64,000 nt of DNA from Ramlibacter sp. (lineage in GTDB: Bacteria; Pseudomonadota; Gammaproteobacteria; Burkholderiales; Burkholderiaceae_C): positions 1,116,001 through 1,180,000 of the forward strand of contig JAHBZN010000001.1 of the NCBI GenBank assembly GCA_019635415.1, given 5' to 3'. Of the stretch, positions 1 through 64,000 are shown in pieces. Position numbers and translations under genes: made by a program. Below the pieces are notes generated by a model. That model did no database searches and was not told the DNA's origin. It saw only the letters and a program-made list of their open reading frames with translations. Numbering within the stretch: position 1 is the first letter of the stretch; each line of letters opens with the position of its first letter.

Positions 1-884
1 GCGGTGGCGTTGGCCGGCAGGCCCAGCACCTGGCCCGCCCGCGCAAGGGCCTGCAGGGGCTGGCTGAGGTCCAGCGCCTGCGCGCCGTTCTGCTTGGACA
101 GTTTTTCACCGTGGGCGCCCAGGACCAGCGGGGTGTGCAGGTAGGTGGGCAGGGGCAGGCCCAGCGCGCGTTGCAGGGCGATCTGGCGCGGCGTGTTGTC
201 GGCCAGATCTTCGCCGCGCACCACGTGCGTCACGCCCTGCTGGGCATCGTCCACCACCACCGCCAACTGGTAGGCCCACAGGCCGTCGGCACGGCGCAGC
301 ACGAAGTCGCCCACCTCGGTGGCCAGGGCCTGATGTTGCGCGCCGAGCCGTCGGTCATGCCAGTGAATGACCGGTTCCGCTATGTTTTTAGTAGCTGAAA
401 GTGACCGTCCGGCAAGGGCTACAGCCCGATTTGATTCATTTCCAGTGGTCCGGAAGCGCCATGCGCGGGCGCTGCGGCCGTGCAGGCCATCGCGGCAGGT
501 GCCCGGGTAGACGAGTTCGGCATGGCGCTGGTGCGGCAGGCCGCGGGCGGCCCAGGCATCGGCAATGTCCTTGCGCGAGCAGGCGCAGGGGTAGGCCTGG
601 CCCTGGTCCAGCAACTGGTCCAGCGCGGCCTGGTACAGCGCGCCGCGGTGCGACTGCCACACGGGGGGCTCGTCCGGGACAAGGCCGCAGGCCACAAGCT
701 GCTGCAGGATCAGGTCCGCCCCCCCCGGAACGCAGCGAGGGGTGTCCACGTCCTCGATGCGCACCAGCCACCGGCCCGCGTGGGCGCGCGCGTCGAGCCA
801 GCTCGCCAGTGCGGCCACCAGCGAGCCCGCATGCAGGGGGCCGGTCGGGGACGGCGCGAAACGCCCGGTGTAGCCGCTGTTCAA
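1..884 (-). CDS. gluQ: Glutamyl-Q tRNA(Asp) synthetase, partial, with in-frame repeat insert
   Basis: The enzyme activates glutamate and attaches it to queuosine in tRNA(Asp). The reading frame runs off the window edge, leaving about 294 codons. It shows the class I signature [16 protein letters not shown] at the N-terminus, the zinc ligands CACSRKDI and YPGTC, and the KMSKS-like EKLSKQNG. No ATG or GTG is in frame near the start; the TTG at 884 fits the family and lies 28 bases after the upstream gene. Residues about 147-170 (bases 379-442) come from a dispersed intergenic repeat and read [15 protein letters not shown]. The E. coli protein has no matching segment between the zinc region and the VVVDD region. 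The frame stays open throughout. Whether the enzyme still works cannot be told from sequence. Confidence 0.85.
379..442 (-). repeat. Dispersed repeat copy A, inside gluQ
   Basis: Read on the minus strand this copy carries the family core GGCTGTAGCCCTTGCC, then GGTCACTTT and an A-rich end. It shares the 5' segment CAAATCGGG with copy E (37924-37986) and its 3' half with copies D and F. It lies wholly inside gluQ without breaking the frame. Confidence 0.85.
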
Positions 885-912
885 GCTGCGGTTCCCGGTG
901 CGCCGGCCATGG

Positions 913-1968
913 TCACGCGATCTTCAGCGCCAGCTCCAGACCGGACACGAACGCGTTTTCCACGCGGTGGCCCAGGCACCAGTCGCCGCACAGGCCGATG
1001 CGGTCCTTGCTGTCCCACAGGAAGCTCTTGCCCAGCGGTGTCTCGGTCTTGGCGTGCCGCCAGCGGTGCATCTCGGCGTGGGCCGGCTCGGCGCGGATGC
1101 CGGTGATCTCCGCAAAGGCCTTGAGCAGCTTGGCCTGGACCCGGGGCGCGTCGTCCTCCAGATGTTCGCGCGACCAGGCCGCACTGGCCTGCACGGTCCA
1201 GCGCTCCGTCGTTTCACGCCCCGGCTTGGAGGATTCGCGCGCTAGCCACGCGACACGGTGATGGGTGCTGAGGGCCGCATTCCATTGCGGCCCGATATGC
1301 GTCATGTTGATCTGCACGGCCTGCGGGAAGGCCAGCATCAGGGTCCAGCAGGGGGCCACCTGCACGGCGTCCAGCCGCGCGGCGAGGTCGGGTGCCAGCG
1401 CCGACAGGCGCAGCAGGTTTTGCGCCTGGGCCGCGGGAATGGCCAGCACCACGCTGTCGAAGCCCGAGAACACGTGCACCGAGTCCGCCACGCCCGTCGT
1501 GCGCAGTTGCCAGCGCCGCGGGTTGAGCTTGTCACGTTCGATGCGGGTGACCTGGGTCTCCAGCTCCACCGCGCCGTCGGTGGCGAGCGGGTGCGCCCAT
1601 TCGCGCACCAGCGCGTTCATGCCGGGCGTGCCCACGCAATGCGCCTCGCGCGTGGGCAGGGCGGCCTCGGCGACGCGACCCAGCGGGTCGAGCACACGCA
1701 CGGCCGTGGCACTCCAGGGCTTGACACGGCCGGGTGCGGTTTCCAGGGCACGCGCAAAGCGCTCGTCGCGCACGGTGAAGTACTGGGCACCATGGTCAAA
1801 GGTGCCGAAGGGGGTCTTGCGCGTGGCCATGCGCCCGCCGAAGCCCCGGCTCTTTTCAAACACCATGACCTGATGGCCCGCTTGCACGAGTGTGCGGGCA
1901 CAGGTGATGCCGGCCATGCCGGCGCCAATGATGGCGATGTGTTGGGGGGCGTCTGGCTTCAGGGGCAT
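913..1968 (-). CDS. FAD-dependent oxidoreductase, renalase-like
   Basis: A 351-residue flavoprotein of the NAD(P)/FAD-dependent amine-oxidase/renalase-like group. The Rossmann FAD motif [12 protein letters not shown] is at residues about 13-24, followed by [14 protein letters not shown], which binds the adenosine part of FAD. The C-terminal [16 protein letters not shown] is the second FAD-binding segment of this family. It starts with ATG and is followed closely by gluQ on the same strand, so the two may be co-transcribed. The substrate is unknown. No signal peptide is visible, so it should be cytoplasmic. Confidence 0.8.
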
Positions 1969-2065
1969 GGATGTCTCGGTGTGATTCTGTGATTGGGGCT
2001 AACTCTACACGGTGCCCGCCTTCTGTCCGCCCTGCACCCGCCCCGTGCCGGGCCACGCGGCCGGC

Positions 2066-3022
2066 TCAGGGGCCCTGGTGGCGCTCCAGCAAGGCCGTGC
2101 GCGTCGCGGGGCTCTCCAGTTGCTGCAGCCACCAGGCCAGGGCGCGGCCGTGGCGCGCGGATTCGCCGCCGCGCCAGGCGTAGCCGACGCGCACCAGGCG
2201 GGTGGCGCGCTGCACCTGCCGGACCACCAGCCGGCCAGTCTCCACGTAGGGCCTGGCCATCGGCTCGGGCAGGAAGCCGCAGCCCAGACCACGCAGCTGC
2301 GCGTCCAGCTTGGCGGGCATGGTGGACACCGTGAGCACGTCCTGACCGCCCAGCAGGCCCAGGGTGATGCCGTGGCCGCGCTGCACCGAGTCGGCGGCCG
2401 CCACGGCGCGGTGCTGCTGTAGCAACGCATCGGGCAGGGGCTCCGCGGCGGTGGCCAGCGGGTGGTGCGGCGCCACCGCGTAGACGAACGCCAGGCTGCC
2501 CAGCGGCTTGCCCGCGATGCCGGCCACGTTGCCCGGCTCCAGCACCACGCCCAGGGCCAGGTCGGCCTGTCCGTTGGTCAGCGCCTCGAGGGTACCGGTC
2601 AGGGTCTCGTCGCGGATGCGCAGCCGGGTGGGCGGGTTCAGCGCAAAAAAGGCTTCGGCCAGCTCCATGATCACCGGGCGCGAGATCACGCTGTCGGCGG
2701 CAATGGTGAACTGCGCTTCCCAGCCCGTGGCCACGCGGCGCACCCGGTTGGCTACGGCGTCGATGTCGTCCAGCAGCCGGGCGCCTTCGCGCAGCAGCTC
2801 GGCGCCGGCCTCGGTCATCCGCGCCTGCCGTGTGCTCCGGTCGAACAGCAGCACGTCCAGCGCGTCCTCGACCTGGCGGATGCGGTAGGTCACGGCGCTG
2901 GGCACCAGGCCCAGCTTGCGCGCGGCGGCGGCGAAGCTGCCCGTCTGCTGCACCGTCTGCAGCAGCGACAGGGTGTCGGGCGTGAGCACGTCACGCGGCG
3001 AGGCGATGGTTCTGCTTTGCAT
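2066..3022 (-). CDS. LysR-family transcriptional regulator
   Basis: A 318-residue LysR-type regulator. The N-terminal winged helix (LSLLQTVQQTGSFAAAARK, then SAVTYRIRQVEDAL) is at residues about 17-65; the rest is the periplasmic-binding-protein-like effector domain. The ATG at 3022 is preferred over an upstream TTG at 3043, because the TTG would put the start inside the palindrome at 3039-3053. The gene is divergent from the pirin/DoxX/OsmC cluster, which is the likely target. Homologues next to pirin genes are often activators of quinone or electrophile stress genes, but the inducer is not known here. Confidence 0.85.
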   Translation of the reverse strand: MQSRTIASPRDVLTPDTLSLLQTVQQTGSFAAAARKLGLVPSAVTYRIRQVEDALDVLLFDRSTRQARMTEAGAELLREGARLLDDIDAVANRVRRVATGWEAQFTIAADSVISRPVIMELAEAFFALNPPTRLRIRDETLTGTLEALTNGQADLALGVVLEPGNVAGIAGKPLGSLAFVYAVAPHHPLATAAEPLPDALLQQHRAVAAADSVQRGHGITLGLLGGQDVLTVSTMPAKLDAQLRGLGCGFLPEPMARPYVETGRLVVRQVQRATRLVRVGYAWRGGESARHGRALAWWLQQLESPATRTALLERHQGP

Positions 3023-3038
3023 GATTTGGCCATGATAT

Positions 3039-3053
3039 TTCAAATTATTTGAA
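3039..3053. promoter_or_regulatory. Probable LysR operator palindrome
   Basis: TTCAAATTATTTGAA is a perfect inverted repeat with a one-base centre and contains the T-N11-A pattern of LysR boxes. It lies 17 bases upstream of the LysR start and about 87 bases upstream of the pirin start, where a shared operator would be expected. Its AT-rich composition stands out from the surrounding DNA. Confidence 0.55.
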
Positions 3054-3139
3054 TGAACACGTCAAATGCCGGTGCTCGATGAGCGGCCAGCCCGGCTCTA
3101 CATTGCAGTCATGGGCAACACATCTGAAAGGACGCCACC

Positions 3140-3841
3140 ATGCTGACCGTACGCAAATCACAGGACCGTGGCCACGCCGACCATGGCTGGCTCAAGTCGT
3201 ACCACAGCTTTTCGTTCGCGGGCTACTTCGACCCGCGCCACATGGGCTTTGGCAACCTGCGCGTGATCAACGAGGACCGCATCGCGCCCGGCACCGGGTT
3301 CGGCACGCACGGTCACCGCGACATGGAAATCATCAGCTACGTGCTCAGCGGCAATCTCGCGCACCGCGACACGCTGGGCAACGTCAAGGGCATTCCACCG
3401 GGCGACGTGCAGCGCATGAGCGCGGGCACCGGCGTGCAGCACAGCGAGTTCAATCACGCGGCCGACCAGACCACGCACTTTCTGCAGATCTGGATCGAAC
3501 CCAATGTGACCGGCATTCCGGCCAGCTACGAGCAAAAAACCTTCGATGACGGCGAGAAGCGGGGCCGCCTGCGGCTGGTGGCATCCCCCGATGGCGCAGA
3601 AGGCTCGGTCACCGTGCATGCCGACGCTTCGCTGCGTGCCGGCCTGTTCGATGGAACTGAATCGGCGGAACTGGCTCTGAACCCTGCGCGCAAAGCCTAC
3701 GTCCATCTGGTGCGGGGCGAGCTCGATGTCAATGGCCAGAAGCTGGTGACCGGCGACGCAGCCCTGATCGAGAACGAGAGCCGGCTCTCGCTCGGCCAGG
3801 GCAAGGACGCCGAAGTGCTGGTGTTCGATCTGGCGGCCTGA
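3140..3841 (+). CDS. Pirin family protein (YhhW-like)
   Basis: A 233-residue bicupin of the pirin family, close in length to E. coli YhhW (quercetin 2,3-dioxygenase activity). The metal ligands are visible as HGHRDME in the N-terminal cupin and GVQHSEF after it. The ATG is preceded by GAAAGGACG as ribosome site. It is the first gene of a plus-strand cluster with DoxX, a flavodoxin-like protein, OsmC and a second pirin, which suggests a role in stress from quinones, flavonoids or oxidants. The actual substrate cannot be read from the sequence. Confidence 0.85.
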   Translation: MLTVRKSQDRGHADHGWLKSYHSFSFAGYFDPRHMGFGNLRVINEDRIAPGTGFGTHGHRDMEIISYVLSGNLAHRDTLGNVKGIPPGDVQRMSAGTGVQHSEFNHAADQTTHFLQIWIEPNVTGIPASYEQKTFDDGEKRGRLRLVASPDGAEGSVTVHADASLRAGLFDGTESAELALNPARKAYVHLVRGELDVNGQKLVTGDAALIENESRLSLGQGKDAEVLVFDLAA

Positions 3842-3889
3842 TGTTCTTTTTCCATTTGTTTTTTTCACTTCATTAACCGAGGACTTTTC

Positions 3890-4306
3890 ATGAACCCTTC
3901 CGTTTCCACCCAGAACCTGCTGTCGCTGATCGGGCGCGCGCTGATTGCGCTGCTGTTCGTGCCCGCCGGATTCAGCAAGATCGCCAGCTTCGCGGGGACC
4001 GCGGGCTACATCGCGTCCAAGGGGGTGCCGCTGCCTGAACTCGCGGCCGCCGCGGCGATCGCGATCGAGCTGGGGCTGGGCCTGCTGCTGCTGGTGGGCT
4101 GGCAGACGCGCTGGGCGGCACTGGGCATGGCCCTGTTCACCGTGGTGATCACCTTCATCTTCCACAATTTCTGGGCCGTGCCGGCGCCGCAGGCCACGAT
4201 GCAGATGCAGGCCTTCTACAAGAACATCGCCGTGGTGGGTGGCCTGCTCGCACTGGTGGCCTGGGGCCCGGGTGGCTTCAGCCTCGATGGCCGGCGCAAG
4301 GGCTGA
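3890..4306 (+). CDS. DoxX family membrane protein
   Basis: A 138-residue inner-membrane protein with four hydrophobic segments. It begins with the family pattern LIGRALIALLFVPAGFSKI and ends with a glycine-rich, charged tail. DoxX proteins often accompany pirins and redox enzymes and have been linked to thiol and oxidative stress in other bacteria. It lies 48 bases after pirin and 33 bases before the flavodoxin-like gene, on the same strand. The ribosome site GAGGA precedes the ATG. Confidence 0.85.
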   Translation: MNPSVSTQNLLSLIGRALIALLFVPAGFSKIASFAGTAGYIASKGVPLPELAAAAAIAIELGLGLLLLVGWQTRWAALGMALFTVVITFIFHNFWAVPAPQATMQMQAFYKNIAVVGGLLALVAWGPGGFSLDGRRKG

Positions 4307-4339
4307 TGGCGGACTGACCCCTCACAACAGGACTTTCCA

Positions 4340-4894
4340 ATGACTCATACCGTTGTGGTTTACCACTCTGGCTACGGCCACACCCAGCGCATGGCGCAGG
4401 CCGTGGCCGAGGGGGCCGGTGCCTCGCTGGTGGCCATCGACGCCGACGGGCATCTGCCCGAAGGCGGCTGGGACGCGCTGGCCGAAGCCGACGCCATCAT
4501 CTTCGGCTCGCCCACCTACATGGGCAGCGTGAGCTGGCAGTTCAAGAAATTTGCCGACGCGTCGTCCAAGGTCTGGTTTGCCCAGGGCTGGAAAGACAAG
4601 ATCGCCGCGGGCTTCACCAACAGCGCGGGCATGAGCGGCGACAAGCAGGGCACGCTGACCACGCTGTTCACGCTGGCCATGCAGCACTCGATGATCTGGG
4701 TCAGCCAGGGCCTGATGCCGGCCAACACCAAGGGCGCCCGGCGCGACGACCCGAACTACCTCGTGTCGTACAGCGGTGCGATGGCCCAGTCGCCCTCCGA
4801 CGGCGGCGCCAGTGATATGGCCGCGGGCGACCTGGAGACGGCGCGGCAGTTTGGCCAGCGTGTGGCCGAGGTTGCGGCGCGGTTCAAGCGCTGA
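4340..4894 (+). CDS. Flavodoxin-family NAD(P)H:quinone oxidoreductase-like protein
   Basis: A 184-residue flavodoxin-fold protein. The phosphate loop of FMN is HSGYGHTQRMA at residues about 8-18. The SPTYMGSVS loop and the KIAAGFTNSAGMSGDKQ segment are typical of WrbA-like and NADPH-dependent FMN reductases. It probably reduces quinones by two electrons, though the electron donor is not shown. It lies between doxX and osmC in the stress cluster. Confidence 0.8.
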   Translation: MTHTVVVYHSGYGHTQRMAQAVAEGAGASLVAIDADGHLPEGGWDALAEADAIIFGSPTYMGSVSWQFKKFADASSKVWFAQGWKDKIAAGFTNSAGMSGDKQGTLTTLFTLAMQHSMIWVSQGLMPANTKGARRDDPNYLVSYSGAMAQSPSDGGASDMAAGDLETARQFGQRVAEVAARFKR

Positions 4895-4926
4895 TAGGCT
4901 GGTCTTCGACACTCCAGGAGTCCTTC

Positions 4927-5334
4927 ATGACGGTACAGCTTGCGCACGTTCCCGGCGCTCCCATGGCGCAGACCCTGACCATCCGCCACCACACGCTGCG
5001 GGTGGACGGCGGCGTGGCCGAGGGTGGCACCGATGACGGGCCTGATCCGCACGACCTCTACGATGCCGCGCTGGGCGCCTGTAAGGCGCTGACGCTGCTG
5101 TGGTACGCCCGGCGCAAGGGCTGGGCCGTGGAAGATGTCCGGACCGAGGTGGCGCGCGATGCGTCCGGGGAGCGCCAGGGCACCTACCGCCTGGCCGCGC
5201 GCCTGCAGGTCAGCGGCGCGCTGACCGACGCGCAGCTTCAGGAGTTGCAGGCCGTGGCGCACAAGTGCCCGGTGCACAAGCTCATGACCGCCGTGACCAC
5301 CGAGATCAGCACCTCCGTGGAGCGTCTGTCATGA
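4927..5334 (+). CDS. OsmC family peroxiredoxin-like protein
   Basis: A 135-residue OsmC-fold protein. Both redox cysteines of the family are present, in GACKALT and in KCPVHK. OsmC/Ohr proteins reduce organic hydroperoxides through these two cysteines. The length is typical for the short OsmC subgroup. Its stop codon overlaps the start of the second pirin gene (ATGA at 5331-5334), so the two are translationally coupled. Confidence 0.85.
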   Translation: MTVQLAHVPGAPMAQTLTIRHHTLRVDGGVAEGGTDDGPDPHDLYDAALGACKALTLLWYARRKGWAVEDVRTEVARDASGERQGTYRLAARLQVSGALTDAQLQELQAVAHKCPVHKLMTAVTTEISTSVERLS

Positions 5335-6212
5335 GCGCCCCCCTGCGGCTCACGGGCCATACCAAGGACCTGGGTGGCGGCTTCATGGTGCGGCGGCTGC
5401 TGCCCGCGGCGCAGCGCCGCTCGGTGGGCCCCTTCATCTTTTTCGACCACTTCGGGCCCGTGACCGAAGTGCCCGAGGCCAACCACGATGTGCGGCCCCA
5501 CCCGCACATCGGGTTGGCCACGGTGACCTACCTGTTCGAGGGCGCGATGATGCACCGCGACAGCCTCGGATCGGTGCAGCAGATCGAGCCTGGCGCCATC
5601 AACTGGATGACGGCGGGCCGCGGCATCGTGCATTCCGAGCGCAAGCCGCAGTCGCTGGCCGGCCGCTCCTTCGTCAACCACGGCCTTCAGTTGTGGGTGG
5701 CGCTTCCGCAGGCTTTTGAAGAGGTCGCGCCCTCGTTCACGCACACGCCGGCCGAGGCCATTCCGCAGACCATGGTGGGCGCGGCAACGGTCCGCGTGCT
5801 CATTGGTTCGGCGTTCGGCCACAGCTCGCCCGTGGCCACGCTGGCCCCCACGCTCTATCTGGACATCCGGTTGCCGGCCGGTGCGCAGATCGAGCTGCCC
5901 GCGCTGGCGGACGAGATGGCGCTGTACCCGGTGAGTGGCGACGCCCGGGTGGACGATGAACCGCTGGCGCAGCACACCCTGCAGGTGCTGGCGGACGGGG
6001 CGGGCGCCCAGATCAGTGCGGGCGACACGCCCGTGCAGCTGGTGGTGATTGGCGGGGCCGCTCTGGATGGCCCGCGCCACATGTGGTGGAACTTCGTTTC
6101 CAGCCGCAAGGAGCGCATCGTGCAGGCGGCCGACGATTGGGAGGCCGGCCGCTTCGACGCGGTGGACGGAGAAACCGAGTTCATTCCCCTGCCGCCGCGC
6201 CACTTCACCTGA
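5331..6212 (+). CDS. Pirin family protein, second copy
   Basis: A 293-residue pirin from the larger bacterial pirin group, distinct from the YhhW-like copy at 3140. The first cupin carries HPHIGLATVTYLFEG and the GIVHSERKP segment gives further metal ligands. The frame is open upstream to 5100, but the ATG at 5331 overlaps the osmC stop and begins MSAPLRLTGHTKDLGGG as in relatives, so it is chosen. It is the last gene of the cluster; the next gene starts about 100 bases later and has an unrelated function. Confidence 0.85.
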   Translation: MSAPLRLTGHTKDLGGGFMVRRLLPAAQRRSVGPFIFFDHFGPVTEVPEANHDVRPHPHIGLATVTYLFEGAMMHRDSLGSVQQIEPGAINWMTAGRGIVHSERKPQSLAGRSFVNHGLQLWVALPQAFEEVAPSFTHTPAEAIPQTMVGAATVRVLIGSAFGHSSPVATLAPTLYLDIRLPAGAQIELPALADEMALYPVSGDARVDDEPLAQHTLQVLADGAGAQISAGDTPVQLVVIGGAALDGPRHMWWNFVSSRKERIVQAADDWEAGRFDAVDGETEFIPLPPRHFT

Positions 6213-6309
6213 CCCGCCAGGCCCCGCCGGGGTGAACAGGCAGAATCTCGGGGCATGCGCGGTGGCGCATGCAGGGTTCGGCAAATCAGGCGAGGGGTAC
6301 ATACCGGTG

Positions 6310-8034
6310 ATGCACAGGCGTAGCAACGCGTTCGGTCGGCTGGGCCGTGGGCTCCGGGCTGCCTTGGTCTGGCTCATGCTTTGCTGGAGTCTGGTGCCGC
6401 TGGGCGCCGGGGCGGCCGAGGTGCCGCTGCTGCCACTGGCCTCGGGGCCGCTGCGCCTCGAGCTGCCGGCCCACATGGTGGCCAACGCGGTGCCGCTGGA
6501 CGAGCCTGCCGACCCCGACCGCCTGTGGGCCAACGTGCCGGATGAGCCCCTGGCGTCGGTGGCGCGCTGGCGCGTCCGGCCCGGCGAGCGCCTGGTGGCA
6601 AGGTTGTCGCTGGTGGCGCCGGCGGGGCCGCAGGCCTATGTGGTCCAGGTGCCCGCCGCTTGGATCGACGAGGTCCAGGTCTGGTTTCGTGAGCAGGGCG
6701 GCGCCTGGCAGGGCGCCCTGGCCGGCGACCTCGTGGCCCAGTCGCGCTGGCCTTTTGCCGGGCAGTCGCCGGCGTTTCCGCTCACGCTGGGCCAGCGGCC
6801 TGTGGACCTGATGATGGTGATGGCCAATGACTCCCGGGGGCGGGTGCCCGGCTGGCTGCTGACCGATCCGGATTTCCGGGAATACCAGGTCCGGCAGGCC
6901 AACCTGTCGGGCGTCATCATGGGGCTGGGCCTCATGGTGGTGGTGGTCACGGTCATCGGCGCGGTCATCCTGGGGCGCCGGGCCAACTGGCTGCTGGCCG
7001 TGGTGGCCGCCTGGCTGCTGGGCACGGTGCTGTGCCTCAACGGCTACATGGCCGTCTGGTTCACCCCGCAGTGGCCGGCCTTCAACGACGCCAGCAAGCA
7101 TTTCTCGGGCGTGATGCTGGTGTCGCTGATCGTGGCCCTGACGGCCGAGGCGCTGGACCAGCGCTATCTCTCGCGCTGGGAGCGCGCCCTCAAGCTGGGC
7201 GCCCCGCTGGGCGGGCTGGCCTATGTCGTGGTGCAGTGGCTGTGGCTGCCCGGCAGCTGGCGCCCGCCGGGTGCGCTGGTGTGGACCGTGCTGGTGCTGT
7301 CGGCCTGCCTGACCATGTGCGGGCTGAGCGCCCTGCGCGGCGGGCGGTATGTACGCCTGATTGCGATGGCCGTGGCCTGCTTCGGGTCGGGGGTGGCGCT
7401 GGTCTACACGCCTTTCGATTTCGTGGCCGGGCTGGATGCGCGCGCCGCGCTGGTGGGGGTGCTGCTGTTCTCCAGCATGCTGCTGTACTACCAGGCCCTG
7501 TTTGCGCGCGAGCGCTATGGCCGCGACGTGCTCGGCCGCGCCGCTGTGGCGGCCAGCCGCGACCCGCTGACCGCACTGCTGTCCTACCAGGGGTTCGAGC
7601 AGGCCTACGACCGTGCCCTGCTCCGGCAGGGCGCCGGGCGCGGGCAGGCCCCGGTGATGCTGTTCATGCTGCCGGGGCTGGACGTGGTGGGCGTCGACCA
7701 CGGTTTCGTGGTCACGGAACGCCTGATCGTGCGGTTCGCGGCCTGTCTGCAGGGCGTGCTGGGCGACACCTGGTCGATCGCCCGGCTCAACAAGACGCGG
7801 TTTGTCTGCATGGGAACGGCCAGCCTGGCCAGTGATGACCTGCTGGCCCTGGCCACGCAGGTGCTGGCCAGCTTCACTCGGATCTCGGACCCGGTGGTGC
7901 CGGTGGCCGGGCTCGACCTGCGCATCGCGTGCTCGCAGCGCCAACTGGCGCCCGCGGGGCTCAAGGCGCTGCTGCGGGACCTGGACGATGCCGCCGCCGC
8001 GATCCGCCGACCCAAGCGGATCGTGATGGTCTGA
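6310..8034 (+). CDS. 7TM membrane sensor with degenerate GGDEF domain
   Basis: A 574-residue protein with an N-terminal signal segment (LVWLMLCWSLVPLGAGAAE). An extracytoplasmic beta-rich domain follows (to about residue 190), matching the 7TMR-DISM extracellular plan, then about seven hydrophobic helices (residues about 195-400). The C-terminal domain starts with SRDPLTALLSYQGFEQAY, clearly related to the opening of GGDEF domains (DxLTGLxNR), but the catalytic loop reads RLNKTRF instead of RxGGDEF. It should not make cyclic di-GMP and may act as a receptor or scaffold. The ATG at 6310 is chosen; a GTG just before it is equally possible. Confidence 0.75.
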   Translation: MHRRSNAFGRLGRGLRAALVWLMLCWSLVPLGAGAAEVPLLPLASGPLRLELPAHMVANAVPLDEPADPDRLWANVPDEPLASVARWRVRPGERLVARLSLVAPAGPQAYVVQVPAAWIDEVQVWFREQGGAWQGALAGDLVAQSRWPFAGQSPAFPLTLGQRPVDLMMVMANDSRGRVPGWLLTDPDFREYQVRQANLSGVIMGLGLMVVVVTVIGAVILGRRANWLLAVVAAWLLGTVLCLNGYMAVWFTPQWPAFNDASKHFSGVMLVSLIVALTAEALDQRYLSRWERALKLGAPLGGLAYVVVQWLWLPGSWRPPGALVWTVLVLSACLTMCGLSALRGGRYVRLIAMAVACFGSGVALVYTPFDFVAGLDARAALVGVLLFSSMLLYYQALFARERYGRDVLGRAAVAASRDPLTALLSYQGFEQAYDRALLRQGAGRGQAPVMLFMLPGLDVVGVDHGFVVTERLIVRFAACLQGVLGDTWSIARLNKTRFVCMGTASLASDDLLALATQVLASFTRISDPVVPVAGLDLRIACSQRQLAPAGLKALLRDLDDAAAAIRRPKRIVMV

Positions 8035-8083
8035 CGGGCCGGGCGCCCGTCGCCCGGCGGCCTGCATTTCCTACAATGCCCCC

Positions 8084-11000
8084 ATGTTTGTCCACCTGCG
8101 CCTGCACACCGAATTTTCCGTCGTTGACGGCACCAACCGAGTCGACGACATCGTCAAGGCCGCGAAGGCGGATGGCCAGCCCGCGCTGGCCATCACCGAC
8201 CTGAACAACCTGTTTGGCGCGATCAAGTTCTACAAGGCGGCGCGCTCGGCCGGCGTCAAGCCGGTGATGGGGGCGGAGATCATGGTGCAGGGGCTGGCCA
8301 AGGACCCGCAACAGGTCTCGCGCCTGGTGCTGCTGGTGCAAAGCCACCGCGGCTACCTGAACCTGTGCGAGCTGCTGGCCCGGGGCTGGACGCAGAACGT
8401 GGTCAAGGCGCAGGCCGTGTGCCGGCCCGAATGGCTGCAGGAGCTGGGCGACGGCCTGATTGTGCTGGCCGGTGCGCAGGCAGGCCCGGTCGGGCAGGCG
8501 CTGGTGCAGGGCGACGAGGCCCAGGCCGGCGAAGCCGCGCTGCGGCTGGCCTCCATGTTTCCGCACCGGTTCTACATCGAGCTGCAGCGCGCGGGCCGGC
8601 CTGACGACGAGACCCATGTGAGCGCCGCCGTGCAACTGGCGGCGCGGCTCAAGCTGCCGGTGGTGGCCACGCACCCGGTGCAGTTCACGCTCGAGGACGA
8701 CTACGAGGCCCATGAGGCGCGGGTGTGCATCTCCGAGGGCGAGATCCTGGGCAACCAGCGCCGTGTGCGCAAGTTCACGCGCGAGCAGTACTTCAAGTCG
8801 GCGGCGCAGATGCAGGCCCTGTTTGCCGACGTACCGTCGGCGGTGGCCAACACGCTGGAAATCGCCCGGCGCTGCAGCCTTACCCTGGCGCTGGGCAAGC
8901 CGCGGCTGCCCGACTACCCCACGCCCAATGGCATGCCGATCGAGGAGTACTTCCGCTTCTCGTCGCACGAAGGGCTGAAGGAGCGCATGCTGCGGCTGTA
9001 CCCCAACGAGGCCGAGCGCGAGCGGCAGATGCCGCGCTATGTGGAGCGGCTGGAGTTCGAGATCAGCACCATCCTGAAGATGGGCTTTCCGGGCTACTTC
9101 CTGATCGTGGGCGACTTCATCAACTGGGCCAAGTCGCATGGCTGTCCGGTGGGACCGGGCCGGGGCTCGGGCGCGGGCTCGCTGGTGGCGTATGCGCTGA
9201 AGATCACCGACCTGGACCCGCTGGAATACAACCTGCTGTTCGAACGCTTCCTGAACCCCGAGCGGGTGTCCATGCCCGACTTCGACATCGACTTCTGCCA
9301 GAGCAACCGCAACCTGGTGATCGATTACGTCAAGTCCAAGTACGGCAAGGACGCGGTGAGCCAGATCGCCACCTTCGGCACCATGGCGGCGCGCGCCGCC
9401 ATCCGTGACGTGGGCCGCGTGCTGGACATGAGCTACACCTTCTGCGACGGTATCAGCAAGCTGATCCCCAACAAGCCGGGCACCCACATCACCATTGACG
9501 GCGCGATCAAGGCCGAGCCCGTGCTGGCCGAGCGCCTGGAGAAGGAAGACGACGTCAAGACCCTGCTGGCGCTGGCGCAGAAGCTCGAGGGCATGACGCG
9601 CAACGTGGGCATGCACGCGGGCGGCGTGCTGATTGCGCCGGGCAAGCTCACCGACTTCACGCCGCTGTACCAGCAGCCCGGCAGCGAATCCGCCGTGAGC
9701 CAGTACGACAAGGACGACGTGGAGGCCGCCGGCCTGGTCAAGTTCGACTTTCTGGGGCTGGCCACGCTCACCATCCTGGAGATCGCCAAGGAGTTCATCT
9801 CGGCGCGGCACAAGGGCCAGGAGAACTTTGCGTTCGAGGACATCCCGCTCGACGACGCGGCCACCTACCAGCTGTTCACCGACGGCAAGACCGAGGCGGT
9901 GTTCCAGTTTGAAAGCCGCGGCATGCAGGGCATGCTGCGCGACGCACGGCCCACGCGGCTGGAAGACCTGATCGCGCTCAATGCGCTGTACCGGCCGGGC
10001 CCGATGGACCTGATCCCCAGCTTCGTGGCGCGCAAGCATGGCCGCGAGGAAGTGGAGTACCCGCACCCGGCGGTGGCCAACATGCTTTCCGAGACCTACG
10101 GCATCATGGTCTACCAGGAGCAGGTGATGCAGACCGCGCAGATCCTGGGCGGCTATTCGCTGGGCGGCGCCGACTTGCTGCGCCGCGCCATGGGCAAGAA
10201 GAAGGCCGAGGAGATGGCCGAGCACCGCGAGAAATTCCGCGCCGGTGCCAAGGCCACGCACAACATCCCCGAGGGCAAGGCCGACGAAATCTTCGACCTG
10301 ATGGAGAAGTTCGCGGGCTACGGCTTCAACAAGTCGCACGCGGCCGCCTACTCGCTGCTGGCCTACCACACGGGCTGGCTCAAGGTGCACTACACGGCCG
10401 AGTTCTTCTGCGCCAACATGACGGTGGAAATGGACAACACCGACAAGCTCAAGGTGCTGTTCGAGGACGCGCAGAAGAACTTTGGCCTGAGCTTCGAGCC
10501 GCCCGACGTGAACCGTGGTGGCCACCGCTTCGAGCCGATTTCCGACAAGGTCATCCGCTATGGGCTGGGCGCCGTCAAGGGCACGGGGCAGCAGGCCATC
10601 GAGGCCATCGTCAAGGCGCGCGAGGAGGGCGGGCCGTTCACCAGCCTGTACGACTTCTGCTGCCGTGTGGACCGCACGCGGCTGAACAAGCGCACGGTGG
10701 AGGCACTGATCAAGGCGGGGGCGTTCGATTCGTTGCAGCTCAACCGCGCCTCGCTGGTGGCGTCGATCGACCGGGCCTTCGAGTTTGCCAACACCACCGA
10801 GGCCAACGCGCTGCAGACCGGCCTGTTCGACATGGGGGACTCGCATGCCGCGAGCACGCAGGAGCCCGACCTGGTCGAAGCCATGCCCTGGGGCGTGAAG
10901 GAGCGGCTCACCTACGAAAAGACGGCCGTGGGGTTCTACCTCTCGGGGCACCTGTTCGACGAGGTGGTGCTGGAAGTGCGCCGCTTTGCCAGGCGCCAGA

Positions 11001-11554
11001 TGGACGAGCTGATCGACACCCGCGAGCCGCAGCTGCTGGCCGGCATCATCAGCGACTTCCGCGTCATCAACGGCCAGCGCGGCAAGCTCGCACTGTTCAA
11101 GCTCGACGACAAGTCCGCCACCATGGAGGCCACGGCCGACGAGGCCCTGATCAACGCCAACCGCCACCTGCTCAAGGACGACGAGCTGGTGATCGTCATG
11201 GCCAAGATGCAGCCCGACCGTTTTTCGGGCGGCTTTCGCCTGAATGTGCAGCAGGTCTGGGACCTGGCCACGGCGCGCTGCCGCTTTGGCAAGTACCTCA
11301 AGGTGGCGGTCAACGGCAAGGCACCCGACATCGCTCAGATGGTGCGTGAGTTTCCGCCGCGCCGCGAGATGAGCGAGCAGGGCGAGCTGGTGCGTGGCCT
11401 GCCGGTGCGGCTGGCCCTGCGCCGCGCTGAAGCCACGGCCGAACTGCAGCTGGGCGAGGACGCCCGCTTCTTCCCCAGCGACGCCGCACTGGCCAGCTGG
11501 ATGGCCCAGGCCGACGCGGGGCAGGCGCAGATCGTCTACGAAGCCTCGGCGTGA
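8084..11554 (+). CDS. dnaE: DNA polymerase III subunit alpha
   Basis: The replicative polymerase core subunit, 1156 residues against 1160 in E. coli. The N-terminal PHP domain begins FVHLRLHTEFSVVDGTNRVD. The palm aspartates lie in PDFDIDFCQ at residues about 399-407, the same place as the E. coli catalytic pair. GPGRGSGAGSLVAYAL is the conserved nucleotide-binding segment, and tandem helix-hairpin-helix and OB-fold regions follow near the C-terminus. A 1207-codon open frame on the opposite strand is a composition shadow. The gene stands alone, with its start 49 bases after the GGDEF-like gene. Confidence 0.98.
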   Translation: MFVHLRLHTEFSVVDGTNRVDDIVKAAKADGQPALAITDLNNLFGAIKFYKAARSAGVKPVMGAEIMVQGLAKDPQQVSRLVLLVQSHRGYLNLCELLARGWTQNVVKAQAVCRPEWLQELGDGLIVLAGAQAGPVGQALVQGDEAQAGEAALRLASMFPHRFYIELQRAGRPDDETHVSAAVQLAARLKLPVVATHPVQFTLEDDYEAHEARVCISEGEILGNQRRVRKFTREQYFKSAAQMQALFADVPSAVANTLEIARRCSLTLALGKPRLPDYPTPNGMPIEEYFRFSSHEGLKERMLRLYPNEAERERQMPRYVERLEFEISTILKMGFPGYFLIVGDFINWAKSHGCPVGPGRGSGAGSLVAYALKITDLDPLEYNLLFERFLNPERVSMPDFDIDFCQSNRNLVIDYVKSKYGKDAVSQIATFGTMAARAAIRDVGRVLDMSYTFCDGISKLIPNKPGTHITIDGAIKAEPVLAERLEKEDDVKTLLALAQKLEGMTRNVGMHAGGVLIAPGKLTDFTPLYQQPGSESAVSQYDKDDVEAAGLVKFDFLGLATLTILEIAKEFISARHKGQENFAFEDIPLDDAATYQLFTDGKTEAVFQFESRGMQGMLRDARPTRLEDLIALNALYRPGPMDLIPSFVARKHGREEVEYPHPAVANMLSETYGIMVYQEQVMQTAQILGGYSLGGADLLRRAMGKKKAEEMAEHREKFRAGAKATHNIPEGKADEIFDLMEKFAGYGFNKSHAAAYSLLAYHTGWLKVHYTAEFFCANMTVEMDNTDKLKVLFEDAQKNFGLSFEPPDVNRGGHRFEPISDKVIRYGLGAVKGTGQQAIEAIVKAREEGGPFTSLYDFCCRVDRTRLNKRTVEALIKAGAFDSLQLNRASLVASIDRAFEFANTTEANALQTGLFDMGDSHAASTQEPDLVEAMPWGVKERLTYEKTAVGFYLSGHLFDEVVLEVRRFARRQMDELIDTREPQLLAGIISDFRVINGQRGKLALFKLDDKSATMEATADEALINANRHLLKDDELVIVMAKMQPDRFSGGFRLNVQQVWDLATARCRFGKYLKVAVNGKAPDIAQMVREFPPRREMSEQGELVRGLPVRLALRRAEATAELQLGEDARFFPSDAALASWMAQADAGQAQIVYEASA

Positions 11555-11638
11555 CGCCCCGGTTGGCCCCAGCCGGCCCCCCACCGGCGCGAGTCACGCG
11601 CCAGGCGTATGCTGGTCCCTTCAAGGAGATCACACCGC

Positions 11639-12700
11639 ATGCGCTACACCGCTTTGGGCCAGACCGGCCTGTATGTTTCTGAACTGTGCCTGGGCACCAT
11701 GACCTTCGGCGGCGCCGAAGGCATGTGGGGCAAGATCGGCACGCTGCAGCAGGCCGAGGCCGAAACCCTGGTCGGCCAGGCGCTGGACGCCGGCCTGAAT
11801 TTCATCGACACAGCCGACGTGTATGCCGGCGGTGCCTCGGAGCAGATCACCGGCCAGGCCCTGAAGAACCTCAAGGTGCCGCGCGACAGCGTGGTGGTGG
11901 CCACCAAGGTCTTTGGTGAAACCACCGGCGGGCCCAATGGCCGGGGCCTGTCGCGCAGCCACATCATCGATGGTGTCCAGGCCAGCCTCAGGCGGCTGCA
12001 GCTGGACCACATCGACCTGTACCAGGTGCATGGCTTTGACCCGGCCACACCCATGCAGGAAACACTGGAAGCGCTGGACCTGCTGGTGCGCCACGGCCAC
12101 GTGCGCTACGTGGGCGTGTCCAACTGGGCTGCGTGGCAGATTGCCAAGGCGCTGGGTCTCTCGCAGCGCCTGAACCTGGCGCGGTTTGCGTCGCTGCAGG
12201 CCTACTACACCGTGGCCAGCCGCGAGCTGGAGCGCGAGCTCGTGCCCATGCTGCGCAGCGAAGGCGTGGGCCTGATGGTCTGGAGCCCGCTGGCCGGCGG
12301 CCTGCTCAGCGGCAAGTACACCCGCGAGATGGAAGCCGAAGCTGGCAGCCGCCGCGTGGCGTTTGACTTTCCGCCCGTGGACAAGGACCGCGCCTGGAAA
12401 TGCATCGACGTCATGCGCCCCATCGCCGAGGCCAAGGGCGCCAGCGTGGCGCAGGTGGCGCTGGCCTGGCTGCTGCACCAGCCGTGCGTGAGCAGCGTCA
12501 TCGTCGGCGCCAAGCGGCCCGACCAGTTGGCCGACAACATCGCGGCGACGAAGTTGTCGTTGACGGCCGATGAGATGGCACAGATCGACCAGGTGAGCCA
12601 GATTCCGGCAGAGTACCCGGGCTGGATGTTTGAGCGCCAGGGCGAATACCGGCGCAATCAGATGGCGCAGGCGGTGAAGCAGCCTGGCAGAGTGGGCTGA
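11639..12700 (+). CDS. Aldo/keto reductase
   Basis: A 353-residue (alpha/beta)8-barrel NADPH-dependent oxidoreductase. The catalytic tetrad positions are visible: Asp and Tyr in FIDTADVYAGGASE, Lys in VVATKVFGE and His in LYQVHGFD. The C-terminal SSVIVGAKRPDQLADN binds the cofactor phosphate. The ATG at 11639 follows AAGGAG at suitable spacing; an in-frame ATG at 11609 has no such site. The physiological carbonyl substrate is not evident. Confidence 0.88.
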   Translation: MRYTALGQTGLYVSELCLGTMTFGGAEGMWGKIGTLQQAEAETLVGQALDAGLNFIDTADVYAGGASEQITGQALKNLKVPRDSVVVATKVFGETTGGPNGRGLSRSHIIDGVQASLRRLQLDHIDLYQVHGFDPATPMQETLEALDLLVRHGHVRYVGVSNWAAWQIAKALGLSQRLNLARFASLQAYYTVASRELERELVPMLRSEGVGLMVWSPLAGGLLSGKYTREMEAEAGSRRVAFDFPPVDKDRAWKCIDVMRPIAEAKGASVAQVALAWLLHQPCVSSVIVGAKRPDQLADNIAATKLSLTADEMAQIDQVSQIPAEYPGWMFERQGEYRRNQMAQAVKQPGRVG

Positions 12701-12718
12701 GGGTCGCTACGCCCTCAC

Positions 12719-12782
12719 TTCTGAATGAAAAGTGCCTGGAGTCCAGGAGGGGCGGTACTTTTCAGCTATCAAAAAGAGAGCG
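12719..12782 (+). repeat. Dispersed repeat copy B
   Basis: Starts 19 bases after the aldo/keto reductase stop. The arms AAAAGT and ACTTTT face each other around an inner perfect palindrome, CCTGGAGTCCAGG, so this copy forms a strong hairpin. The 3' end GCTATCAAAAAG is shared with copies C and D. Confidence 0.8.
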
Positions 12783-12947
12783 ATTGGCCCGACCAGACAT
12801 GCCGCGCGGTGCATGTGGCTGTGGGGTTTGACTGGCTTTTTATTTTGCTGAGGCGATGCAAGAATGTGCCAAACTTTCAATCGGGGCAACTACTTGGCGC
12901 AGGTTTGTATGACCAGCTTATCGAGCAGGTAGTGCTCTATGCATTAA

Positions 12948-12954
12948 GTTAGGT
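12948..12954 (+). other. Integron-type core site GTTAGGT at left edge of cassettes
   Basis: GTTAGGT matches the GTTRRRY recombination core used by integron integrases. It lies 19 bases before the first cassette gene. No RYYYAAC partner or palindrome was found in the 170 bases before it, so it may be a decayed attI site or a secondary insertion site rather than a complete attC. Confidence 0.5.
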
Positions 12955-12972
12955 CTCGCAGCAGGAGGGCGG

Positions 12973-13368
12973 ATGGAACTAAAGAACTTCATATCGCAGG
13001 CGCTTACTTCAATCGTTGAAGGGGTTGTCGATGCTCAGAAAAAGACTGAGAAGTTGGGCGCTCACGTGAACCCCGGTGGACTGACGCGAACCACCCAGCA
13101 CATATCAAACGACGCGCTATGGGATAACACGACGAACAACTTTGCCCGGCTGGTGAACTTTGACGTCGCCGTGACTGTGGAGGAGGGGACGAAGACCAAT
13201 GCAAAGATTGGCGTCGTCGCCGGTGTTCTCAATCTGGGTGCGGGCGGAGCGTCGGAGAACAAGGAACTCGCCGTGAGTCGTATCCAGTTCTCCGTCCCTG
13301 TCTTGCTTCCCGTGGTCCAAAAGGAGGGCGCGCGTGCGCCGAAGCTCAAATACCCGGCGAGGACCTAA
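12973..13368 (+). CDS. Integron cassette protein, Trypco2-like hypothetical
   Basis: A 131-residue protein of unknown function. It starts MELKNFISQALTSIVEGVVD, a short amphipathic helix. A beta-rich middle reads NFDVAVTVEEGTKTNAKIG, then a small glycine-rich loop (GVLNLGAGGASE), then AVSRIQFSVPVLLP. That layout resembles small proteins labelled trypsin-co-occurring domain 2 (Trypco2), but the match is from memory. The ribosome site AGGAGGGCGG is strong. The stop codon TAA lies inside the attC core ACCTAAC, as is usual for cassette genes. Base composition is clearly lower in GC than the neighbours. Confidence 0.7.
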   Translation: MELKNFISQALTSIVEGVVDAQKKTEKLGAHVNPGGLTRTTQHISNDALWDNTTNNFARLVNFDVAVTVEEGTKTNAKIGVVAGVLNLGAGGASENKELAVSRIQFSVPVLLPVVQKEGARAPKLKYPART

Positions 13369-13433
13369 CGGGGCGATCGACTCGGACACATTGCTGCCCC
13401 TACCGTAACGTGCCTGGCACCTTCAAGTTAGGC
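13363..13433 (+). other. Integron attC recombination site 1
   Basis: Bounded by ACCTAAC (13363-13369) and GTTAGGC (13427-13433), complementary cores of the forms RYYYAAC and GTTRRRY. Inside, GGACACATTGC can pair with GTAACGTGCC with one extrahelical base and mismatches, as in folded attC hairpins. The total of 71 bases is a normal attC length. It separates two unrelated genes in the same orientation. Confidence 0.75.
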
Positions 13434-13440
13434 GTCTCAA

Positions 13441-14124
13441 ATGCCGCGAAGACAACGAACTGGGGAATGCGTTTACTGTGGCCGGACGGGCCCTGTAACC
13501 GCGGATCATGTCCCGCCGAAATGCCTGTTTCCACGAGAGTCACGCCTGAACTTGATGACGGTAGACGCCTGCAACACTTGCAATAGCTCTTTCAAGCAAG
13601 ACGACGAGTACTTCAGAATCGTCTTGTCATTCCGATCTGATCTGCCACAGAACGAAAACTCTGAGTTCCTTAAGAGCCAGACGAAGCGAAGCTTGAAGAA
13701 GGTCGAGGCAAAAGGTCTCCGCAAGTCTCTCCGTGCAGCGACTTCTCTGCGGCCACTCCACTCCGAGGGCGGCATTTACCTAGGTCATGCGCCATCATTG
13801 AAGATTCAGTCTTCGAGAATCATTCGAACATCAGATCGAATCATTAGAGGTCTGTACTCAAAGCTCTTCGGAGTGTCCTTGCCGCAAATCTACGAGGCGT
13901 CTGCAGTCCTTCTGGATCTACAAAGAGACGGTTCTGCAATAAACCATCCGGACGTACAAGAATCACTAAAGCTTGTTGTCGGTACAGGTGTACACAAAAA
14001 ATACGGAGATGTTCTCGATGTCTACGCTTTGCATGTCGAAGACGATCCCTTCTCTAGCATGTGGCTGGTCAGGTTGCACGAGGTGTTTAGCTTCATTGGC
14101 TACACCAATCCAAGAGATGCCTAG
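13441..14124 (+). CDS. Integron cassette protein with HNH-type zinc motif
   Basis: A 227-residue protein. The N-terminal part has CVYCGRTGPVTADHVPPK and, about 20 residues on, ACNTCNSSFKQDDE. These CxxC pairs around a DH motif are the usual HNH endonuclease or HNH-like zinc-finger arrangement. The rest, about 170 residues, is not recognised. The gene starts 8 bases after the attC1 core and ends in TAG inside the next core GCCTAGC (14119-14125). Low GC and rare-codon use mark it as acquired. A DNA-cutting or defence role is possible but not shown. Confidence 0.72.
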   Translation: MPRRQRTGECVYCGRTGPVTADHVPPKCLFPRESRLNLMTVDACNTCNSSFKQDDEYFRIVLSFRSDLPQNENSEFLKSQTKRSLKKVEAKGLRKSLRAATSLRPLHSEGGIYLGHAPSLKIQSSRIIRTSDRIIRGLYSKLFGVSLPQIYEASAVLLDLQRDGSAINHPDVQESLKLVVGTGVHKKYGDVLDVYALHVEDDPFSSMWLVRLHEVFSFIGYTNPRDA

Positions 14125-14187
14125 CCCTTCCATCGAGAGGACTTAGCCCGGCAAGCGGGTCTAAGCCTCCCATATCAAACATCAGTG
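14119..14187 (+). other. Integron attC site 2 with decayed right core
   Basis: Starts GCCTAGC, continues CCCTTCCATCGAGAGG and ends CATATCAAAC. These match a widespread attC family whose right side normally reads CATGTCAAAC followed by GTTAGGC. The stem AGGACTTAGCCCG / CGGGTCTAAGCCT is well formed. The right core is ATCAGTG here instead of GTTRRRY, so the site is probably no longer recombination-competent. Confidence 0.72.
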
Positions 14188-14331
14188 CTGTAAAAAATTT
14201 GGCCTGAAATTTCACATGCATTGCCTGAAAAATCAACGCATCAAAACGACGCACACGCCACGATCCTCGGTAAAGGAAGGGGTTGAGTACCCCCTAAGCA
14301 GCACCCTCGGGTATCTCAAACTGAGGACACC

Positions 14332-14889
14332 ATGGGACTCCTGACCTTCAGCATCAACGTCACTCTGGACGGCTGCATCGACCACCAGGAAGGAATCGCC
14401 GACGACGAGACGCACGCCTTCTTCACCCGCCTCATGGACGGGGGCGGGGCGATGCTGTGGGGCCGCGTCACCTACGAGATGATGGAGAGCTATTGGCCAG
14501 CGGTTGCCCGGGGTGACGAGGAGGCGCCGCCAGCGATTCGCGAATGGGCGGTCAAGCTGGAGGCCAAGCCGAAATACGTGGTGTCCTCGATGCGCAAGGA
14601 CTTCCCGTGGACCAACAGCCACCGCATTGCAGGCGATCTGCGCTCGGGCATACAGAAGCTCAAGGACGCGACCCCCAACGGCGTGCTCCTTGGCAGCGGC
14701 AAGCTGGCGGCCGAACTGGACCGGCTCGATCTGATCGATGAGTACCAGTTGCTCGTCCACCCCCGGATCGCCGGCCACGGCCCGACCCTGTACGAGGGCG
14801 GGCTGCCCGGCACGCGGCGGCTCGAGTTGATCTCAGCAAAGCCGCTTCGCAACGGCGCGGTCGCCATGCACTACCGGCGCGCGCGCTGA
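14332..14889 (+). CDS. Dihydrofolate reductase / RibD C-terminal family protein
   Basis: A 185-residue protein with the DHFR-like fold of the RibD C-terminal domain family (YwjB/YyaP group). It shows SINVTLDGCIDHQEG at the start, AMLWGRVTYEMME (cofactor region), NGVLLGSGKLAAELDR and HPRIAGHGPTLYEGG. It probably uses NADPH, but these stand-alone proteins are mostly uncharacterised. The GC content matches the chromosome and no attC follows, so it does not look like a third cassette. The ATG follows TGAGGACACC. Confidence 0.8.
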   Translation: MGLLTFSINVTLDGCIDHQEGIADDETHAFFTRLMDGGGAMLWGRVTYEMMESYWPAVARGDEEAPPAIREWAVKLEAKPKYVVSSMRKDFPWTNSHRIAGDLRSGIQKLKDATPNGVLLGSGKLAAELDRLDLIDEYQLLVHPRIAGHGPTLYEGGLPGTRRLELISAKPLRNGAVAMHYRRAR

Positions 14890-14956
14890 CCTCGAGATCA
14901 AACCTGGGCGCACACCTGGAGCATAGGTGCGGGAGAAGATAAACCGCAGGCTGATA

Positions 14957-14996
14957 TCGATTCAGGACATTCTGGCGTGTCCCATTGGATCGATTC
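14957..14996. repeat. Imperfect inverted repeat with ATCGAT ends
   Basis: ATCGATTCAGGACA at the left and TGTCCCATTGGATCGAT at the right face each other across an 8-base centre. It lies between the 3' ends of the reductase gene and the methyltransferase. Whether it is a terminator, a protein-binding site or a mobile element scar is unclear; there is no T-run. Confidence 0.35.
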
Positions 14997-15015
14997 CAAA
15001 TCACCTTGCAGCCTC

Positions 15016-15080
15016 ATTTTTGAATGAAAAGTGCCTGTAGCCCAGGCAGGCCGGCACTTCTACGCTATCAAAACAGGAGC
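15016..15080 (+). repeat. Dispersed repeat copy C
   Basis: AAGTGCC pairs perfectly with GGCACTT across the core. Compared with copies D and F (AAGTGGC with GTCACTT) both arms changed together, a compensatory change. The methyltransferase stop codon lies inside this copy. Confidence 0.85.
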
Positions 15081-15677
15081 GGCCTGCAGCACCATGCGGG
15101 TCCATGACACGTCGGTCCGCCCGAACAGGCCCGTGGTGCTGACCGAGCACAGCGGCACGAGGCCGTGGGGCCTGGCCGACTCGGCCAGCTCGGCGCCACG
15201 GACGTCGAACATGCGCCGGCCCTCGGGGATGGGGCCGTGGCGCAGGCTGAACGACAGGCGCCCGCCGGGTTTGACCAAGGTGGCCAGCGCGGCCATGCCG
15301 GCATGGCGCTCGTCGGCGTCCAGGTGCATCCACACGGCGGTCAGCAGGATCAGGTCGTAGCGCTGCGGCCGGGCGATGGCCACAGGCAGAGCGGGCAGAC
15401 TGTCATCGAGCCACTCGATGCCCAGCCCCGCGTGGGCCTGCTCGCCATACGTCCGCAGCTCGGGCGTGGGCTCCAGGGCTGTGACGCGGTGCCCCTGGCG
15501 TGCCAGAGCGGCCGCGTCGCGGCCCGTGCCGGCCCCCACGTCCAGCACGTCTGCAGGCGCCCTGGGGTACAGGTGCATCACTTCGCCATGGACCTGCTCG
15601 AAGCTCAGGCTCTCGTACTGCGGGATGAGCGCCGGGGCTGTTTCGCTGTAGCCGGCGGTGGAGGGCAGGGGCAGCAT
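15060..15677 (-). CDS. Class I SAM-dependent methyltransferase
   Basis: A 205-residue methyltransferase. Motif I is VLDVGAGTGRDAAAL at residues about 43-57; further motifs are VTALEPTPELRTYG and YDLILLTAVWMHLDADE. The ATG at 15677 begins MLPLPSTAGYSE; the frame is open further upstream, but that region is repeat copy D. The final residues VLIA and the stop lie in repeat copy C, so the native C-terminus may have been altered by the repeat. The substrate is not predictable. Confidence 0.8.
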   Translation of the reverse strand: MLPLPSTAGYSETAPALIPQYESLSFEQVHGEVMHLYPRAPADVLDVGAGTGRDAAALARQGHRVTALEPTPELRTYGEQAHAGLGIEWLDDSLPALPVAIARPQRYDLILLTAVWMHLDADERHAGMAALATLVKPGGRLSFSLRHGPIPEGRRMFDVRGAELAESARPHGLVPLCSVSTTGLFGRTDVSWTRMVLQAAPVLIA

Positions 15678-15701
15678 GCGGGGCGGTTCCGGCGCGGTGG
15701 C

Positions 15702-15764
15702 TTCTTGATGAAAAGTGGCTGTAGCCCTTGCCAAATGGTCACTGTCTGCTATCAAAAAAGAAGC
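15702..15764 (+). repeat. Dispersed repeat copy D
   Basis: Carries the family core GGCTGTAGCCCTTGCC and the 3' end GCTATCAAAAAAG. It lies between the 3' end of tolA and the methyltransferase start, so it could act as tolA terminator or methyltransferase leader. Confidence 0.85.
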
Positions 15765-15775
15765 AGACGGGCGAC

Positions 15776-16681
15776 TCAATCCTTGGGCCTGAAGGCGAAC
15801 GGGATGACCGGCGGCACCCGGCCGTCGATGTCGCGCGGCAGCGTCTCGGTCTTGTGCAGGGCCTTGACCACGGCGTCGTCCCACGACTTCACGCCGCTGG
15901 ACTTGGTGATCCGGACGCCGACGATGGTGCCGTCGGGCGCCGTGCGGACTTCGACCTCGGCGGTGGGGTTGCCCGCGATGTCATCGGTGAACACGATGTT
16001 GGGCTTGACCCGCGCGATGAGCCGGCCGATGTAGCTGCGCGAGGGGCCGGACGCCTGTTGGGCGGTGCCGGTGGCGTTGGGGGCGCCGGTGGCACCCGCC
16101 AGACCGGCCATGCGCTTGAGGTTCTCCTGGCGCAGCGCCTCGCGCTGCCTGGCTTCCTCCTGGGCCTGTTTGGCCTTGGCGGCGGCTTCCTGCTTCTTCT
16201 TGTCCTCGGCCGCTTTTCTGGCCTGCTCTTGCTTGCGCAGTTCTTCCTGGCGCTTGAGTTCGGCCTGGCGCTTCTGCTCTTCCTGCTTCTTGCGCGCTTC
16301 CTCGATCTGCTTCTGGCGCTCCAGTTCTTCCTGGCGCTTCTTGGCTTCGGCGAGCTGCTTCTGCTTCTCGCGCTCCAGGGCGATGTCGGCCTGGCTGGGC
16401 AGGGGGGCAGGCGGCGGTGGCGCCGGTGTGGGGGCGGGCGTGGGTGCCGGGGCCGGTGCGGGTGCCGGGGGGGCCGGCGCCGGCCGCGGCGCGGCCTCTT
16501 TGGGCACACTGGACCAGAGCTCGGCATCGACCGAGATTTCCTGCGGGTTGCGCTTCCAGCTCACGCCCCAGGTCAGGGCCAGCAGCAGCAGCAGGTGGGC
16601 CGCCACCGCAAGCACCACCGCGCGCAGAAAGCCCGGCGGTGGAGGCGGGGCAAATTCAAGGCGGTCTGCGGCCGTGTTCAT
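15776..16681 (-). CDS. tolA: Cell envelope integrity protein TolA
   Basis: A 301-residue TolA, the periplasm-spanning part of the Tol-Pal system. One membrane helix is at residues about 18-36 (AVVLAVAAHLLLLLALTW). A proline/alanine-rich stretch follows, then a long Lys/Glu/Gln/Ala helix (residues about 95-195). The TonB-like C-terminal domain ends the protein, with IGRLIARVKPNIVF and VEVRTAPDGTIVGVRI. The ATG at 16681 (MNTAADRLEF) lies 7 bases after the tolR stop and is preferred to the upstream in-frame start. Confidence 0.92.
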   Translation of the reverse strand: MNTAADRLEFAPPPPPGFLRAVVLAVAAHLLLLLALTWGVSWKRNPQEISVDAELWSSVPKEAAPRPAPAPPAPAPAPAPTPAPTPAPPPPAPLPSQADIALEREKQKQLAEAKKRQEELERQKQIEEARKKQEEQKRQAELKRQEELRKQEQARKAAEDKKKQEAAAKAKQAQEEARQREALRQENLKRMAGLAGATGAPNATGTAQQASGPSRSYIGRLIARVKPNIVFTDDIAGNPTAEVEVRTAPDGTIVGVRITKSSGVKSWDDAVVKALHKTETLPRDIDGRVPPVIPFAFRPKD

Positions 16682-16688
16682 GCGCGGG

Positions 16689-17114
<426 letters not shown>

Positions 17115-17132
17115 GAGATCGTCCCTCCGGCG

Positions 17133-17825
17133 TCAGTGACCCGAGGGCGAATGTGCGCCCAGGTTGCGCTGCAGGATGTTGGAGAACTCCTCGATGAAGG
17201 TCTCCAGCTTGATGGCCACGCGGTCAATGTCCCGTGCAAAGCGGTTGTAGGCCACCACGGCCGGAATGGCGGCGAACAGGCCGATGGCCGTGGCCACCAG
17301 CGCCTCGGCAATGCCGGGTGCCACGGTGGCCAGCGTGACCTGCTGCAGGCTGGCCAGGCCCGTGAACGCGTGCATGATGCCCCACACCGTGCCGAACAGG
17401 CCAACATAGGGCGACACCGAGCCGACCGAGGCCAGGAAGGACAGGTTGGTTTCCACCGCGTCCAGCTCGCGCTGGAAGCTGGCCCGCATGGCACGGCGGG
17501 CGCCGTCCATCAGGGTACTGGTGTCGTTGACGCGGCGTTCACGCAGCTTCTGGTATTCGCGCATGCCGCTGGCGAAAATGCGCTCCATGGGGCCGGAGCT
17601 CTTGGCGTTCTGCGCGGCGGCGGCGAACAGGTCGTTCAGGCTGGTGCCCGACCAGAACTCACGCTCGAACTCGTCGTTGAGCGATTTGACGCGCTTGAGC
17701 GCGAACAGCTTGCGGAAGATGGCTGCCCAGCTGGTGACGGACACGGCCAGCAGCAACAGCATGACGAGTTGCACCACCAGGCTGGCATTCAGGACAAGCT
17801 GGAGGATGGACAGGTCTTGGTTCAT
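17133..17825 (-). CDS. tolQ: Tol-Pal system protein TolQ
   Basis: A 230-residue MotA/TolQ/ExbB channel protein. Three membrane helices are visible near residues 15-38, 130-155 and 170-195; VGLFGTVWGIMHAF and GIAEALVATAIGLFAAIPAVVAY are the conserved channel segments. Its start overlaps the end of ybgC (ATGA at 17822-17825), as in the classic ybgC-tolQ-tolR-tolA operon. Confidence 0.93.
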   Translation of the reverse strand: MNQDLSILQLVLNASLVVQLVMLLLLAVSVTSWAAIFRKLFALKRVKSLNDEFEREFWSGTSLNDLFAAAAQNAKSSGPMERIFASGMREYQKLRERRVNDTSTLMDGARRAMRASFQRELDAVETNLSFLASVGSVSPYVGLFGTVWGIMHAFTGLASLQQVTLATVAPGIAEALVATAIGLFAAIPAVVAYNRFARDIDRVAIKLETFIEEFSNILQRNLGAHSPSGH

Positions 17826-18223
17826 GTGAGCTTTTCCAGGATGTTGGCGGGAATTCTCGCAGGCCGCAGGGTCGTGGCGTCGACCCAGCCGATGCGGATC
17901 GTGCCTTCGCAGAGCAGTTGCTCACCGCGCAGGGCCCGCTGGGCAATTGTCAACGACGCCCGGCCTGATTCTGTGAGCGATGCCGTAACAAGAAGTTCAT
18001 CGTCCAGCCGCGCGCTCAGGTGGTAGCGCACCTGCGTCTCGGAGACCACGAACATGCCGCCGCTGGCCTCGCGCAGGGCCTGCTGGCCCACGCCCAGCGA
18101 GCGCAGCCACTCGGTGCGGGCCCGTTCAAAGAACTTGAGGTAGTTGGCGTAGAAGACGATGCCGCCGGCGTCGGTGTCCTCCCAGTAGACACGCACGGGC
18201 CAGCGGAACGCTTGTGCCGTCAT
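17822..18223 (-). CDS. ybgC: Tol-Pal associated acyl-CoA thioesterase
   Basis: A 133-residue hot-dog-fold thioesterase. The active-site region reads VYWEDTDAGGIVFYANYL, with the catalytic Asp of the YbgC family. It hydrolyses acyl-CoA thioesters and sits at the head of the tol genes in most proteobacteria. Its start overlaps the aminotransferase stop (18220-18223). Confidence 0.93.
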   Translation of the reverse strand: MTAQAFRWPVRVYWEDTDAGGIVFYANYLKFFERARTEWLRSLGVGQQALREASGGMFVVSETQVRYHLSARLDDELLVTASLTESGRASLTIAQRALRGEQLLCEGTIRIGWVDATTLRPARIPANILEKLT

Positions 18224-19404
18224 GCGAGCATGGCCCGCAGCCGCGCCACCGATTCCTGCAGGTGGGCCATGGAGCTGGCGGTGGAGAAGCGCACGTAGCG
18301 CTCCATGTCGTTCTGGCCGAAATCGCGGCCCGGTGTGATGGCCACGTGAGCGCGCCGCATCACCTCGAAGGAAAAGTCCCAGGAGTCCTTGATGCCGAGC
18401 CTTGCGCAGGCCTGCGAACAGTCGGCCCAGGCGTAGAAGGCCCCGTCGGGCATGACCGGCACCGTGAGGCCCAGCGCATTGAGCTGCGGGATGAACCAGT
18501 CGCGGCGGGCCTTGAACTCGGCGCGCCGGCGTTCGTATTCCGCGATGCTGTCCGGCTCGAAGCAGGCCAGCGCGGCGTGCTGTGACACGGTGCTGGGGCA
18601 GATGAACAGGTTTTGCGCCAGCCGCTCGACCACGGGCACGAGTTCGTCGGGCACCACCAGCCAGCCCAGGCGCCAGCCCGTCATGTTGAAGTACTTGGAA
18701 AAGCTGTTGATGCTGATGACCTGGTCGTCCAGGCCCAGCGCCGTCTGGCCGAACGCCGCGTCATGGCTCAGCCCGAGGTAAATCTCGTCGAGCAGGGTGA
18801 TGCCGCCGCGGCCGCTCACGAACTGGTGGATGCGGCGCAACTCGTCCGGGTGGATCGAGGTGCCCGTGGGGTTGGACGGCGAGGCCAGCAGCACGCCGCG
18901 CGTGGCCGGCCCCCAGGCGGCCTCGACCTTGGCCGCGCTGAGCTGGAAGCGTTCCTGTGCGGTGGTGGGCAGCAGCACGGCCTGGCCTTCGGCCGCGCTG
19001 ACGAAGTGCCGGTTGCAGGGGTAGCTCGGGTCCGGCATGAGAATCTCGTCGCCGGCCTCGATCAGGGCCAGGCAGGCGAGCTGCAGCGCCGCTGACGCGC
19101 CCGCCGTGACCACGATGCGCCGCGCCGGCACCGTGACGCCGAAGCGGGTGCGGTACCAGTCGCTGATGCGTTCGCGCAGGGGCTCCAGCCCGGTGGCCTG
19201 GGTGTACTGCGTGGCGCCGTCGCGCACGGCGCGGGCCGCGGCTTCCTGAACCCGCGGCGGGGCAGTGAAGTCGGGCTCGCCGATGTTGAGGAAGATCATG
19301 GGCCGGTCGCTGTGGGCGACCTCGCGCGCCAGCACGCCGGCGGCCTTGGCCACTTCCATGACATAGAACGGTTCGATGCGCTGCGCGCGGCGGGACACTC
19401 TCAT
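18220..19404 (-). CDS. Pyridoxal-phosphate aminotransferase, class I/II
   Basis: A 394-residue fold-type I aminotransferase. The PLP lysine lies in [18 protein letters not shown], the cofactor phosphate region in [12 protein letters not shown] and the Asn/Pro signature in [10 protein letters not shown]-terminal YVRFSTASS holds the substrate-binding arginine. The ATG at 19404 overlaps the nusB stop (ATGA); the longer open frame upstream is the nusB coding region in another frame. Substrate specificity (aspartate, alanine or aromatic) is not clear. Confidence 0.88.
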
Positions 19405-19937
19405 CCGCGAGCTTTTCCGGAGGCCTTGTCGGCGGCCACCTCGGTGGCGCGCAGCGACGGCGCCAGGCCGTTGAGCACGGCGTTCACGTACTTGTGGCCG
19501 TCGGTGCCGCCGAACTCCTTGGCCAGTTCGATGCATTCGTTGATGACCACGCGCCAGGGCACGTCGGGGCAGTGGCGGAACTCGTAGGCGCCGATCCACA
19601 TCACGCTGTGCTCGATGGGCGAGATCTCGGCCATCTTGCGGTCCAGCAGCGGCACGATCAGGGCGTCCAGGTCGCTGGACTCCTGGATGCAGCCGTGGAG
19701 CAGGGCATCGTAGTGGGCCGAGTCGGCCTTGTGGAAGCCGGACAGGTCCCGCGTGAAGGCGTCGATGGCGGTGGCTTCGTTGCCACCCACCAGGTGCTGG
19801 TACAGCGCCTGCAGCGCGAACTCGCGCGCGCGGCTGCGGTTGGACTTGGCGGCGGCCTTGCGGGCGCCCGTGGCGGTGAGGCCGGTGCGCGACTGACGGG
19901 GCGGCTTGCCGGGGGCTTGCTTGGAGTCTTCAGTCAT
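19401..19937 (-). CDS. nusB: Transcription antitermination factor NusB
   Basis: A 178-residue all-helical NusB. The conserved [17 protein letters not shown] opens the fold after a basic extension of about 30 residues. [20 protein letters not shown] and [11 protein letters not shown] mark the C-terminal helices. It binds BoxA RNA with NusE/S10 in rRNA antitermination. Its start overlaps the ribH stop, placing it in the riboflavin operon, the usual arrangement in this order. Confidence 0.95.
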
Positions 19938-20398
19938 GAGAGGTCGTCGAGCAGGTGGGCCATTTCAATTGCCACTCGGGCGGCGTCCCGGCCCTTGTCG
20001 GTCTGGCGGGCGACGGCCTGCTCCATGTTTTCGGTGGTGAGGATGGCGTTGGCCACTGGCACCTGGTAGTCCAGGCTGATGCGGGTGACGCCGGCCCCCG
20101 ATTCGTTGGCCACGAGTTCAAAGTGGTAGGTTTCGCCGCGGATGATGCAGCCCAGGGCGATGAGCGCGTCGTACTTGTCCTTCTCAGCCATGGCCTGCAG
20201 GGCCAGGGGCACTTCCAGGGCACCGGGCACGCGCACGTGGGTGATGTTCTTTTCCTCGACGCCGAGCGCCGCCAACTCGGCCAGGCAGGCCTGGGCCAGT
20301 GCGTTGGTGATGCTCTCGTTGAAGCGGGCCTGGACGATCCCGATGTGAAGCCGCTTGCCGTCCAGTGGGCCGGTCGTTCCCTTGTCTGCGCCAAACAT
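19934..20398 (-). CDS. ribH: 6,7-dimethyl-8-ribityllumazine synthase
   Basis: A 154-residue lumazine synthase, which condenses the pyrimidinedione with 3,4-dihydroxybutanone phosphate. Diagnostic segments are [23 protein letters not shown] and [16 protein letters not shown]; the last contains the catalytic His. The ATG at 20398 (MFGADKG) is chosen over an upstream start inside the ribBA 3' end. Confidence 0.95.
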
Positions 20399-20438
20399 GA
20401 ATGGTCCTTGGTGTGTTTTTTGAGGTTCTTGTGAAGGG

Positions 20439-21554
20439 TCAGGGCGCAATGTGGGCGCAGATTTCCAGGCCGTACCCCGCCATGCTGGGCATGCGGCGCG
20501 GGTTGCCCAGCAGGTTCATCTTGTGAACGCCGCACTCGCGCAGGATCTGCGCGCCGATGCCGTAGGTCCGCAGGTCCATGCGTCCGCGCTCGGGCGCCTG
20601 GGCCGCCCGCGCCGTGCCTTCGAACTGCGCCAGCAGTTGCGAGGCGCTTTCGCCGCAGTTGAGGAAGACCGCCACGCCTGTGCCCTGGGTGGCGATGTGC
20701 CGCAGGCTGGCGTCCAGCCCCCAGGAGTGCATGCCGCGGTTGACCTCGAGCGCGTCGAGCACCGACAGGGGTTCGTGCACCCGCACCGGCACCGTGTCGG
20801 TGGGTTGCCACTGCCCCTTGACCAGCGCCAGATGAAGGCCCTGGCTGGGCTTGTCCTTGAAGGCGTGGGCCGTGAAGCGGCCGAAAGCGGTTTCAATCTC
20901 GCGCTGGCCCACTTTTTCCACCAGCGATTCATGGCGGCTGCGGTGCTCGATGAGGTCGGCGATGGTGCCGATCTTCAGCCCGTGCTCGGCCGCGAACAGT
21001 TGCAGATCAGGCAGGCGGGCCATGGTGCCGTCGTCCTTCATGATCTCGCAGATCACCGCCGCGGGCGTGCAGCCGGCCATGGCCGACAGATCACAGCCGG
21101 CTTCCGTGTGGCCGGCGCGCATGAGCACGCCGCCGTCGACCGCCTGCAGCGGAAAGATGTGGCCGGGCTGCACGAGGTCGTCGGCCACGGCGTTCCGGGC
21201 CACGGCGGCCTGCACCGTGCGCGCGCGATCGGCCGCGGAAATGCCGGTGGTGACGCCTTCGGCCGCCTCGATCGACACGGTGAACGCGGTGGCGTGCTTG
21301 GTGCCGTTGCGCGTGGCCATGGGCGGCAGGCGCAGCCGCTCGCAGCGTTCGCGGGTCAGCGTGAGGCAGATCAGACCCCGGCCGTAGCGCGCCATGAAGT
21401 TGATGGCCTCGGCGGTCACATGGTCGGCGGCGAGGACGAGGTCGCCTTCGTTTTCGCGGTCTTCCTCATCGACCAGGATCACCATGCGGCCGGCCCGCAT
21501 GTCGGCCACGATGTCCTCAACGGGGGAGATGGCAACGGGGGTGAGGGCGGTCAT
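20439..21554 (-). CDS. ribBA: DHBP synthase with degenerate GTP cyclohydrolase II domain
   Basis: A 371-residue RibBA-type fusion. The N-terminal RibB half is intact: [24 protein letters not shown] and the metal site HTEAG support formation of 3,4-dihydroxy-2-butanone 4-phosphate. The C-terminal half has the RibA fold but lacks its zinc cysteines: the expected E-C...C-x-C segment reads [20 protein letters not shown]. It should not open GTP, so a separate ribA gene is needed elsewhere in the genome. Such degenerate fusions are known in Betaproteobacteria. It overlaps ribE by four bases. Confidence 0.9.
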
Positions 21555-22192
21555 ACGGGGGCTTTCGTGAGGGGCTGGCCGGCGCTGAGCATGCGCTCGA
21601 CGTAGCGCGCGATGAGGTCGATCTCGAGATTGACGGCGCTGCCGGCGGCCAGCGTGCCCAACGCGGTGTTGTGGACCGTGTGGGGGATGAGGTTGATGCT
21701 GACTTCCGTGCCGGCCGGGCTGTCGGCGATCCGGTTCACCGTCAGGCTCACCCCGTTCACGGTGATGGAGCCCTTGTAGGCGAGGTATTTTCCCAGGGTG
21801 GCGGGTGCCATCACCCGCAGCTCCCAGCTTTCACCCACCTGCGCGAAGTGCGTGACGGTGCCTGTCCCGTCCACATGGCCCGAGACGATGTGGCCGCCCA
21901 GGCGGTCATGCGCCCGCAGCGCCTTTTCGAGGTTGACAGGGCCGATGTGGTTGAGTCCTGCGGTTTTATCCAGTGATTCGGCCGAGATGTCGATCGTGAA
22001 CTGGTGGCGCGCGGGGTCCAGCGTGGTCACGGTCATGCAGGCACCGTTCAGCGCAATGCTGTCCCCCGGGCCGACGTCATCGAGGTAGCCGGCAGGGGCC
22101 TCCAGGCTGAGGCGCTTGCCGTGCTGTAAAGAGCTTCCCAGGTCGTGGATGGCGGCGATGCGCCCCACGCCGGTGATGATTCCGGTGAACAT
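21551..22192 (-). CDS. ribE: Riboflavin synthase subunit alpha
   Basis: A 213-residue riboflavin synthase made of two homologous lumazine-binding barrels. The first begins [12 protein letters not shown] and contains LNGACMTVT. The second contains [12 protein letters not shown] and [13 protein letters not shown]. It dismutates two lumazines to riboflavin. It lies between ribD and ribBA on the same strand. Confidence 0.95.
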
Positions 22193-22237
22193 CCCGCCAT
22201 TTTCGCAGGGATTCCAACCGAAGGCTGGGGCAAACCC

Positions 22238-23323
22238 TTAAAAGCTGTCGCGTCCGGGAATCCGTGCCACCACGCGCAGGTCGGGACCCACGGGCTCGCA
22301 GGAGCGGAACGCAAGCGGCACGGCTTGCGCCAGCTCGCGCAGCGGGCCGAAGCTGGCCATGTCGCGGCCCTGGCCGATCAGAAGGGGCGCCAGGTAGACC
22401 AAGAATTCGTCCACCAGCCCTTCGCGCACAAGCGACCCGTTGAGCTTGTGGCCGGCCTCGACGTGCAACTCGTTGATTTCCTTGCGGGCCAGGTCGGTCA
22501 GCATGGCTCGCAGATCGACTTTGCCGTGTTCTCCAGGCAGAGCGACGACGGTGGCGCCGCGAGACTGCAGTGCGGCCTGGCGTGCTGCATCAGCTTGCGC
22601 GGTGTAGATGTAGACCTTGCGCCCGGGAGTGAACAGCCGGGCGTCGGGCGGGGTCTCGAGCCGGCTGTCGACCACAACGGCGTGGGGCTGCCGCGGCGTG
22701 TCGACTAGGCGCACATCGAGCTGGGGGTCGTCCTCGAGCACGGTGCCGATGCCACTGAGCACCGCGCAGGCGCGGGCGCGCCAGGCGTGGCCGTCAGTGC
22801 GCGCGGCCTCGGAGGTGATCCACTGGCTGGTGCCGTTGTCCAGGGCCGTCTTGCCGTCCAGCGAGGCCGCCACTTTCAGCCGGACCCAGGGTGTCTTGCG
22901 GATCATGCGGCTGAAAAAGCCCAGGTTGAGTTCGCGTGACTCGGCGCCGCAGGGGCCAATTTCGACCTCCACGCCTGCCGCACGCAACCGCTCGAAGCCC
23001 CGGCCCGAAACCAGCGGGTTGGGGTCCGCGATGGCCGCAACCACCTTCGCGATGCCTGCCGCGATCAGGGCATCGCAGCACGGGCCGGTGCGACCTTGAT
23101 GGGAGCAGGGCTCCAGGGTGACGTAGGCGGTAGCGCCACGCACGTCGTGGCCGCGCGCGGCAGCATCCCGCAGTGCCATGATTTCAGCGTGGGGTCCGCC
23201 GGCCTGCTGGGTGTGGCCGTGGCCGATTTCCTGTCCGGTGGGGGAGTGGAGGACGCAGCCGACCCGGGGGTTGGGGGCCGCCAAAAGCATTGCTTGTTCA
23301 GCGCACTGCAGAGGCGTCGTCAT
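22238..23323 (-). CDS. ribD: Bifunctional riboflavin deaminase/reductase RibD
   Basis: A 361-residue RibD. The deaminase half has the zinc motif GGPHAEIMAL and LEPCSHQGRTGPC; the reductase half has VRLKVAASLDGKTAL and a DHFR-like C-terminus. It carries out two steps after GTP ring opening. It lies 45 bases upstream of ribE and 41 bases downstream of the pilin gene, all on one strand. No FMN riboswitch was found in front of it. Confidence 0.93.
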   Translation of the reverse strand: MTTPLQCAEQAMLLAAPNPRVGCVLHSPTGQEIGHGHTQQAGGPHAEIMALRDAAARGHDVRGATAYVTLEPCSHQGRTGPCCDALIAAGIAKVVAAIADPNPLVSGRGFERLRAAGVEVEIGPCGAESRELNLGFFSRMIRKTPWVRLKVAASLDGKTALDNGTSQWITSEAARTDGHAWRARACAVLSGIGTVLEDDPQLDVRLVDTPRQPHAVVVDSRLETPPDARLFTPGRKVYIYTAQADAARQAALQSRGATVVALPGEHGKVDLRAMLTDLARKEINELHVEAGHKLNGSLVREGLVDEFLVYLAPLLIGQGRDMASFGPLRELAQAVPLAFRSCEPVGPDLRVVARIPGRDSF

Positions 23324-23364
23324 TCAGGAAGGCGTTGAGACAGGAAATTGAAACTCTGCTTATT

Positions 23365-23946
23365 CTAGGTTGGTGCGCAACCGGGTGAGGTTTTTGGATC
23401 GCAGATGCGTGCGCGGCCCACCCGGGAGACCACGATGTACTTTTGCCGTCCCGTCAGACCGGATTTCAGCATCACGCTACCGGCATTCTGTCCCGCAACG
23501 GTGGCCAGAAATCCGTCGGCATTGAAAGCCACAATTGCCAAGGTTGAGTTCTCCCCGGTTCCGGTCAGGCTGCCGACGACCAGGTCTGAAGCCAGGGGCT
23601 CGTGGGTGACCACGAGCGTGTCCGAGCCGCTGTCAAAAGTCGAATTGGCATTGACGTCCACGTAGACGCTCCAACCCGAGCGCCAGTCTGTACCCGTCGT
23701 TGGCTGCACGACGACCCGCCGATTGACTTTCAGGGCGGTGGATCTGGCCTGCAGTACGGCACTCATCAGGTCGGAGGTCGCGCCGCTCAGTGCCTGATTG
23801 GCTGCCAGTTCCTTGAATGCGGGGACCGCCAGGGAGCCGAGCAGAGCGACGATGGCCACCGTCACCAGAAGCTCGATCAGGGTAAAACCCAGCGCCTGGC
23901 GCCTGATGGCCTGGCGTGGACGCAGCGGATTGATTAGGGCCAGCAT
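23365..23946 (-). CDS. fimT: Minor pilin FimT/GspH family
   Basis: A 193-residue type IV prepilin-like protein. A basic leader of about 20 residues ends in the processing site GFTLIELLV, followed by the hydrophobic helix VAIVALLGSLAVPAF. The C-terminal domain is beta-rich with GWSVYVDVN, as in GspH/FimT. These low-abundance pilins prime pilus assembly and can bind DNA for uptake in some species. It overlaps pilE by 13 bases and is the last gene of the pilin cluster. Confidence 0.88.
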   Translation of the reverse strand: MLALINPLRPRQAIRRQALGFTLIELLVTVAIVALLGSLAVPAFKELAANQALSGATSDLMSAVLQARSTALKVNRRVVVQPTTGTDWRSGWSVYVDVNANSTFDSGSDTLVVTHEPLASDLVVGSLTGTGENSTLAIVAFNADGFLATVAGQNAGSVMLKSGLTGRQKYIVVSRVGRARICDPKTSPGCAPT

Positions 23947-24392
23947 GTTTTGTTGGTGGTCGTGCGGGAGCCTGAGACAGTACAGCCTTTCTCACTGTCA
24001 CTGTTGAGGTAGATATAACCGATGGATGAATCGCTCACCAAAAGACGGCCCCTCAGTTCTATGCATTGCGTGACGTTGGTACTCGCCGGGGATTGGCAAT
24101 TGGTGGCGGTGATCAGGCAGGAACTCGCCGCGGCCGTATCTCCGGAAAAAGCCTTGGTCTTGGCTGACGCTGAGCCTTCGGTGAAGGCTGTGTAGGTATT
24201 GAACTGGGTGAAATACCGTTCCTGTTGCTGCATGGATTGAAACAGCGCGCTTCGACATTCGGCTCGACGGCCCTTGGCGATCTGGCTGACGTATGCGGGG
24301 TACGCTACGCCGGCCAGGATCGCCACGATCCCGACCACGATCATGAGTTCTATCAAGCTGAAGCCGGCGTGCCTGTGATGTGATTTGTGCAT
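23934..24392 (-). CDS. pilE: Type IV pilin PilE-like
   Basis: A 152-residue pilin with a short leader (MHKSHHRHAG) cut before FSLIELMIVVGIVAILA. The Glu at +5 is present. Two cysteine pairs in the head domain (CLITATNC and the C-terminal CTVSG/TCW) suggest disulphide loops. Located after pilY1, it is likely a minor pilin of the PilE type rather than the major subunit. Confidence 0.88.
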   Translation of the reverse strand: MHKSHHRHAGFSLIELMIVVGIVAILAGVAYPAYVSQIAKGRRAECRSALFQSMQQQERYFTQFNTYTAFTEGSASAKTKAFSGDTAAASSCLITATNCQSPASTNVTQCIELRGRLLVSDSSIGYIYLNSDSEKGCTVSGSRTTTNKTCWP

Positions 24393-24400
24393 GAAGGTCT

Positions 24401-27400
24401 CTAGCGGAAGTTTCTGATTTCACGCCACCCCATTCTTCCGTCGAGAACGGTTTGGGCGGATATTTTTTCGGTTTGGGCATTGGTGTTGCCCGCCGAGGTG
24501 ATCTGGGTTCCGGTGGTTACCAGAGCCTGCCGCACGGTTTCTTTTCGGCGTCCGGTGGGAGATCGGGTCGTGACGATCGTGTCGTCAATGATGGTGACGT
24601 TGGGTTTGCTCAGCAAGCCGATTTTTGAGAGCGAGAACGCGCATTGCGCTGTTCCATACACGGATCCGAAGCACATGGCTCGTCCGCTACCGTCTCCGGA
24701 ACAACCCCCCTCAGGAATCGTGGAGTTGAAGGCGACGAAGCCCAGGCCTTGCGCGCCTTCGGTCGCCACGCGTTCTCGAGGTGCAGGGAGATCCACGTAC
24801 CAGCCTCGATAGGTTCCGGACGTGCCACTACCCAAGGCAAAGGTCGCACTGCCTGACAGGGTGGTGGTCGCGGTCCCTACGGTCATGGTCCGTTGATAGA
24901 GCTTGGATCGGCCAACCTGGAAGTCGCCAGCCGTATCACTCAACGAATCCCACACCCCGTACACGGCTTGCACACCCACGGTGTCGCCGTCCGAAGGTTC
25001 CATGAATTTCCCGGTGCCAAACACCACCATGAAGCCCTTGCCCAGTCCCGGGGTGATCTGGGCCGGCGCACTGATGGGTTGGCGGTTGGAGCTGGCGTCC
25101 TTCGCGATGACCATGGGGATGGGGACTCCCGAAGACGTCTTGACGGCATTTGTTGCATTGGTCGAGCTGAGGCCGCTGGAGAAGTCGAACTTCCACATGT
25201 TCCCCTGCAGGTCACCGGCGTACAGAATGGCGGCCTCGCCAGAAGGGCCGGGCGCAAAGCCCGGATTGGTGAGGCCGGTAGCCATGGTTGTCACGGGGTC
25301 CGAGAGAAGCACCTTGAAATAGTTGGTGTTCAGCGTCCAGGCTTCCGTGGGTTGCTTGTCCAGGCTCAACAGGAAAAGGGCCTGCCGTCCCGTGAGGCTG
25401 TAGCTTCCGTCGTTCTTGTAGTTGTTCATCCCGCTTCCCACTGCGATGAACCACTTGTAAACGGGGGCGCCCGCGCCGGCCATGCGCATACGGACAATCC
25501 GCGGCTGGAAAAGAATGTTCCCCATGTCCGAATCATCCTGGTCGGTGAATTCAAACATGATGTTCGACGCTCCGAATGTTGTCGGTGAAGTCACGTCAAT
25601 GGCAAAAACGCCTTGTGCCCCACCTCCCATGCCCGACGCGAGAACGGTCTTCCAGCTACCGTTGACACGCGCTTCGTTAACCGCGGGAACGCCATCGACG
25701 AAGGGTTGGTGAACGTAGTTGGGGTGTGTCAGCTTGTTCAGGTTTTGGGCGACGGCCCGGGGTATGTAGGCAAACATTTCCTTGCCGTCCGAGGCGCGGA
25801 AGCCGTGCATCATGCCATCGTTGGCTCCCACGTAAATCATCGCGATCCGGCTGGCCACACTGTCAGCGAAAGCCGCGATGCCTGGCCCTTCTGCGGTGGT
25901 GTCGACCCCCTTCTTGTACACCGGGCCGGAGTTGATGATGTCGCCCATGATCGAATTGCGGCGACGCAAGGTGCCACTGGTCGAATTCTGTTCGTCCGAG
26001 CGAACGCCGCGAATCCAGTTGATGCGAATGTCCGCTTGCCCGTCCACGGCCGCAGTTGTTGGGTTGGTGTTCAGTGCCGCTTGCACGGCGGCATCCAGTG
26101 CGCCCTTGTTCGCCACGGTGAAGGCCTGCCCCGTGGTCGCACTGGCGCCGCCTGCCATGGTGAATATCTTGCGGTCCGCCGGCTTGACATACGGGTCCGC
26201 CAGGGTTGCTGTGGAATTGTTGGCGGCGTAGGTCAGGATCGTGTTGGCGTCCCATTTGACACCGGCCAGCGTATCGATATTGCCTGTGGTGGTGTTGTAG
26301 CGAAGCCCGGTTCTTTGAACCGTACCGGACCAGTCCCGGGAGTCGAATCTGGGGGAGAAAAGATCACCATTGGGCTCACTGGTCGTGAAGCGCTGTGAAC
26401 TGAGTGAGGAAACGGATACCGCTCCCTTTTCCGAAGCTGCTGCACTGAAGAACTTCTTGATGCCGTCCAGCATTTTCTGGGCCTGGCTCGCCACGACATA
26501 TCCATCAGGCGTCCCGGGGGCGTTGGCATCTTCCCATTCAGCATTGTTGGTAACGCCGCCGGAGGTCTTGTAGGGGTTGCCATCAAGATTCGCGTCCGCG
26601 AACCAGCCGTACTTGCCAGCGAGGTAGAACGACCGGGTCGGCTGCAATGAACCGTTGCCGTTTTCATCGACGTCAATGATGAAGGTCTTGACCCGCACGT
26701 CCTTCATGCTTTGTCCGCCCTTGGTATCCAGGCGGATGGGCTGCGTATTGGCCCAGTAGGCTGCGCCAGCCCAGTAGTACGCCGCGTTCGTGGCGCCGGT
26801 GCTCTTGCTCGCGAGGTTGCTGTTGGAGCCGTTGGGGCTTGGATTGCCCAGCGTGTTCTGTGAGCGCCCCAGCGCATCTGTGTAGGCGACGCTGGTATTG
26901 GTTTCAAAGCCAGAAAGAACGTTGGTCCAGTCCACGACGTTGAAATTCTTGGTAGCGTCACCCAGCAGGGGCTCGACGGCGCGCGCCGGATCGTCAGAGT
27001 TGACCAGCACACTGCTGACGCCGGTTCCGTGTCCCGGAAGCTGCCGGTCATTGTGCGTATTGTTGTCACCAATGGCCAGGATGAAGTTTCGTCGCTGACA
27101 CGCGTTTTGCACAGGGTCTGCCCAGCCGGGAGTGGTGCTGGTGCCGCTGACAACGGTGTTGTAGACAGGGAAGTTGTCGTAGAGACCGGAGCCTGCAGTC
27201 AACCCTGATGATGCTGCTGCGGTGGGTGGAAGCCCCTGGAAGTAACGGAGCACTTCGTAGTACAACTCACCCACCGGGTCATAGGTCTTGTAGACCCCGG
27301 TGCTCCCGAATTTATTGAGGTAGTTGATCACGCCGCTTCGCGGGAAGGTGGGGGAGGCGTTCAGCGGATCGGTTGCGAAGATCCCGCTGTTGACATCCCA

Positions 27401-29125
27401 CTCCGGCGCGGGATTGGTCTGGACGATGCCACCCGAGTCCCGATAGTTGGGCCCGGTGAACCGCATGGGTGCGCGCAGCACCCCGCCGTACCTGGCCCGG
27501 GTGTCGTCCATCAGGTAGCCGAAGGCGGCGACCCGCAACCCTTCAGCGCGCCGCTGAATTTCACCAATGGGCTTGTAGTTGCCATTGGGGTAACGCCAGC
27601 AAAGGTCGGTTCGCGTGGTCGCCTCCGATCCATCGCACACCCGCACTCGGGCATACATGGGCCCTGGGGAGGAGCTGGCGTAGTAGGTGTAGTACTGGCG
27701 TTGTTCGTAGACGCGATAGACCGTCTGCGGCGCCCAGTTTTGGTACAGATTGGCGACGGTGTAGTTCTGATAGACCGGAACCTTGTTGTACCGTTCGTAC
27801 AGGGTCTCAACCTGCGAGGAATTGTTGCTGTTGGACCAGCCGAACTCGGGCCGGGCCCTGCTTCGGTTGGCGTTGCCAGGAAGCGGGGGATCCAAATCAG
27901 GATTGCCACTCGGGTCATCGCACCAACTGTTGGTCACGCCGCTGCTGGTGGGGAGCCCGCCACTCAATCGGCCAAAGACACGGCCACCGATCTCGCAAAC
28001 GCGAATGCCACGATTCCCGCTGGAGGTATTGGCGAAGGTGAAGGCGCGTCCGAAGCCTGCTCCGGGATTGACGGAGTCCCACACCGCGGGGCTGGTGGTG
28101 GCTGTGTTGTAGTACAGCACGCTGGTATTGGGGGCGCCCGCCAATGGCGTGGTTCTTGTTCCGCTGGCCGTGTAGGTGGAGCTGACGGGGGTCTGCGAGA
28201 CGGGGCCTCCAGGCGCCGCGGTATTGGTGGTGCCGGGGACCGAAACATAGCGAACATAGGTGTCGGTTGTCGGCCCGCCGTTGGTCGGCGCCGAAGTCTG
28301 AGTCACCAGGGGGTTGGTGACATCCCAGGTGACTGTTCCCAACGCAAAGCCGGGGGCGGACTGGTGTGCGGCGGGAATGGCGGACCCGTAAACCACGCTG
28401 GCAACGGTTGGCGCTCCGGACGGCACACCTTTGTTCAGGTTGCCTGATGTTCCCGGGCTCGTGCAATTGTTGCTGCTGTTGCTGCGCCCGAAGACGACAC
28501 GGTCATCGCAGGACCCGGCATACACGTCGGCCGTGCTGCTGTCCGGGTAGTCAGGCGTCACCAGGCCCTCCAAGGCTGCAGGAATCCGCCTGGACGGGAA
28601 GTTGGAACCGTTGTTGAGCCAGCCGGCGCGCAGGTAGGCCCGGGCCAGAATGGTGGTGGTGTCCGTATCCGCGACGCGGTCGCCGCCGGTCAAACCGTAG
28701 CGAAGCAGATCGATGGACGATGTGGCGACGTAGTTCAAGGCATTGCCGCTGTATCCGGTGCCGGCGCCACCGGTATTGCAGTACCCGTTTACGTCAACGT
28801 CACCGGTCCGGAAGAAGTATTCGCCACCCAAGGGGGCTCCGGGCGTGGTGTCCTTGTAGTCGTAGCAGCCCTTGGAGTCCCAATAGCCCAGGTAGACCGT
28901 GGAGTGGTTGTACGTGCTGTTGCGGTAGGCGGCCCCAACGGTGGGGAATTCCACCGACAGTGCCAGCGCCACGTTGACGGCCTGCGAATTGATTGCAACC
29001 GGGCCCACGCTGAGGTCAACGGTTGGCATGGGCGGCGAGACTTGAGCCGCACCTGACAGCAGAAGGGCCGAGGCAGCCATGACAAGCCCGCGGGCGATCC
29101 AGCCTTTGCGGTTGATTTTCTTCAT
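24401..29125 (-). CDS. pilY1: Type IV pilus tip-associated protein PilY1
   Basis: A 1574-residue secreted protein with a signal segment (GLVMAASALLLSGAAQ). The N-terminal 800 or so residues form a long, Ser/Thr/Asn-rich region unlike a standard domain, with DVDENGNGS as a possible calcium site. The C-terminal third is the PilC/PilY1 beta-propeller: MIYVGANDGMMHGFRASDG, VLASGMGGGAQGVFAIDV and GNMWKFDFSSGL. It caps or primes the pilus and mediates adhesion and surface sensing. The ATG at 29125 overlaps the pilX stop and is preferred to the start six codons upstream. Confidence 0.9.
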   Translation of the reverse strand: MKKINRKGWIARGLVMAASALLLSGAAQVSPPMPTVDLSVGPVAINSQAVNVALALSVEFPTVGAAYRNSTYNHSTVYLGYWDSKGCYDYKDTTPGAPLGGEYFFRTGDVDVNGYCNTGGAGTGYSGNALNYVATSSIDLLRYGLTGGDRVADTDTTTILARAYLRAGWLNNGSNFPSRRIPAALEGLVTPDYPDSSTADVYAGSCDDRVVFGRSNSSNNCTSPGTSGNLNKGVPSGAPTVASVVYGSAIPAAHQSAPGFALGTVTWDVTNPLVTQTSAPTNGGPTTDTYVRYVSVPGTTNTAAPGGPVSQTPVSSTYTASGTRTTPLAGAPNTSVLYYNTATTSPAVWDSVNPGAGFGRAFTFANTSSGNRGIRVCEIGGRVFGRLSGGLPTSSGVTNSWCDDPSGNPDLDPPLPGNANRSRARPEFGWSNSNNSSQVETLYERYNKVPVYQNYTVANLYQNWAPQTVYRVYEQRQYYTYYASSSPGPMYARVRVCDGSEATTRTDLCWRYPNGNYKPIGEIQRRAEGLRVAAFGYLMDDTRARYGGVLRAPMRFTGPNYRDSGGIVQTNPAPEWDVNSGIFATDPLNASPTFPRSGVINYLNKFGSTGVYKTYDPVGELYYEVLRYFQGLPPTAAASSGLTAGSGLYDNFPVYNTVVSGTSTTPGWADPVQNACQRRNFILAIGDNNTHNDRQLPGHGTGVSSVLVNSDDPARAVEPLLGDATKNFNVVDWTNVLSGFETNTSVAYTDALGRSQNTLGNPSPNGSNSNLASKSTGATNAAYYWAGAAYWANTQPIRLDTKGGQSMKDVRVKTFIIDVDENGNGSLQPTRSFYLAGKYGWFADANLDGNPYKTSGGVTNNAEWEDANAPGTPDGYVVASQAQKMLDGIKKFFSAAASEKGAVSVSSLSSQRFTTSEPNGDLFSPRFDSRDWSGTVQRTGLRYNTTTGNIDTLAGVKWDANTILTYAANNSTATLADPYVKPADRKIFTMAGGASATTGQAFTVANKGALDAAVQAALNTNPTTAAVDGQADIRINWIRGVRSDEQNSTSGTLRRRNSIMGDIINSGPVYKKGVDTTAEGPGIAAFADSVASRIAMIYVGANDGMMHGFRASDGKEMFAYIPRAVAQNLNKLTHPNYVHQPFVDGVPAVNEARVNGSWKTVLASGMGGGAQGVFAIDVTSPTTFGASNIMFEFTDQDDSDMGNILFQPRIVRMRMAGAGAPVYKWFIAVGSGMNNYKNDGSYSLTGRQALFLLSLDKQPTEAWTLNTNYFKVLLSDPVTTMATGLTNPGFAPGPSGEAAILYAGDLQGNMWKFDFSSGLSSTNATNAVKTSSGVPIPMVIAKDASSNRQPISAPAQITPGLGKGFMVVFGTGKFMEPSDGDTVGVQAVYGVWDSLSDTAGDFQVGRSKLYQRTMTVGTATTTLSGSATFALGSGTSGTYRGWYVDLPAPRERVATEGAQGLGFVAFNSTIPEGGCSGDGSGRAMCFGSVYGTAQCAFSLSKIGLLSKPNVTIIDDTIVTTRSPTGRRKETVRQALVTTGTQITSAGNTNAQTEKISAQTVLDGRMGWREIRNFR

Positions 29126-29832
29126 ATGGTGTCTCCCACGCACGAATCTGCCATCAGGGGTTTGACGAAAACGGCCTCAAGCAGTACCTGGGTCTCCCGC
29201 GACGCCCCGTAGCCGAGCGCGTAGACACGGTAACCGTGGGGTGTTGTTCCTGGCTCCGGCTGGCCGACGACCGGGAATTTGGTGAGCCTTCGACTCTGCA
29301 CGATGATGTACTTGGGCGGCATCACGGGGCCCCCACCATTGCCGGTTTGCAGGTATTCACCGCGTCCAGTGAACTCGCCGTAATTGACATAGGCACGGGT
29401 GGCGTCCGAGGTGTCATTCCAGTCCACCGCCTTGTACATCGGTGTGTCTGCATCGTCCAGCGCCTGCGAGCTCTTGCAGACGCCGCGTCGTGTTGCTGAC
29501 GATTGGCACTTTCCCTCTTCGGCCATGACAGCCTTGCCAAAGAGGCAGGCACGTTTGTTGGGGACGTCGATGGTTGGGTCCATGATGTCCCGTTCTGCAT
29601 CATTCAGCGCCATTTCGGCCGCCTGGAATGCCACCTGCCTGTCACGGTCATTGCGAGCGGCCCGTTCACTCAGCAAGGTGGTGCGGGCCGCGATGATGGC
29701 CACCGCGCTGATGATGGACATCATGACCAGCACGAAAATCAGGGCTATCCCCTTCTGGCCAACCGTATTGCGCCGCCGTATTGGTGTCTTGCAGAGTCGG
29801 GGCATGTGTGGGAGTGAGCTGCGAAAGTTCAT
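29122..29832 (-). CDS. pilX: Minor pilin PilX
   Basis: A 236-residue PilX-family protein. Instead of the G-FTLIEL motif it has KGIALIFVLVMMSIISAVA, typical of PilX/GspK-like pilins, which lack the +5 Glu. The head domain has a cysteine pair (ACLFGKAVMAEEGKC). It lies 2 bases after pilW and overlaps pilY1 by four bases, which supports a stoichiometric priming complex. Confidence 0.87.
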   Translation of the reverse strand: MNFRSSLPHMPRLCKTPIRRRNTVGQKGIALIFVLVMMSIISAVAIIAARTTLLSERAARNDRDRQVAFQAAEMALNDAERDIMDPTIDVPNKRACLFGKAVMAEEGKCQSSATRRGVCKSSQALDDADTPMYKAVDWNDTSDATRAYVNYGEFTGRGEYLQTGNGGGPVMPPKYIIVQSRRLTKFPVVGQPEPGTTPHGYRVYALGYGASRETQVLLEAVFVKPLMADSCVGDTI

Positions 29833-29834
29833 GG

Positions 29835-30806
29835 TCAGAACTCGTTCCTCAGCAAATAGGTGGTTGCGTAGGCGCGCCTCATTCGGGTGTCATTCGGCGG
29901 GGTAAAAATGAGGCCGGTTTCAGCGCTGGGTCCGGTGAAATCCTGTCCCAGTGGGTAGAGGTTGGTGCTGCTGGGTGCCGTGCCCTGAGAACTGCCTGGG
30001 GCGCTTCTCAGCACCAAGCCGACCCTTACAGCCCTGACCAACATCCAGTTGGACACCGATTGGGCGCTGACCCATCGGTTGGCCACGCCATCCCCATCGG
30101 TATCGAGTCCGTACATGACCTGGAACGTCTCAACGCCGCGAACCAGGGGCTGCGAATTTCGCACGCCCGATGAACTGATGGAAATGCAGGACAACTCGGG
30201 CTCGGAGGCTGACGTGGTCACCCAGAACAAGCTGAGTCCCAGCCCGCTGTTCTGGAGACCTTGGCCTGTTCCGGATGTCTGGGGTGTAGGTTGGGCCACG
30301 CCTTGACAGTCAAGGATGGATCCGTCTGCTACGGTGACGTTGCTCAGCTTGCTCGATCCGGCAAAAGTGACGCCAAGCGTGTCACTGGCGTTCACTCCCC
30401 CGTTGTTGGTCGTTCCGAAGTCGTCGATATTAGTCACGGAAGCCACCTTGGCGTTGTTGGCACCAATGATCGGACACGGAATGAACGGAATAGTCGCGCT
30501 GCTGCACGACGTGGGATACACATTGCCGCCCGTGACGTCGTCCAGTCCCTTGGGGCTGAATTCCTGATAGCCAGCTTGCCGAATCGCCTGGCCGATGACC
30601 TCGAACGCGAACCTTGCGTTGTCGTCCAGTTCCTGGCTCGCATCGGTGGTACGGTAACTGCTGCTGGACACTGAGTACAGTGTCACGGTGGCAAGGGTCA
30701 CCAGGCCCATGAGCACCATGGCGACAAGGAGCTCGACGAGCGTCAGGCCGCTTGACCGGATCGCCGAGCGCGAAAGATGATGAGGGCGCAAGCGATCGTT
30801 TCTCAT
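29835..30806 (-). CDS. pilW: Minor pilin PilW
   Basis: A 323-residue PilW. The processing site is SGLTLVELLVAMVLMGLVTLA after a basic leader of about 22 residues. The head domain contains LDTDGDGVANRW, an Asp-rich loop like a calcium site. It starts in overlap with the pilV stop (30803-30806). Confidence 0.88.
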   Translation of the reverse strand: MRNDRLRPHHLSRSAIRSSGLTLVELLVAMVLMGLVTLATVTLYSVSSSSYRTTDASQELDDNARFAFEVIGQAIRQAGYQEFSPKGLDDVTGGNVYPTSCSSATIPFIPCPIIGANNAKVASVTNIDDFGTTNNGGVNASDTLGVTFAGSSKLSNVTVADGSILDCQGVAQPTPQTSGTGQGLQNSGLGLSLFWVTTSASEPELSCISISSSGVRNSQPLVRGVETFQVMYGLDTDGDGVANRWVSAQSVSNWMLVRAVRVGLVLRSAPGSSQGTAPSSTNLYPLGQDFTGPSAETGLIFTPPNDTRMRRAYATTYLLRNEF

Positions 30807-31384
30807 GGTGCCTTGTAGTCCTTGAAATTACCCATGAGGGGCAAAACCAGGCGGGGGCGTGTATTGCCCAGCACCTCGCCCTTGTCGGACTTGGCGAACC
30901 AGCCAACCTTGACAACCACCAGATCGCCGTCGCCGTTGCAGTTGCCCCATTGCAGATTGCCGTCACTGTCGCGAGGGTCCGAGTCCCGGCATACCTCTGC
31001 GCGTCCACCGGGCAAGGCCACTTTGACGCGCTCGCTCCAGTCCCGGATTTCAGCGCCTAGCAACTGCGATGGGTCGCAGGTGGTTGACGCACCATTGCAT
31101 GCGCTGGCTGCGGTGGCGGTCCCCATGGTCGATGTGTCGATGAAGAAGCTGCTGGTGACCGACGACGAGCTGACCGACGAACTGGGGTAGGACTGCATCA
31201 ACTCCCCGTATTCGCGGGCGAGGGAGGCCGCGGTGGCCGAAGCGGTCGTGAATTGATTCGACTTGAGGGTGGAAATCTGCAGGCCCGCCGCACCGAGCAG
31301 GGCAAATGCAAATATCACCAGAGCGACGAGCACTTCAACAAGAGACAGTCCTCGCTGTGCTTGCAGTACGCAGGGCATTTTCAT
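30803..31384 (-). CDS. pilV: Minor pilin PilV
   Basis: A 193-residue PilV. The processing site is RGLSLVEVLVALVIFAFALLG after a leader of about 14 residues. Together with PilW, PilX, FimT and PilE it forms the type IV pilus initiation complex. It is the first gene of the cluster; the promoter is expected in 31385-31489. Confidence 0.88.
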   Translation of the reverse strand: MKMPCVLQAQRGLSLVEVLVALVIFAFALLGAAGLQISTLKSNQFTTASATAASLAREYGELMQSYPSSSVSSSSVTSSFFIDTSTMGTATAASACNGASTTCDPSQLLGAEIRDWSERVKVALPGGRAEVCRDSDPRDSDGNLQWGNCNGDGDLVVVKVGWFAKSDKGEVLGNTRPRLVLPLMGNFKDYKAP

Positions 31385-31489
31385 GCCCGGACTCTAAAAA
31401 GTCTGCCCGCCGTTAGCCAGTGCCGTTCGACAGGCGGGACGAAGGTTCGGACGAGCGGTAGGAGTGGGCGAAGTCCGGAGCCCGGAGCC

Positions 31490-31939
31490 CTAGCGCCTTA
31501 CCTCATCCACCAGCGTCTTGAATTCGTCGATGTCCTCGAAACTGCGGTAGACGCTGGCAAACCGCACGTAAGCCACCTTGTCGAGCTTCTTGAGTTCCCG
31601 CATGACCAGTTCGCCGATGCGGTTGGAGGCTATTTCGCGCACCCCCAGATTGAGCAGCTTTTCTTCGATGCGCTCGATGGCGCCGTCGATCTGCTCGGTG
31701 CTCACCGGGCGCTTTCGAAGCGCCAGATTCATGGATCCGACCAGCTTGCTGCGGTCAAATTCGATGCGCCGGCCGTCTTTTTTGACGACGGCCGGGAAAT
31801 TGACTTCCGGGTGCTCGTAGGTGGTAAAGCGCTTCTCGCAGGCGCCGCATTGGCGCCTGCGCCGGATGAAGTCACCATCCTCGGCCACGCGTGTTTCGAC
31901 CACCTGGGTCTCGGCGTGGCCGCAGAAAGGACATTTCAT
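31490..31939 (-). CDS. nrdR: Transcriptional repressor NrdR
   Basis: A 149-residue NrdR. The N-terminal zinc ribbon reads [17 protein letters not shown] and [15 protein letters not shown]; the following ATP-cone domain begins [15 protein letters not shown]. It represses ribonucleotide reductase genes according to the ATP/dATP level. It lies 10 bases after glyA, the usual order in Betaproteobacteria. Confidence 0.95.
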
Positions 31940-31949
31940 CGGCTGAAGG

Positions 31950-33194
31950 TCACTTGTAGACCGGGAAGCGTGCGGTCAATTCGTTGACCTTCGCGCGCAC
32001 GGCAGCGATGTTGCTGACATCACGCGGGTTGTCCAGCACATCGGCGATCAGGTTGGCGGTGAGGCGGGCCTCTTCTTCCTTGAACCCGCGCGTGGTCATG
32101 GCGGGTGTGCCGATTCGCACACCGCTCGTCACCATGGGCTTTTCAGGGTCGTTGGGGATCGCGTTCTTGTTGATCGTCATGTGGGCGCTGCCGAGCACGG
32201 CTTCGGCTTCCTTGCCGGTGATGCCCTTGGCGCGCAGATCCACCAGCATCACGTGGCTTTCCGTGCGGCCGCTGACGATCCGCAGTCCACGCTGCACCAG
32301 CGTCTCGGCGACCACGACGGCATTCTTGGCCACTTGCTGCTGGTAGGTCTTGAACTCGGGCATCAGCGCTTCCTTGAAGGCCACCGCCTTGGCAGCGATC
32401 ACGTGCATCAGCGGGCCGCCCTGCAGACCCGGGAAGATGGCGCTGTTGATGGCCTTTTCGTGCTCGGCCTTCATCAGGATGATCCCTCCGCGCGGACCAC
32501 GCAGGCTCTTGTGCGTGGTGGAGGTCACCACGTCGGCATGTGGCACGGGATTCGGGTAGACGCCCGCGGCGATCAGACCGGCGTAGTGAGCCATGTCAAC
32601 CATGAAGATGGCGCCCACGTCCCTTGCCACCTTGGCGAAGCGTTCGAAGTCGATGCGCAGACTGTAGGCCGAGGCCCCTGCGATGAGGAGCTTGGGCTTG
32701 GTCTCGTGAGCCTTGCGCTCCATCGCGTCGTAGTCGATCTCTTCCTTGTCGTTGAGGCCATAGCTCACGACGTTGAACCACTTGCCACTCATGTTCAGCG
32801 CCATGCCGTGGGTAAGGTGTCCCCCCTCGGCGAGGCTCATGCCCATGATGGTGTCGCCGGGCTTGAGAAAGGCCAGGAACACGGCTTCGTTGGCCGAGGC
32901 GCCGCAATGGGCCTGCACATTGGCGGCCTGGGCGCCAAAGATCTGTTTGACGCGATCAATGGCCAGCTGCTCGGCCACGTCCACGTGCTCGCAACCGCCG
33001 TAGTAGCGCTTGCCGGGGTAGCCTTCGGCGTACTTGTTGGTGAGCTGGGTACCTTGCGCAGCCATCACGGCAGGCGAGGCGTAGTTTTCGCTGGCAATCA
33101 GCTCGATGTGATGTTCCTGGCGCGCATTCTCGGCCAGGATGGCGGCCCAGAGTTCGGGGTCGGTTTGCTCGACAAGGGTGTGGCGGTCGTACAT
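31950..33194 (-). CDS. glyA: Serine hydroxymethyltransferase
   Basis: A 414-residue PLP enzyme, close in length to E. coli GlyA (417). The PLP lysine lies in [30 protein letters not shown] and [17 protein letters not shown] are also diagnostic. It interconverts serine and glycine and supplies one-carbon units. The start is ATG at 33194. Confidence 0.97.
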
Positions 33195-33437
33195 GGCAGT
33201 CCTTCAAGACGGTGGTCCCGGTGCATGGCACGGGCTGCCCAGGCGAACGGCTGAAACACCTCTGGCCGTGGCAGTGAACTGCTTGGGCCGGGCGGTACGC
33301 TTCCCAGTGGTTGTCTGCAGGAGCTGCGGGGGTCCACGTCAGCGCTGGCCACCCGCGAGGGGCGCCGCGCCTATCGCCAGTCGCGTACCCCTCAAGTGTA
33401 GCTGACCCGGCTGCGGGGCGCCCTCGCGGGCCTGTGA

Positions 33438-34256
33438 TCAGGAACTGGCGAGCGCGGCGACCTTGTCGCCGGTCGCGGGTGCCAGGGGCGGCGCCACCAC
33501 GGGGATGGACTGCGCTGGAGGCGCGACAAAGGTTGGAACCGCCTTGCCGGTCGCCACGAGATGAAGTCGCTGGTGCTCGGCCATGACCTTGCTGGCATAG
33601 CCACCGTCATCATCGAGGTTCGCCGCGCCCACATAGAATTTCAGGCCGCCTTCCAGCGAGCCGGCACGGGCGATGCATTCCTGCAGGACCTTCACGCCGA
33701 CACGCAGGTTGGTGACAGGGTCGAAAGCAGCGAGCTTTCCGCCGAAGCTTTCGTACTTGTCGCTGTGCACGCCGGTCATGACCTGCATCAGGCCCTGCGC
33801 CCCGACGGGACTCTGGGCAAACGGATTGAAGCCCGATTCGATGGCCATGACGGCCAGAATCAAGGTCGGATCCAGCTTGGTACGGGCTCCGATGTCGTAG
33901 GCCTCGGCCACCAGTGCGCCCAACGGCTCCGGCGCAACGCGGTACTTGCGGCTCAGCCAGTAGGCCACGGCAGCCTGCTGCTTGGGCAGCGATTTCGGGT
34001 TGGTGGCGGTGGCGCGCTCGATGGCACCGCTCTCGACTTCAATGCCGAGGGCGGCAATCTGGCGGGCCTGCAGCCAGCTGATCAATTTCACTTCGCCGGT
34101 CTGACGCAGGTCAGGCCGGGCAGTCAGGGTGATCGCCGCGAAAACGACGGCCAGGCCCACCAGGGCGAAGCCGTTGTGCGTGATCTCAAAAAAGCCTTGG
34201 GCAACGTCGGATGCGAAGGTTCGCACGCCCTGGGCGATTTGTCCTAACGCTGTCAT
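33438..34256 (-). CDS. Lytic transglycosylase domain protein
   Basis: A 272-residue protein with one N-terminal membrane segment (GFALVGLAVVFAAITLTA). A lytic transglycosylase (SLT) domain covers residues about 110-225. The catalytic Glu lies in ILAVMAIESGFNPFAQS, with GLMQVM following. A Pro/Ala-rich tail ends the protein. It should cleave peptidoglycan from the periplasmic side, possibly anchored. Confidence 0.85.
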   Translation of the reverse strand: MTALGQIAQGVRTFASDVAQGFFEITHNGFALVGLAVVFAAITLTARPDLRQTGEVKLISWLQARQIAALGIEVESGAIERATATNPKSLPKQQAAVAYWLSRKYRVAPEPLGALVAEAYDIGARTKLDPTLILAVMAIESGFNPFAQSPVGAQGLMQVMTGVHSDKYESFGGKLAAFDPVTNLRVGVKVLQECIARAGSLEGGLKFYVGAANLDDDGGYASKVMAEHQRLHLVATGKAVPTFVAPPAQSIPVVAPPLAPATGDKVAALASS

Positions 34257-35140
34257 AGCACTTCCTTTCTACGCGCGGGCCCGGTTGATCCTGCTGGCTG
34301 GCCAGCATTGCAACTCAGGCTCCTCGTTTGGATTGGTACGCCATCAAAATCCTGAGATGCCCTCTGACATCTTGCAGCGATTTGACTTAGCCGGGGTCGG
34401 CAGCGGGTTCGGGTTGTCCCTAGGTTTTTGGGACTGGGCGGATTCTGATCGATTCAAAATACCCGGTCAATCATATGGAATTTGAAATTCATGCATTTTT
34501 TACATTTAGAAAACTGTATGGATAACCATGTCTTTAGGCGTCGACATGGCGCTGGCCCAAGCTCGCCAAGCCCTGCCGAGGGGACGCAACTCGCAGTAGC
34601 CTCGAGCGGGCATGTCGGTTTGTGACATCCGTGTCTGGAGTCAAACACCTATCGCGCCGACACCTGGGCGACAGGGTGTCCCTGGAATCACCGCAAGGGT
34701 CTCTGTCAAGCCAAATGCGGCAATCACGCGCGGCAGCGCCATTGAAAATTCGATTTGCAATCAGCGGGGCCGTCTACTAAGTTTGGGGGGCTTGTTAGTT
34801 CAAGCATCAAGCCGGTAGGAGCCAATCCGCGTTGCAAGACGGTGTGAGGCAGCAGCCCCGGCCATTCATGGAAGCAATCCGTTGCTCCCAACGCAGTGCG
34901 GGACTCGACTCTCCTGCCTGCGCACCCCGACGGCAAGGACATAACGTCAGCCGTCAAGCCCGGCGGCAGGCTTCAGGCCAACCGACCGGGCTTTCTCTTG
35001 GCTGGAATGGCGATATGCTCGGGCGGCCTCCGGATCGGGGGACTCCGGTTCTCCGAGCGTCGGCCCATGGGCAGATAAAAGGCGAAAATACCGGTTTCGC
35101 CGACCGTCGGCGTTTCATCCAGCCAACCACCATTTCCCCA
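34257..35140. other. 884-base gap without a recognised gene
   Basis: This stretch separates the transglycosylase gene from the DUF349 gene. About 34420-34520 is unusually AT-rich, followed by a mixed region and a terminator-like hairpin on the plus strand at 34956-34999. No open frame in it looks like a protein. I looked for tRNA, tmRNA, RNase P RNA, SRP RNA and 6S RNA landmarks and could not assign any. Confidence 0.5.
34760..34999 (+). ncRNA. Candidate small RNA
   Basis: The end is suggested by AAGCCCGG pairing with CCGGGCTT before TTCTCTT (34956-34999), although the loop of 22 bases is long for a terminator. The body can form several GC-rich hairpins, for example GCAATCCGTTGC. No convincing promoter was seen. 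A 6S-like RNA is one possibility but the known core motifs are not clear. This is a guess from position and structure only. Confidence 0.25.
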
Positions 35141-37900
35141 GTGACTTCCAACAGTTCCAAAACCATCGACACCCAGGCGCTGGACGCCCTGACCGGCGGC
35201 GCTTTTTCAGCCCCCACCTCGGGGGAGCGTGCCGCTCGCGTGCGTGACTGGCTGGCCACCCAGCCGGCCGCAGAAACCATGCAGGACGTCCACCGGGAAC
35301 TCAGCGGTCGCGACAAGGGAGCGGCCAAGCTGCTGCGCGAAAAGCTTGATGAAATCAAGCGCAGCAAAGGCCAGGAGGCCATTGCCGCCGAGTGGGCCGA
35401 GAAAGGCCAGGCGCTGTTGGCGCTGGCCCGCCTCAACGTGGCTGACGCCATGGCCTGGCAGCGCGACGCCGCCAAAGCCGGGGCGCCGCTGTCGCGGGAG
35501 CCGCTGGCGGGGGTGAAGGCCCAGCTCGCGGAGAGGGTCAAGGGCATTGAAGACCTGCAACATCGTGTGCAGGTGCAGCGTGAAGCCGCGGTGCTGCTGG
35601 CCCAGCGCATCGAAATACTCTCCGCCAAGTCCTGGCGTGACGCCCACGCCGCCGCCGAGACGCTGGCGCGTGACGTGCCCTCCTGGCAGACCCAGGCCGA
35701 CGCGCTGCTGGTCGACGCCAACTGGTCCAGCCTTGACGGCAAGTTTCCTTCGTTGCTGGAGGCTTCCCGCGCGCAACTGCAGGTGGTGTGGGATGCGTTC
35801 CAGAGCGCTGTTGCCATGGCCGTCACCGCCGATGCCGATGCCAGCGCCGATCTGCCTCCGGTTCCCGTCTGGGCCGACGAATTGCGCGTCGCGCGTGGCT
35901 TGCCCGCCGAGGCCGCCGCGCCACGGCCCACGCGCCCCAAGGTGGATCCTGAAGTGCGGGCCCGCGCGAGCCAGGCGGTGCGTGAAGCACTGGGCACGCT
36001 GGAGAAAGAGATTGCCGAAGGCCATGGCAAGGCCAGCGCGGGGGCGGCGGCGGCCCTGCGCAACGCGCTGAAGGAACACGGCAAGTCGGTGGACGACAAG
36101 CTCGAGAACCAGGCCCACGCCGCGCTCGCGGCGGCCGGCGAACTGGAGGGCTGGCAGCGCTGGCGTGCCGATCAGTTGCGCGAGGAGCTGGTGGCCAAGG
36201 CCGAGGGCCTGTTTGAGAAGGTGGCACCGGTTGATGGGCAGGAGCCCCCGGCGCCACGGCCGCGCTTCGGCGGGCGCAAGATGCAGGAGACGCTGCGTGG
36301 CCTGCGCGAGCAATGGAAGCAGACCGACCAGGGGGGCGTTCCCAACCACGCCCTGTGGAAGCGCTTTGACGAAGCCTGCAACGAAGCCTACAAGGTGGTC
36401 GAGGCCTGGCTCGACAAAGTCAAGGCGGATGCAGCGGAGCACAAGGCCCAACGGCTGGCGCTGATCGCCGAACTCAAGGCCTGGGCTGCCGAGAACACCA
36501 CCGCCAAGGATGGCGACTGGAAGGGATTCAACCGCATTCTTCACCAGTTCAGCGACCGCTGGCGCGAAGCCGGGCACCTCAGTGAAAAGGCCTTTGCGGA
36601 AATGCAGCCGCAGTGGAAGGACGCCTTCCATGCCGCCGCGGCGCCGCTGGACCTGGTGCAAAAGCAGAGCCTGGAGCGCCGCCACGCCATGATCGACGAG
36701 GCGCGCGCCCTGGGCGCGGCCCCCGCGCTCCGTGTGGACGCCGTGAAGGCGCTGCAGCAGCGTTGGCAGGCCGAAGCGCAGGGCGTGCCGCTGGACCGCA
36801 AGCAGGAGCAAAAGCTGTGGGACGCTTTCCGCAAGCCGATCGACGAGGCCTTCCAGCGCAAGGATGAGGCGCGCGGCAAGGCCGCGGCCGCGCTGAGCGA
36901 GCGGGATCGCGTGGTACTGGAAGCCTCCAAGGCGCTGGAGGCGGCCAACGCCGCAGGCGATGCCCAGAAGATCCGGTTGGCCATGGCGGAGCTTGATGCC
37001 GCGTTACGCGGCCAGGCTCAGGCCGCTGCGGCCGTGGCGCGCGAGAATGGCGCGCAAAGTGCCGCGGCAGCCTCCAACGACCCGAAAACACCTGGAGCGA
37101 TGGAAGGCGCGGCGGCCGACGGCGCCGCTCAGCCCGACGTGCCCGCGGAGGCCGTCGCCCCGGAAGCCGATGCGGCACCTGCCGCCGCCGCTGAGCCCGT
37201 GGCGGCGCCCAAGCCGGCACCCAAGCCTGTGATTGCGATGCGCGGCGACGATCGCCCGGGCATGAAGAAGTCCGAGCCGGCCTCGGCTGCGCGCGGCAAC
37301 GGCAAGTTCGGTGACCGCAAGGGCCCCGGCGGTGGGCGCCCCGATGCACGGGGCCCGCGTGGTGCCGGAGACAACCGCTTCGAGCCGCGCCGTGATGACC
37401 GGGGAGGCCGTTTTGGCGACCGTGATCGTGAAGACCGGGGCCCGCGACTGGGCGACGCCGCGTTCCGGGCCCAGCGCGATGCCATTGAACACGCGCAGCT
37501 GGCGCTGAAGAAGCTGGCCGCGCAGGCCCATGGCGAGGCCCTCACGCAACTGCTGTCGGCCTGGGAACAGCGGGCCGCGGACCAGGTGCCGGCTCAACAG
37601 GAACTGGGCCGCTCGGTCGCGCCTGCGGTGCGGGGCAAGTGGGTGCAGGCCATTGGTGCCGCGCCCGGGGGCGACGCCTCGGAAGCCCTGTTGCGCCTGG
37701 AGATGGCGGCCGAGGTCCCGACGCCGGCCGAGCACCTCAATGCGCGGCGCCAGTTGCAACTGCAGTTGCTCACGCGGCGCAATGACCCGGCTCCCGCCGA
37801 AACCTGGGGGCAGGATGCGGCTCACGTGCTGGCCGCGGCGCATGATGCGTCCACCGCACGGCGCCTGCAGACGGCCCTCAGGACCTTGCTGCGCAAGTAG
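35141..37900 (+). CDS. DUF349 domain-containing protein
   Basis: A protein of about 919 residues with several DUF349 segments, for example LRGLREQWKQTDQGGVPNHALWKRFDEA and NRILHQFSDRWREAG. It is highly charged and helical, with a low-complexity Ala/Pro region and a Gly/Arg/Asp-rich stretch (GGGRPDARGPRG, RRDDRGGRFGDRD) near residue 740. The latter looks like an RNA-binding RGG-type region. The function is unknown. The GTG at 35141 is the best start by content, but the ribosome site is weak and the frame is open to 34832. Confidence 0.75.
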   Translation: MTSNSSKTIDTQALDALTGGAFSAPTSGERAARVRDWLATQPAAETMQDVHRELSGRDKGAAKLLREKLDEIKRSKGQEAIAAEWAEKGQALLALARLNVADAMAWQRDAAKAGAPLSREPLAGVKAQLAERVKGIEDLQHRVQVQREAAVLLAQRIEILSAKSWRDAHAAAETLARDVPSWQTQADALLVDANWSSLDGKFPSLLEASRAQLQVVWDAFQSAVAMAVTADADASADLPPVPVWADELRVARGLPAEAAAPRPTRPKVDPEVRARASQAVREALGTLEKEIAEGHGKASAGAAAALRNALKEHGKSVDDKLENQAHAALAAAGELEGWQRWRADQLREELVAKAEGLFEKVAPVDGQEPPAPRPRFGGRKMQETLRGLREQWKQTDQGGVPNHALWKRFDEACNEAYKVVEAWLDKVKADAAEHKAQRLALIAELKAWAAENTTAKDGDWKGFNRILHQFSDRWREAGHLSEKAFAEMQPQWKDAFHAAAAPLDLVQKQSLERRHAMIDEARALGAAPALRVDAVKALQQRWQAEAQGVPLDRKQEQKLWDAFRKPIDEAFQRKDEARGKAAAALSERDRVVLEASKALEAANAAGDAQKIRLAMAELDAALRGQAQAAAAVARENGAQSAAAASNDPKTPGAMEGAAADGAAQPDVPAEAVAPEADAAPAAAAEPVAAPKPAPKPVIAMRGDDRPGMKKSEPASAARGNGKFGDRKGPGGGRPDARGPRGAGDNRFEPRRDDRGGRFGDRDREDRGPRLGDAAFRAQRDAIEHAQLALKKLAAQAHGEALTQLLSAWEQRAADQVPAQQELGRSVAPAVRGKWVQAIGAAPGGDASEALLRLEMAAEVPTPAEHLNARRQLQLQLLTRRNDPAPAETWGQDAAHVLAAAHDASTARRLQTALRTLLRK

Positions 37901-37923
37901 GACCCGGATCGAGACCACCGAAT

Positions 37924-37986
37924 GCTATCTATTTGATAGCGTTTGGTGGCCGGCTGGCAAGGGCTACAACCCGATTTGGCTTGAAG
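37924..37986 (-). repeat. Dispersed repeat copy E, overlapping mtfA 3' end
   Basis: On the minus strand it reads CAAATCGGG, then TTGTAGCCCTTGCC, and ends with GCTATCAAATAGATAGC, itself a short palindrome. It belongs with copy A by its 5' part. It supplies the last 17 or so codons and the stop of mtfA. Confidence 0.85.
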
Positions 37987-38750
37987 AATCCGTCAAACAG
38001 CGCGACCAGCGCCGGAAAGTCGCCAGCGAACCGCGGGCGGTTCACAAAATAGGCTTCGCAGGCCACTGCAAAGAATTCGTCGGGCGACTGCGCTCCGTAC
38101 GGATCGAGCCAGGCGGGCTCGCCACCAAAGCGTTCGGCCAGAATGACCTGCTCTCGGAACGTTTCATAGGCGCCGTTGAGAGTGTCGAGCCAGGCCTGGC
38201 GTGCGGCCGCACTGGGCAGCGGGGGGCAGCCATCGGGAAGGCCGTCGCGCAGGTCGATCTTGTGAATGAATTCGTGGATCACCACGTTGTAGCCGTCCCG
38301 CGCGGTCTCACCGGCGTCGCGTACGTCATGCCAGCTCAGCATCACCGGCCCGCCGTCCATGGCCTCGCCGGTCAGCACCTCGCTGTAGTGGTGGACCACG
38401 CCGTCTTCATCGACCACCTCGCGCTGGGCCAGGACCTCACCGGCGTGCACCACGATGCCAACGAAATCGTCGTACCAGCGCAGCGCTTCGCCCGGGGACG
38501 CGGGTGGGGCCAGGTGCAGCAAGGGCAACACGGCCTGGGCCGAGATGTCCAGCGCCATGTCGTCGGTCACGGTCAGGCCGTGGGCGCCGTGAAACTCCTT
38601 TTGCGCGAGAAAGCCCGCCGCCAGGGCGCGCAGCCTCTGCAACTCGTCGTCAGGCCGCTGGGCCAGGAAGGGGTAGCGCGCCAGCGTGCCCTGCCACAGG
38701 GCCGGCGGGATGTCGGGCGGCGACCGCCGCCGGCGCAGCCAGGCCAGCAT
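37929..38750 (-). CDS. mtfA: MtfA-family zinc metallopeptidase (M90)
   Basis: A 273-residue M90 peptidase related to E. coli MtfA. The zinc motif is VVIHEFIHKIDLRDG (HExxH), with ESPDEFF-like QSPDEFFAVACEAYF giving the downstream ligand region. In E. coli MtfA interacts with the Mlc repressor. The ATG at 38750 shares one base with the lpxH stop. The last residues, NRVVALASRPPNAIK, come from repeat copy E, so the original C-terminus has been replaced or extended. Confidence 0.85.
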   Translation of the reverse strand: MLAWLRRRRSPPDIPPALWQGTLARYPFLAQRPDDELQRLRALAAGFLAQKEFHGAHGLTVTDDMALDISAQAVLPLLHLAPPASPGEALRWYDDFVGIVVHAGEVLAQREVVDEDGVVHHYSEVLTGEAMDGGPVMLSWHDVRDAGETARDGYNVVIHEFIHKIDLRDGLPDGCPPLPSAAARQAWLDTLNGAYETFREQVILAERFGGEPAWLDPYGAQSPDEFFAVACEAYFVNRPRFAGDFPALVALFDGFFKPNRVVALASRPPNAIK

Positions 38751-39529
38751 CAGCCCAGGGGCAGTCGCTGCAGCCCGCCGGGAGTCAGGCGCAGCACCTG
38801 CAATCGCGGCGGCCGTGCGGCCGCGTCCCAATCGCTGAGCACCACGCGGGACAGGCCGGTGCCCAGGTCATGCTCCGCTGGTCGGTGGGTATGTCCGTGG
38901 ACCAGGACTTGTGCCCCGGCGGCCTGCAACCAGACCCGCGCCGTGGTGGGATCCACATCGGCATACGGGGCCCCAGAGCGTTTGCGCTGCTCGCTGGCGT
39001 CGCGCAGGGTCCTGGCCACGGCCTGGCGTTCGGCCAGCGGCCGGGCCAGAAAGGACTGCCGCCATTCGGGGGTGCGGACCTGCGCCCGGAATGCCAGGTA
39101 GTCGTGGTCGTCCAGGCACAGGGCGTCGCCGTGGCTCAGCAGCCAGCGCCGGCTGTGGAAGCCCAGCACGCAAGGGTCGTCGAGCTGGGTGATGCCCGCC
39201 GCCGTTGCCAGGGCATCTCCCACCAGGAAGTCCCGGTTGCCATGCATGAAGAACACCGCCCGCCGTGCGCTGGTGGCTCGCAACACCGCGACGCAGCGGG
39301 TCTCGAACCTCGCGCTGGCCGACTGAATCACGTCATCGCCGACCCAGACCTCGAAAAGATCGCCGAGGATGAACACCGCATCCGCCGGTGTCTCGTGCAT
39401 GTAGCGCTGCCAGGCCTCGAAGGTGGCCGGCTCGCCGGCCTGCAGATGCAGGTCCGAAATGAAATCGACCGTGCGCCAGTCTGCAGGAGCGTCCAGCTCG
39501 GCAAACCGGGGCACGGTCGGGGTGCTCAC
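38750..39529 (-). CDS. lpxH: UDP-2,3-diacylglucosamine diphosphatase
   Basis: A 259-residue metallophosphoesterase of lipid A synthesis; it hydrolyses UDP-2,3-diacylglucosamine to lipid X and UMP. Metal-binding motifs are FISDLHLQ, LGDLFEVWVGDD, MHGNRDFLVGD and VHGHTHRPAEH. It starts with GTG at 39529, 11 bases after ppiB on the same strand. Confidence 0.95.
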   Translation of the reverse strand: MSTPTVPRFAELDAPADWRTVDFISDLHLQAGEPATFEAWQRYMHETPADAVFILGDLFEVWVGDDVIQSASARFETRCVAVLRATSARRAVFFMHGNRDFLVGDALATAAGITQLDDPCVLGFHSRRWLLSHGDALCLDDHDYLAFRAQVRTPEWRQSFLARPLAERQAVARTLRDASEQRKRSGAPYADVDPTTARVWLQAAGAQVLVHGHTHRPAEHDLGTGLSRVVLSDWDAAARPPRLQVLRLTPGGLQRLPLG

Positions 39530-39540
39530 GCGCGAGGCGA

Positions 39541-40047
39541 TCAGACCACGACGGCCTTTTCGATCACCACGTCCTCATTCGGCACGTCATCGTGGAAGCC
39601 CTTGCGTCCGGTCTTCACGGCTTTGATCTTGTCCACTACCTCGGTGCCGCTCACCACCTTGCCGAAGACGGCGTAGCCCCAGCCCTGCATGCTGGGCGCC
39701 GTGTGGTTCAGGAAGCCGTTGTCGGCCACGTTGATGAAGAACTGGGCCGAGGCGGAGTGGGGCGCCTGCGTGCGCGCCATGGCCACGGTGTAGTTGTCGT
39801 TCTTGAGGCCGTTGTTGGCTTCGTTCTCGATCGGCGCGTCGGTCGGCTTCTGGTTCATGCCCGGCTCGAAGCCGCCGCCCTGCACCATGAAGCCGGGAAT
39901 CACGCGATGGAAGATGGTGTTGTTGTAGTGGCCCTTGGTCACGTAGCTGACGAAGTTGGCGACCGTCTTGGGGGCCTTGTCGGCGTTCAGCTCGAGGGTG
40001 ATGACGCCGTGCTTGGCGATGTGCAGTTCGACTTTGGGGTTGCTCAT
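39541..40047 (-). CDS. ppiB: Peptidyl-prolyl cis-trans isomerase, cyclophilin B type
   Basis: A 168-residue cyclophilin without signal peptide, so cytoplasmic. [15 protein letters not shown] holds the active-site Arg and Gln; [17 protein letters not shown] is the other conserved half. It lies 17 bases after the exported paralogue. Confidence 0.95.
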
Positions 40048-40064
40048 GGGGATTCCTTGCTGGA

Positions 40065-40751
40065 TTACTTCAGCAGCGTGGCGCTGTTGATGATGATGGG
40101 GGTCTTGGGCACGTCGCTGCCAAACGGGCCGCCGGGACCGGTGGGCACGGCCTTGATCTTGTTGACCACATCCATGCCGCTGACCACCTTGCCGAAGACG
40201 GTGTAGCCGTACAGCTGGGGCGAGTTCATCAGGTTGGCTCGCGGCACGTTCTCATAGGTCCGGCCACCGTACTCGAACTTGGGCACCGGGTCGCCGGGCG
40301 GGATGATGGTGGGGTCGAGAAAGGCGTTGTCCTTGACGTTGATGAAGAACTGCGCCGAAGCCGAGTTGGGGTCGTTGGTGCGCGCCATGGCCAGGGTGCC
40401 CACCACGTTGCGTGGGCCTCCCTTGGCCAGGGCCTCGCGGCCCTCATGGGCGACCGGCGGCCGCGTGGGCTTCTGCACGTACTTGGCGTCAAAGCCTCCG
40501 CCCTGGATCATGAAGTTGTCGATCACCCGGTGGAAGATCGTCCCGTCGTAGTGTTTGTCCTTGACGTACTGGAGGAAGTTCTCCACCGTCTTGGGCGCCT
40601 TGTCGGGGTAGACCTCGACCACGATGTCGCCAGCACTCGTGGCGAACTTGACCCGCGGGGGATCCTGTGCCCAGGCCTGGCCGGCAATCAGGCCGCAGGC
40701 CAGCAAGGTGGCCGCGGTGCGGCGCGAGACCGCCGTGATGGATGCTTTCAT
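40065..40751 (-). CDS. ppiA: Peptidyl-prolyl cis-trans isomerase, periplasmic cyclophilin
   Basis: A 228-residue cyclophilin with a signal peptide ending near [24 protein letters not shown] and [17 protein letters not shown] are the catalytic segments. An insert around [17 protein letters not shown] distinguishes it from ppiB. Its start overlaps the stop of the upstream L,D-transpeptidase gene (40748-40751). Confidence 0.93.
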
Positions 40752-42043
40752 CCAATGACTCCTTCAAAGAAAATTTTCCATTGCTGGCCCTGCCGGACCC
40801 AGTACTGGCGCTTGGTCTGGCCGCTGCGGGCCCCTTCAGCCACTTCGCCAAAGGTTACCACCATGGTGTCGGCTGAATCGGTCCAGCGCAGGTAGGACAG
40901 GTCCTTGAGCTGGATGCCGCGGCCGCCGCTGCGGTCGAGCTCGCTGCGCAGCGTGGGCGTCCATTGGGCCAGGGTCTTGCCATAGCTGTTGAAGTCGGCC
41001 GTGTAGAAGCTCAGCGTGCGGTTCAGGTCACCGCTGGACTTGGCGTTGCGCCAGGCCTGCAGCGCATCCTCGAAGCGGTAGCTGCTGGCCATCGCGGTCT
41101 GCGGCGGCACCCATTGCAGTTGCGATGCGATGACCACGGGCGTGGTGCGCACTTCCACGGTGCTGATGATGCGTTCCAGGTCCGGGTTGGCCAGCACCAC
41201 GCACCCGTCGGTCGCCTTGGGCGCGCGCGAGAACTGGCCTGGCGGCGTGCCATGCAGCCAGATGCCGCTGCCGGTCTTGCCACGCCGCGCGTCGTAGGGG
41301 TTGGGGTAGTTGATGGGCAACGCCCCCACCCCGTAAAAGTCCTTGAGTGACTTGGGGTCGAGGTTGCTGGTAATGAAATACACACCCAACGGGGTGCGCT
41401 GGTCGCCTTCGGCGGCCTTCTCGATCCCCAGCTTGCCGACCGAGATGTAGTAGTCCGCCACCAGCCGCAGGCCTGTGGTGGAGTTCTCGAACAGGTACAG
41501 GCGCGAACGTGAAGCATCCACCGCGATCGCGTGGCGGGACCTAGGCGATAGCGCCAGGAACTGCGATGGCAACGTCCCCGGGGGGGGGCGCTCGCGCAAC
41601 GCCCGCATGCGCACCTGGGATTCCTCGCGCAGCTCGGCAAGCATCGCGGAGCCTGTCTGGGCGGCTTCCGGCGGCACGTCTCCCAGCGCCCGGACCGGCC
41701 GGGTCTGGGCTGAAAGCAGATCGCCGTAGACCAGCTGGGCCAACTGGAAGTTCGGATGGTCATGCACCAGCGCCTCGGCGCGCGCCAAGGCCTCCCGGCC
41801 CCGGGCCTGGCCGATCAACCGGTAGATCTCGATGAGGCGGGCCTCGGCCTGCCCGTCACGCACCGCCGGGTGGGCCCGGACGATGCGCGTGGGCACGGCG
41901 GGCTTGCTGGCTCGTGCCTTGTTGACCTGGGTACTGGCTGCCGGCCTTTTCTTGCGCTTGGATTTCTCGGACGCGTCAGCAGACCCGGGCTGGATCAGCA
42001 GCACCGCGACAAGCATGAGGGCAACGGGGAACGTCCGCATCAT
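40748..42043 (-). CDS. L,D-transpeptidase with C-terminal NTF2-like domain
   Basis: A 431-residue exported protein. The signal peptide is at residues 1-24, followed by a basic linker (EKSKRKKRPAAS) and a helical region. The YkuD catalytic domain is at residues about 150-290: IWLHGTPPGQFSRAPKATDGCVVL, with the His and catalytic Cys. A C-terminal domain of about 110 residues (ALQAWRNAKSSGDLNRTLSFY) resembles the SnoaL/NTF2-like fold. It makes 3-3 crosslinks or attaches proteins to peptidoglycan. The ATG pair at 42043/42040 is preferred to an upstream start. Confidence 0.85.
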   Translation of the reverse strand: MMRTFPVALMLVAVLLIQPGSADASEKSKRKKRPAASTQVNKARASKPAVPTRIVRAHPAVRDGQAEARLIEIYRLIGQARGREALARAEALVHDHPNFQLAQLVYGDLLSAQTRPVRALGDVPPEAAQTGSAMLAELREESQVRMRALRERPPPGTLPSQFLALSPRSRHAIAVDASRSRLYLFENSTTGLRLVADYYISVGKLGIEKAAEGDQRTPLGVYFITSNLDPKSLKDFYGVGALPINYPNPYDARRGKTGSGIWLHGTPPGQFSRAPKATDGCVVLANPDLERIISTVEVRTTPVVIASQLQWVPPQTAMASSYRFEDALQAWRNAKSSGDLNRTLSFYTADFNSYGKTLAQWTPTLRSELDRSGGRGIQLKDLSYLRWTDSADTMVVTFGEVAEGARSGQTKRQYWVRQGQQWKIFFEGVIG

Positions 42044-42137
42044 GAGGACTCTTGCAATCAGGGGCACCGGCGCAGCCCGTCCAGCCGGGGAGCGCAAGAA
42101 GAGGACCCGGGCCGAGCGGCCGCCGGTAAACCTGCCA

Positions 42138-43175
42138 TCAGCCGCCCGTCGACTCCTTGACGATCAGCCAGTTGCCGCCAGACTTGACCATCTCGAGGGT
42201 CTTGCGGCTGGAAATGTTCAGCGAGTCCGCACTGTAGGCCTGGCGGAACCGGGCCGTCGCCTTGCTGCCGTTGACTGAAACGCTCATGTCGGTGAGCCGG
42301 ATGGAAATGTGGGATTTGCCCACGATGCGCGAGCGGCGCTCTTCCTCCCAGTCCTTGCGGCTCTGATTGCCGGTCGGATCGAAATCCTTGCCATAGGCGC
42401 TCAGGTAGGCCGGCATGTCCTTGGCGGCCCAGGCGGCAGCCCAGGCCTTGACCGCGTTTTCCACGTCGCGGGACGCCGAGTCGGAAGCCACCGCAGTGGC
42501 GGGCGCCGGGGCCGGGGCGGCCGGGGGTGGCGTCACGGGACCCGCCGCGACGGGTGCCGGGGGGGCTTTCGCAGCGGGGGCTGGCGCCGGGGCGCTCGGG
42601 GCAGGGGCGGCGGCAGCCGTGACGGCCGCGGGCTTCTGGCCCTTGGCGCTCGGCGCGAACAGGTCGCGAATCAGGGCCAGCTTGGGTTGCACGCCCGTGT
42701 TGCTGCTGTCCAGCTGCAGGGCCTTGCTGTATGCCTGGCTGGCCAGCTTGGCATACACATCACCCAGGTTCTCATGGGCTGTGGCGTAGCTCGGGTTGGT
42801 CCGGATGGCCATCTCAAGCGCGGCGCGCGCCTTGTCGAACTGGCTCTGACCCGCGTAGAGCACGGCCAGGTTGTTGTAGGGCTCCGGCAGCTCCGGGTAG
42901 TCTTCGGTGAGCTTGGTGAAGGTGGTGATGGCGTCACCGGGCTTTCCGGCTTCGGTCTGGATCACGCCCTTGAGGAACCGCATCTGGGGATCACGCGGCT
43001 TGCCCGCCAGGTACTGGTCAGCCTTGGCCAGCGCCTCCGCAAGCTTGCCGGACCGCAGCAACTGGTTCACATCCCCATAGTCATCGGCACGCGCCGCCGA
43101 GACGTTCAGGCTGAACAGGGCGGCAAGAGCAACGAGGCGCAGGGTTTTGGGGACCGGGAAGCGGGCGTGCGTCAT
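42138..43175 (-). CDS. TPR protein with C-terminal NTF2-like domain
   Basis: A 345-residue exported protein with signal peptide (LRLVALAALFSLNVSAARA). Three or so tetratricopeptide repeats cover residues about 35-165 (LAEALAKADQYLAGKPRDPQ, PYNNLAVLYAGQSQFDKARA, ATAHENLGDVYAKLASQAYS). An Ala/Pro linker follows. The C-terminal domain (VKAWAAAWAAKDMPAYLSAY) is of the same type as in the neighbouring L,D-transpeptidase. This suggests they act in the same envelope process. Confidence 0.82.
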   Translation of the reverse strand: MTHARFPVPKTLRLVALAALFSLNVSAARADDYGDVNQLLRSGKLAEALAKADQYLAGKPRDPQMRFLKGVIQTEAGKPGDAITTFTKLTEDYPELPEPYNNLAVLYAGQSQFDKARAALEMAIRTNPSYATAHENLGDVYAKLASQAYSKALQLDSSNTGVQPKLALIRDLFAPSAKGQKPAAVTAAAAPAPSAPAPAPAAKAPPAPVAAGPVTPPPAAPAPAPATAVASDSASRDVENAVKAWAAAWAAKDMPAYLSAYGKDFDPTGNQSRKDWEEERRSRIVGKSHISIRLTDMSVSVNGSKATARFRQAYSADSLNISSRKTLEMVKSGGNWLIVKESTGG

Positions 43176-43198
43176 AAAACCTCTTGTGTCGTACGCAG

Positions 43199-43229
43199 GT
43201 GACAGGCCCCGCCACCGGGGCTATATACT
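43199..43229 (+). promoter_or_regulatory. Probable sigma-70 promoter for cysS
   Basis: GTGACA (43199-43204) is followed after 17 bases by TATATA (43222-43227), with TATACT overlapping. The spacer itself is a hairpin, GGCCCCGCCACCGGGGC. It lies about 120 bases before the cysS start in the divergent region. Confidence 0.45.
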
Positions 43230-43350
43230 GCGCTGGATTGTAGCCGAGGGGGTGTCTTTCCCGTACCCGCGAGCTGCCCCGTCCCAACTCACCTGAGCCG
43301 AATAGCGCTCGCGTCCGGATCAATGGCCGACGCGGGCCTCGATCCCATTC

Positions 43351-44727
43351 ATGAGCCTGCGCATCTACAACACGCTGTCGCGTGAACTGGAGGACTTTTC
43401 AACGATAGAGCCGGGCCATGTGCGGATGTACGTCTGCGGCATCACGGTGTATGACCTCTGCCACATCGGACATGCTCGGGCCAATGTGGCGTTTGACCTG
43501 GTGTTGCGCTGGCTCAGGACGTCGGGCCTGAAGGTGACTTTTGTGCGCAATATCACGGACATCGAGGACAAGATCATCCGCCGCGCGGTCGAGAACGGCG
43601 AGAGCATCCGGGCCCTGACCGGACGCATGATCGACGAGATGTACCGTGACTTCGACGCCCTCGGCATTGAGCGGCCCACCCATGACCCGCGGGCCACGGA
43701 CTTCGTTCCGCAGATGCTGTCCATCGTGAAGTCCCTGGAGGACAAGGGGCTGGCGTACCAGACGGAGTCCGGCGATGTGAATTTCGCAGTGCGCAAGTTT
43801 CCGGGCTACGGCAAGCTGTCCGGCAAGTCGCTGGACGAACTGCACGCCGGTGAGCGCGTGGCCGTGCTTGATGGCAAGGATGATCCGCTGGACTTCGTGC
43901 TCTGGAAATCCTCCAAGCCGACCGAGCCTGACGATGCGAGGTGGGACAGCGCCTGGGGCCCCGGCCGACCGGGCTGGCACATCGAGTGCTCCGCCATGGC
44001 CTGCGCCACGCTGGGCCAGACGTTCGACATCCATGGCGGTGGCGCTGATCTGCAGTTCCCTCATCACGAGAACGAAATCGCCCAGAGCGAGGGCGCGAAC
44101 GGTGTGCCGCTCGCGCGCTACTGGATGCATAACGGCTTCGTGAATATCGACAACGAGAAGATGTCCAAGAGCCTGGGCAATTTCTTCACGATCCGTGAGG
44201 TGCTGGAAAAGTACGATGCTGAGACCCTACGGTTCTTCATCGTGCGAGCCCACTACCGCAGCCCACTGAACTACAGCGACGTGCACCTGGACGATGCCCG
44301 CGGCGCATTGAAGCGCCTCTACACCGCCCTGGCGTCGGTGCCCCCCGAGCCGGTTGCGGTGGACTGGAGCGGGGCCTACGCGAGTCGCTTCAAGTCAGCG
44401 ATGGATACCGACTTTGGCACGCCGGAGGCCGTGGCGGTGCTGTTCGAGCTGGCAGCCGAGGCCAACCGTACCCGCTCTGGCGCGGCCAGCGGCCTGCTCA
44501 AGGCGCTGGGAGGGGTGCTCGGACTGCTTCAGGGCGACCCACAGGCCTTTCTGCAGGCCGGTGCGGGGCTGGATGAAGCCCAGATCCAGGCGCTGATCGA
44601 GGCGCGGGTAGCGGCCAAGCAGGCGCGGAACTTTGCCGAGGCTGACCGGATCCGGGGAGAGCTTCTGGCCAAGGGCATCCTGCTCAAGGACTCCGCTTCA
44701 GGCACCACCTGGGAGGCCGTGGTGTGA
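43351..44727 (+). CDS. cysS: Cysteinyl-tRNA synthetase
   Basis: A 458-residue class I synthetase, close to E. coli CysS (461). The zinc and HIGH region reads [20 protein letters not shown]; the KMSKS loop is [13 protein letters not shown]. The zinc-binding His pair lies in [12 protein letters not shown]. It overlaps the DNA glycosylase gene by four bases (GTGA at 44724-44727). Confidence 0.97.
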
Positions 44728-45383
44728 GCGCGGCTCGCAAGGCGCCTGCGGGCGCCGTCCAGGTCACGACGCCCGCGTATTGGGAGGAGGCCTGCCGCCA
44801 CCTGGCCCGTAAGGATCGCGTGATGAAGCGGCTGATTCCCCAGTTTGGGGACGCCTGTCTGCAGTCGCGGGGAGATGCCTTCACCACGTTGGCGCGCAGC
44901 ATCGTGGGTCAGCAGATTTCGGTGCGGGCCGCGCAAACGGTCTGGGATCGCTTTGTGCGGTTGCCAAGGACCCTGACGCCGGCCAGCGTGCTGAAACTCA
45001 AGGTCGATGACATGCGGGCCGCGGGGCTGAGCGCGCGCAAGATCGAGTACCTTGTGGATCTTGCTTTGCATTTCGACTCGGGGGCGATCAATGCGTCGTC
45101 CTGGGCCACGATGGACGACGAGTCCGTGATCGCGGAACTCGTGGGCATTCGCGGGATAGGCCGATGGACGGCCGAGATGTTCCTGATCTTCCATCTGATG
45201 CGGCCCAACGTGCTGCCGCTGGACGATGTGGGACTCATCGCCGGGATCAGCCAGAGCTATTTTTCGGGCGACCCCGTGAGCCGCAGTGACGCACGGGAAG
45301 TCGCCGAGGCCTGGGCGCCATATCGCAGCGTTGCAACTTGGTATATTTGGCGCTCGCTGGACCCGCAGCCTGTGACGTACTGA
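44724..45383 (+). CDS. DNA-3-methyladenine glycosylase II family
   Basis: A 219-residue helix-hairpin-helix glycosylase of the AlkA type, shorter than E. coli AlkA because the N-terminal domain is missing. The HhH-GPD motif reads [18 protein letters not shown], with the catalytic Asp in [28 protein letters not shown] is also typical. It removes alkylated purines. The GTG start overlaps the cysS stop. Confidence 0.9.
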
Positions 45384-45427
45384 AGACGACGCGGTCGGGG
45401 CACAGCCAACCCACAAGGAGTCCAACC

Positions 45428-46405
45428 TTGGCAAAGAAGACATTTCTGGATTTCGAGCAGCCGATCGCGGAACTCGAAACCAAGATTGAGGAGCTGCGAT
45501 ATGTGCAAACCGAATCGGCGGTGGACATCTCGGAAGAAATCGACCAGCTCAGCAAGAAGAGCCAGCAACTTACCAAGGATATCTACAGCGATCTGACCCC
45601 ATGGCAGATCACCAAGATAGCACGGCATCCCGAGCGGCCCTACACACTGGATTACGTCAACGAAATCTTCACGGATTTTGTCGAGTTGCACGGTGACCGC
45701 CATTTCGCAGACGACTTGAGCATCGTCGGCGGCCTGGCCCGCTTCAACGGCACAGCCTGCATGGTCGTGGGCCACCAGAAGGGGCGGGATACCAAGGAGC
45801 GCGGTTTGCGGAACTTCGGCATGAGCAAGCCGGAGGGCTATCGCAAGGCGCTGCGGCTCATGAAGACCGCGGAGAAATTCAAGCTGCCGGTGTTCACCTT
45901 CGTGGACACCCCTGGCGCCTATCCCGGCATGGATGCCGAGGAGCGCGGTCAGTCCGAGGCGATCGGCCGCAACATCTTCGAGATGGCGCAACTCGAAGTC
46001 CCGATCATCACCACCATCATCGGCGAGGGTGGCTCGGGCGGCGCACTGGCTATTTCGGTGGGCGACCAGGTCGTGATGCTGCAGTATTCGATCTACTCGG
46101 TGATCAGCCCCGAAGGGTGCGCCTCCATTCTCTGGAAGACCTCCGACCGGGCACAGGATGCGGCCGAGGCTCTGGGCATCACGGCGCATCGCCTCAAGGC
46201 CCTGGGCCTCGTGGACAAGATCGTCAACGAGCCGGTGGGCGGAGCGCACCGTGACCACCGCCAGATGGCGGCCTTCCTGAAGCGGGCGCTCAACGATGCG
46301 TTCCGACAGGTGAGCGACCTGAAAGTGCGCGAATTGCTCGACCGGCGTTACGAGCGGCTGCAAGGCTATGGCCGGTTCAACGACACCAAGGCCGACAGCC
46401 GCTGA
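45428..46405 (+). CDS. accA: Acetyl-CoA carboxylase carboxyltransferase subunit alpha
   Basis: A 325-residue AccA, close to E. coli (319). [18 protein letters not shown] and [13 protein letters not shown] form the active-site region; [12 protein letters not shown] follows. It transfers carboxyl from biotin to acetyl-CoA with AccD. The start is TTG at 45428, 8 bases after AAGGAG, and yields [12 protein letters not shown] as in relatives. The frame is open upstream to 45338, but those residues match the end of the glycosylase region, not AccA. Confidence 0.95.
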
Positions 46406-47348
46406 CCACACCGACGCGGTGTCGCAGGCTTTGGCCGCCTGGCCTGCCGAGGCGCCAGTGGCCGTTGCCTTCAGCGGCGGCGCGGATTCAACGGCCCTGC
46501 TGCTGGCCAGTGTCGTCCGCTGGCCGGGCCAGGTGCATGCCATCCACGTCCACCACGGACTGCAGCGCGCGGCAGATGATTTCGCGGGGCAATGCGCTTG
46601 CGTCTGCGCCGGGCTGGAGGTACCGCTCGAACTCGTGCGTGTGGATGCCCGGCCCGCCCGCGGTGAAAGCCCCGAGGATGCGGCACGTGTGGCCCGCTAT
46701 GCGGCGTTGGCGGAGGCTGCACAGCACTTGAAGGTGCGCCGCGTGCTGCTGGCGCAGCATGCGGACGACCAGGTCGAAACGCTGCTGCTGGCGCTCAGCC
46801 GCGGCGCGGGCTTGCCCGGGCTGGCCGGCATGCCGGCGACGTTCGAGCGCCATGGCGCGGCATTCGGTCGCCCCTTGCTGGGCGTGAGCGGCGCGCAAAT
46901 CCGGCGCTGGCTTGCCGACCAGGGGGCGACCTGGGTCGAGGACCCGACCAATGCCGACACGGCGCTGACGCGCAATCGCATCCGGCATGCGCTTCTCCCG
47001 GTACTGGAGACCGTGTTTCCACAGTTCCGGGCGACCTTTGGCCGGTCGGCGCGGCATGCCGCCCAGGCGCAGCTCCTGCTGGACGAACTCGCGGCGGCGG
47101 ATCTCGCCGGGACGGGGTCGCCGCCCTCCATCAAGGGCTTGCGGGAGATGAGCCGCCCTCGCAGGGCCAATGCGATCAGGCACTGGTTGCGGACGAGCCA
47201 CGGCACGGCGGCATCTGCGGCGCAGCTCGAAGAGCTGCTTGGACAGATCCAGGCTTGCAGCACCCGCGGACACCGCATCCGGATCAAGGTCGGCTCGGGC
47301 TTTGTGGTCAGGGAAGGAGCCCGGCTCCAGTTTGTCGCCCCGTTATAA
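46368..47348 (+). CDS. tilS: tRNA(Ile)-lysidine synthase
   Basis: A 326-residue N-type ATP pyrophosphatase. The PP-loop is [15 protein letters not shown] at residues about 32-46, and DDQVETLLL and WVEDPTN are further signatures. It converts the wobble cytidine of tRNA(Ile) (CAU) to lysidine. The C-terminal domain is shorter than in E. coli. The ATG at 46368 overlaps accA by 38 bases; a GTG near 46423 is an alternative start. Confidence 0.92.
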
Positions 47349-47426
47349 TTCAAGGCTTTGCGCGCCGCGCGGCCTGTGGCTCGGGCGCGGTCTCACTGAT
47401 CCTCGCTTTTGCAGGCTCCCAATCCA

Positions 47427-48695
47427 ATGGCATTGATTGTTCACAAATACGGCGGCACGTCGATGGGCTCCACCGAGCGCATCCGCAATGTGGCCAAGCG
47501 CGTGGCGAAATGGGCGCGCGCCGGCCACCAGATGGTGGTGGTTCCGAGCGCCATGAGCGGCGAGACCAACCGCCTGCTGGGCTTAGCCAAGGAACTGGCC
47601 CCCGCCAGACATACCGATGCCGTCTTGCGTGAGCTGGACATGCTGGCTGCTACCGGGGAGCAGGCCTCCAGCGCGTTGTTGGCGATTGCACTGCAGGCCG
47701 AGGGCCTGTCCTCTGTCAGCTACGCGGGCTGGCAGGTGCCGATCCGGACCAACAGCGCCTACACCAAGGCCCGCATCGAATCGATCGATGATGGCCGGGT
47801 CCGCACCGACCTGGCCGAGGGCAAGGTGGTGATCGTGACAGGCTTTCAGGGCGTGGATGAGGCGGGCAACATCACCACGCTGGGCCGGGGCGGCAGCGAC
47901 ACCTCCGCCGTGGCCGTGGCTGCAGCGATGAAGGCCGATGAGTGCCTGATCTTCACCGACGTGGACGGGGTGTACACCACCGATCCCCGTGTGGTGCCCG
48001 AGGCCCGGCGGCTGCACACTGTGAGTTTCGAGGAGATGCTTGAAATGGCATCGATGGGCTCCAAGGTGCTGCAGATCCGGTCGGTGGAATTCGCCGGAAA
48101 GTACAAGGTCAAGTTGCGCGTGCTGTCCAGCTTCACCCCGTGGGACATCGACATCAACGAAGAAGCCGGTTCGGGCACGCTGATCACTTTTGAGGAAGAC
48201 GAACAAATGGAACAAGCCGTCGTATCCGGCATCGCCTTCAACCGCGATGAGGCCAAGGTATCGATCCTGGGGGTGCCCGACAAACCGGGCATTGCCTACA
48301 ACATTCTGGGCGCCGTGGCAGACGCCAACATCGAGGTCGACGTCATCATCCAGAACATTTCCAAGGATGGCAAAACGGACTTCAGCTTCACCGTGCACCG
48401 CAACGACTATGCCCGCACGATTGACCTGCTCAAGGGCACGGTGTTGCCGACGCTGGGCACGGACATCCTCGAGGGCGACACCAAGATCTGCAAGGTGAGC
48501 ATCGTGGGCATCGGCATGCGCAGCCACGTGGGCATCGCGAGCCGGATGTTCCGCGCTCTGAGCGAGGAAGGCATCAACATCCAGATGATTTCCACCAGCG
48601 AGATCAAGACTTCAGTGGTCATCGACGAAAAATACATGGAGCTCGCGGTACGGGCCCTGCATAAAGCCTTTGACCTGGATCAGCCGGCGGGGTGA
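47427..48695 (+). CDS. lysC: Aspartate kinase
   Basis: A 422-residue aspartokinase. The kinase part begins LIVHKYGGTSMGSTERIRN; FTDVDGVYTTDPR binds the nucleotide. The last 160 residues are two ACT domains (VSILGVPDKPGIAYNILG and VSIVGIGMRSHVGIAS) that give feedback control by lysine and/or threonine. An internal ATG at 48207, 9 bases after GAGGAA, could give a separate 162-residue ACT-only beta subunit, as known for alpha2beta2 aspartokinases of this type. Confidence 0.96.
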   Translation: MALIVHKYGGTSMGSTERIRNVAKRVAKWARAGHQMVVVPSAMSGETNRLLGLAKELAPARHTDAVLRELDMLAATGEQASSALLAIALQAEGLSSVSYAGWQVPIRTNSAYTKARIESIDDGRVRTDLAEGKVVIVTGFQGVDEAGNITTLGRGGSDTSAVAVAAAMKADECLIFTDVDGVYTTDPRVVPEARRLHTVSFEEMLEMASMGSKVLQIRSVEFAGKYKVKLRVLSSFTPWDIDINEEAGSGTLITFEEDEQMEQAVVSGIAFNRDEAKVSILGVPDKPGIAYNILGAVADANIEVDVIIQNISKDGKTDFSFTVHRNDYARTIDLLKGTVLPTLGTDILEGDTKICKVSIVGIGMRSHVGIASRMFRALSEEGINIQMISTSEIKTSVVIDEKYMELAVRALHKAFDLDQPAG

Positions 48696-48729
48696 TTTTG
48701 CCGCTGAGTCGTGAGATAATGCGCGCACT

Positions 48730-48822
48730 GGAAACGTGACCGAGTGGCCGAAGGTGCTCCCCTGCTAAGGGAGTATGGGGTGTAGAGCCTCATCGAGGGT
48801 TCGAATCCCTCCGTTTCCGCCA
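48730..48822 (+). tRNA. tRNA-Ser (anticodon GCT)
   Basis: A 93-base tRNA including encoded CCA. The acceptor GGAAACG pairs with CGTTTCC. The anticodon stem-loop CTCCCCTGCTAAGGGAG gives GCT, reading AGC and AGU. A long variable arm (class II) and the T-loop GGGTTCGAATCCC are present. A GATAAT box lies 10 bases upstream (48715-48720). Confidence 0.97.
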
Positions 48823-48830
48823 GTGAATTG

Positions 48831-48860
48831 AAAACGCCCCTCACGGGGCGTTTTGCTTTT
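48831..48860 (+). terminator. Intrinsic terminator after tRNA-Ser
   Basis: AAAACGCCCC and GGGGCGTTTT form a ten-pair stem with a four-base loop, followed by GCTTTT. The A-tract on the other side makes it bidirectional, so it can also end the minus-strand gene at 48880. Confidence 0.88.
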
Positions 48861-48879
48861 CGGTCAGGCTAGGGCGAGC

Positions 48880-49242
48880 TTATTGCTGCTTGACGGCGGC
48901 CTGGGCGGCGGCTTCAGCCTTGACCTGCGTGTTGGCTTCAGTCCCCGGAATTTTCTCGGCGATCTTCTCGCCGGTGTTGCGAGTGACTTCAGCCGCCTTG
49001 CGCCCCGTGTTGGCCACGGCGTGACCCGCGTCCTTGGTCAGCTCAACCGTCTTCCGGCCCACGCGCTTGGTGGCGTCAATGCCCTTGTCGATCTTTTCCC
49101 CGATCGTGGAGGTGGTCGAGCCGGACACGCTGGCCTCGGCATTCACTGTGGTCGTGGCGGCGTGCGCGGGCAAGCCATACGAAGCGGCCGTGACCGCGAG
49201 AATCAGGGACAGGCGCTGGAGCATGCTGGTGGTCTTGTTCAT
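48880..49242 (-). CDS. Periplasmic protein with LEA-like 11-residue repeats
   Basis: A 120-residue protein with a signal peptide (MNKTTSMLQRL then LPAHAATT cleavage). The mature part is highly charged and helical. It contains 11-residue units such as DATKRVGRKTV, ELTKDAGHAVA, NTGRKAAEVTR and NTGEKIAEKIP, a pattern like group 3 LEA desiccation proteins. The ribosome site AAAAGGAGTT precedes the ATG at 49242. The function is unknown; a role in stress or envelope protection is only a guess. Confidence 0.75.
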   Translation of the reverse strand: MNKTTSMLQRLSLILAVTAASYGLPAHAATTTVNAEASVSGSTTSTIGEKIDKGIDATKRVGRKTVELTKDAGHAVANTGRKAAEVTRNTGEKIAEKIPGTEANTQVKAEAAAQAAVKQQ

Positions 49243-49415
49243 GTTGGAACTCCTTTTGCTTGAGTTGAAAACAGGAACAAGTATTGCGGCTGGCGCGGCG
49301 CTGCGGGTGGAATTTGCCCCGTGAGCTGCTGAAATGGATGGCCGCCTACGGGGCGCGTCAGCGGGCGCTGACAGGGGTGTAGGCCCGCGCCCGGGGGGAG
49401 GCGACCCAGGGGGTG

Positions 49416-49574
49416 TCAGTCGTCCTGGCCGGAGGAGAGGAAGTCGCCCGCCGGCAGGGCCAGTCCGGCCACCAGCAGCAGGATCAGGTCCCACTCCTGC
49501 ACCTTCAGGATATAGGGCAGAAAGAACAGGGCGAGCAGCAGCAGGGCGAACAGCTTGATCGGGCGTCTTTTCAT
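49416..49574 (-). CDS. Small hydrophobic membrane protein (52 residues)
   Basis: A 52-residue open frame starting MKRRPIKLFALLLLALFFLP and ending FLSSGQDD. Two hydrophobic segments (residues about 8-22 and 30-43) are separated by LKVQEWD, with positive charges at the N-terminus. AAGGA lies 9 bases before the ATG at 49574. It is not recognised as a named family but has the look of a real small inner-membrane protein. Confidence 0.55.
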   Translation of the reverse strand: MKRRPIKLFALLLLALFFLPYILKVQEWDLILLLVAGLALPAGDFLSSGQDD

Positions 49575-49613
49575 GGCGGTCATTCCTTGTGCATGGAGCC
49601 GGGCGTTCAGGGA

Positions 49614-50966
49614 TCAGGGGATTCGCCGCGCCAGCCATCGAGCTGTGCGAAGCAGCCGTGCGTCGCCGCGCACCGGCCCCACCAACTGAACGCCAATGGG
49701 CAGGCCTTCTTCGGTTTGCAGCAGTGGCAAGGAGATACAGGGCAGGCCGGCGAATGTCCACAGGGTGGACATGATGGGGTCCCCGGTGCTGGCGAGTCCG
49801 ATGGGCGGGGGGCCCAGTGTGGCGGGTGTCACGATGGCGTCGAAATGGTCGAAATATTCCGAGAACCCGCTGGCGGCGGCCTGCATCCGCTCGTGAGCTC
49901 TCAGGTAGTCGCCCGCCAGAATCTGCGCGCCCCGCTCAATCACCGCGCGTGAGACCTCGCTGGCCTGGGCATCGGCATCCACCAGGGGCTGGAGCTGGAC
50001 GGCCATCTCCGCTTCCATCACGGTCTTGAGCCAGGGCACGGCCTGACCCACCTGGATCGGCAGGTCGTTGTCAACCATGCAGTCACCAAGTTCCTGCAGC
50101 AGGGCTTCAAACGCCGCTTGCGACCTCGGGTCCATCCGGTCCCAGAAAGGGGTTCTCGCAAACATGAGGCGGGGCGGAAGTGGCGGCTCCTCCTCACAGA
50201 CGTCGAGCAAGTTCATCGGAAAAATCAATTGCCCCGATTCCTGCTGGTGCCCGCCGATCATGACCTCGGCCACCGCCGCCAGGTCCTGCGCCGAGCGGGC
50301 AAACACTCCCACCTGGTCCAGCGAGGGCGCACATTTGAGAACGCCACCGTTGAAGATCAATCCGCGGGAGGGCTTGTAGCCATAGATGCCGCAGAACGAT
50401 GCCGGACGGATGACCGACCCGTTGGTCTGTGTTCCGACCGCCGCCGGCACCAGACCACTGGCGACCGCCGCCGCCGAACCGCTCGACGAGCCGCCCGGAG
50501 TGTGTCCTGGCGCGCGGGGGTTTTCGGTCACCGTGGGGTGCATGTACGCCAGTTCTGTGGTCCGCGTCTTGGCCCAGATCACAGCGCCTGCCTGACGCAG
50601 CTTGTGCACGAGCAGCGCATCCACGCTAGGGGTGCGGCCACGGCTGCCCTGGTGGCCGAATTCGGTGGGGTAGTCCGCAGTGTCGATGTTGTCCTTGATG
50701 CCCACGGGCAGGCCAAACAGGCGCGGCAGCGCGCCGCCAGCCTGCCGGGCTGCGTCCAGGCGTTCGACCTGCATATCGACGGTTTGCCGGTCGTAGTGGG
50801 CGAAAGCCTTGATGGTCGGGTCCACTGCCTCGGTGTGCTGATGCATGCCGTTGGTGTAGTCGTGCAGGCCCAGCCGCCCGGTTCTCAAATGGTCCACCAG
50901 GGCCGTGACTCCGATCTCGTGGACCTGCTCGCTTGCTTCCAATGGGGTGGTTCCTTGTGTTGTCAT
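49614..50966 (-). CDS. Amidase (amidase signature family)
   Basis: A 450-residue amidase. The Ser-cisSer-Lys triad is visible: Lys in GLPVGIKDNIDT, and the serines in TPGGSSSGSAAAVASG and QTNGSVIRPA. It hydrolyses an amide to acid and ammonia. It is the last gene of a minus-strand operon with DctM, DctQ and DctP, so the transported compound is probably the substrate or related to it. No signal peptide is seen, so it is cytoplasmic. Confidence 0.88.
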   Translation of the reverse strand: MTTQGTTPLEASEQVHEIGVTALVDHLRTGRLGLHDYTNGMHQHTEAVDPTIKAFAHYDRQTVDMQVERLDAARQAGGALPRLFGLPVGIKDNIDTADYPTEFGHQGSRGRTPSVDALLVHKLRQAGAVIWAKTRTTELAYMHPTVTENPRAPGHTPGGSSSGSAAAVASGLVPAAVGTQTNGSVIRPASFCGIYGYKPSRGLIFNGGVLKCAPSLDQVGVFARSAQDLAAVAEVMIGGHQQESGQLIFPMNLLDVCEEEPPLPPRLMFARTPFWDRMDPRSQAAFEALLQELGDCMVDNDLPIQVGQAVPWLKTVMEAEMAVQLQPLVDADAQASEVSRAVIERGAQILAGDYLRAHERMQAAASGFSEYFDHFDAIVTPATLGPPPIGLASTGDPIMSTLWTFAGLPCISLPLLQTEEGLPIGVQLVGPVRGDARLLRTARWLARRIP

Positions 50967-50990
50967 TGAATGGGCCCGCAGGCCGCTGCG

Positions 50991-52400
50991 CTATTTCAGG
51001 AATGCCGGGTCCATGACCGTGGTGCTGTCGCTCGGTGCCTCGGGGACCGACGTGCTGTCGTTGTTGTACATCAGGTCGGGCAGCCAGTTCACGAGCTGGG
51101 GTTGCAGGTAGATCAGCGCGATGGTGAGGAAGACCATGCCGAGGAAGGGGAAGCAACCCTTGAAAATCGTCCACAGCTGCACGTCGGCCGGTGCGATGCC
51201 CTTGAGATAGTAGGCCGACATCGCCATCGGCGGAGTCAGGAACGACGTCTGCAGATTGACGGCGATCAGGATGCCGAACAGCATGGGGTCAACCTGGAAG
51301 TGCTCGAGCAATGGCAGGAAGATGGGCACGAAGATGATGATGATCTCGCTCCATTCGAGTGGCCAGCCCAGAATGAAGATGATGGTTTGCGCCACCAGCA
51401 GGAACTGCAGCGTGGACAGATCCATCGACAACATGAATTCCTTGATCACGCTTTCGCCGCCCAGGTACGAGAACACACTGGAGAAGGTCCAGGAGCCGAC
51501 AAAGAGATAGCACACCATGGCCGATGTCTTGGCCGTGAGGAAGACGGCTTCGCGCAGACGCTGCCAGGTGAAGGCGCGGTACACCACGGCCAGCACAACG
51601 CCACCCAGCGAACCCATGGCGGCGGCCTCGCTCGGCGTTGCCAGGCCGAACAGGATCGAACCGAGCACCGTCAGGATCAGCAATGCCAGGGGCAGGAACG
51701 CCGTGATGAGCATGTAGCAGGCGCGGAAAAAGCCGATCTGGTCCACATCCTTGGGCTTGGGGGCCAGCGCCGGATTGATGACCACGCGGGCGACCACATA
51801 GACCAGGTAGAGCCCGGCCAGCACGATGCCCGGCAGCATGGCCGCGGCGTACAGCTTGACCACTGAAACGCCCGCCGTCGCCGCGTAGACGATCAGCATG
51901 ATCGACGGGGGAATCAGGATGCCCAGGGTGCCACCCGCGGCGATCACCCCGGTGGCCAGCTTCTGGTCGTAGCCGGCCTTGAGCATGGCGGGTAGCGCCA
52001 GCAGGCCCATGAGTGTGACCACCGCCCCGACGATGCCAGTGGCCGTTGCGAACAGCGTGCACGTGATCAATGCGGCCACCGCCATCGAGCCGGGCACGTG
52101 GCGCAGCGCCACCTGCAGGCTCAGGAACAGCTTGTCCAGGATGTTGGCCCGCTCGATGATGTAACCCATGAACAGGAACAGCGGCACCGAGATCAGCACA
52201 TCGTTGTTCATGATGCTGAAGGTGTTCTGCGTGAACAGGTAGAAGATGTTGTTCTCGAAGAACGGCTGCGCCGGGTTGTAGTACGCGTAGAACCCGAACA
52301 TGATGCCCATGCCCATGAGGGTGAACGCGATCGGGAAACCCAGGAAGATGAAGACGATGAACAGGCCCAGCATGCACAGGGCGATGACCGGCCCGCTCAT
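50991..52400 (-). CDS. dctM: TRAP transporter large permease DctM
   Basis: A 469-residue 12-TM protein of the DctM family. GVIAAGGTLGILIPPSIMLI and GLATPSEAAAMGSLGG are the conserved transport motifs. With DctQ and DctP it forms a Na+-dependent high-affinity uptake system. Its start overlaps the dctQ stop. Confidence 0.92.
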   Translation of the reverse strand: MSGPVIALCMLGLFIVFIFLGFPIAFTLMGMGIMFGFYAYYNPAQPFFENNIFYLFTQNTFSIMNNDVLISVPLFLFMGYIIERANILDKLFLSLQVALRHVPGSMAVAALITCTLFATATGIVGAVVTLMGLLALPAMLKAGYDQKLATGVIAAGGTLGILIPPSIMLIVYAATAGVSVVKLYAAAMLPGIVLAGLYLVYVVARVVINPALAPKPKDVDQIGFFRACYMLITAFLPLALLILTVLGSILFGLATPSEAAAMGSLGGVVLAVVYRAFTWQRLREAVFLTAKTSAMVCYLFVGSWTFSSVFSYLGGESVIKEFMLSMDLSTLQFLLVAQTIIFILGWPLEWSEIIIIFVPIFLPLLEHFQVDPMLFGILIAVNLQTSFLTPPMAMSAYYLKGIAPADVQLWTIFKGCFPFLGMVFLTIALIYLQPQLVNWLPDLMYNNDSTSVPEAPSDSTTVMDPAFLK

Positions 52401-52978
52401 GGCTGTGCTCCGTTGCGGCCGGCGTGGCGCTGCTGCAGCGCGACCTCCAGTTCCACGACGTCCTCATCGCGGCTGGGCCAGCGGTTGTCGCGGATGGCGA
52501 TCACGCAGCGGCACATCTCGGCCAGTCCCTGGATCAGCAGCGTGAGGCCAGCCACAAAAATGATCATCTTCAGCGGCCATACCGGCACGCCGATGGGGCT
52601 GTTCACGCTGACCTCCTGGATGCGCATGGCGTCGTGCCCGTACACGAAGCCCGAGAACACCAGCGCCAGCACGCCCGGCATGTAGAAGATGAAGTACAGC
52701 GCCAGATCCACTCGGGCCTGCGCCGCCGGTTGCCATTTCCGGTAAATGAAGTCTCCGCGCACGTGCGCGTTTTTCGAGAGCGTATAGGCGCCGGACATCA
52801 GGAACAGCACCCCGTAGAGGATGTAGCTCATGTCGAAGGCCCAGGCCGTGGGGTCGTTCAGCACGTAGCGCCGGAAGACTTCGTAGCAGGTGCCCGCCGT
52901 GAGAACCAGCACGGTCCAGGCAAAGCAGTGACCGATGGACTTCGACAGGTAGTCGACATATCTGATGAATTTTTCCAT
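52397..52978 (-). CDS. dctQ: TRAP transporter small permease DctQ
   Basis: A 193-residue four-TM protein. YEVFRRYVLNDPTAWAFDMS and the LSKNAHVRGDFIYRK segment are typical of DctQ. It lies directly between dctP and dctM. Confidence 0.9.
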   Translation of the reverse strand: MEKFIRYVDYLSKSIGHCFAWTVLVLTAGTCYEVFRRYVLNDPTAWAFDMSYILYGVLFLMSGAYTLSKNAHVRGDFIYRKWQPAAQARVDLALYFIFYMPGVLALVFSGFVYGHDAMRIQEVSVNSPIGVPVWPLKMIIFVAGLTLLIQGLAEMCRCVIAIRDNRWPSRDEDVVELEVALQQRHAGRNGAQP

Positions 52979-53036
52979 GGCAGCTCAAAAAAAAGGCCGC
53001 TGCCACGCGAGCAGCGACCCGAACGCATTGGAGGAA

Positions 53037-54206
53037 TCAGGCGGGCAGCTTGGTCTTGAAGACGTGCTCGAAGGCCGTCTTGTAGTCGGCCTCATTGAAG
53101 AAGCCGTAGTAGGCCACGCGCCGCGCCCAGTCCTTCTGGGACTTGAGCACTTCCTTGAAGAACGGGTCCTCGGCTTCGAGCTTGGCCACCACGGTGTCCC
53201 AGGCCTTGATCTGTGCCTGGAAGACGGCCTTGCTGGTGCGCGACACCTGCACCTTGTCCTTGGTGATGAGCTCCTGCAGGTCGCGCGAGTAGTTGTCCTG
53301 GGCCGTCCAGGTGTTGGACGATGACGTGGCCTCGGCCGCGTACTGGAGGATGGCCTTCAGGTCCGGGCTCAGGGCTTCGTACTTGGTCCGGTTGAAGATG
53401 ATCTCGAAGAATTCCATGGCCTGGTGGTACGAGCCCATGGCGTAGTACTTGGCCACGTCCTGCGCGCCAAAGCGCCGGTCCGATGTCGGGTTGTTGAACT
53501 CGAACGCGTCGATCACGCCGCGCTCCATGGCCGGCACGATTTCGCCACCGGGCAGCTGGGTGACTTTCATGCCCAGTTCCTGCATCAGATCGGCGGCCAG
53601 ACCCACGGTGCGGTACTTGAATCCCTTGAGTTCGGCGGCGGTCTTGGGCGGTGACTTCTTGAACCAGCCCAGCGGCTGCGTGGGCATGGGGAAGGCGAAG
53701 AAGCCCTTGAGGTTCAGGCCCAGCTTCTTCTGCAGTTGCTCGTAGTAGGCGTAGCCGCCGCCACGCATCATCCAGCCCACCGTCTGTTCCGCGTTGGCAC
53801 CCGTCACCGGACCAGATCCGAACAGCGAGGCCACCTTGGACTTGCCATACCAGTAGACCGCCACGGTGTGGCCGGCATCCAGAACGCCCTTGCTCACAGC
53901 ATCGGTGACTTCAAAGGGCTTGACCACCGAACCCGCGGTCAGGTACTCGATGCGCAGGCGGCCGCCTGCCATTTCGTTGACCCGCTTCACATAGTCTTCG
54001 GCCATCTCGTTGAAGATGTCCTTGGCGCCCCAGGCGCCCTGCATCTTCAGCACGATGGCGGAGGGTTTGACGGCGACGCCCGGAGCCTGCGCGCGGGCTG
54101 CTGTGAGCGGAACGGCGGTGGCTGCCGTGGCCGCAGCAGTGACGAAGAACTTCCGCCGGGTGGCCGCTGCCACGGGTTGCTGAAGGGGGGTCTCGTTGAC
54201 AGGCAT
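53037..54206 (-). CDS. dctP: TRAP transporter substrate-binding protein DctP
   Basis: A 389-residue binding protein. The N-terminus has TRRKFFVTAAATAATAV, a twin-arginine-type signal, so it is exported folded. The mature protein follows the DctP plan: GAWGAKDIFNEMAEDYVKRV, GSVVKPFEVTDAVSKGVLDAG, and EFNNPTSDRRFG, which lies in the substrate-binding region. The ligand is unknown; this subgroup often takes keto acids or amino-acid-derived acids. Confidence 0.9.
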   Translation of the reverse strand: MPVNETPLQQPVAAATRRKFFVTAAATAATAVPLTAARAQAPGVAVKPSAIVLKMQGAWGAKDIFNEMAEDYVKRVNEMAGGRLRIEYLTAGSVVKPFEVTDAVSKGVLDAGHTVAVYWYGKSKVASLFGSGPVTGANAEQTVGWMMRGGGYAYYEQLQKKLGLNLKGFFAFPMPTQPLGWFKKSPPKTAAELKGFKYRTVGLAADLMQELGMKVTQLPGGEIVPAMERGVIDAFEFNNPTSDRRFGAQDVAKYYAMGSYHQAMEFFEIIFNRTKYEALSPDLKAILQYAAEATSSSNTWTAQDNYSRDLQELITKDKVQVSRTSKAVFQAQIKAWDTVVAKLEAEDPFFKEVLKSQKDWARRVAYYGFFNEADYKTAFEHVFKTKLPA

Positions 54207-54334
54207 CTCGCTTCCTTTACTTGACTGAGTACATCAATAACGGGGGGATGGGCAGGTCGCCGTGACGCCTGCAAAAAACAGTATCGGTGCGATGTCTGGG
54301 TGAGTTGTCAGGAATTACCCTTGCACGGCAGGCA

Positions 54335-54349
54335 TGATGCAGCGCATCA
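54335..54349. promoter_or_regulatory. Probable LysR operator palindrome
   Basis: TGATGCAGCGCATCA has perfect arms TGATGC/GCATCA around a 3-base centre. It lies 51 bases before the LysR start and about 130 bases before the divergent dctP start, the expected place for a shared control site. Confidence 0.5.
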
Positions 54350-54400
54350 AAATCACCAGGCCCACGGCCGAATGCGCCGATTGTCAGAAAAAGGAATTGC

Positions 54401-55321
54401 ATGCGACTGCGCCACATCGAGGTCTTCAATGCGGTCATGCTCACCGGCAGCGTGAGCGCCGCCGCGCGCCTCATCAACGTCACACAACCCGCTGTCAGCC
54501 GTACGCTGCAGCACGCGGAGATCCAGCTCGGGTTCGCGCTGTTCCAGCGCGTGCGCGGCCGTCTGACGCCCACGGCCGAGGCGCAGACGCTGTACCCTCA
54601 CATCGAACGGCTGTTTGCCCAGCTGGACGAAGTGCAGCGACTGGCGGGCAGCCTGCGCGCGGGGGAGGGCCGTCGTGGTGAGCTGCGCGTGCTCACGGTG
54701 CTGGCGCTGAGCTACGAAGTCTTCCCTCGGGCCATGCGCATGTTCCGCGAGAAATACCCCGAGGTGGCGGTGATCCATGAGGCGCTGCATTCGCCTCAGA
54801 TCGTTTCGTCTCTGGTCTTGCAGGAGGCCGATGTCGGCTACGTCTTCAGCGCCATCAGCCATCCCGCCCTGGCGCACGAAACCATCGGTGAGCGCCAGGT
54901 CATGTGCGTGGTGCCCAAGGGCATGGTCAGCCAGCGGCAGGTGCGTTCCGGCAGCCTGTCCTTCGCCCAGCTGGGTCACCTGCCGGTGATCGCGCTGGAC
55001 AAGCGCGACCCTCTGGGGATGACCCTGGTGCATGTGCTGAGGGAAAACGATGCCGGCATCAAGCCGGTGATGACGGTGCAGACCTATCACGTGGCGCTGG
55101 CGCTGGCCCATCACGGTGTCGGGGTCGCACTGGTCGAAGGGTGCACGGCCGCGTCGGCCGATCGGACGCGCGTGGATGTCCTGGCGCTGGAGCCGGCCAT
55201 CCCCGTGACCGTCAAGGCCCTCCGACCCACGGCGCGCCCCAACTCCCTGGTGGCCCGCGCCTTCACCCGGTGCATGGCGCAGGCGCTGCAGCAACTGGAG
55301 GGCGCCCCTCGCCAGTCATGA
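54401..55321 (+). CDS. LysR-family regulator of the TRAP locus
   Basis: A 306-residue LysR regulator with an N-terminal helix-turn-helix (MRLRHIEVFNAVMLTGSVSA, then NVTQPAVSRTLQHAE). The effector domain resembles NocR/OccR-type regulators. It is divergent from dctPQM-amidase and precedes the aminotransferase and TAXI-TRAP genes, so it may control both sides. Confidence 0.88.
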   Translation: MRLRHIEVFNAVMLTGSVSAAARLINVTQPAVSRTLQHAEIQLGFALFQRVRGRLTPTAEAQTLYPHIERLFAQLDEVQRLAGSLRAGEGRRGELRVLTVLALSYEVFPRAMRMFREKYPEVAVIHEALHSPQIVSSLVLQEADVGYVFSAISHPALAHETIGERQVMCVVPKGMVSQRQVRSGSLSFAQLGHLPVIALDKRDPLGMTLVHVLRENDAGIKPVMTVQTYHVALALAHHGVGVALVEGCTAASADRTRVDVLALEPAIPVTVKALRPTARPNSLVARAFTRCMAQALQQLEGAPRQS

Positions 55322-55408
55322 GTTCTGGTTATGGGTCGCGCACAAATCGGCATCACACGCCCGCCCATCCCTGCCTACACTGCCGCTGTCTGACTACTTG
55401 GGTTCCGA

Positions 55409-56743
55409 ATGACTGCGACACAGGTTTTTCACCGGCATCTGCAACGTACGCCCCCGACGGCCCTGAAGGGCAAGGGCATGGTGCTGACCGATGCGAATGG
55501 CAAGGAGTACCTTGACGCTTGCGGCGGCGCCGCGGTGTCCTGCCTCGGGCACGGGCACCCCGATGTGGTGGCCGCCATGCATGCGCAGATCGACCAGCTC
55601 GCCTATGCGCATACCAGCTTCTTCACCACCCAGGTGGCCGAGGACCTCGCGGCCCAGCTGATCAGGACCGCGCCCGCGGACCTGAGCCATGTGTATTTCG
55701 TCAGCGGCGGCTCGGAGGCCATGGAGGCCGCCATGAAGATGGCGCGCCAGTACTTCGTGGAGATCGGTCAGCCACAGCGCCGCCATTTCATCGCGCGGCG
55801 CCAGAGCTATCACGGCAACACCCTGGGCGTGCTGGCGGTGGGCGGCAACCAGTGGCGCCGCGAGCCCTTCGCACCCATCCTGATTCCGGCCACGCATGTC
55901 TCGCCCTGCTATCCCTACCGTGAGCAGCGCGAGGACGAAACACCGGAGCAGTACGGCCTGCGGCTGGCTCAGGAACTGGAAGCCACCATCCTTCAGCTTG
56001 GCGCGGACCAGGTGATCGCCTTCGTGGCCGAGACCATCGGGGGAGCCACGGCCGGCGTGCTGGTCCCTGTGCCGGGCTACTTTCGTGCGGTGCGCGAAGT
56101 GTGCGACCGGTACGGCGTGCTGCTGATCCTTGACGAGGTGATGTGCGGAATGGGCCGCAGCGGTACGCTGCACGCCTGCGAGGCCGAAGGCGTGGCGCCT
56201 GACCTGCTGGCCATTGCCAAGGGACTGGGCGGTGGGTACCAGCCCATTGGCGCGGTGCTGGCCCATCGCAAGGTGGTGCAGGCCATGTCGGCGGGCAGCG
56301 GGTTCTTCCAGCACGGTCACACCTACCTGGGCCATGCCGTGGCCTGTGCAGCCGCGCTGGCGGTACAGCGCGTCATCGAGCGCGACGGCCTGCTGCAGCG
56401 CGTGCAAACGGCGGGGGCCCGCCTCGAGTCACTGCTGCGCGATGCCCTGGGCGCGCACGCGCATGTGGGGGATATCCGCGGGCGGGGGCTGTTCTGGGGC
56501 GTGGAGCTGGTGCGGGAACGCGCGAGCAAGCAGCCCTTCGAACCGTCGCTGCAGCTGCACGCCAGGGTCAAGAAAGAGGCTTTCTCGCGCGGATTGATGG
56601 TTTACCCGATGGGCGGTACCGTCGATGGCCGTTATGGTGACCATGTCCTGCTGGCGCCGCCCTTCATTGCGGGTGATGCCGATCTCGTTCTGATCGTCGA
56701 GCGCCTCGACGCGGCCGTCAACGCCGCCATCTCATCCATCTGA
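55409..56743 (+). CDS. Class III aminotransferase
   Basis: A 444-residue fold-type I aminotransferase of the ornithine/omega-amino acid group. The PLP lysine is in LLAIAKGLGGGYQPIG, with LLILDEVMCGMGRSG before it and YFVSGGSEAMEAAMKMARQY at the cofactor phosphate. It probably removes an amino group from the transported substrate. It is 88 bases after the LysR gene on the same strand. Confidence 0.88.
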   Translation: MTATQVFHRHLQRTPPTALKGKGMVLTDANGKEYLDACGGAAVSCLGHGHPDVVAAMHAQIDQLAYAHTSFFTTQVAEDLAAQLIRTAPADLSHVYFVSGGSEAMEAAMKMARQYFVEIGQPQRRHFIARRQSYHGNTLGVLAVGGNQWRREPFAPILIPATHVSPCYPYREQREDETPEQYGLRLAQELEATILQLGADQVIAFVAETIGGATAGVLVPVPGYFRAVREVCDRYGVLLILDEVMCGMGRSGTLHACEAEGVAPDLLAIAKGLGGGYQPIGAVLAHRKVVQAMSAGSGFFQHGHTYLGHAVACAAALAVQRVIERDGLLQRVQTAGARLESLLRDALGAHAHVGDIRGRGLFWGVELVRERASKQPFEPSLQLHARVKKEAFSRGLMVYPMGGTVDGRYGDHVLLAPPFIAGDADLVLIVERLDAAVNAAISSI

Positions 56744-56784
56744 GCCATCCCTTCAACCCGATTTTTCACTGAGGAGTAGTTGAT

Positions 56785-57762
56785 ATGTCTGGAAAATTTG
56801 TACTCAAGGCGCTGGTTGCAGCAGCGGCATTCTCTGCGGCACTGGGCAGCGCACCCGTGATGGCGCAGCAGAAGTTCATCACCATCGGGACGGGGGGCGT
56901 CACGGGCGTCTACTACGCGGCGGGCGGGGCGATCTGCCGCCTCATGAACAAGGAGCGCGCCCGTCATGGCATCCGCTGCTCGGTGGAATCCACCGGAGGC
57001 TCGGTCTTCAACATCAACACCATCCGCGCCGGCGAACTCGATTTCGGCGTGGCGCAATCCGACTGGCAGTACCACGCCACCAAGGGCACCAAGGTCTTCG
57101 AGAAAGATGGCGCGTTCAAGGAACTGCGTGCGGTGTTCTCGGTTCATCCGGAACCCTTCACGGTGCTGGCGCGCAAGGAAGCCAACATCACCAAGTTCGA
57201 GGATTTCAAGGGCAAGCGCTTCAACATCGGCAACCCCGGTTCCGGCACCCGTGCCTCCATGGAAGAGCTGCTGGGCGCCATGGGCTGGACCACGGCGAGC
57301 TTCGGCCTGGCTTCCGAGCTGAAGGCTGACGAGCACGGCGCGGCCCTGTGCGACAACAAGATCGACGGCTTCTTCTATGGCGTGGGCCACCCCTCGGCCA
57401 ACATCCAGGACCCGATCACCACCTGCGGTGCCAAGCTGGTGCCCTTGACCGGCCCCGCCGTGGACAAGCTCGTCAAGGAGAACCCGTACTACGCCAAGGT
57501 CAACATTCCCGGTGGCATCTACGCCGGCAACCCGAACCCGACGCCCACCTATGGCGTGCTGGCCACCTTCGTGACGTCGGCCAAGGTGCCGGATGCCACG
57601 GTGTATGAACTGGTCAAGGCCGTTTTCGAGAACTTCGACGAGTTCAAGAAGCTGCATCCGGCATTCGCCAACCTGGATCCCAAGCACATGGTCCACGACG
57701 GCCTGTCCGCGCCGCTGCATCCCGGCGCCGTCAAGTACTACAAGGAAAAGGGCTGGATGTAA
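56785..57762 (+). CDS. TAXI-family TRAP substrate-binding protein
   Basis: A 325-residue exported protein. The signal peptide is [21 protein letters not shown]; the mature part begins [20 protein letters not shown]. It continues [20 protein letters not shown] and the [19 protein letters not shown] segment typical of TAXI proteins. GAGGAGTAG lies upstream of the ATG. Its permease follows. Confidence 0.92.
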
Positions 57763-57796
57763 TCCGCCAGCCGGCCTGACGGGTCCGCAAGGGCCT

Positions 57797-57823
57797 CAGG
57801 GGCTCCCTCCCGGGGAGCCCCTG
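57797..57823 (+). terminator. Strong hairpin between TAXI protein and permease
   Basis: CAGGGGCTCCC and GGGAGCCCCTG form an eleven-pair stem with a 5-base loop, followed by CTGTTTG. It may end most transcripts after the binding-protein gene or protect its mRNA, giving more binding protein than permease. Confidence 0.65.
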
Positions 57824-57886
57824 CTGTTTGTGATCGCATGAGCCATCCGCGCAGACGGTGGACGTATCAACCGAGAGGAGATGCCC

Positions 57887-60490
57887 ATGTTCGGCAAGAA
57901 AAAGGACCCCACCGCCGAGGCCCAGGCGCTGGACGTCAACCAGTTGGTCGCCGACAACGATGCCGGAGGCCGCCAACCCGGCCCGCTGGTTTCGCGCGTC
58001 ATTCTGGCCGTGGCGCTGGCGTGGTCGCTGTTCCAGCTGTGGATCGCCTCGCCCCTGCCTTTTTCGACCGGCATCCTGGTGTTCAACGACACCCAGTCGC
58101 GTGCCATCCACCTGGCGTTCTCGATTTTTCTGGCGTTTCTTGCGTACCCGGCCTTCAGCCGCTCGCCGCGCGACCGGGTGCCGGTCGCGGACTGGGTGTT
58201 CGCGGTGGTGGGCGCGTTCTGCGCCGCCTACCTGTTCATCTTCTACCGCGAGCTGTCCCAGCGGCCCGGTCAGCCCATCACACAGGACCTCGTGGTGGCC
58301 GTGGTCGGGATGGCGCTGCTGCTCGAGGCCACACGCCGTGCGCTGGGCCTGCCCATGGTGGTCGTGGCGCTGGTGTTCCTGGCCTATACCTTTGGCGGCC
58401 CGTACATGCCGGAAATGATTGCGCACAAGGGGGCCTCCCTGTCGCGCGCGATGTCGCACCAGTGGCTCACCACGGAAGGGGTCTTTGGCGTGGCGCTTGG
58501 CGTGTCCAATGGCTTCATCTTCCTGTTCGTGCTGTTCGGTTCGCTGCTCGACAAGGCGGGCGCGGGCAACTACTTCATCAAGTCGGCCTTTGCGCTGCTG
58601 GGCCACATGCGGGGCGGGCCGGCCAAGGCCGCCGTGGTGTCCTCGGCCGCCACCGGCATCATCTCGGGTTCCTCGATTGCCAATGTGGTGACCACCGGCA
58701 CCTTCACCATTCCCCTGATGAAGCGCGTCGGCTACCGGCCCGATCAGGCGGGCGCGGTGGAGGTGTCCAGCTCGGTCAACGGCCAGCTCATGCCGCCCGT
58801 GATGGGCGCCGCGGCGTTCCTGATGGTGGAGTACGTCGGCATCCCCTACACCCAGGTGATCAAGCACGCCTTCCTGCCGGCCATCATTTCGTACATCGCG
58901 CTGTTCTACATCGTCCATCTGGAAGCCCTGAAGGCCAATCTTCAGGGGCTGCCCAGGCGCGGCGACAGCTCGGCCCTGCAGCGGCTGCTGTCCCTGGCCA
59001 CCACGGTGGCGGGCTTCATCGTGCTGTCGGGCGTCGTCTACTACAGCGTGGGCTGGATCAAGGCTGTGCTGCCGGGCACCGCCATCTATCTCATCGGCGC
59101 GGGCCTGCTGGCGGCCTATGTGGGGCTCATGTGGCTGAGCTCGCGCCAGCCCGAGCTGGCCCTGGACGACCCCAATGCGCCGGTGTTCGAGCTGCCCGAG
59201 ACCGCCCCCACGCTCAAGAGCGGGCTGCACTACCTGCTGTCGGTGGTGGTGCTGATCTGGTGCCTGATGATCGAGCAGCTGTCCCCGGCGCTGTCGGCGT
59301 TCTGGGCGACACTGTTCATGATCTTCGTGATGCTCACGCAGCGGCCCCTGATGGCGGCGCTGCGCGGCACGGGGGGCTACGCCGGGGCGCTGCGCCAGGG
59401 CGTGGCCGATCTGGTGGGCGGCCTGGAGGCGGGGGCCCGCAACATGATCGGCATCGGCGTGGCCACGGCCGCGGCCGGCATCATCGTGGGCACGGTGTCG
59501 CTGACCGGCATTGGCCTGGTGATGACCGAGCTGGTGGAATTGCTGTCGGGCGGCAACCTCATGATCATGCTGCTGCTGGTGGCCTTCATCAGCCTGATTC
59601 TCGGCATGGGCCTGCCCACCACGGCCAACTACATTGTGGTGTCCACGCTGATGGCGCCGGTGGTGGTGGAGCTGGGGGCGCAAAGCGGCCTGCTGGTGCC
59701 GCTTATTGCCGTGCACCTGTTCGTCTTCTACTTCGGGTTGATGGCCGACGTGACGCCGCCGGTGGGGCTGGCTTCATTCGCGGCCGCGGCCATCGCGCGC
59801 AGCGATCCGATCAAGACCGGGGTGACCGCGTTTTTCTACAGCATGCGCACGGCCATCCTGCCGTTCCTGTTCATCTTCAACACGCAACTGCTGATGATCG
59901 GGATCGACGGGGTCTGGCACCTGCTCATCACGATCGTGAGCGCCACGGTGGCCATGCTGGTGTTTGCGGCGGCCACGCAGGGCTACTTCATCGTGCGGTC
60001 GCGGTTGTGGGAAACGGCGGCCCTGCTGCTGGTGACGTTCACGCTGTTCAGGCCGGGCTTCTGGTGGGACATGGTCTACCCGCCCTACCAGACCGTGCCC
60101 GCCACCCAGCTCATGGAGCTGGTGGGCAAGGCCGAAGCCGGCACGCGCAAGCGGGTCTGGGTGGAGGGCACCAACATCGACGGCAAGGAGGTCCGCAAGG
60201 GCGTGCTGCTGCCGCTGGGCGACGTGGCACCCGCTCCGCAGCGGCTGGGCAAGATCGGCCTGAGCCTGATGGCGCAGGGTGATGCCGTGCAGGTCATGTC
60301 GGTGAAGTTCGGCTCGGCTGCAGAGAAGCTGGGCATCGAGCAGGGCTTTCGCATCACCTCGATCGAAATGCCGGCCGACCGGCCTGACAAGGAATGGCTG
60401 TTCATTCCCGCCCTGGCCCTGTTGTTGCTGGTGTTTGGCGTGCAGCGCCGACGCGAGCGACAGGAATCCGCAGCCCGCGCGGCCGCCTGA
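57887..60490 (+). CDS. TRAP transporter fused permease (4TM/12TM)
   Basis: An 867-residue permease joining DctQ- and DctM-like parts, as is usual for TAXI systems. The DctM part contains AATGIISGSSIANVVTTG, VMGAAAFLMVEYVGIPY and LILGMGLPTTANYIV. The C-terminus after residue 700 is a DUF3394-like domain ending with a membrane anchor (PALALLLLVFGV). The ATG at 57887 is chosen because GAGAGGAG abuts the earlier ATG at 57881 with no spacing. Confidence 0.9.
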   Translation: MFGKKKDPTAEAQALDVNQLVADNDAGGRQPGPLVSRVILAVALAWSLFQLWIASPLPFSTGILVFNDTQSRAIHLAFSIFLAFLAYPAFSRSPRDRVPVADWVFAVVGAFCAAYLFIFYRELSQRPGQPITQDLVVAVVGMALLLEATRRALGLPMVVVALVFLAYTFGGPYMPEMIAHKGASLSRAMSHQWLTTEGVFGVALGVSNGFIFLFVLFGSLLDKAGAGNYFIKSAFALLGHMRGGPAKAAVVSSAATGIISGSSIANVVTTGTFTIPLMKRVGYRPDQAGAVEVSSSVNGQLMPPVMGAAAFLMVEYVGIPYTQVIKHAFLPAIISYIALFYIVHLEALKANLQGLPRRGDSSALQRLLSLATTVAGFIVLSGVVYYSVGWIKAVLPGTAIYLIGAGLLAAYVGLMWLSSRQPELALDDPNAPVFELPETAPTLKSGLHYLLSVVVLIWCLMIEQLSPALSAFWATLFMIFVMLTQRPLMAALRGTGGYAGALRQGVADLVGGLEAGARNMIGIGVATAAAGIIVGTVSLTGIGLVMTELVELLSGGNLMIMLLLVAFISLILGMGLPTTANYIVVSTLMAPVVVELGAQSGLLVPLIAVHLFVFYFGLMADVTPPVGLASFAAAAIARSDPIKTGVTAFFYSMRTAILPFLFIFNTQLLMIGIDGVWHLLITIVSATVAMLVFAAATQGYFIVRSRLWETAALLLVTFTLFRPGFWWDMVYPPYQTVPATQLMELVGKAEAGTRKRVWVEGTNIDGKEVRKGVLLPLGDVAPAPQRLGKIGLSLMAQGDAVQVMSVKFGSAAEKLGIEQGFRITSIEMPADRPDKEWLFIPALALLLLVFGVQRRRERQESAARAAA

Positions 60491-60506
60491 AGGGAGAGGC
60501 CACCGC

Positions 60507-61166
60507 ATGCCCCGCATTGCGCTGATCCATGCCCTGAGCCACTCGGTGGCCCCTATCAACGAGGCGTTCGCGCGCGACTGGCCTGACGCCACGCGCATGA
60601 ACCTGCTCGACGACAGCCTGTCCGCCGATCTGGCCCGCAACGGCCAGGGGCTCGATACCGCCATGCACGAGCGCTTTGCGCGCCTGGGCCGGTACGCGGT
60701 GGACTGTGGCAGCCACGCCATCCTGTTCACCTGCTCGGCCTTCGGTCCCTGCATCGAGGCGGTCGCGCGCGAGCATGCACCGCTGCCGGTGCTCAGGCCC
60801 AACGAAGCCATGGTGGCTGACGCCGCGCGCGCCGGAGGCGGGGTGGGGCTGATCGCGAGTTTCGGTCCCACGCTGGACGCCATGCCACCGGAGTTTCCGT
60901 CGGGGGTGCTGATGGGCAGCGAACTGGCCCAGGGTGCGCTGGAGGCGCTCAATGCCGGTGACGGCGCGCAGCACGACGATCGGGTTGTCGACGCGGCCCT
61001 GCGCCTGAAGGCTCGGGGCGCTTCGGTGATTGCGCTGGCCCAGTTCAGCATGGCGCGAGCGCGGGCCCGCGTCGCGGAGCGCACGGGCCTGCCGGTGCTC
61101 ACCACGGTGGACAGCGCCGTGGCGGAGCTGCGGCGGCGCCTCACGGGAGCCACCGTTTCCGCGTGA
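60507..61166 (+). CDS. Aspartate/glutamate racemase-family protein
   Basis: A 219-residue protein of the Asp/Glu/hydantoin racemase superfamily. The N-terminal catalytic cysteine is in LFTCSAFGPCIEA. The region where the second cysteine normally sits reads VIALAQFSMARARA, with no cysteine. It may therefore be a decarboxylase or maleate isomerase-like enzyme rather than a two-base racemase. AAGGGAGAG precedes the ATG, 16 bases after the permease gene. Confidence 0.78.
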   Translation: MPRIALIHALSHSVAPINEAFARDWPDATRMNLLDDSLSADLARNGQGLDTAMHERFARLGRYAVDCGSHAILFTCSAFGPCIEAVAREHAPLPVLRPNEAMVADAARAGGGVGLIASFGPTLDAMPPEFPSGVLMGSELAQGALEALNAGDGAQHDDRVVDAALRLKARGASVIALAQFSMARARARVAERTGLPVLTTVDSAVAELRRRLTGATVSA

Positions 61167-61228
61167 TTCTGAATAGAAAGTGGCTGTAGCCCTTGCTGGG
61201 CGGTCACTTTTTGCTATTGAAACCGTAG
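61167..61228 (+). repeat. Dispersed repeat copy F
   Basis: AAAGTG and CACTTTTT face each other around GCCC/GGGC, so this copy looks like a transcription terminator. It begins right after the racemase stop codon and lies between two convergent genes. Confidence 0.85.
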
Positions 61229-61233
61229 CGGAT

Positions 61234-61653
61234 TCAGCGCGAATCGGCGTCCAGGGAGGCGCTCCAGCGATCGCCCCACCCGCGTGCGGCGTCCAGGTCC
61301 CTGCGCTCGCGCTTGGTGGGGCGTCCGTGCTCGATGCTCAGTGCGGGCTCGCGCGAGAGCCGGCGCTGCTGAGCAGCCTGCTCCCGTGCCGCAAGGCTTT
61401 CAGCGGTCTCTTCATACAGGGCTTGTGCCACGGGGGCCGGGCCACGGGCACCGCTCAGCCCCCGGACGACCACGGTGCGCAGCACGGGCCCCTGGCGCAG
61501 GGCCACGGTGTCTCCGGGCTTGACCTCGCGGGCGGGCTTGGCGTCCTGCCCGTTGACCTGCACGCGGCCCTTGTTGATTTCCTCGGTGGCCAGGGAGCGC
61601 GTCTTGTAGAAGCGCGCGGCCCAGAGCCATTTGTCTATGCGAAGTCGTTCCAT
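61234..61653 (-). CDS. S4 domain RNA-binding protein (Hsp15-like)
   Basis: A 139-residue protein with an N-terminal S4 domain: LRIDKWLWAARFYKTRSLA, GRVQVNGQDAKPAREVKPGD. E. coli Hsp15 binds 50S subunits carrying a peptidyl-tRNA after heat shock. The C-terminal part is Arg-rich. Its start shares one base with the kinase stop, so it is translationally coupled. Confidence 0.88.
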   Translation of the reverse strand: MERLRIDKWLWAARFYKTRSLATEEINKGRVQVNGQDAKPAREVKPGDTVALRQGPVLRTVVVRGLSGARGPAPVAQALYEETAESLAAREQAAQQRRLSREPALSIEHGRPTKRERRDLDAARGWGDRWSASLDADSR

Positions 61654-63077
61654 CAGCCGTGATTGTGCGCCAGTGCAAGCCGCACCGTGGCGTCCAGGCC
61701 GGTGACCTGGCCATGGCTCTCGCGGTTGTCCAGGCTGATGGTGCCCTCCAGCGCCGCCACGATTTCGCGGCAGATCGCCAGCCCCAGGCCCGAGCCGCCG
61801 CGCACGTCCCCCGCGGAGAACGGCTGGAACAGCCGTTGGCGCAGGTCACCGCTGATGCCGGGTCCGCTGTCCGCCACGGTCAGCGCCACATGGCGCGCGT
61901 CCACCACGACCCTGACCGCGACCGAGCCACCTGCTGGCGTGTATTTGATGGCGTTGTGCAGCAGGTTGCGCGACAGCTCGCGCAGACTCCACTCGTGGGC
62001 CTGCACCGGAGCGGGCAGGGTGTCGATGCCAAAGTCGATGTTGCGCGCCGCCACCAGCGGTGACAGGTCGATCGCCACGGCGCGCACCACCTCGGCCAGA
62101 TCCACCACGGAGGCATCGTCCTGCTGGCGCAACTGCTCCACCTTGGCCAGCGACAGCATCTGGTTGGCCAGCGCGGTGGCGCGGTCCACCGTGAGGCCGA
62201 TCTCCTGCAGGGCCTGCTGCGGCTCCACGTCGCCGCGCTGGGCGGACTGCACCTGGGTCTTGAGCACGGCCAGGGGCGTGCGCAGCTGGTGCGAGGTGTC
62301 GCGCACGAACCGCTTCTGGTGGTCCAGCAGGTGCTGCAGCCGCTGCATGACCTGGTTGGTGGCGTCCACCAGCGGCAGCAGCTCACGCGGCGCGTCGGGC
62401 GCGGCGATCTGGCTCAGATCGCCCTCCGGCCGGGCCTGGAGCTCGGCGCTGAGCCGGCGCACCGGCCGCGTGGCGCGCTGCACCACCACCACGGCGACCA
62501 GTGCGATCACCGCCACGAGCACGGCCTGCGCCCAGAGCGTGTCGACCAGCACCTTGCGCGCCAGGGCCTGGCGCAGCTCCAGGGTTTCGGCCACCTGGAT
62601 CACGGCCATGCCCCGGCCCTGGGCGCTGACCACAGGCTGCAACAGCACGGCAACGCGCACGTCCTCGTCGCGGTAGCGATCGTCGTAGAAGTCGACCAGC
62701 GCCGAGTAGGGGCTGCGGTCGGGCAGATGTCCGTGCCAGGGCCGCAACTCGGCGAAGCCGGAGACCATTTCCCCCTGGGGCGTGGAGACGCGGTAGAACA
62801 TGCGGCTCTGGTTGTCGGCCTCGAAGGCCTCCAGTGCGGCGTAAGGCACGGTCACGCGCAGTTGTGCCGCGTCGTCGAAGCCGTCCACGTCCAGCAGTTC
62901 CCCGATGGACTTGGCCGACGCCAGCAGCGTGCGGTCGTAGGCGATGTTCACCGCGTCCAGCGCCTGCCGGTACAGGCGCACCGTGTTGATGAAGACGAAC
63001 AGGCCGATGGGCAGCAGGATGCCCATCAGCAGGTAGCGCCGAAGCGAAAGCGGCCGGGGGCGCGTCGCCCGGCTCAT
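61653..63077 (-). CDS. tctE: Sensor histidine kinase, TctE-like
   Basis: A 474-residue membrane kinase. Two membrane segments (residues about 14-30 and 168-186) enclose a periplasmic sensor of the 2CSK_N type. The phospho-acceptor His is in RDTSHQLRTPLAVLKTQ, followed by NLLHNAIKYT (N box) and DSGPGISG (G1 box). It pairs with the response regulator at 63074, with which it overlaps by four bases. Next to tctC it likely controls tricarboxylate or other carboxylic-acid uptake. Confidence 0.88.
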   Translation of the reverse strand: MSRATRPRPLSLRRYLLMGILLPIGLFVFINTVRLYRQALDAVNIAYDRTLLASAKSIGELLDVDGFDDAAQLRVTVPYAALEAFEADNQSRMFYRVSTPQGEMVSGFAELRPWHGHLPDRSPYSALVDFYDDRYRDEDVRVAVLLQPVVSAQGRGMAVIQVAETLELRQALARKVLVDTLWAQAVLVAVIALVAVVVVQRATRPVRRLSAELQARPEGDLSQIAAPDAPRELLPLVDATNQVMQRLQHLLDHQKRFVRDTSHQLRTPLAVLKTQVQSAQRGDVEPQQALQEIGLTVDRATALANQMLSLAKVEQLRQQDDASVVDLAEVVRAVAIDLSPLVAARNIDFGIDTLPAPVQAHEWSLRELSRNLLHNAIKYTPAGGSVAVRVVVDARHVALTVADSGPGISGDLRQRLFQPFSAGDVRGGSGLGLAICREIVAALEGTISLDNRESHGQVTGLDATVRLALAHNHG

Positions 63078-63760
63078 TCGCCCGCCTTCAGCAGGTAACC
63101 CAGCCCGCGCAGGGTCATCAGCGTGACGCCGGTGGGCGCGAGCTTCTTGCGAAGGCGGTAGACCACCACTTCGATGGCTTCGTAGTGCACATCGCTCTCA
63201 CCGGGGAACACCAGCTCGAACAGCTTCTCCTTGGACACGGCGTGGTCGGGCTTGGCCATCAGCGCGCGCATCAGCGCCAGCTCGCGCGGGGTCAGTTCCA
63301 TCACCTGCTCACGGTGATAGATGGCTCCGCTCTCGCGCTCCAGGCGCAACGCGCCCACGGTCTGCATGCCCGTGGCGGCCGGAAGCGCTACGTCGCCACG
63401 GCGGCGCGCCAGCGCGCGCAGGCGGGCCTCCAGCTCGTCCAGGTCGAACGGCTTGGGCAGGTAGTCGTCGGCGCCGGTGTTCAGGCCGATGATGCGGTCA
63501 CCCACGGTGCCGCGGGCCGTGAGGATGAGCACGGGCGTGGCCAGGCCCGCGCGGCGCGCCTGCTCCAGGACCTGCAGGCCATCCAGGCCGGGCAGGGTGA
63601 GGTCCAGCATCACCACGTCGGGATCGCAGCCATGCCAGCTGTCCAGGGCCTGCCGGCCGTCGGTGCAGCTGGTGACCTCCATGCCGCGGCGGCTGAGCGT
63701 GCGCCGCAGCGTGGCCTGCATGGACGGGTCGTCTTCGATGAGCAGCAGTTTGATCGGCAC
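63074..63760 (-). CDS. tctD: Response regulator, OmpR family, TctD-like
   Basis: A 228-residue response regulator. The receiver has LLIEDDPSMQ, the phospho-Asp in VVMLDLTLPG and LILTARGTV; the winged-helix DNA-binding domain contains IEVVVYRLRKKLAPTG. The GTG at 63760 starts just before the conserved PIKLLLIED; another GTG at 63787 is possible and neither has a clear ribosome site. Confidence 0.88.
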   Translation of the reverse strand: MPIKLLLIEDDPSMQATLRRTLSRRGMEVTSCTDGRQALDSWHGCDPDVVMLDLTLPGLDGLQVLEQARRAGLATPVLILTARGTVGDRIIGLNTGADDYLPKPFDLDELEARLRALARRRGDVALPAATGMQTVGALRLERESGAIYHREQVMELTPRELALMRALMAKPDHAVSKEKLFELVFPGESDVHYEAIEVVVYRLRKKLAPTGVTLMTLRGLGYLLKAGE

Positions 63761-63899
63761 AGCCTGCGAGGTTAACGCCCCGTGCACGGCCGCCCGTGCC
63801 GCGCGCGGCCTAGTAGTTTCCCCTAGGTTCGGGACAGCCGATTGACAGGCACGCGCCGCATCATCACCGTGCTTTTCACAAACTCAGGAGACAAGCACC

Positions 63900-64000
63900 A
63901 TGCGTCGCGATACCTTTCTCAAATCCCTGGCGGCCCTGGCGGCCGCCGGCACCCTGCCACTGTCGGCCCGCGCGGCCGCCAACATCAAGATGATGATTCC
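63900..64000 (+). CDS. tctC: Bug/TctC-type substrate-binding protein, partial
   Basis: Only the first 33 codons are in the window. The leader MRRDTFLKSLAALAAAGTLP ends near ARAA, a Tat- or Sec-type signal, and the mature start NIKMMIP is typical of Bug/TctC binding proteins of tripartite tricarboxylate transporters. CAGGAG precedes the ATG. It is divergent from tctDE, the classic arrangement. Confidence 0.6.
   Translation, partial: MRRDTFLKSLAALAAAGTLPLSARAAANIKMMI

Follow-up and report, generated by a model that had tools for sequence, protein, structure and literature searches.

The cassette region at positions 12948–14187 of the window (the whole 64-kb stretch of DNA analysed here) is a cluster of attC sites lacking an integrase (CALIN), anchored on an orphan attI site and fossil in this genome. 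In most respects it is an ordinary CALIN; the part deserving attention is the recurrence of orphan attI sites with changing cassettes. We consider it likely that an old chromosomal integron platform lost its intI and kept its attI, that cassettes would then have kept entering and leaving the orphan site by means of an integrase supplied in trans from elsewhere in the cell, and that the array would have turned fossil in this genome because no intact intI remains there. Both the action of an integrase in trans and the loss of intI before the change of cassettes are what we infer from the compared sequences.

The region comprises two cassette genes, each followed by a degenerate attC site. The original prediction had described a two-gene cassette remnant without an integrase, and the strings on which it relied were all found in place (GTTAGGT at 12948–12954, ACCTAAC at 13363–13369, GTTAGGC at 13427–13433, GCCTAGCCCTTCCATCGAGAGG from 14119 and ATCAGTG at 14181–14187), as were the stop codons within the following cores (TAA at 13366–13368, TAG at 14122–14124) and the lower GC content, which drops from 0.64–0.69 in the flanks to 0.47–0.59 across both genes. 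Cassette gene 1 (12973–13368, forward strand; 131 aa) belongs to no recognised family, with no match in Pfam, NCBIfam, PADLOC or PHROGs, and a 38% identical relative in G150 sits between attC sites. Cassette gene 2 (13441–14124, forward strand; 227 aa) carries an HNH-type nuclease domain at residues 5–59 (HNH_5, E 2e-4, below the curated cut-off; PHROGs HNH, E 5.5e-6), and its relative in the array of G212 likewise sits between attC sites. As in gene cassettes, a single gene has its stop codon in or beside an attC site and exact G|TT borders, the left of which was confirmed by comparison with the sister species G001. Both genes are absent from this congener and have distant relatives in just 7 and 6 of the 350 other family genomes, so that neither is a core gene, as had been anticipated. 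Neither the cassette region nor attI matched any sequence in plasmid searches. The left chromosomal flank, outside the array, is occupied by an aldo/keto reductase gene (11609–12700, forward strand; Pfam Aldo_ket_red, 9e-80) that holds the same position in G001 with 94% DNA identity. An intergenic repeat of ~60 bp, GAATGAAAAGTGCCTG...CTATCAAAA, occurs at 12719–12781 and about 15019–15081, on either side of the cassette locus, and has dozens of matches in the same genome and in G001.

The two attC sites were assessed with a covariance model (R1) built here, which is not that of IntegronFinder, from 17 sites of this and related genomes with the window sites left out; the alignment of these 17 sites contains clear paired changes. 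The intervals that had been predicted gave the best two hits in the 64 kb, both of them weak: attC 2, of the CCCTTCCATCGAGAGG family (14119–14187, forward strand), ranked first with 15.3 bits (E 0.19), and attC 1 (13363–13433, forward strand) ranked second with 13.9 bits (E 0.39), compared with mostly 30–64 bits for sites located elsewhere in this genome or at other loci of the sister species, some of which were themselves in the model. In attC 1 both core boxes are intact and the inner pairing is mostly lost, and the site folds no better than its shuffles (z 0.17); attC 2 keeps its central stem and is ~80–87% identical to many attC sites of the G212 array. Neither site was picked up by a simple attC scanner, since their inner pairing is lost, and an Rfam search of the 9–18 kb part of the window gave no match. 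The two intervals are degenerate attC sites, and with at least two attC sites and no intI nearby the locus falls within the CALIN class, which bears out the first of the two options that the original prediction had left side by side.

At the right end, the site itself stands, whereas its final ATCAGTG, previously taken for a decayed right core, turns out to be the start of a truncated small element. This element, ~165 bp when entire and without a gene, occupies approximately 14181–14306 (forward strand) at the core of attC 2, lacks its right ~45 bp and was recognised by homology (79% identity over 76 bp, E 9.5e-12). Further copies lie in attC cores, three in G180 and one in G037 (L074 5400–5590, 6180–6370 and 10460–10650; L096 ~1501–1680). 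It is rare, being present in 3 of 401 family genomes, and in every case located at an attC G|TT core; its ends are roughly inverted A/T runs (GARGYTGTAAAAAAAC), with GTT at both borders. Our initial reading was that of a cassette devoid of a gene, but we recognised no attC belonging to the element itself, and it could be a small transposon-like element (a miniature transposon targeting attC), a reading as likely as that of an unusual cassette. Beyond it lies a RibD_C/dihydrofolate-reductase-like gene (14332–14889, forward strand; 185 aa; RibD_C, 3.8e-13) which is common to the window and G001, its attC and most of its leader having been lost in both. In G272 this gene is found between two attC sites (54–56 and 32 bits), and in G200 and G020 beside one; in the window it is a third, fixed cassette. 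Since RibD_C is a cassette in other genera, the window array once had at least three cassettes. The locus is larger than the two cassettes originally described: it also includes an attI, this third cassette and the small element at the right junction, none of which had been noticed.

At the left junction a degenerate attI is located at 12907–12954 (forward strand), with its core GTTAGGT at 12948–12954 and the crossover at 12948|12949, and is 87.5% identical over 40 nt (E 9e-8) to the attI of G004, which adjoins a full-length IntI (358 aa) and lies directly before the first cassette of the G004 integron. Of the two TTATnGAGCAGG direct repeats kept in the other aligned attI sites, the window attI retains one. 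An alignment of 18 attI regions, four of them adjoining a large intI frame, further delimits a remnant of the intI-attI spacer at 12826–12922 (no strand assigned), although in the window itself the match outside the ~45-bp attI is weak. Near the left end of this spacer, GGGGTTTGAC can be aligned to the opening codons of intI in reversed orientation (ATG/GTG AAA CCC), where the similarity ends; this short match may represent a remnant of the intI start. No intI similarity was found within 1.5 kb upstream of the locus, and a promoter scan of the attI region detected no sigma-70-like site. As compared with a complete integron, the locus thus has an attI as its insertion point, though a degenerate one, and no intI beside it. 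The junction is an attI, homologous to sites that adjoin a full-length intI in other genera; it seems to have kept part of the intI-attI spacer, and intI is gone.

The lack of an integrase extends from the window, for which it had been claimed, to the whole genome (99.99% complete), where no IntI exceeded the family cut-off; the genome-wide search returned two intI remnants. One, at C12:382.6k, consists of the intI start and end fused in a 165-aa frame, and corresponds to the G001 locus that bears a full-length IntI (C1:1525094–1526050); the other, at C12:640.4k, retains the intI start only. After each of them come an attI-like sequence, of a different type, and cassettes with good attC sites. 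The window attI also differs in type from the attI adjoining the intact intI of G001. With decay seen in attI, attC 1 and attC 2, the attC of the third cassette lost and no intact intI in the genome, the fossilised appearance of the array noted earlier is confirmed.

Comparison of the locus in relatives had been proposed with an empty site in mind; the orthologous site of G001 is not empty and holds different cassettes at the same point. The left flanks of the two species are identical at 461 of 499 aligned positions (92%) up to the crossover, after which G001 has two different genes beginning exactly after the core G|TT, one good attC (48.9 bits) and then RibD_C, with no intI at the locus. 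The inserts have no similarity to each other (best blastn match, 11 nt). Given that both species lack intI at a site with the same left flank, the simplest order of events is a loss of intI ahead of the split and a change of cassettes after it; on this comparison of two species, the cassettes at the window locus probably turned over after the loss of intI. Different cassettes would also be expected if the ancestor had a longer array from which each lineage lost different members.

The same arrangement recurs at other positions. In the present genome C12:797k and C14:34k have attI-like left ends followed by cassettes, without intI, and when compared with their G001 counterparts (1937k and 94k, respectively) the left flank is kept and identity drops right after G|TTA. 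Two further pairs of loci, L091/L093 and L152/L092, show orphan attI sites with conserved left flanks, different first cassettes and no intI beside them. At the compared loci attC sites come after the orphan attI, and in five orthologous pairs the first cassette begins exactly at the attI G|TT. At C14:34k/G001:94k a stretch of 419 bp after the first attC (L137 4538–4956, L142 3461–3879) is 99.3% identical, against 89–92% in the flanks, the pattern that a recent move would leave, and this cassette thus probably moved after the species split. These observations bear directly on the main alternative, that one long ancestral array with its own intI lost that gene and was shed piecemeal, different parts in different lineages, without any activity in trans. 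Such differential decay is in keeping with the common RibD_C cassette in which both species end and with the decaying state of all parts here; however, random deletions would rarely leave an exact G|TT joint in both lineages, let alone in five pairs, and the 99.3% identical stretch is younger than its flanks, so that we regard this alternative as unlikely.

We judge equally improbable a scenario in which complete integrons never existed at these loci, and in which a defective intI-attI unit spread by copying to several sites on the chromosome, which then received cassettes. The remnants at C12:382k and C12:640k (L075 about 3785 and L076 about 3335) share the unusual joint CGTTGG|TGCGCTGCGCAGGTGG at different loci and with different cassettes, which looks as if one defective intI copy had been duplicated or converted; the intI remnants of G342 and G208 likewise share a joint, from aa 58 to 306, several orphan sites stop within the first intI codons, and duplication of pseudo-integrons within a genome has been proposed before (PMC2426708). 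On the other hand, we saw no mechanism of copying, and on the side of the cassettes the loci have no outer boundary in common; a joint could also be spread by gene conversion from one locus to another, and the copies in G208 and G342 may in part be orthologues.

The remaining option of the original prediction, solitary cassettes inserted by an integrase elsewhere into a secondary (attG-like) site that was never an attI, is a known route to CALINs (PMC8618304) and could draw on the weak spacer match beyond the ~45-bp attI in the window, but we deem it very improbable and rejected it, as the left junction is homologous to the attI adjoining a full-length intI, different cassettes occupy the same point in the sister species, and the attI family that the junction matches gave zero reversed-control matches in 401 genomes.

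This family was delimited with a search pattern that drew in part on the window, G001 and G004 and allowed up to three mismatches, which retrieved 14 sites in 10 of the 401 sampled family genomes; the window, G001 and the main site of G004 match by construction, so that the actual test lies in the other 11 and in the reversed control pattern, with 0 sites in the same 401 genomes. An exact scan of genome contigs added attI sites in metagenome-assembled genomes (MAGs) labelled Acidovorax and Polaromonas. Large intI frames adjoin members of the family in G004, G342, G008 and L090. Among the 14 sites, full-length intI lies beside 3, intI fragments beside 5 and no intI within 1.5 kb of the remaining 6, an intact gene thus being lacking at 11. 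Several of the orphan sites break off within the first intI codons. Genome-wide, an IntI above the cut-off was absent from the orphan-site genomes G000, G200, G299, G124, G208 and G403, some of these absences possibly being gaps since several of the orphan-site genomes are drafts or MAGs, and present in G001, G004, G037, G342 and G402.

CALINs, attC clusters without intI, have been attributed to loss of intI, off-target insertion or rearrangement, and their cassettes can be mobilised in trans (PMC9024848, PMC8618304, PMC12444791); in a large survey they were about as common as complete integrons (PMC9024848). The window cassettes, with attC sites and no intI nearby, resemble this class, but differ in that their left end is a recognisable orphan attI with a partial intI spacer and that the locus is conserved between species whereas its cassettes differ. 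In the portions of the Xanthomonas study considered here (PMC12444791), integrons have inactivated intI genes and CALINs sit at seven conserved loci, a situation akin to ours as regards an old chromosomal platform, frequent loss of intI and conserved CALIN positions. Those portions take the conserved positions as a trace of ancestral activity and make no mention of attI at them, while here an attI marks both the window locus and every one of the other four conserved loci examined. About one-third of intI genes are pseudogenes, some of them arisen through duplication inside a genome (PMC2426708); in contrast to such pseudo-integrons, intI has here for the most part been deleted, not frameshifted, and one and the same genome has several loci with attI and cassettes. 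Insertion at a secondary (attG) site would share with our locus the presence of cassettes without a neighbouring integrase, but the junction would then be a minimal site and not an attI. A limited literature search turned up no description of CALINs that are anchored on an orphan attI and exchange their cassettes. Outside class 1 integrons attI, a poorly described site, is not detected by IntegronFinder 2.0 (PMC9024848), and because attI has not been searched for outside that class, such orphan sites would have been missed so far.

If many CALINs start at an orphan attI, their conserved positions would have a simple cause, and integrase-free clusters would be extra sockets usable by any integrase in the cell instead of mere wrecks. 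A broader version, possible though not one we would favour at present, is a distributed integron: in this group of bacteria a genome would have about five attI sites scattered over its chromosome, most of them without intI, that serve as docking points where one integrase made elsewhere or arriving later inserts different cassettes; if true, it would explain many integrase-free clusters at conserved chromosomal positions. The comparison employed here, which looks for a common flank, differing cassettes and a break placed exactly at G|TT, is applicable to any genus.

Two other attC-bearing regions came to light. In the present genome a lone attC (L138 3452–3509; C12:298k) adjoins a fragment resembling an IS3-type transposase. 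In G212, the region at about 5047k–5194k of C1 (L072, L073, L078 and L159), with over 40 near-identical attC sites within the portion read and a full-length intI at 5193404–5194348, is probably a very large chromosomal integron.
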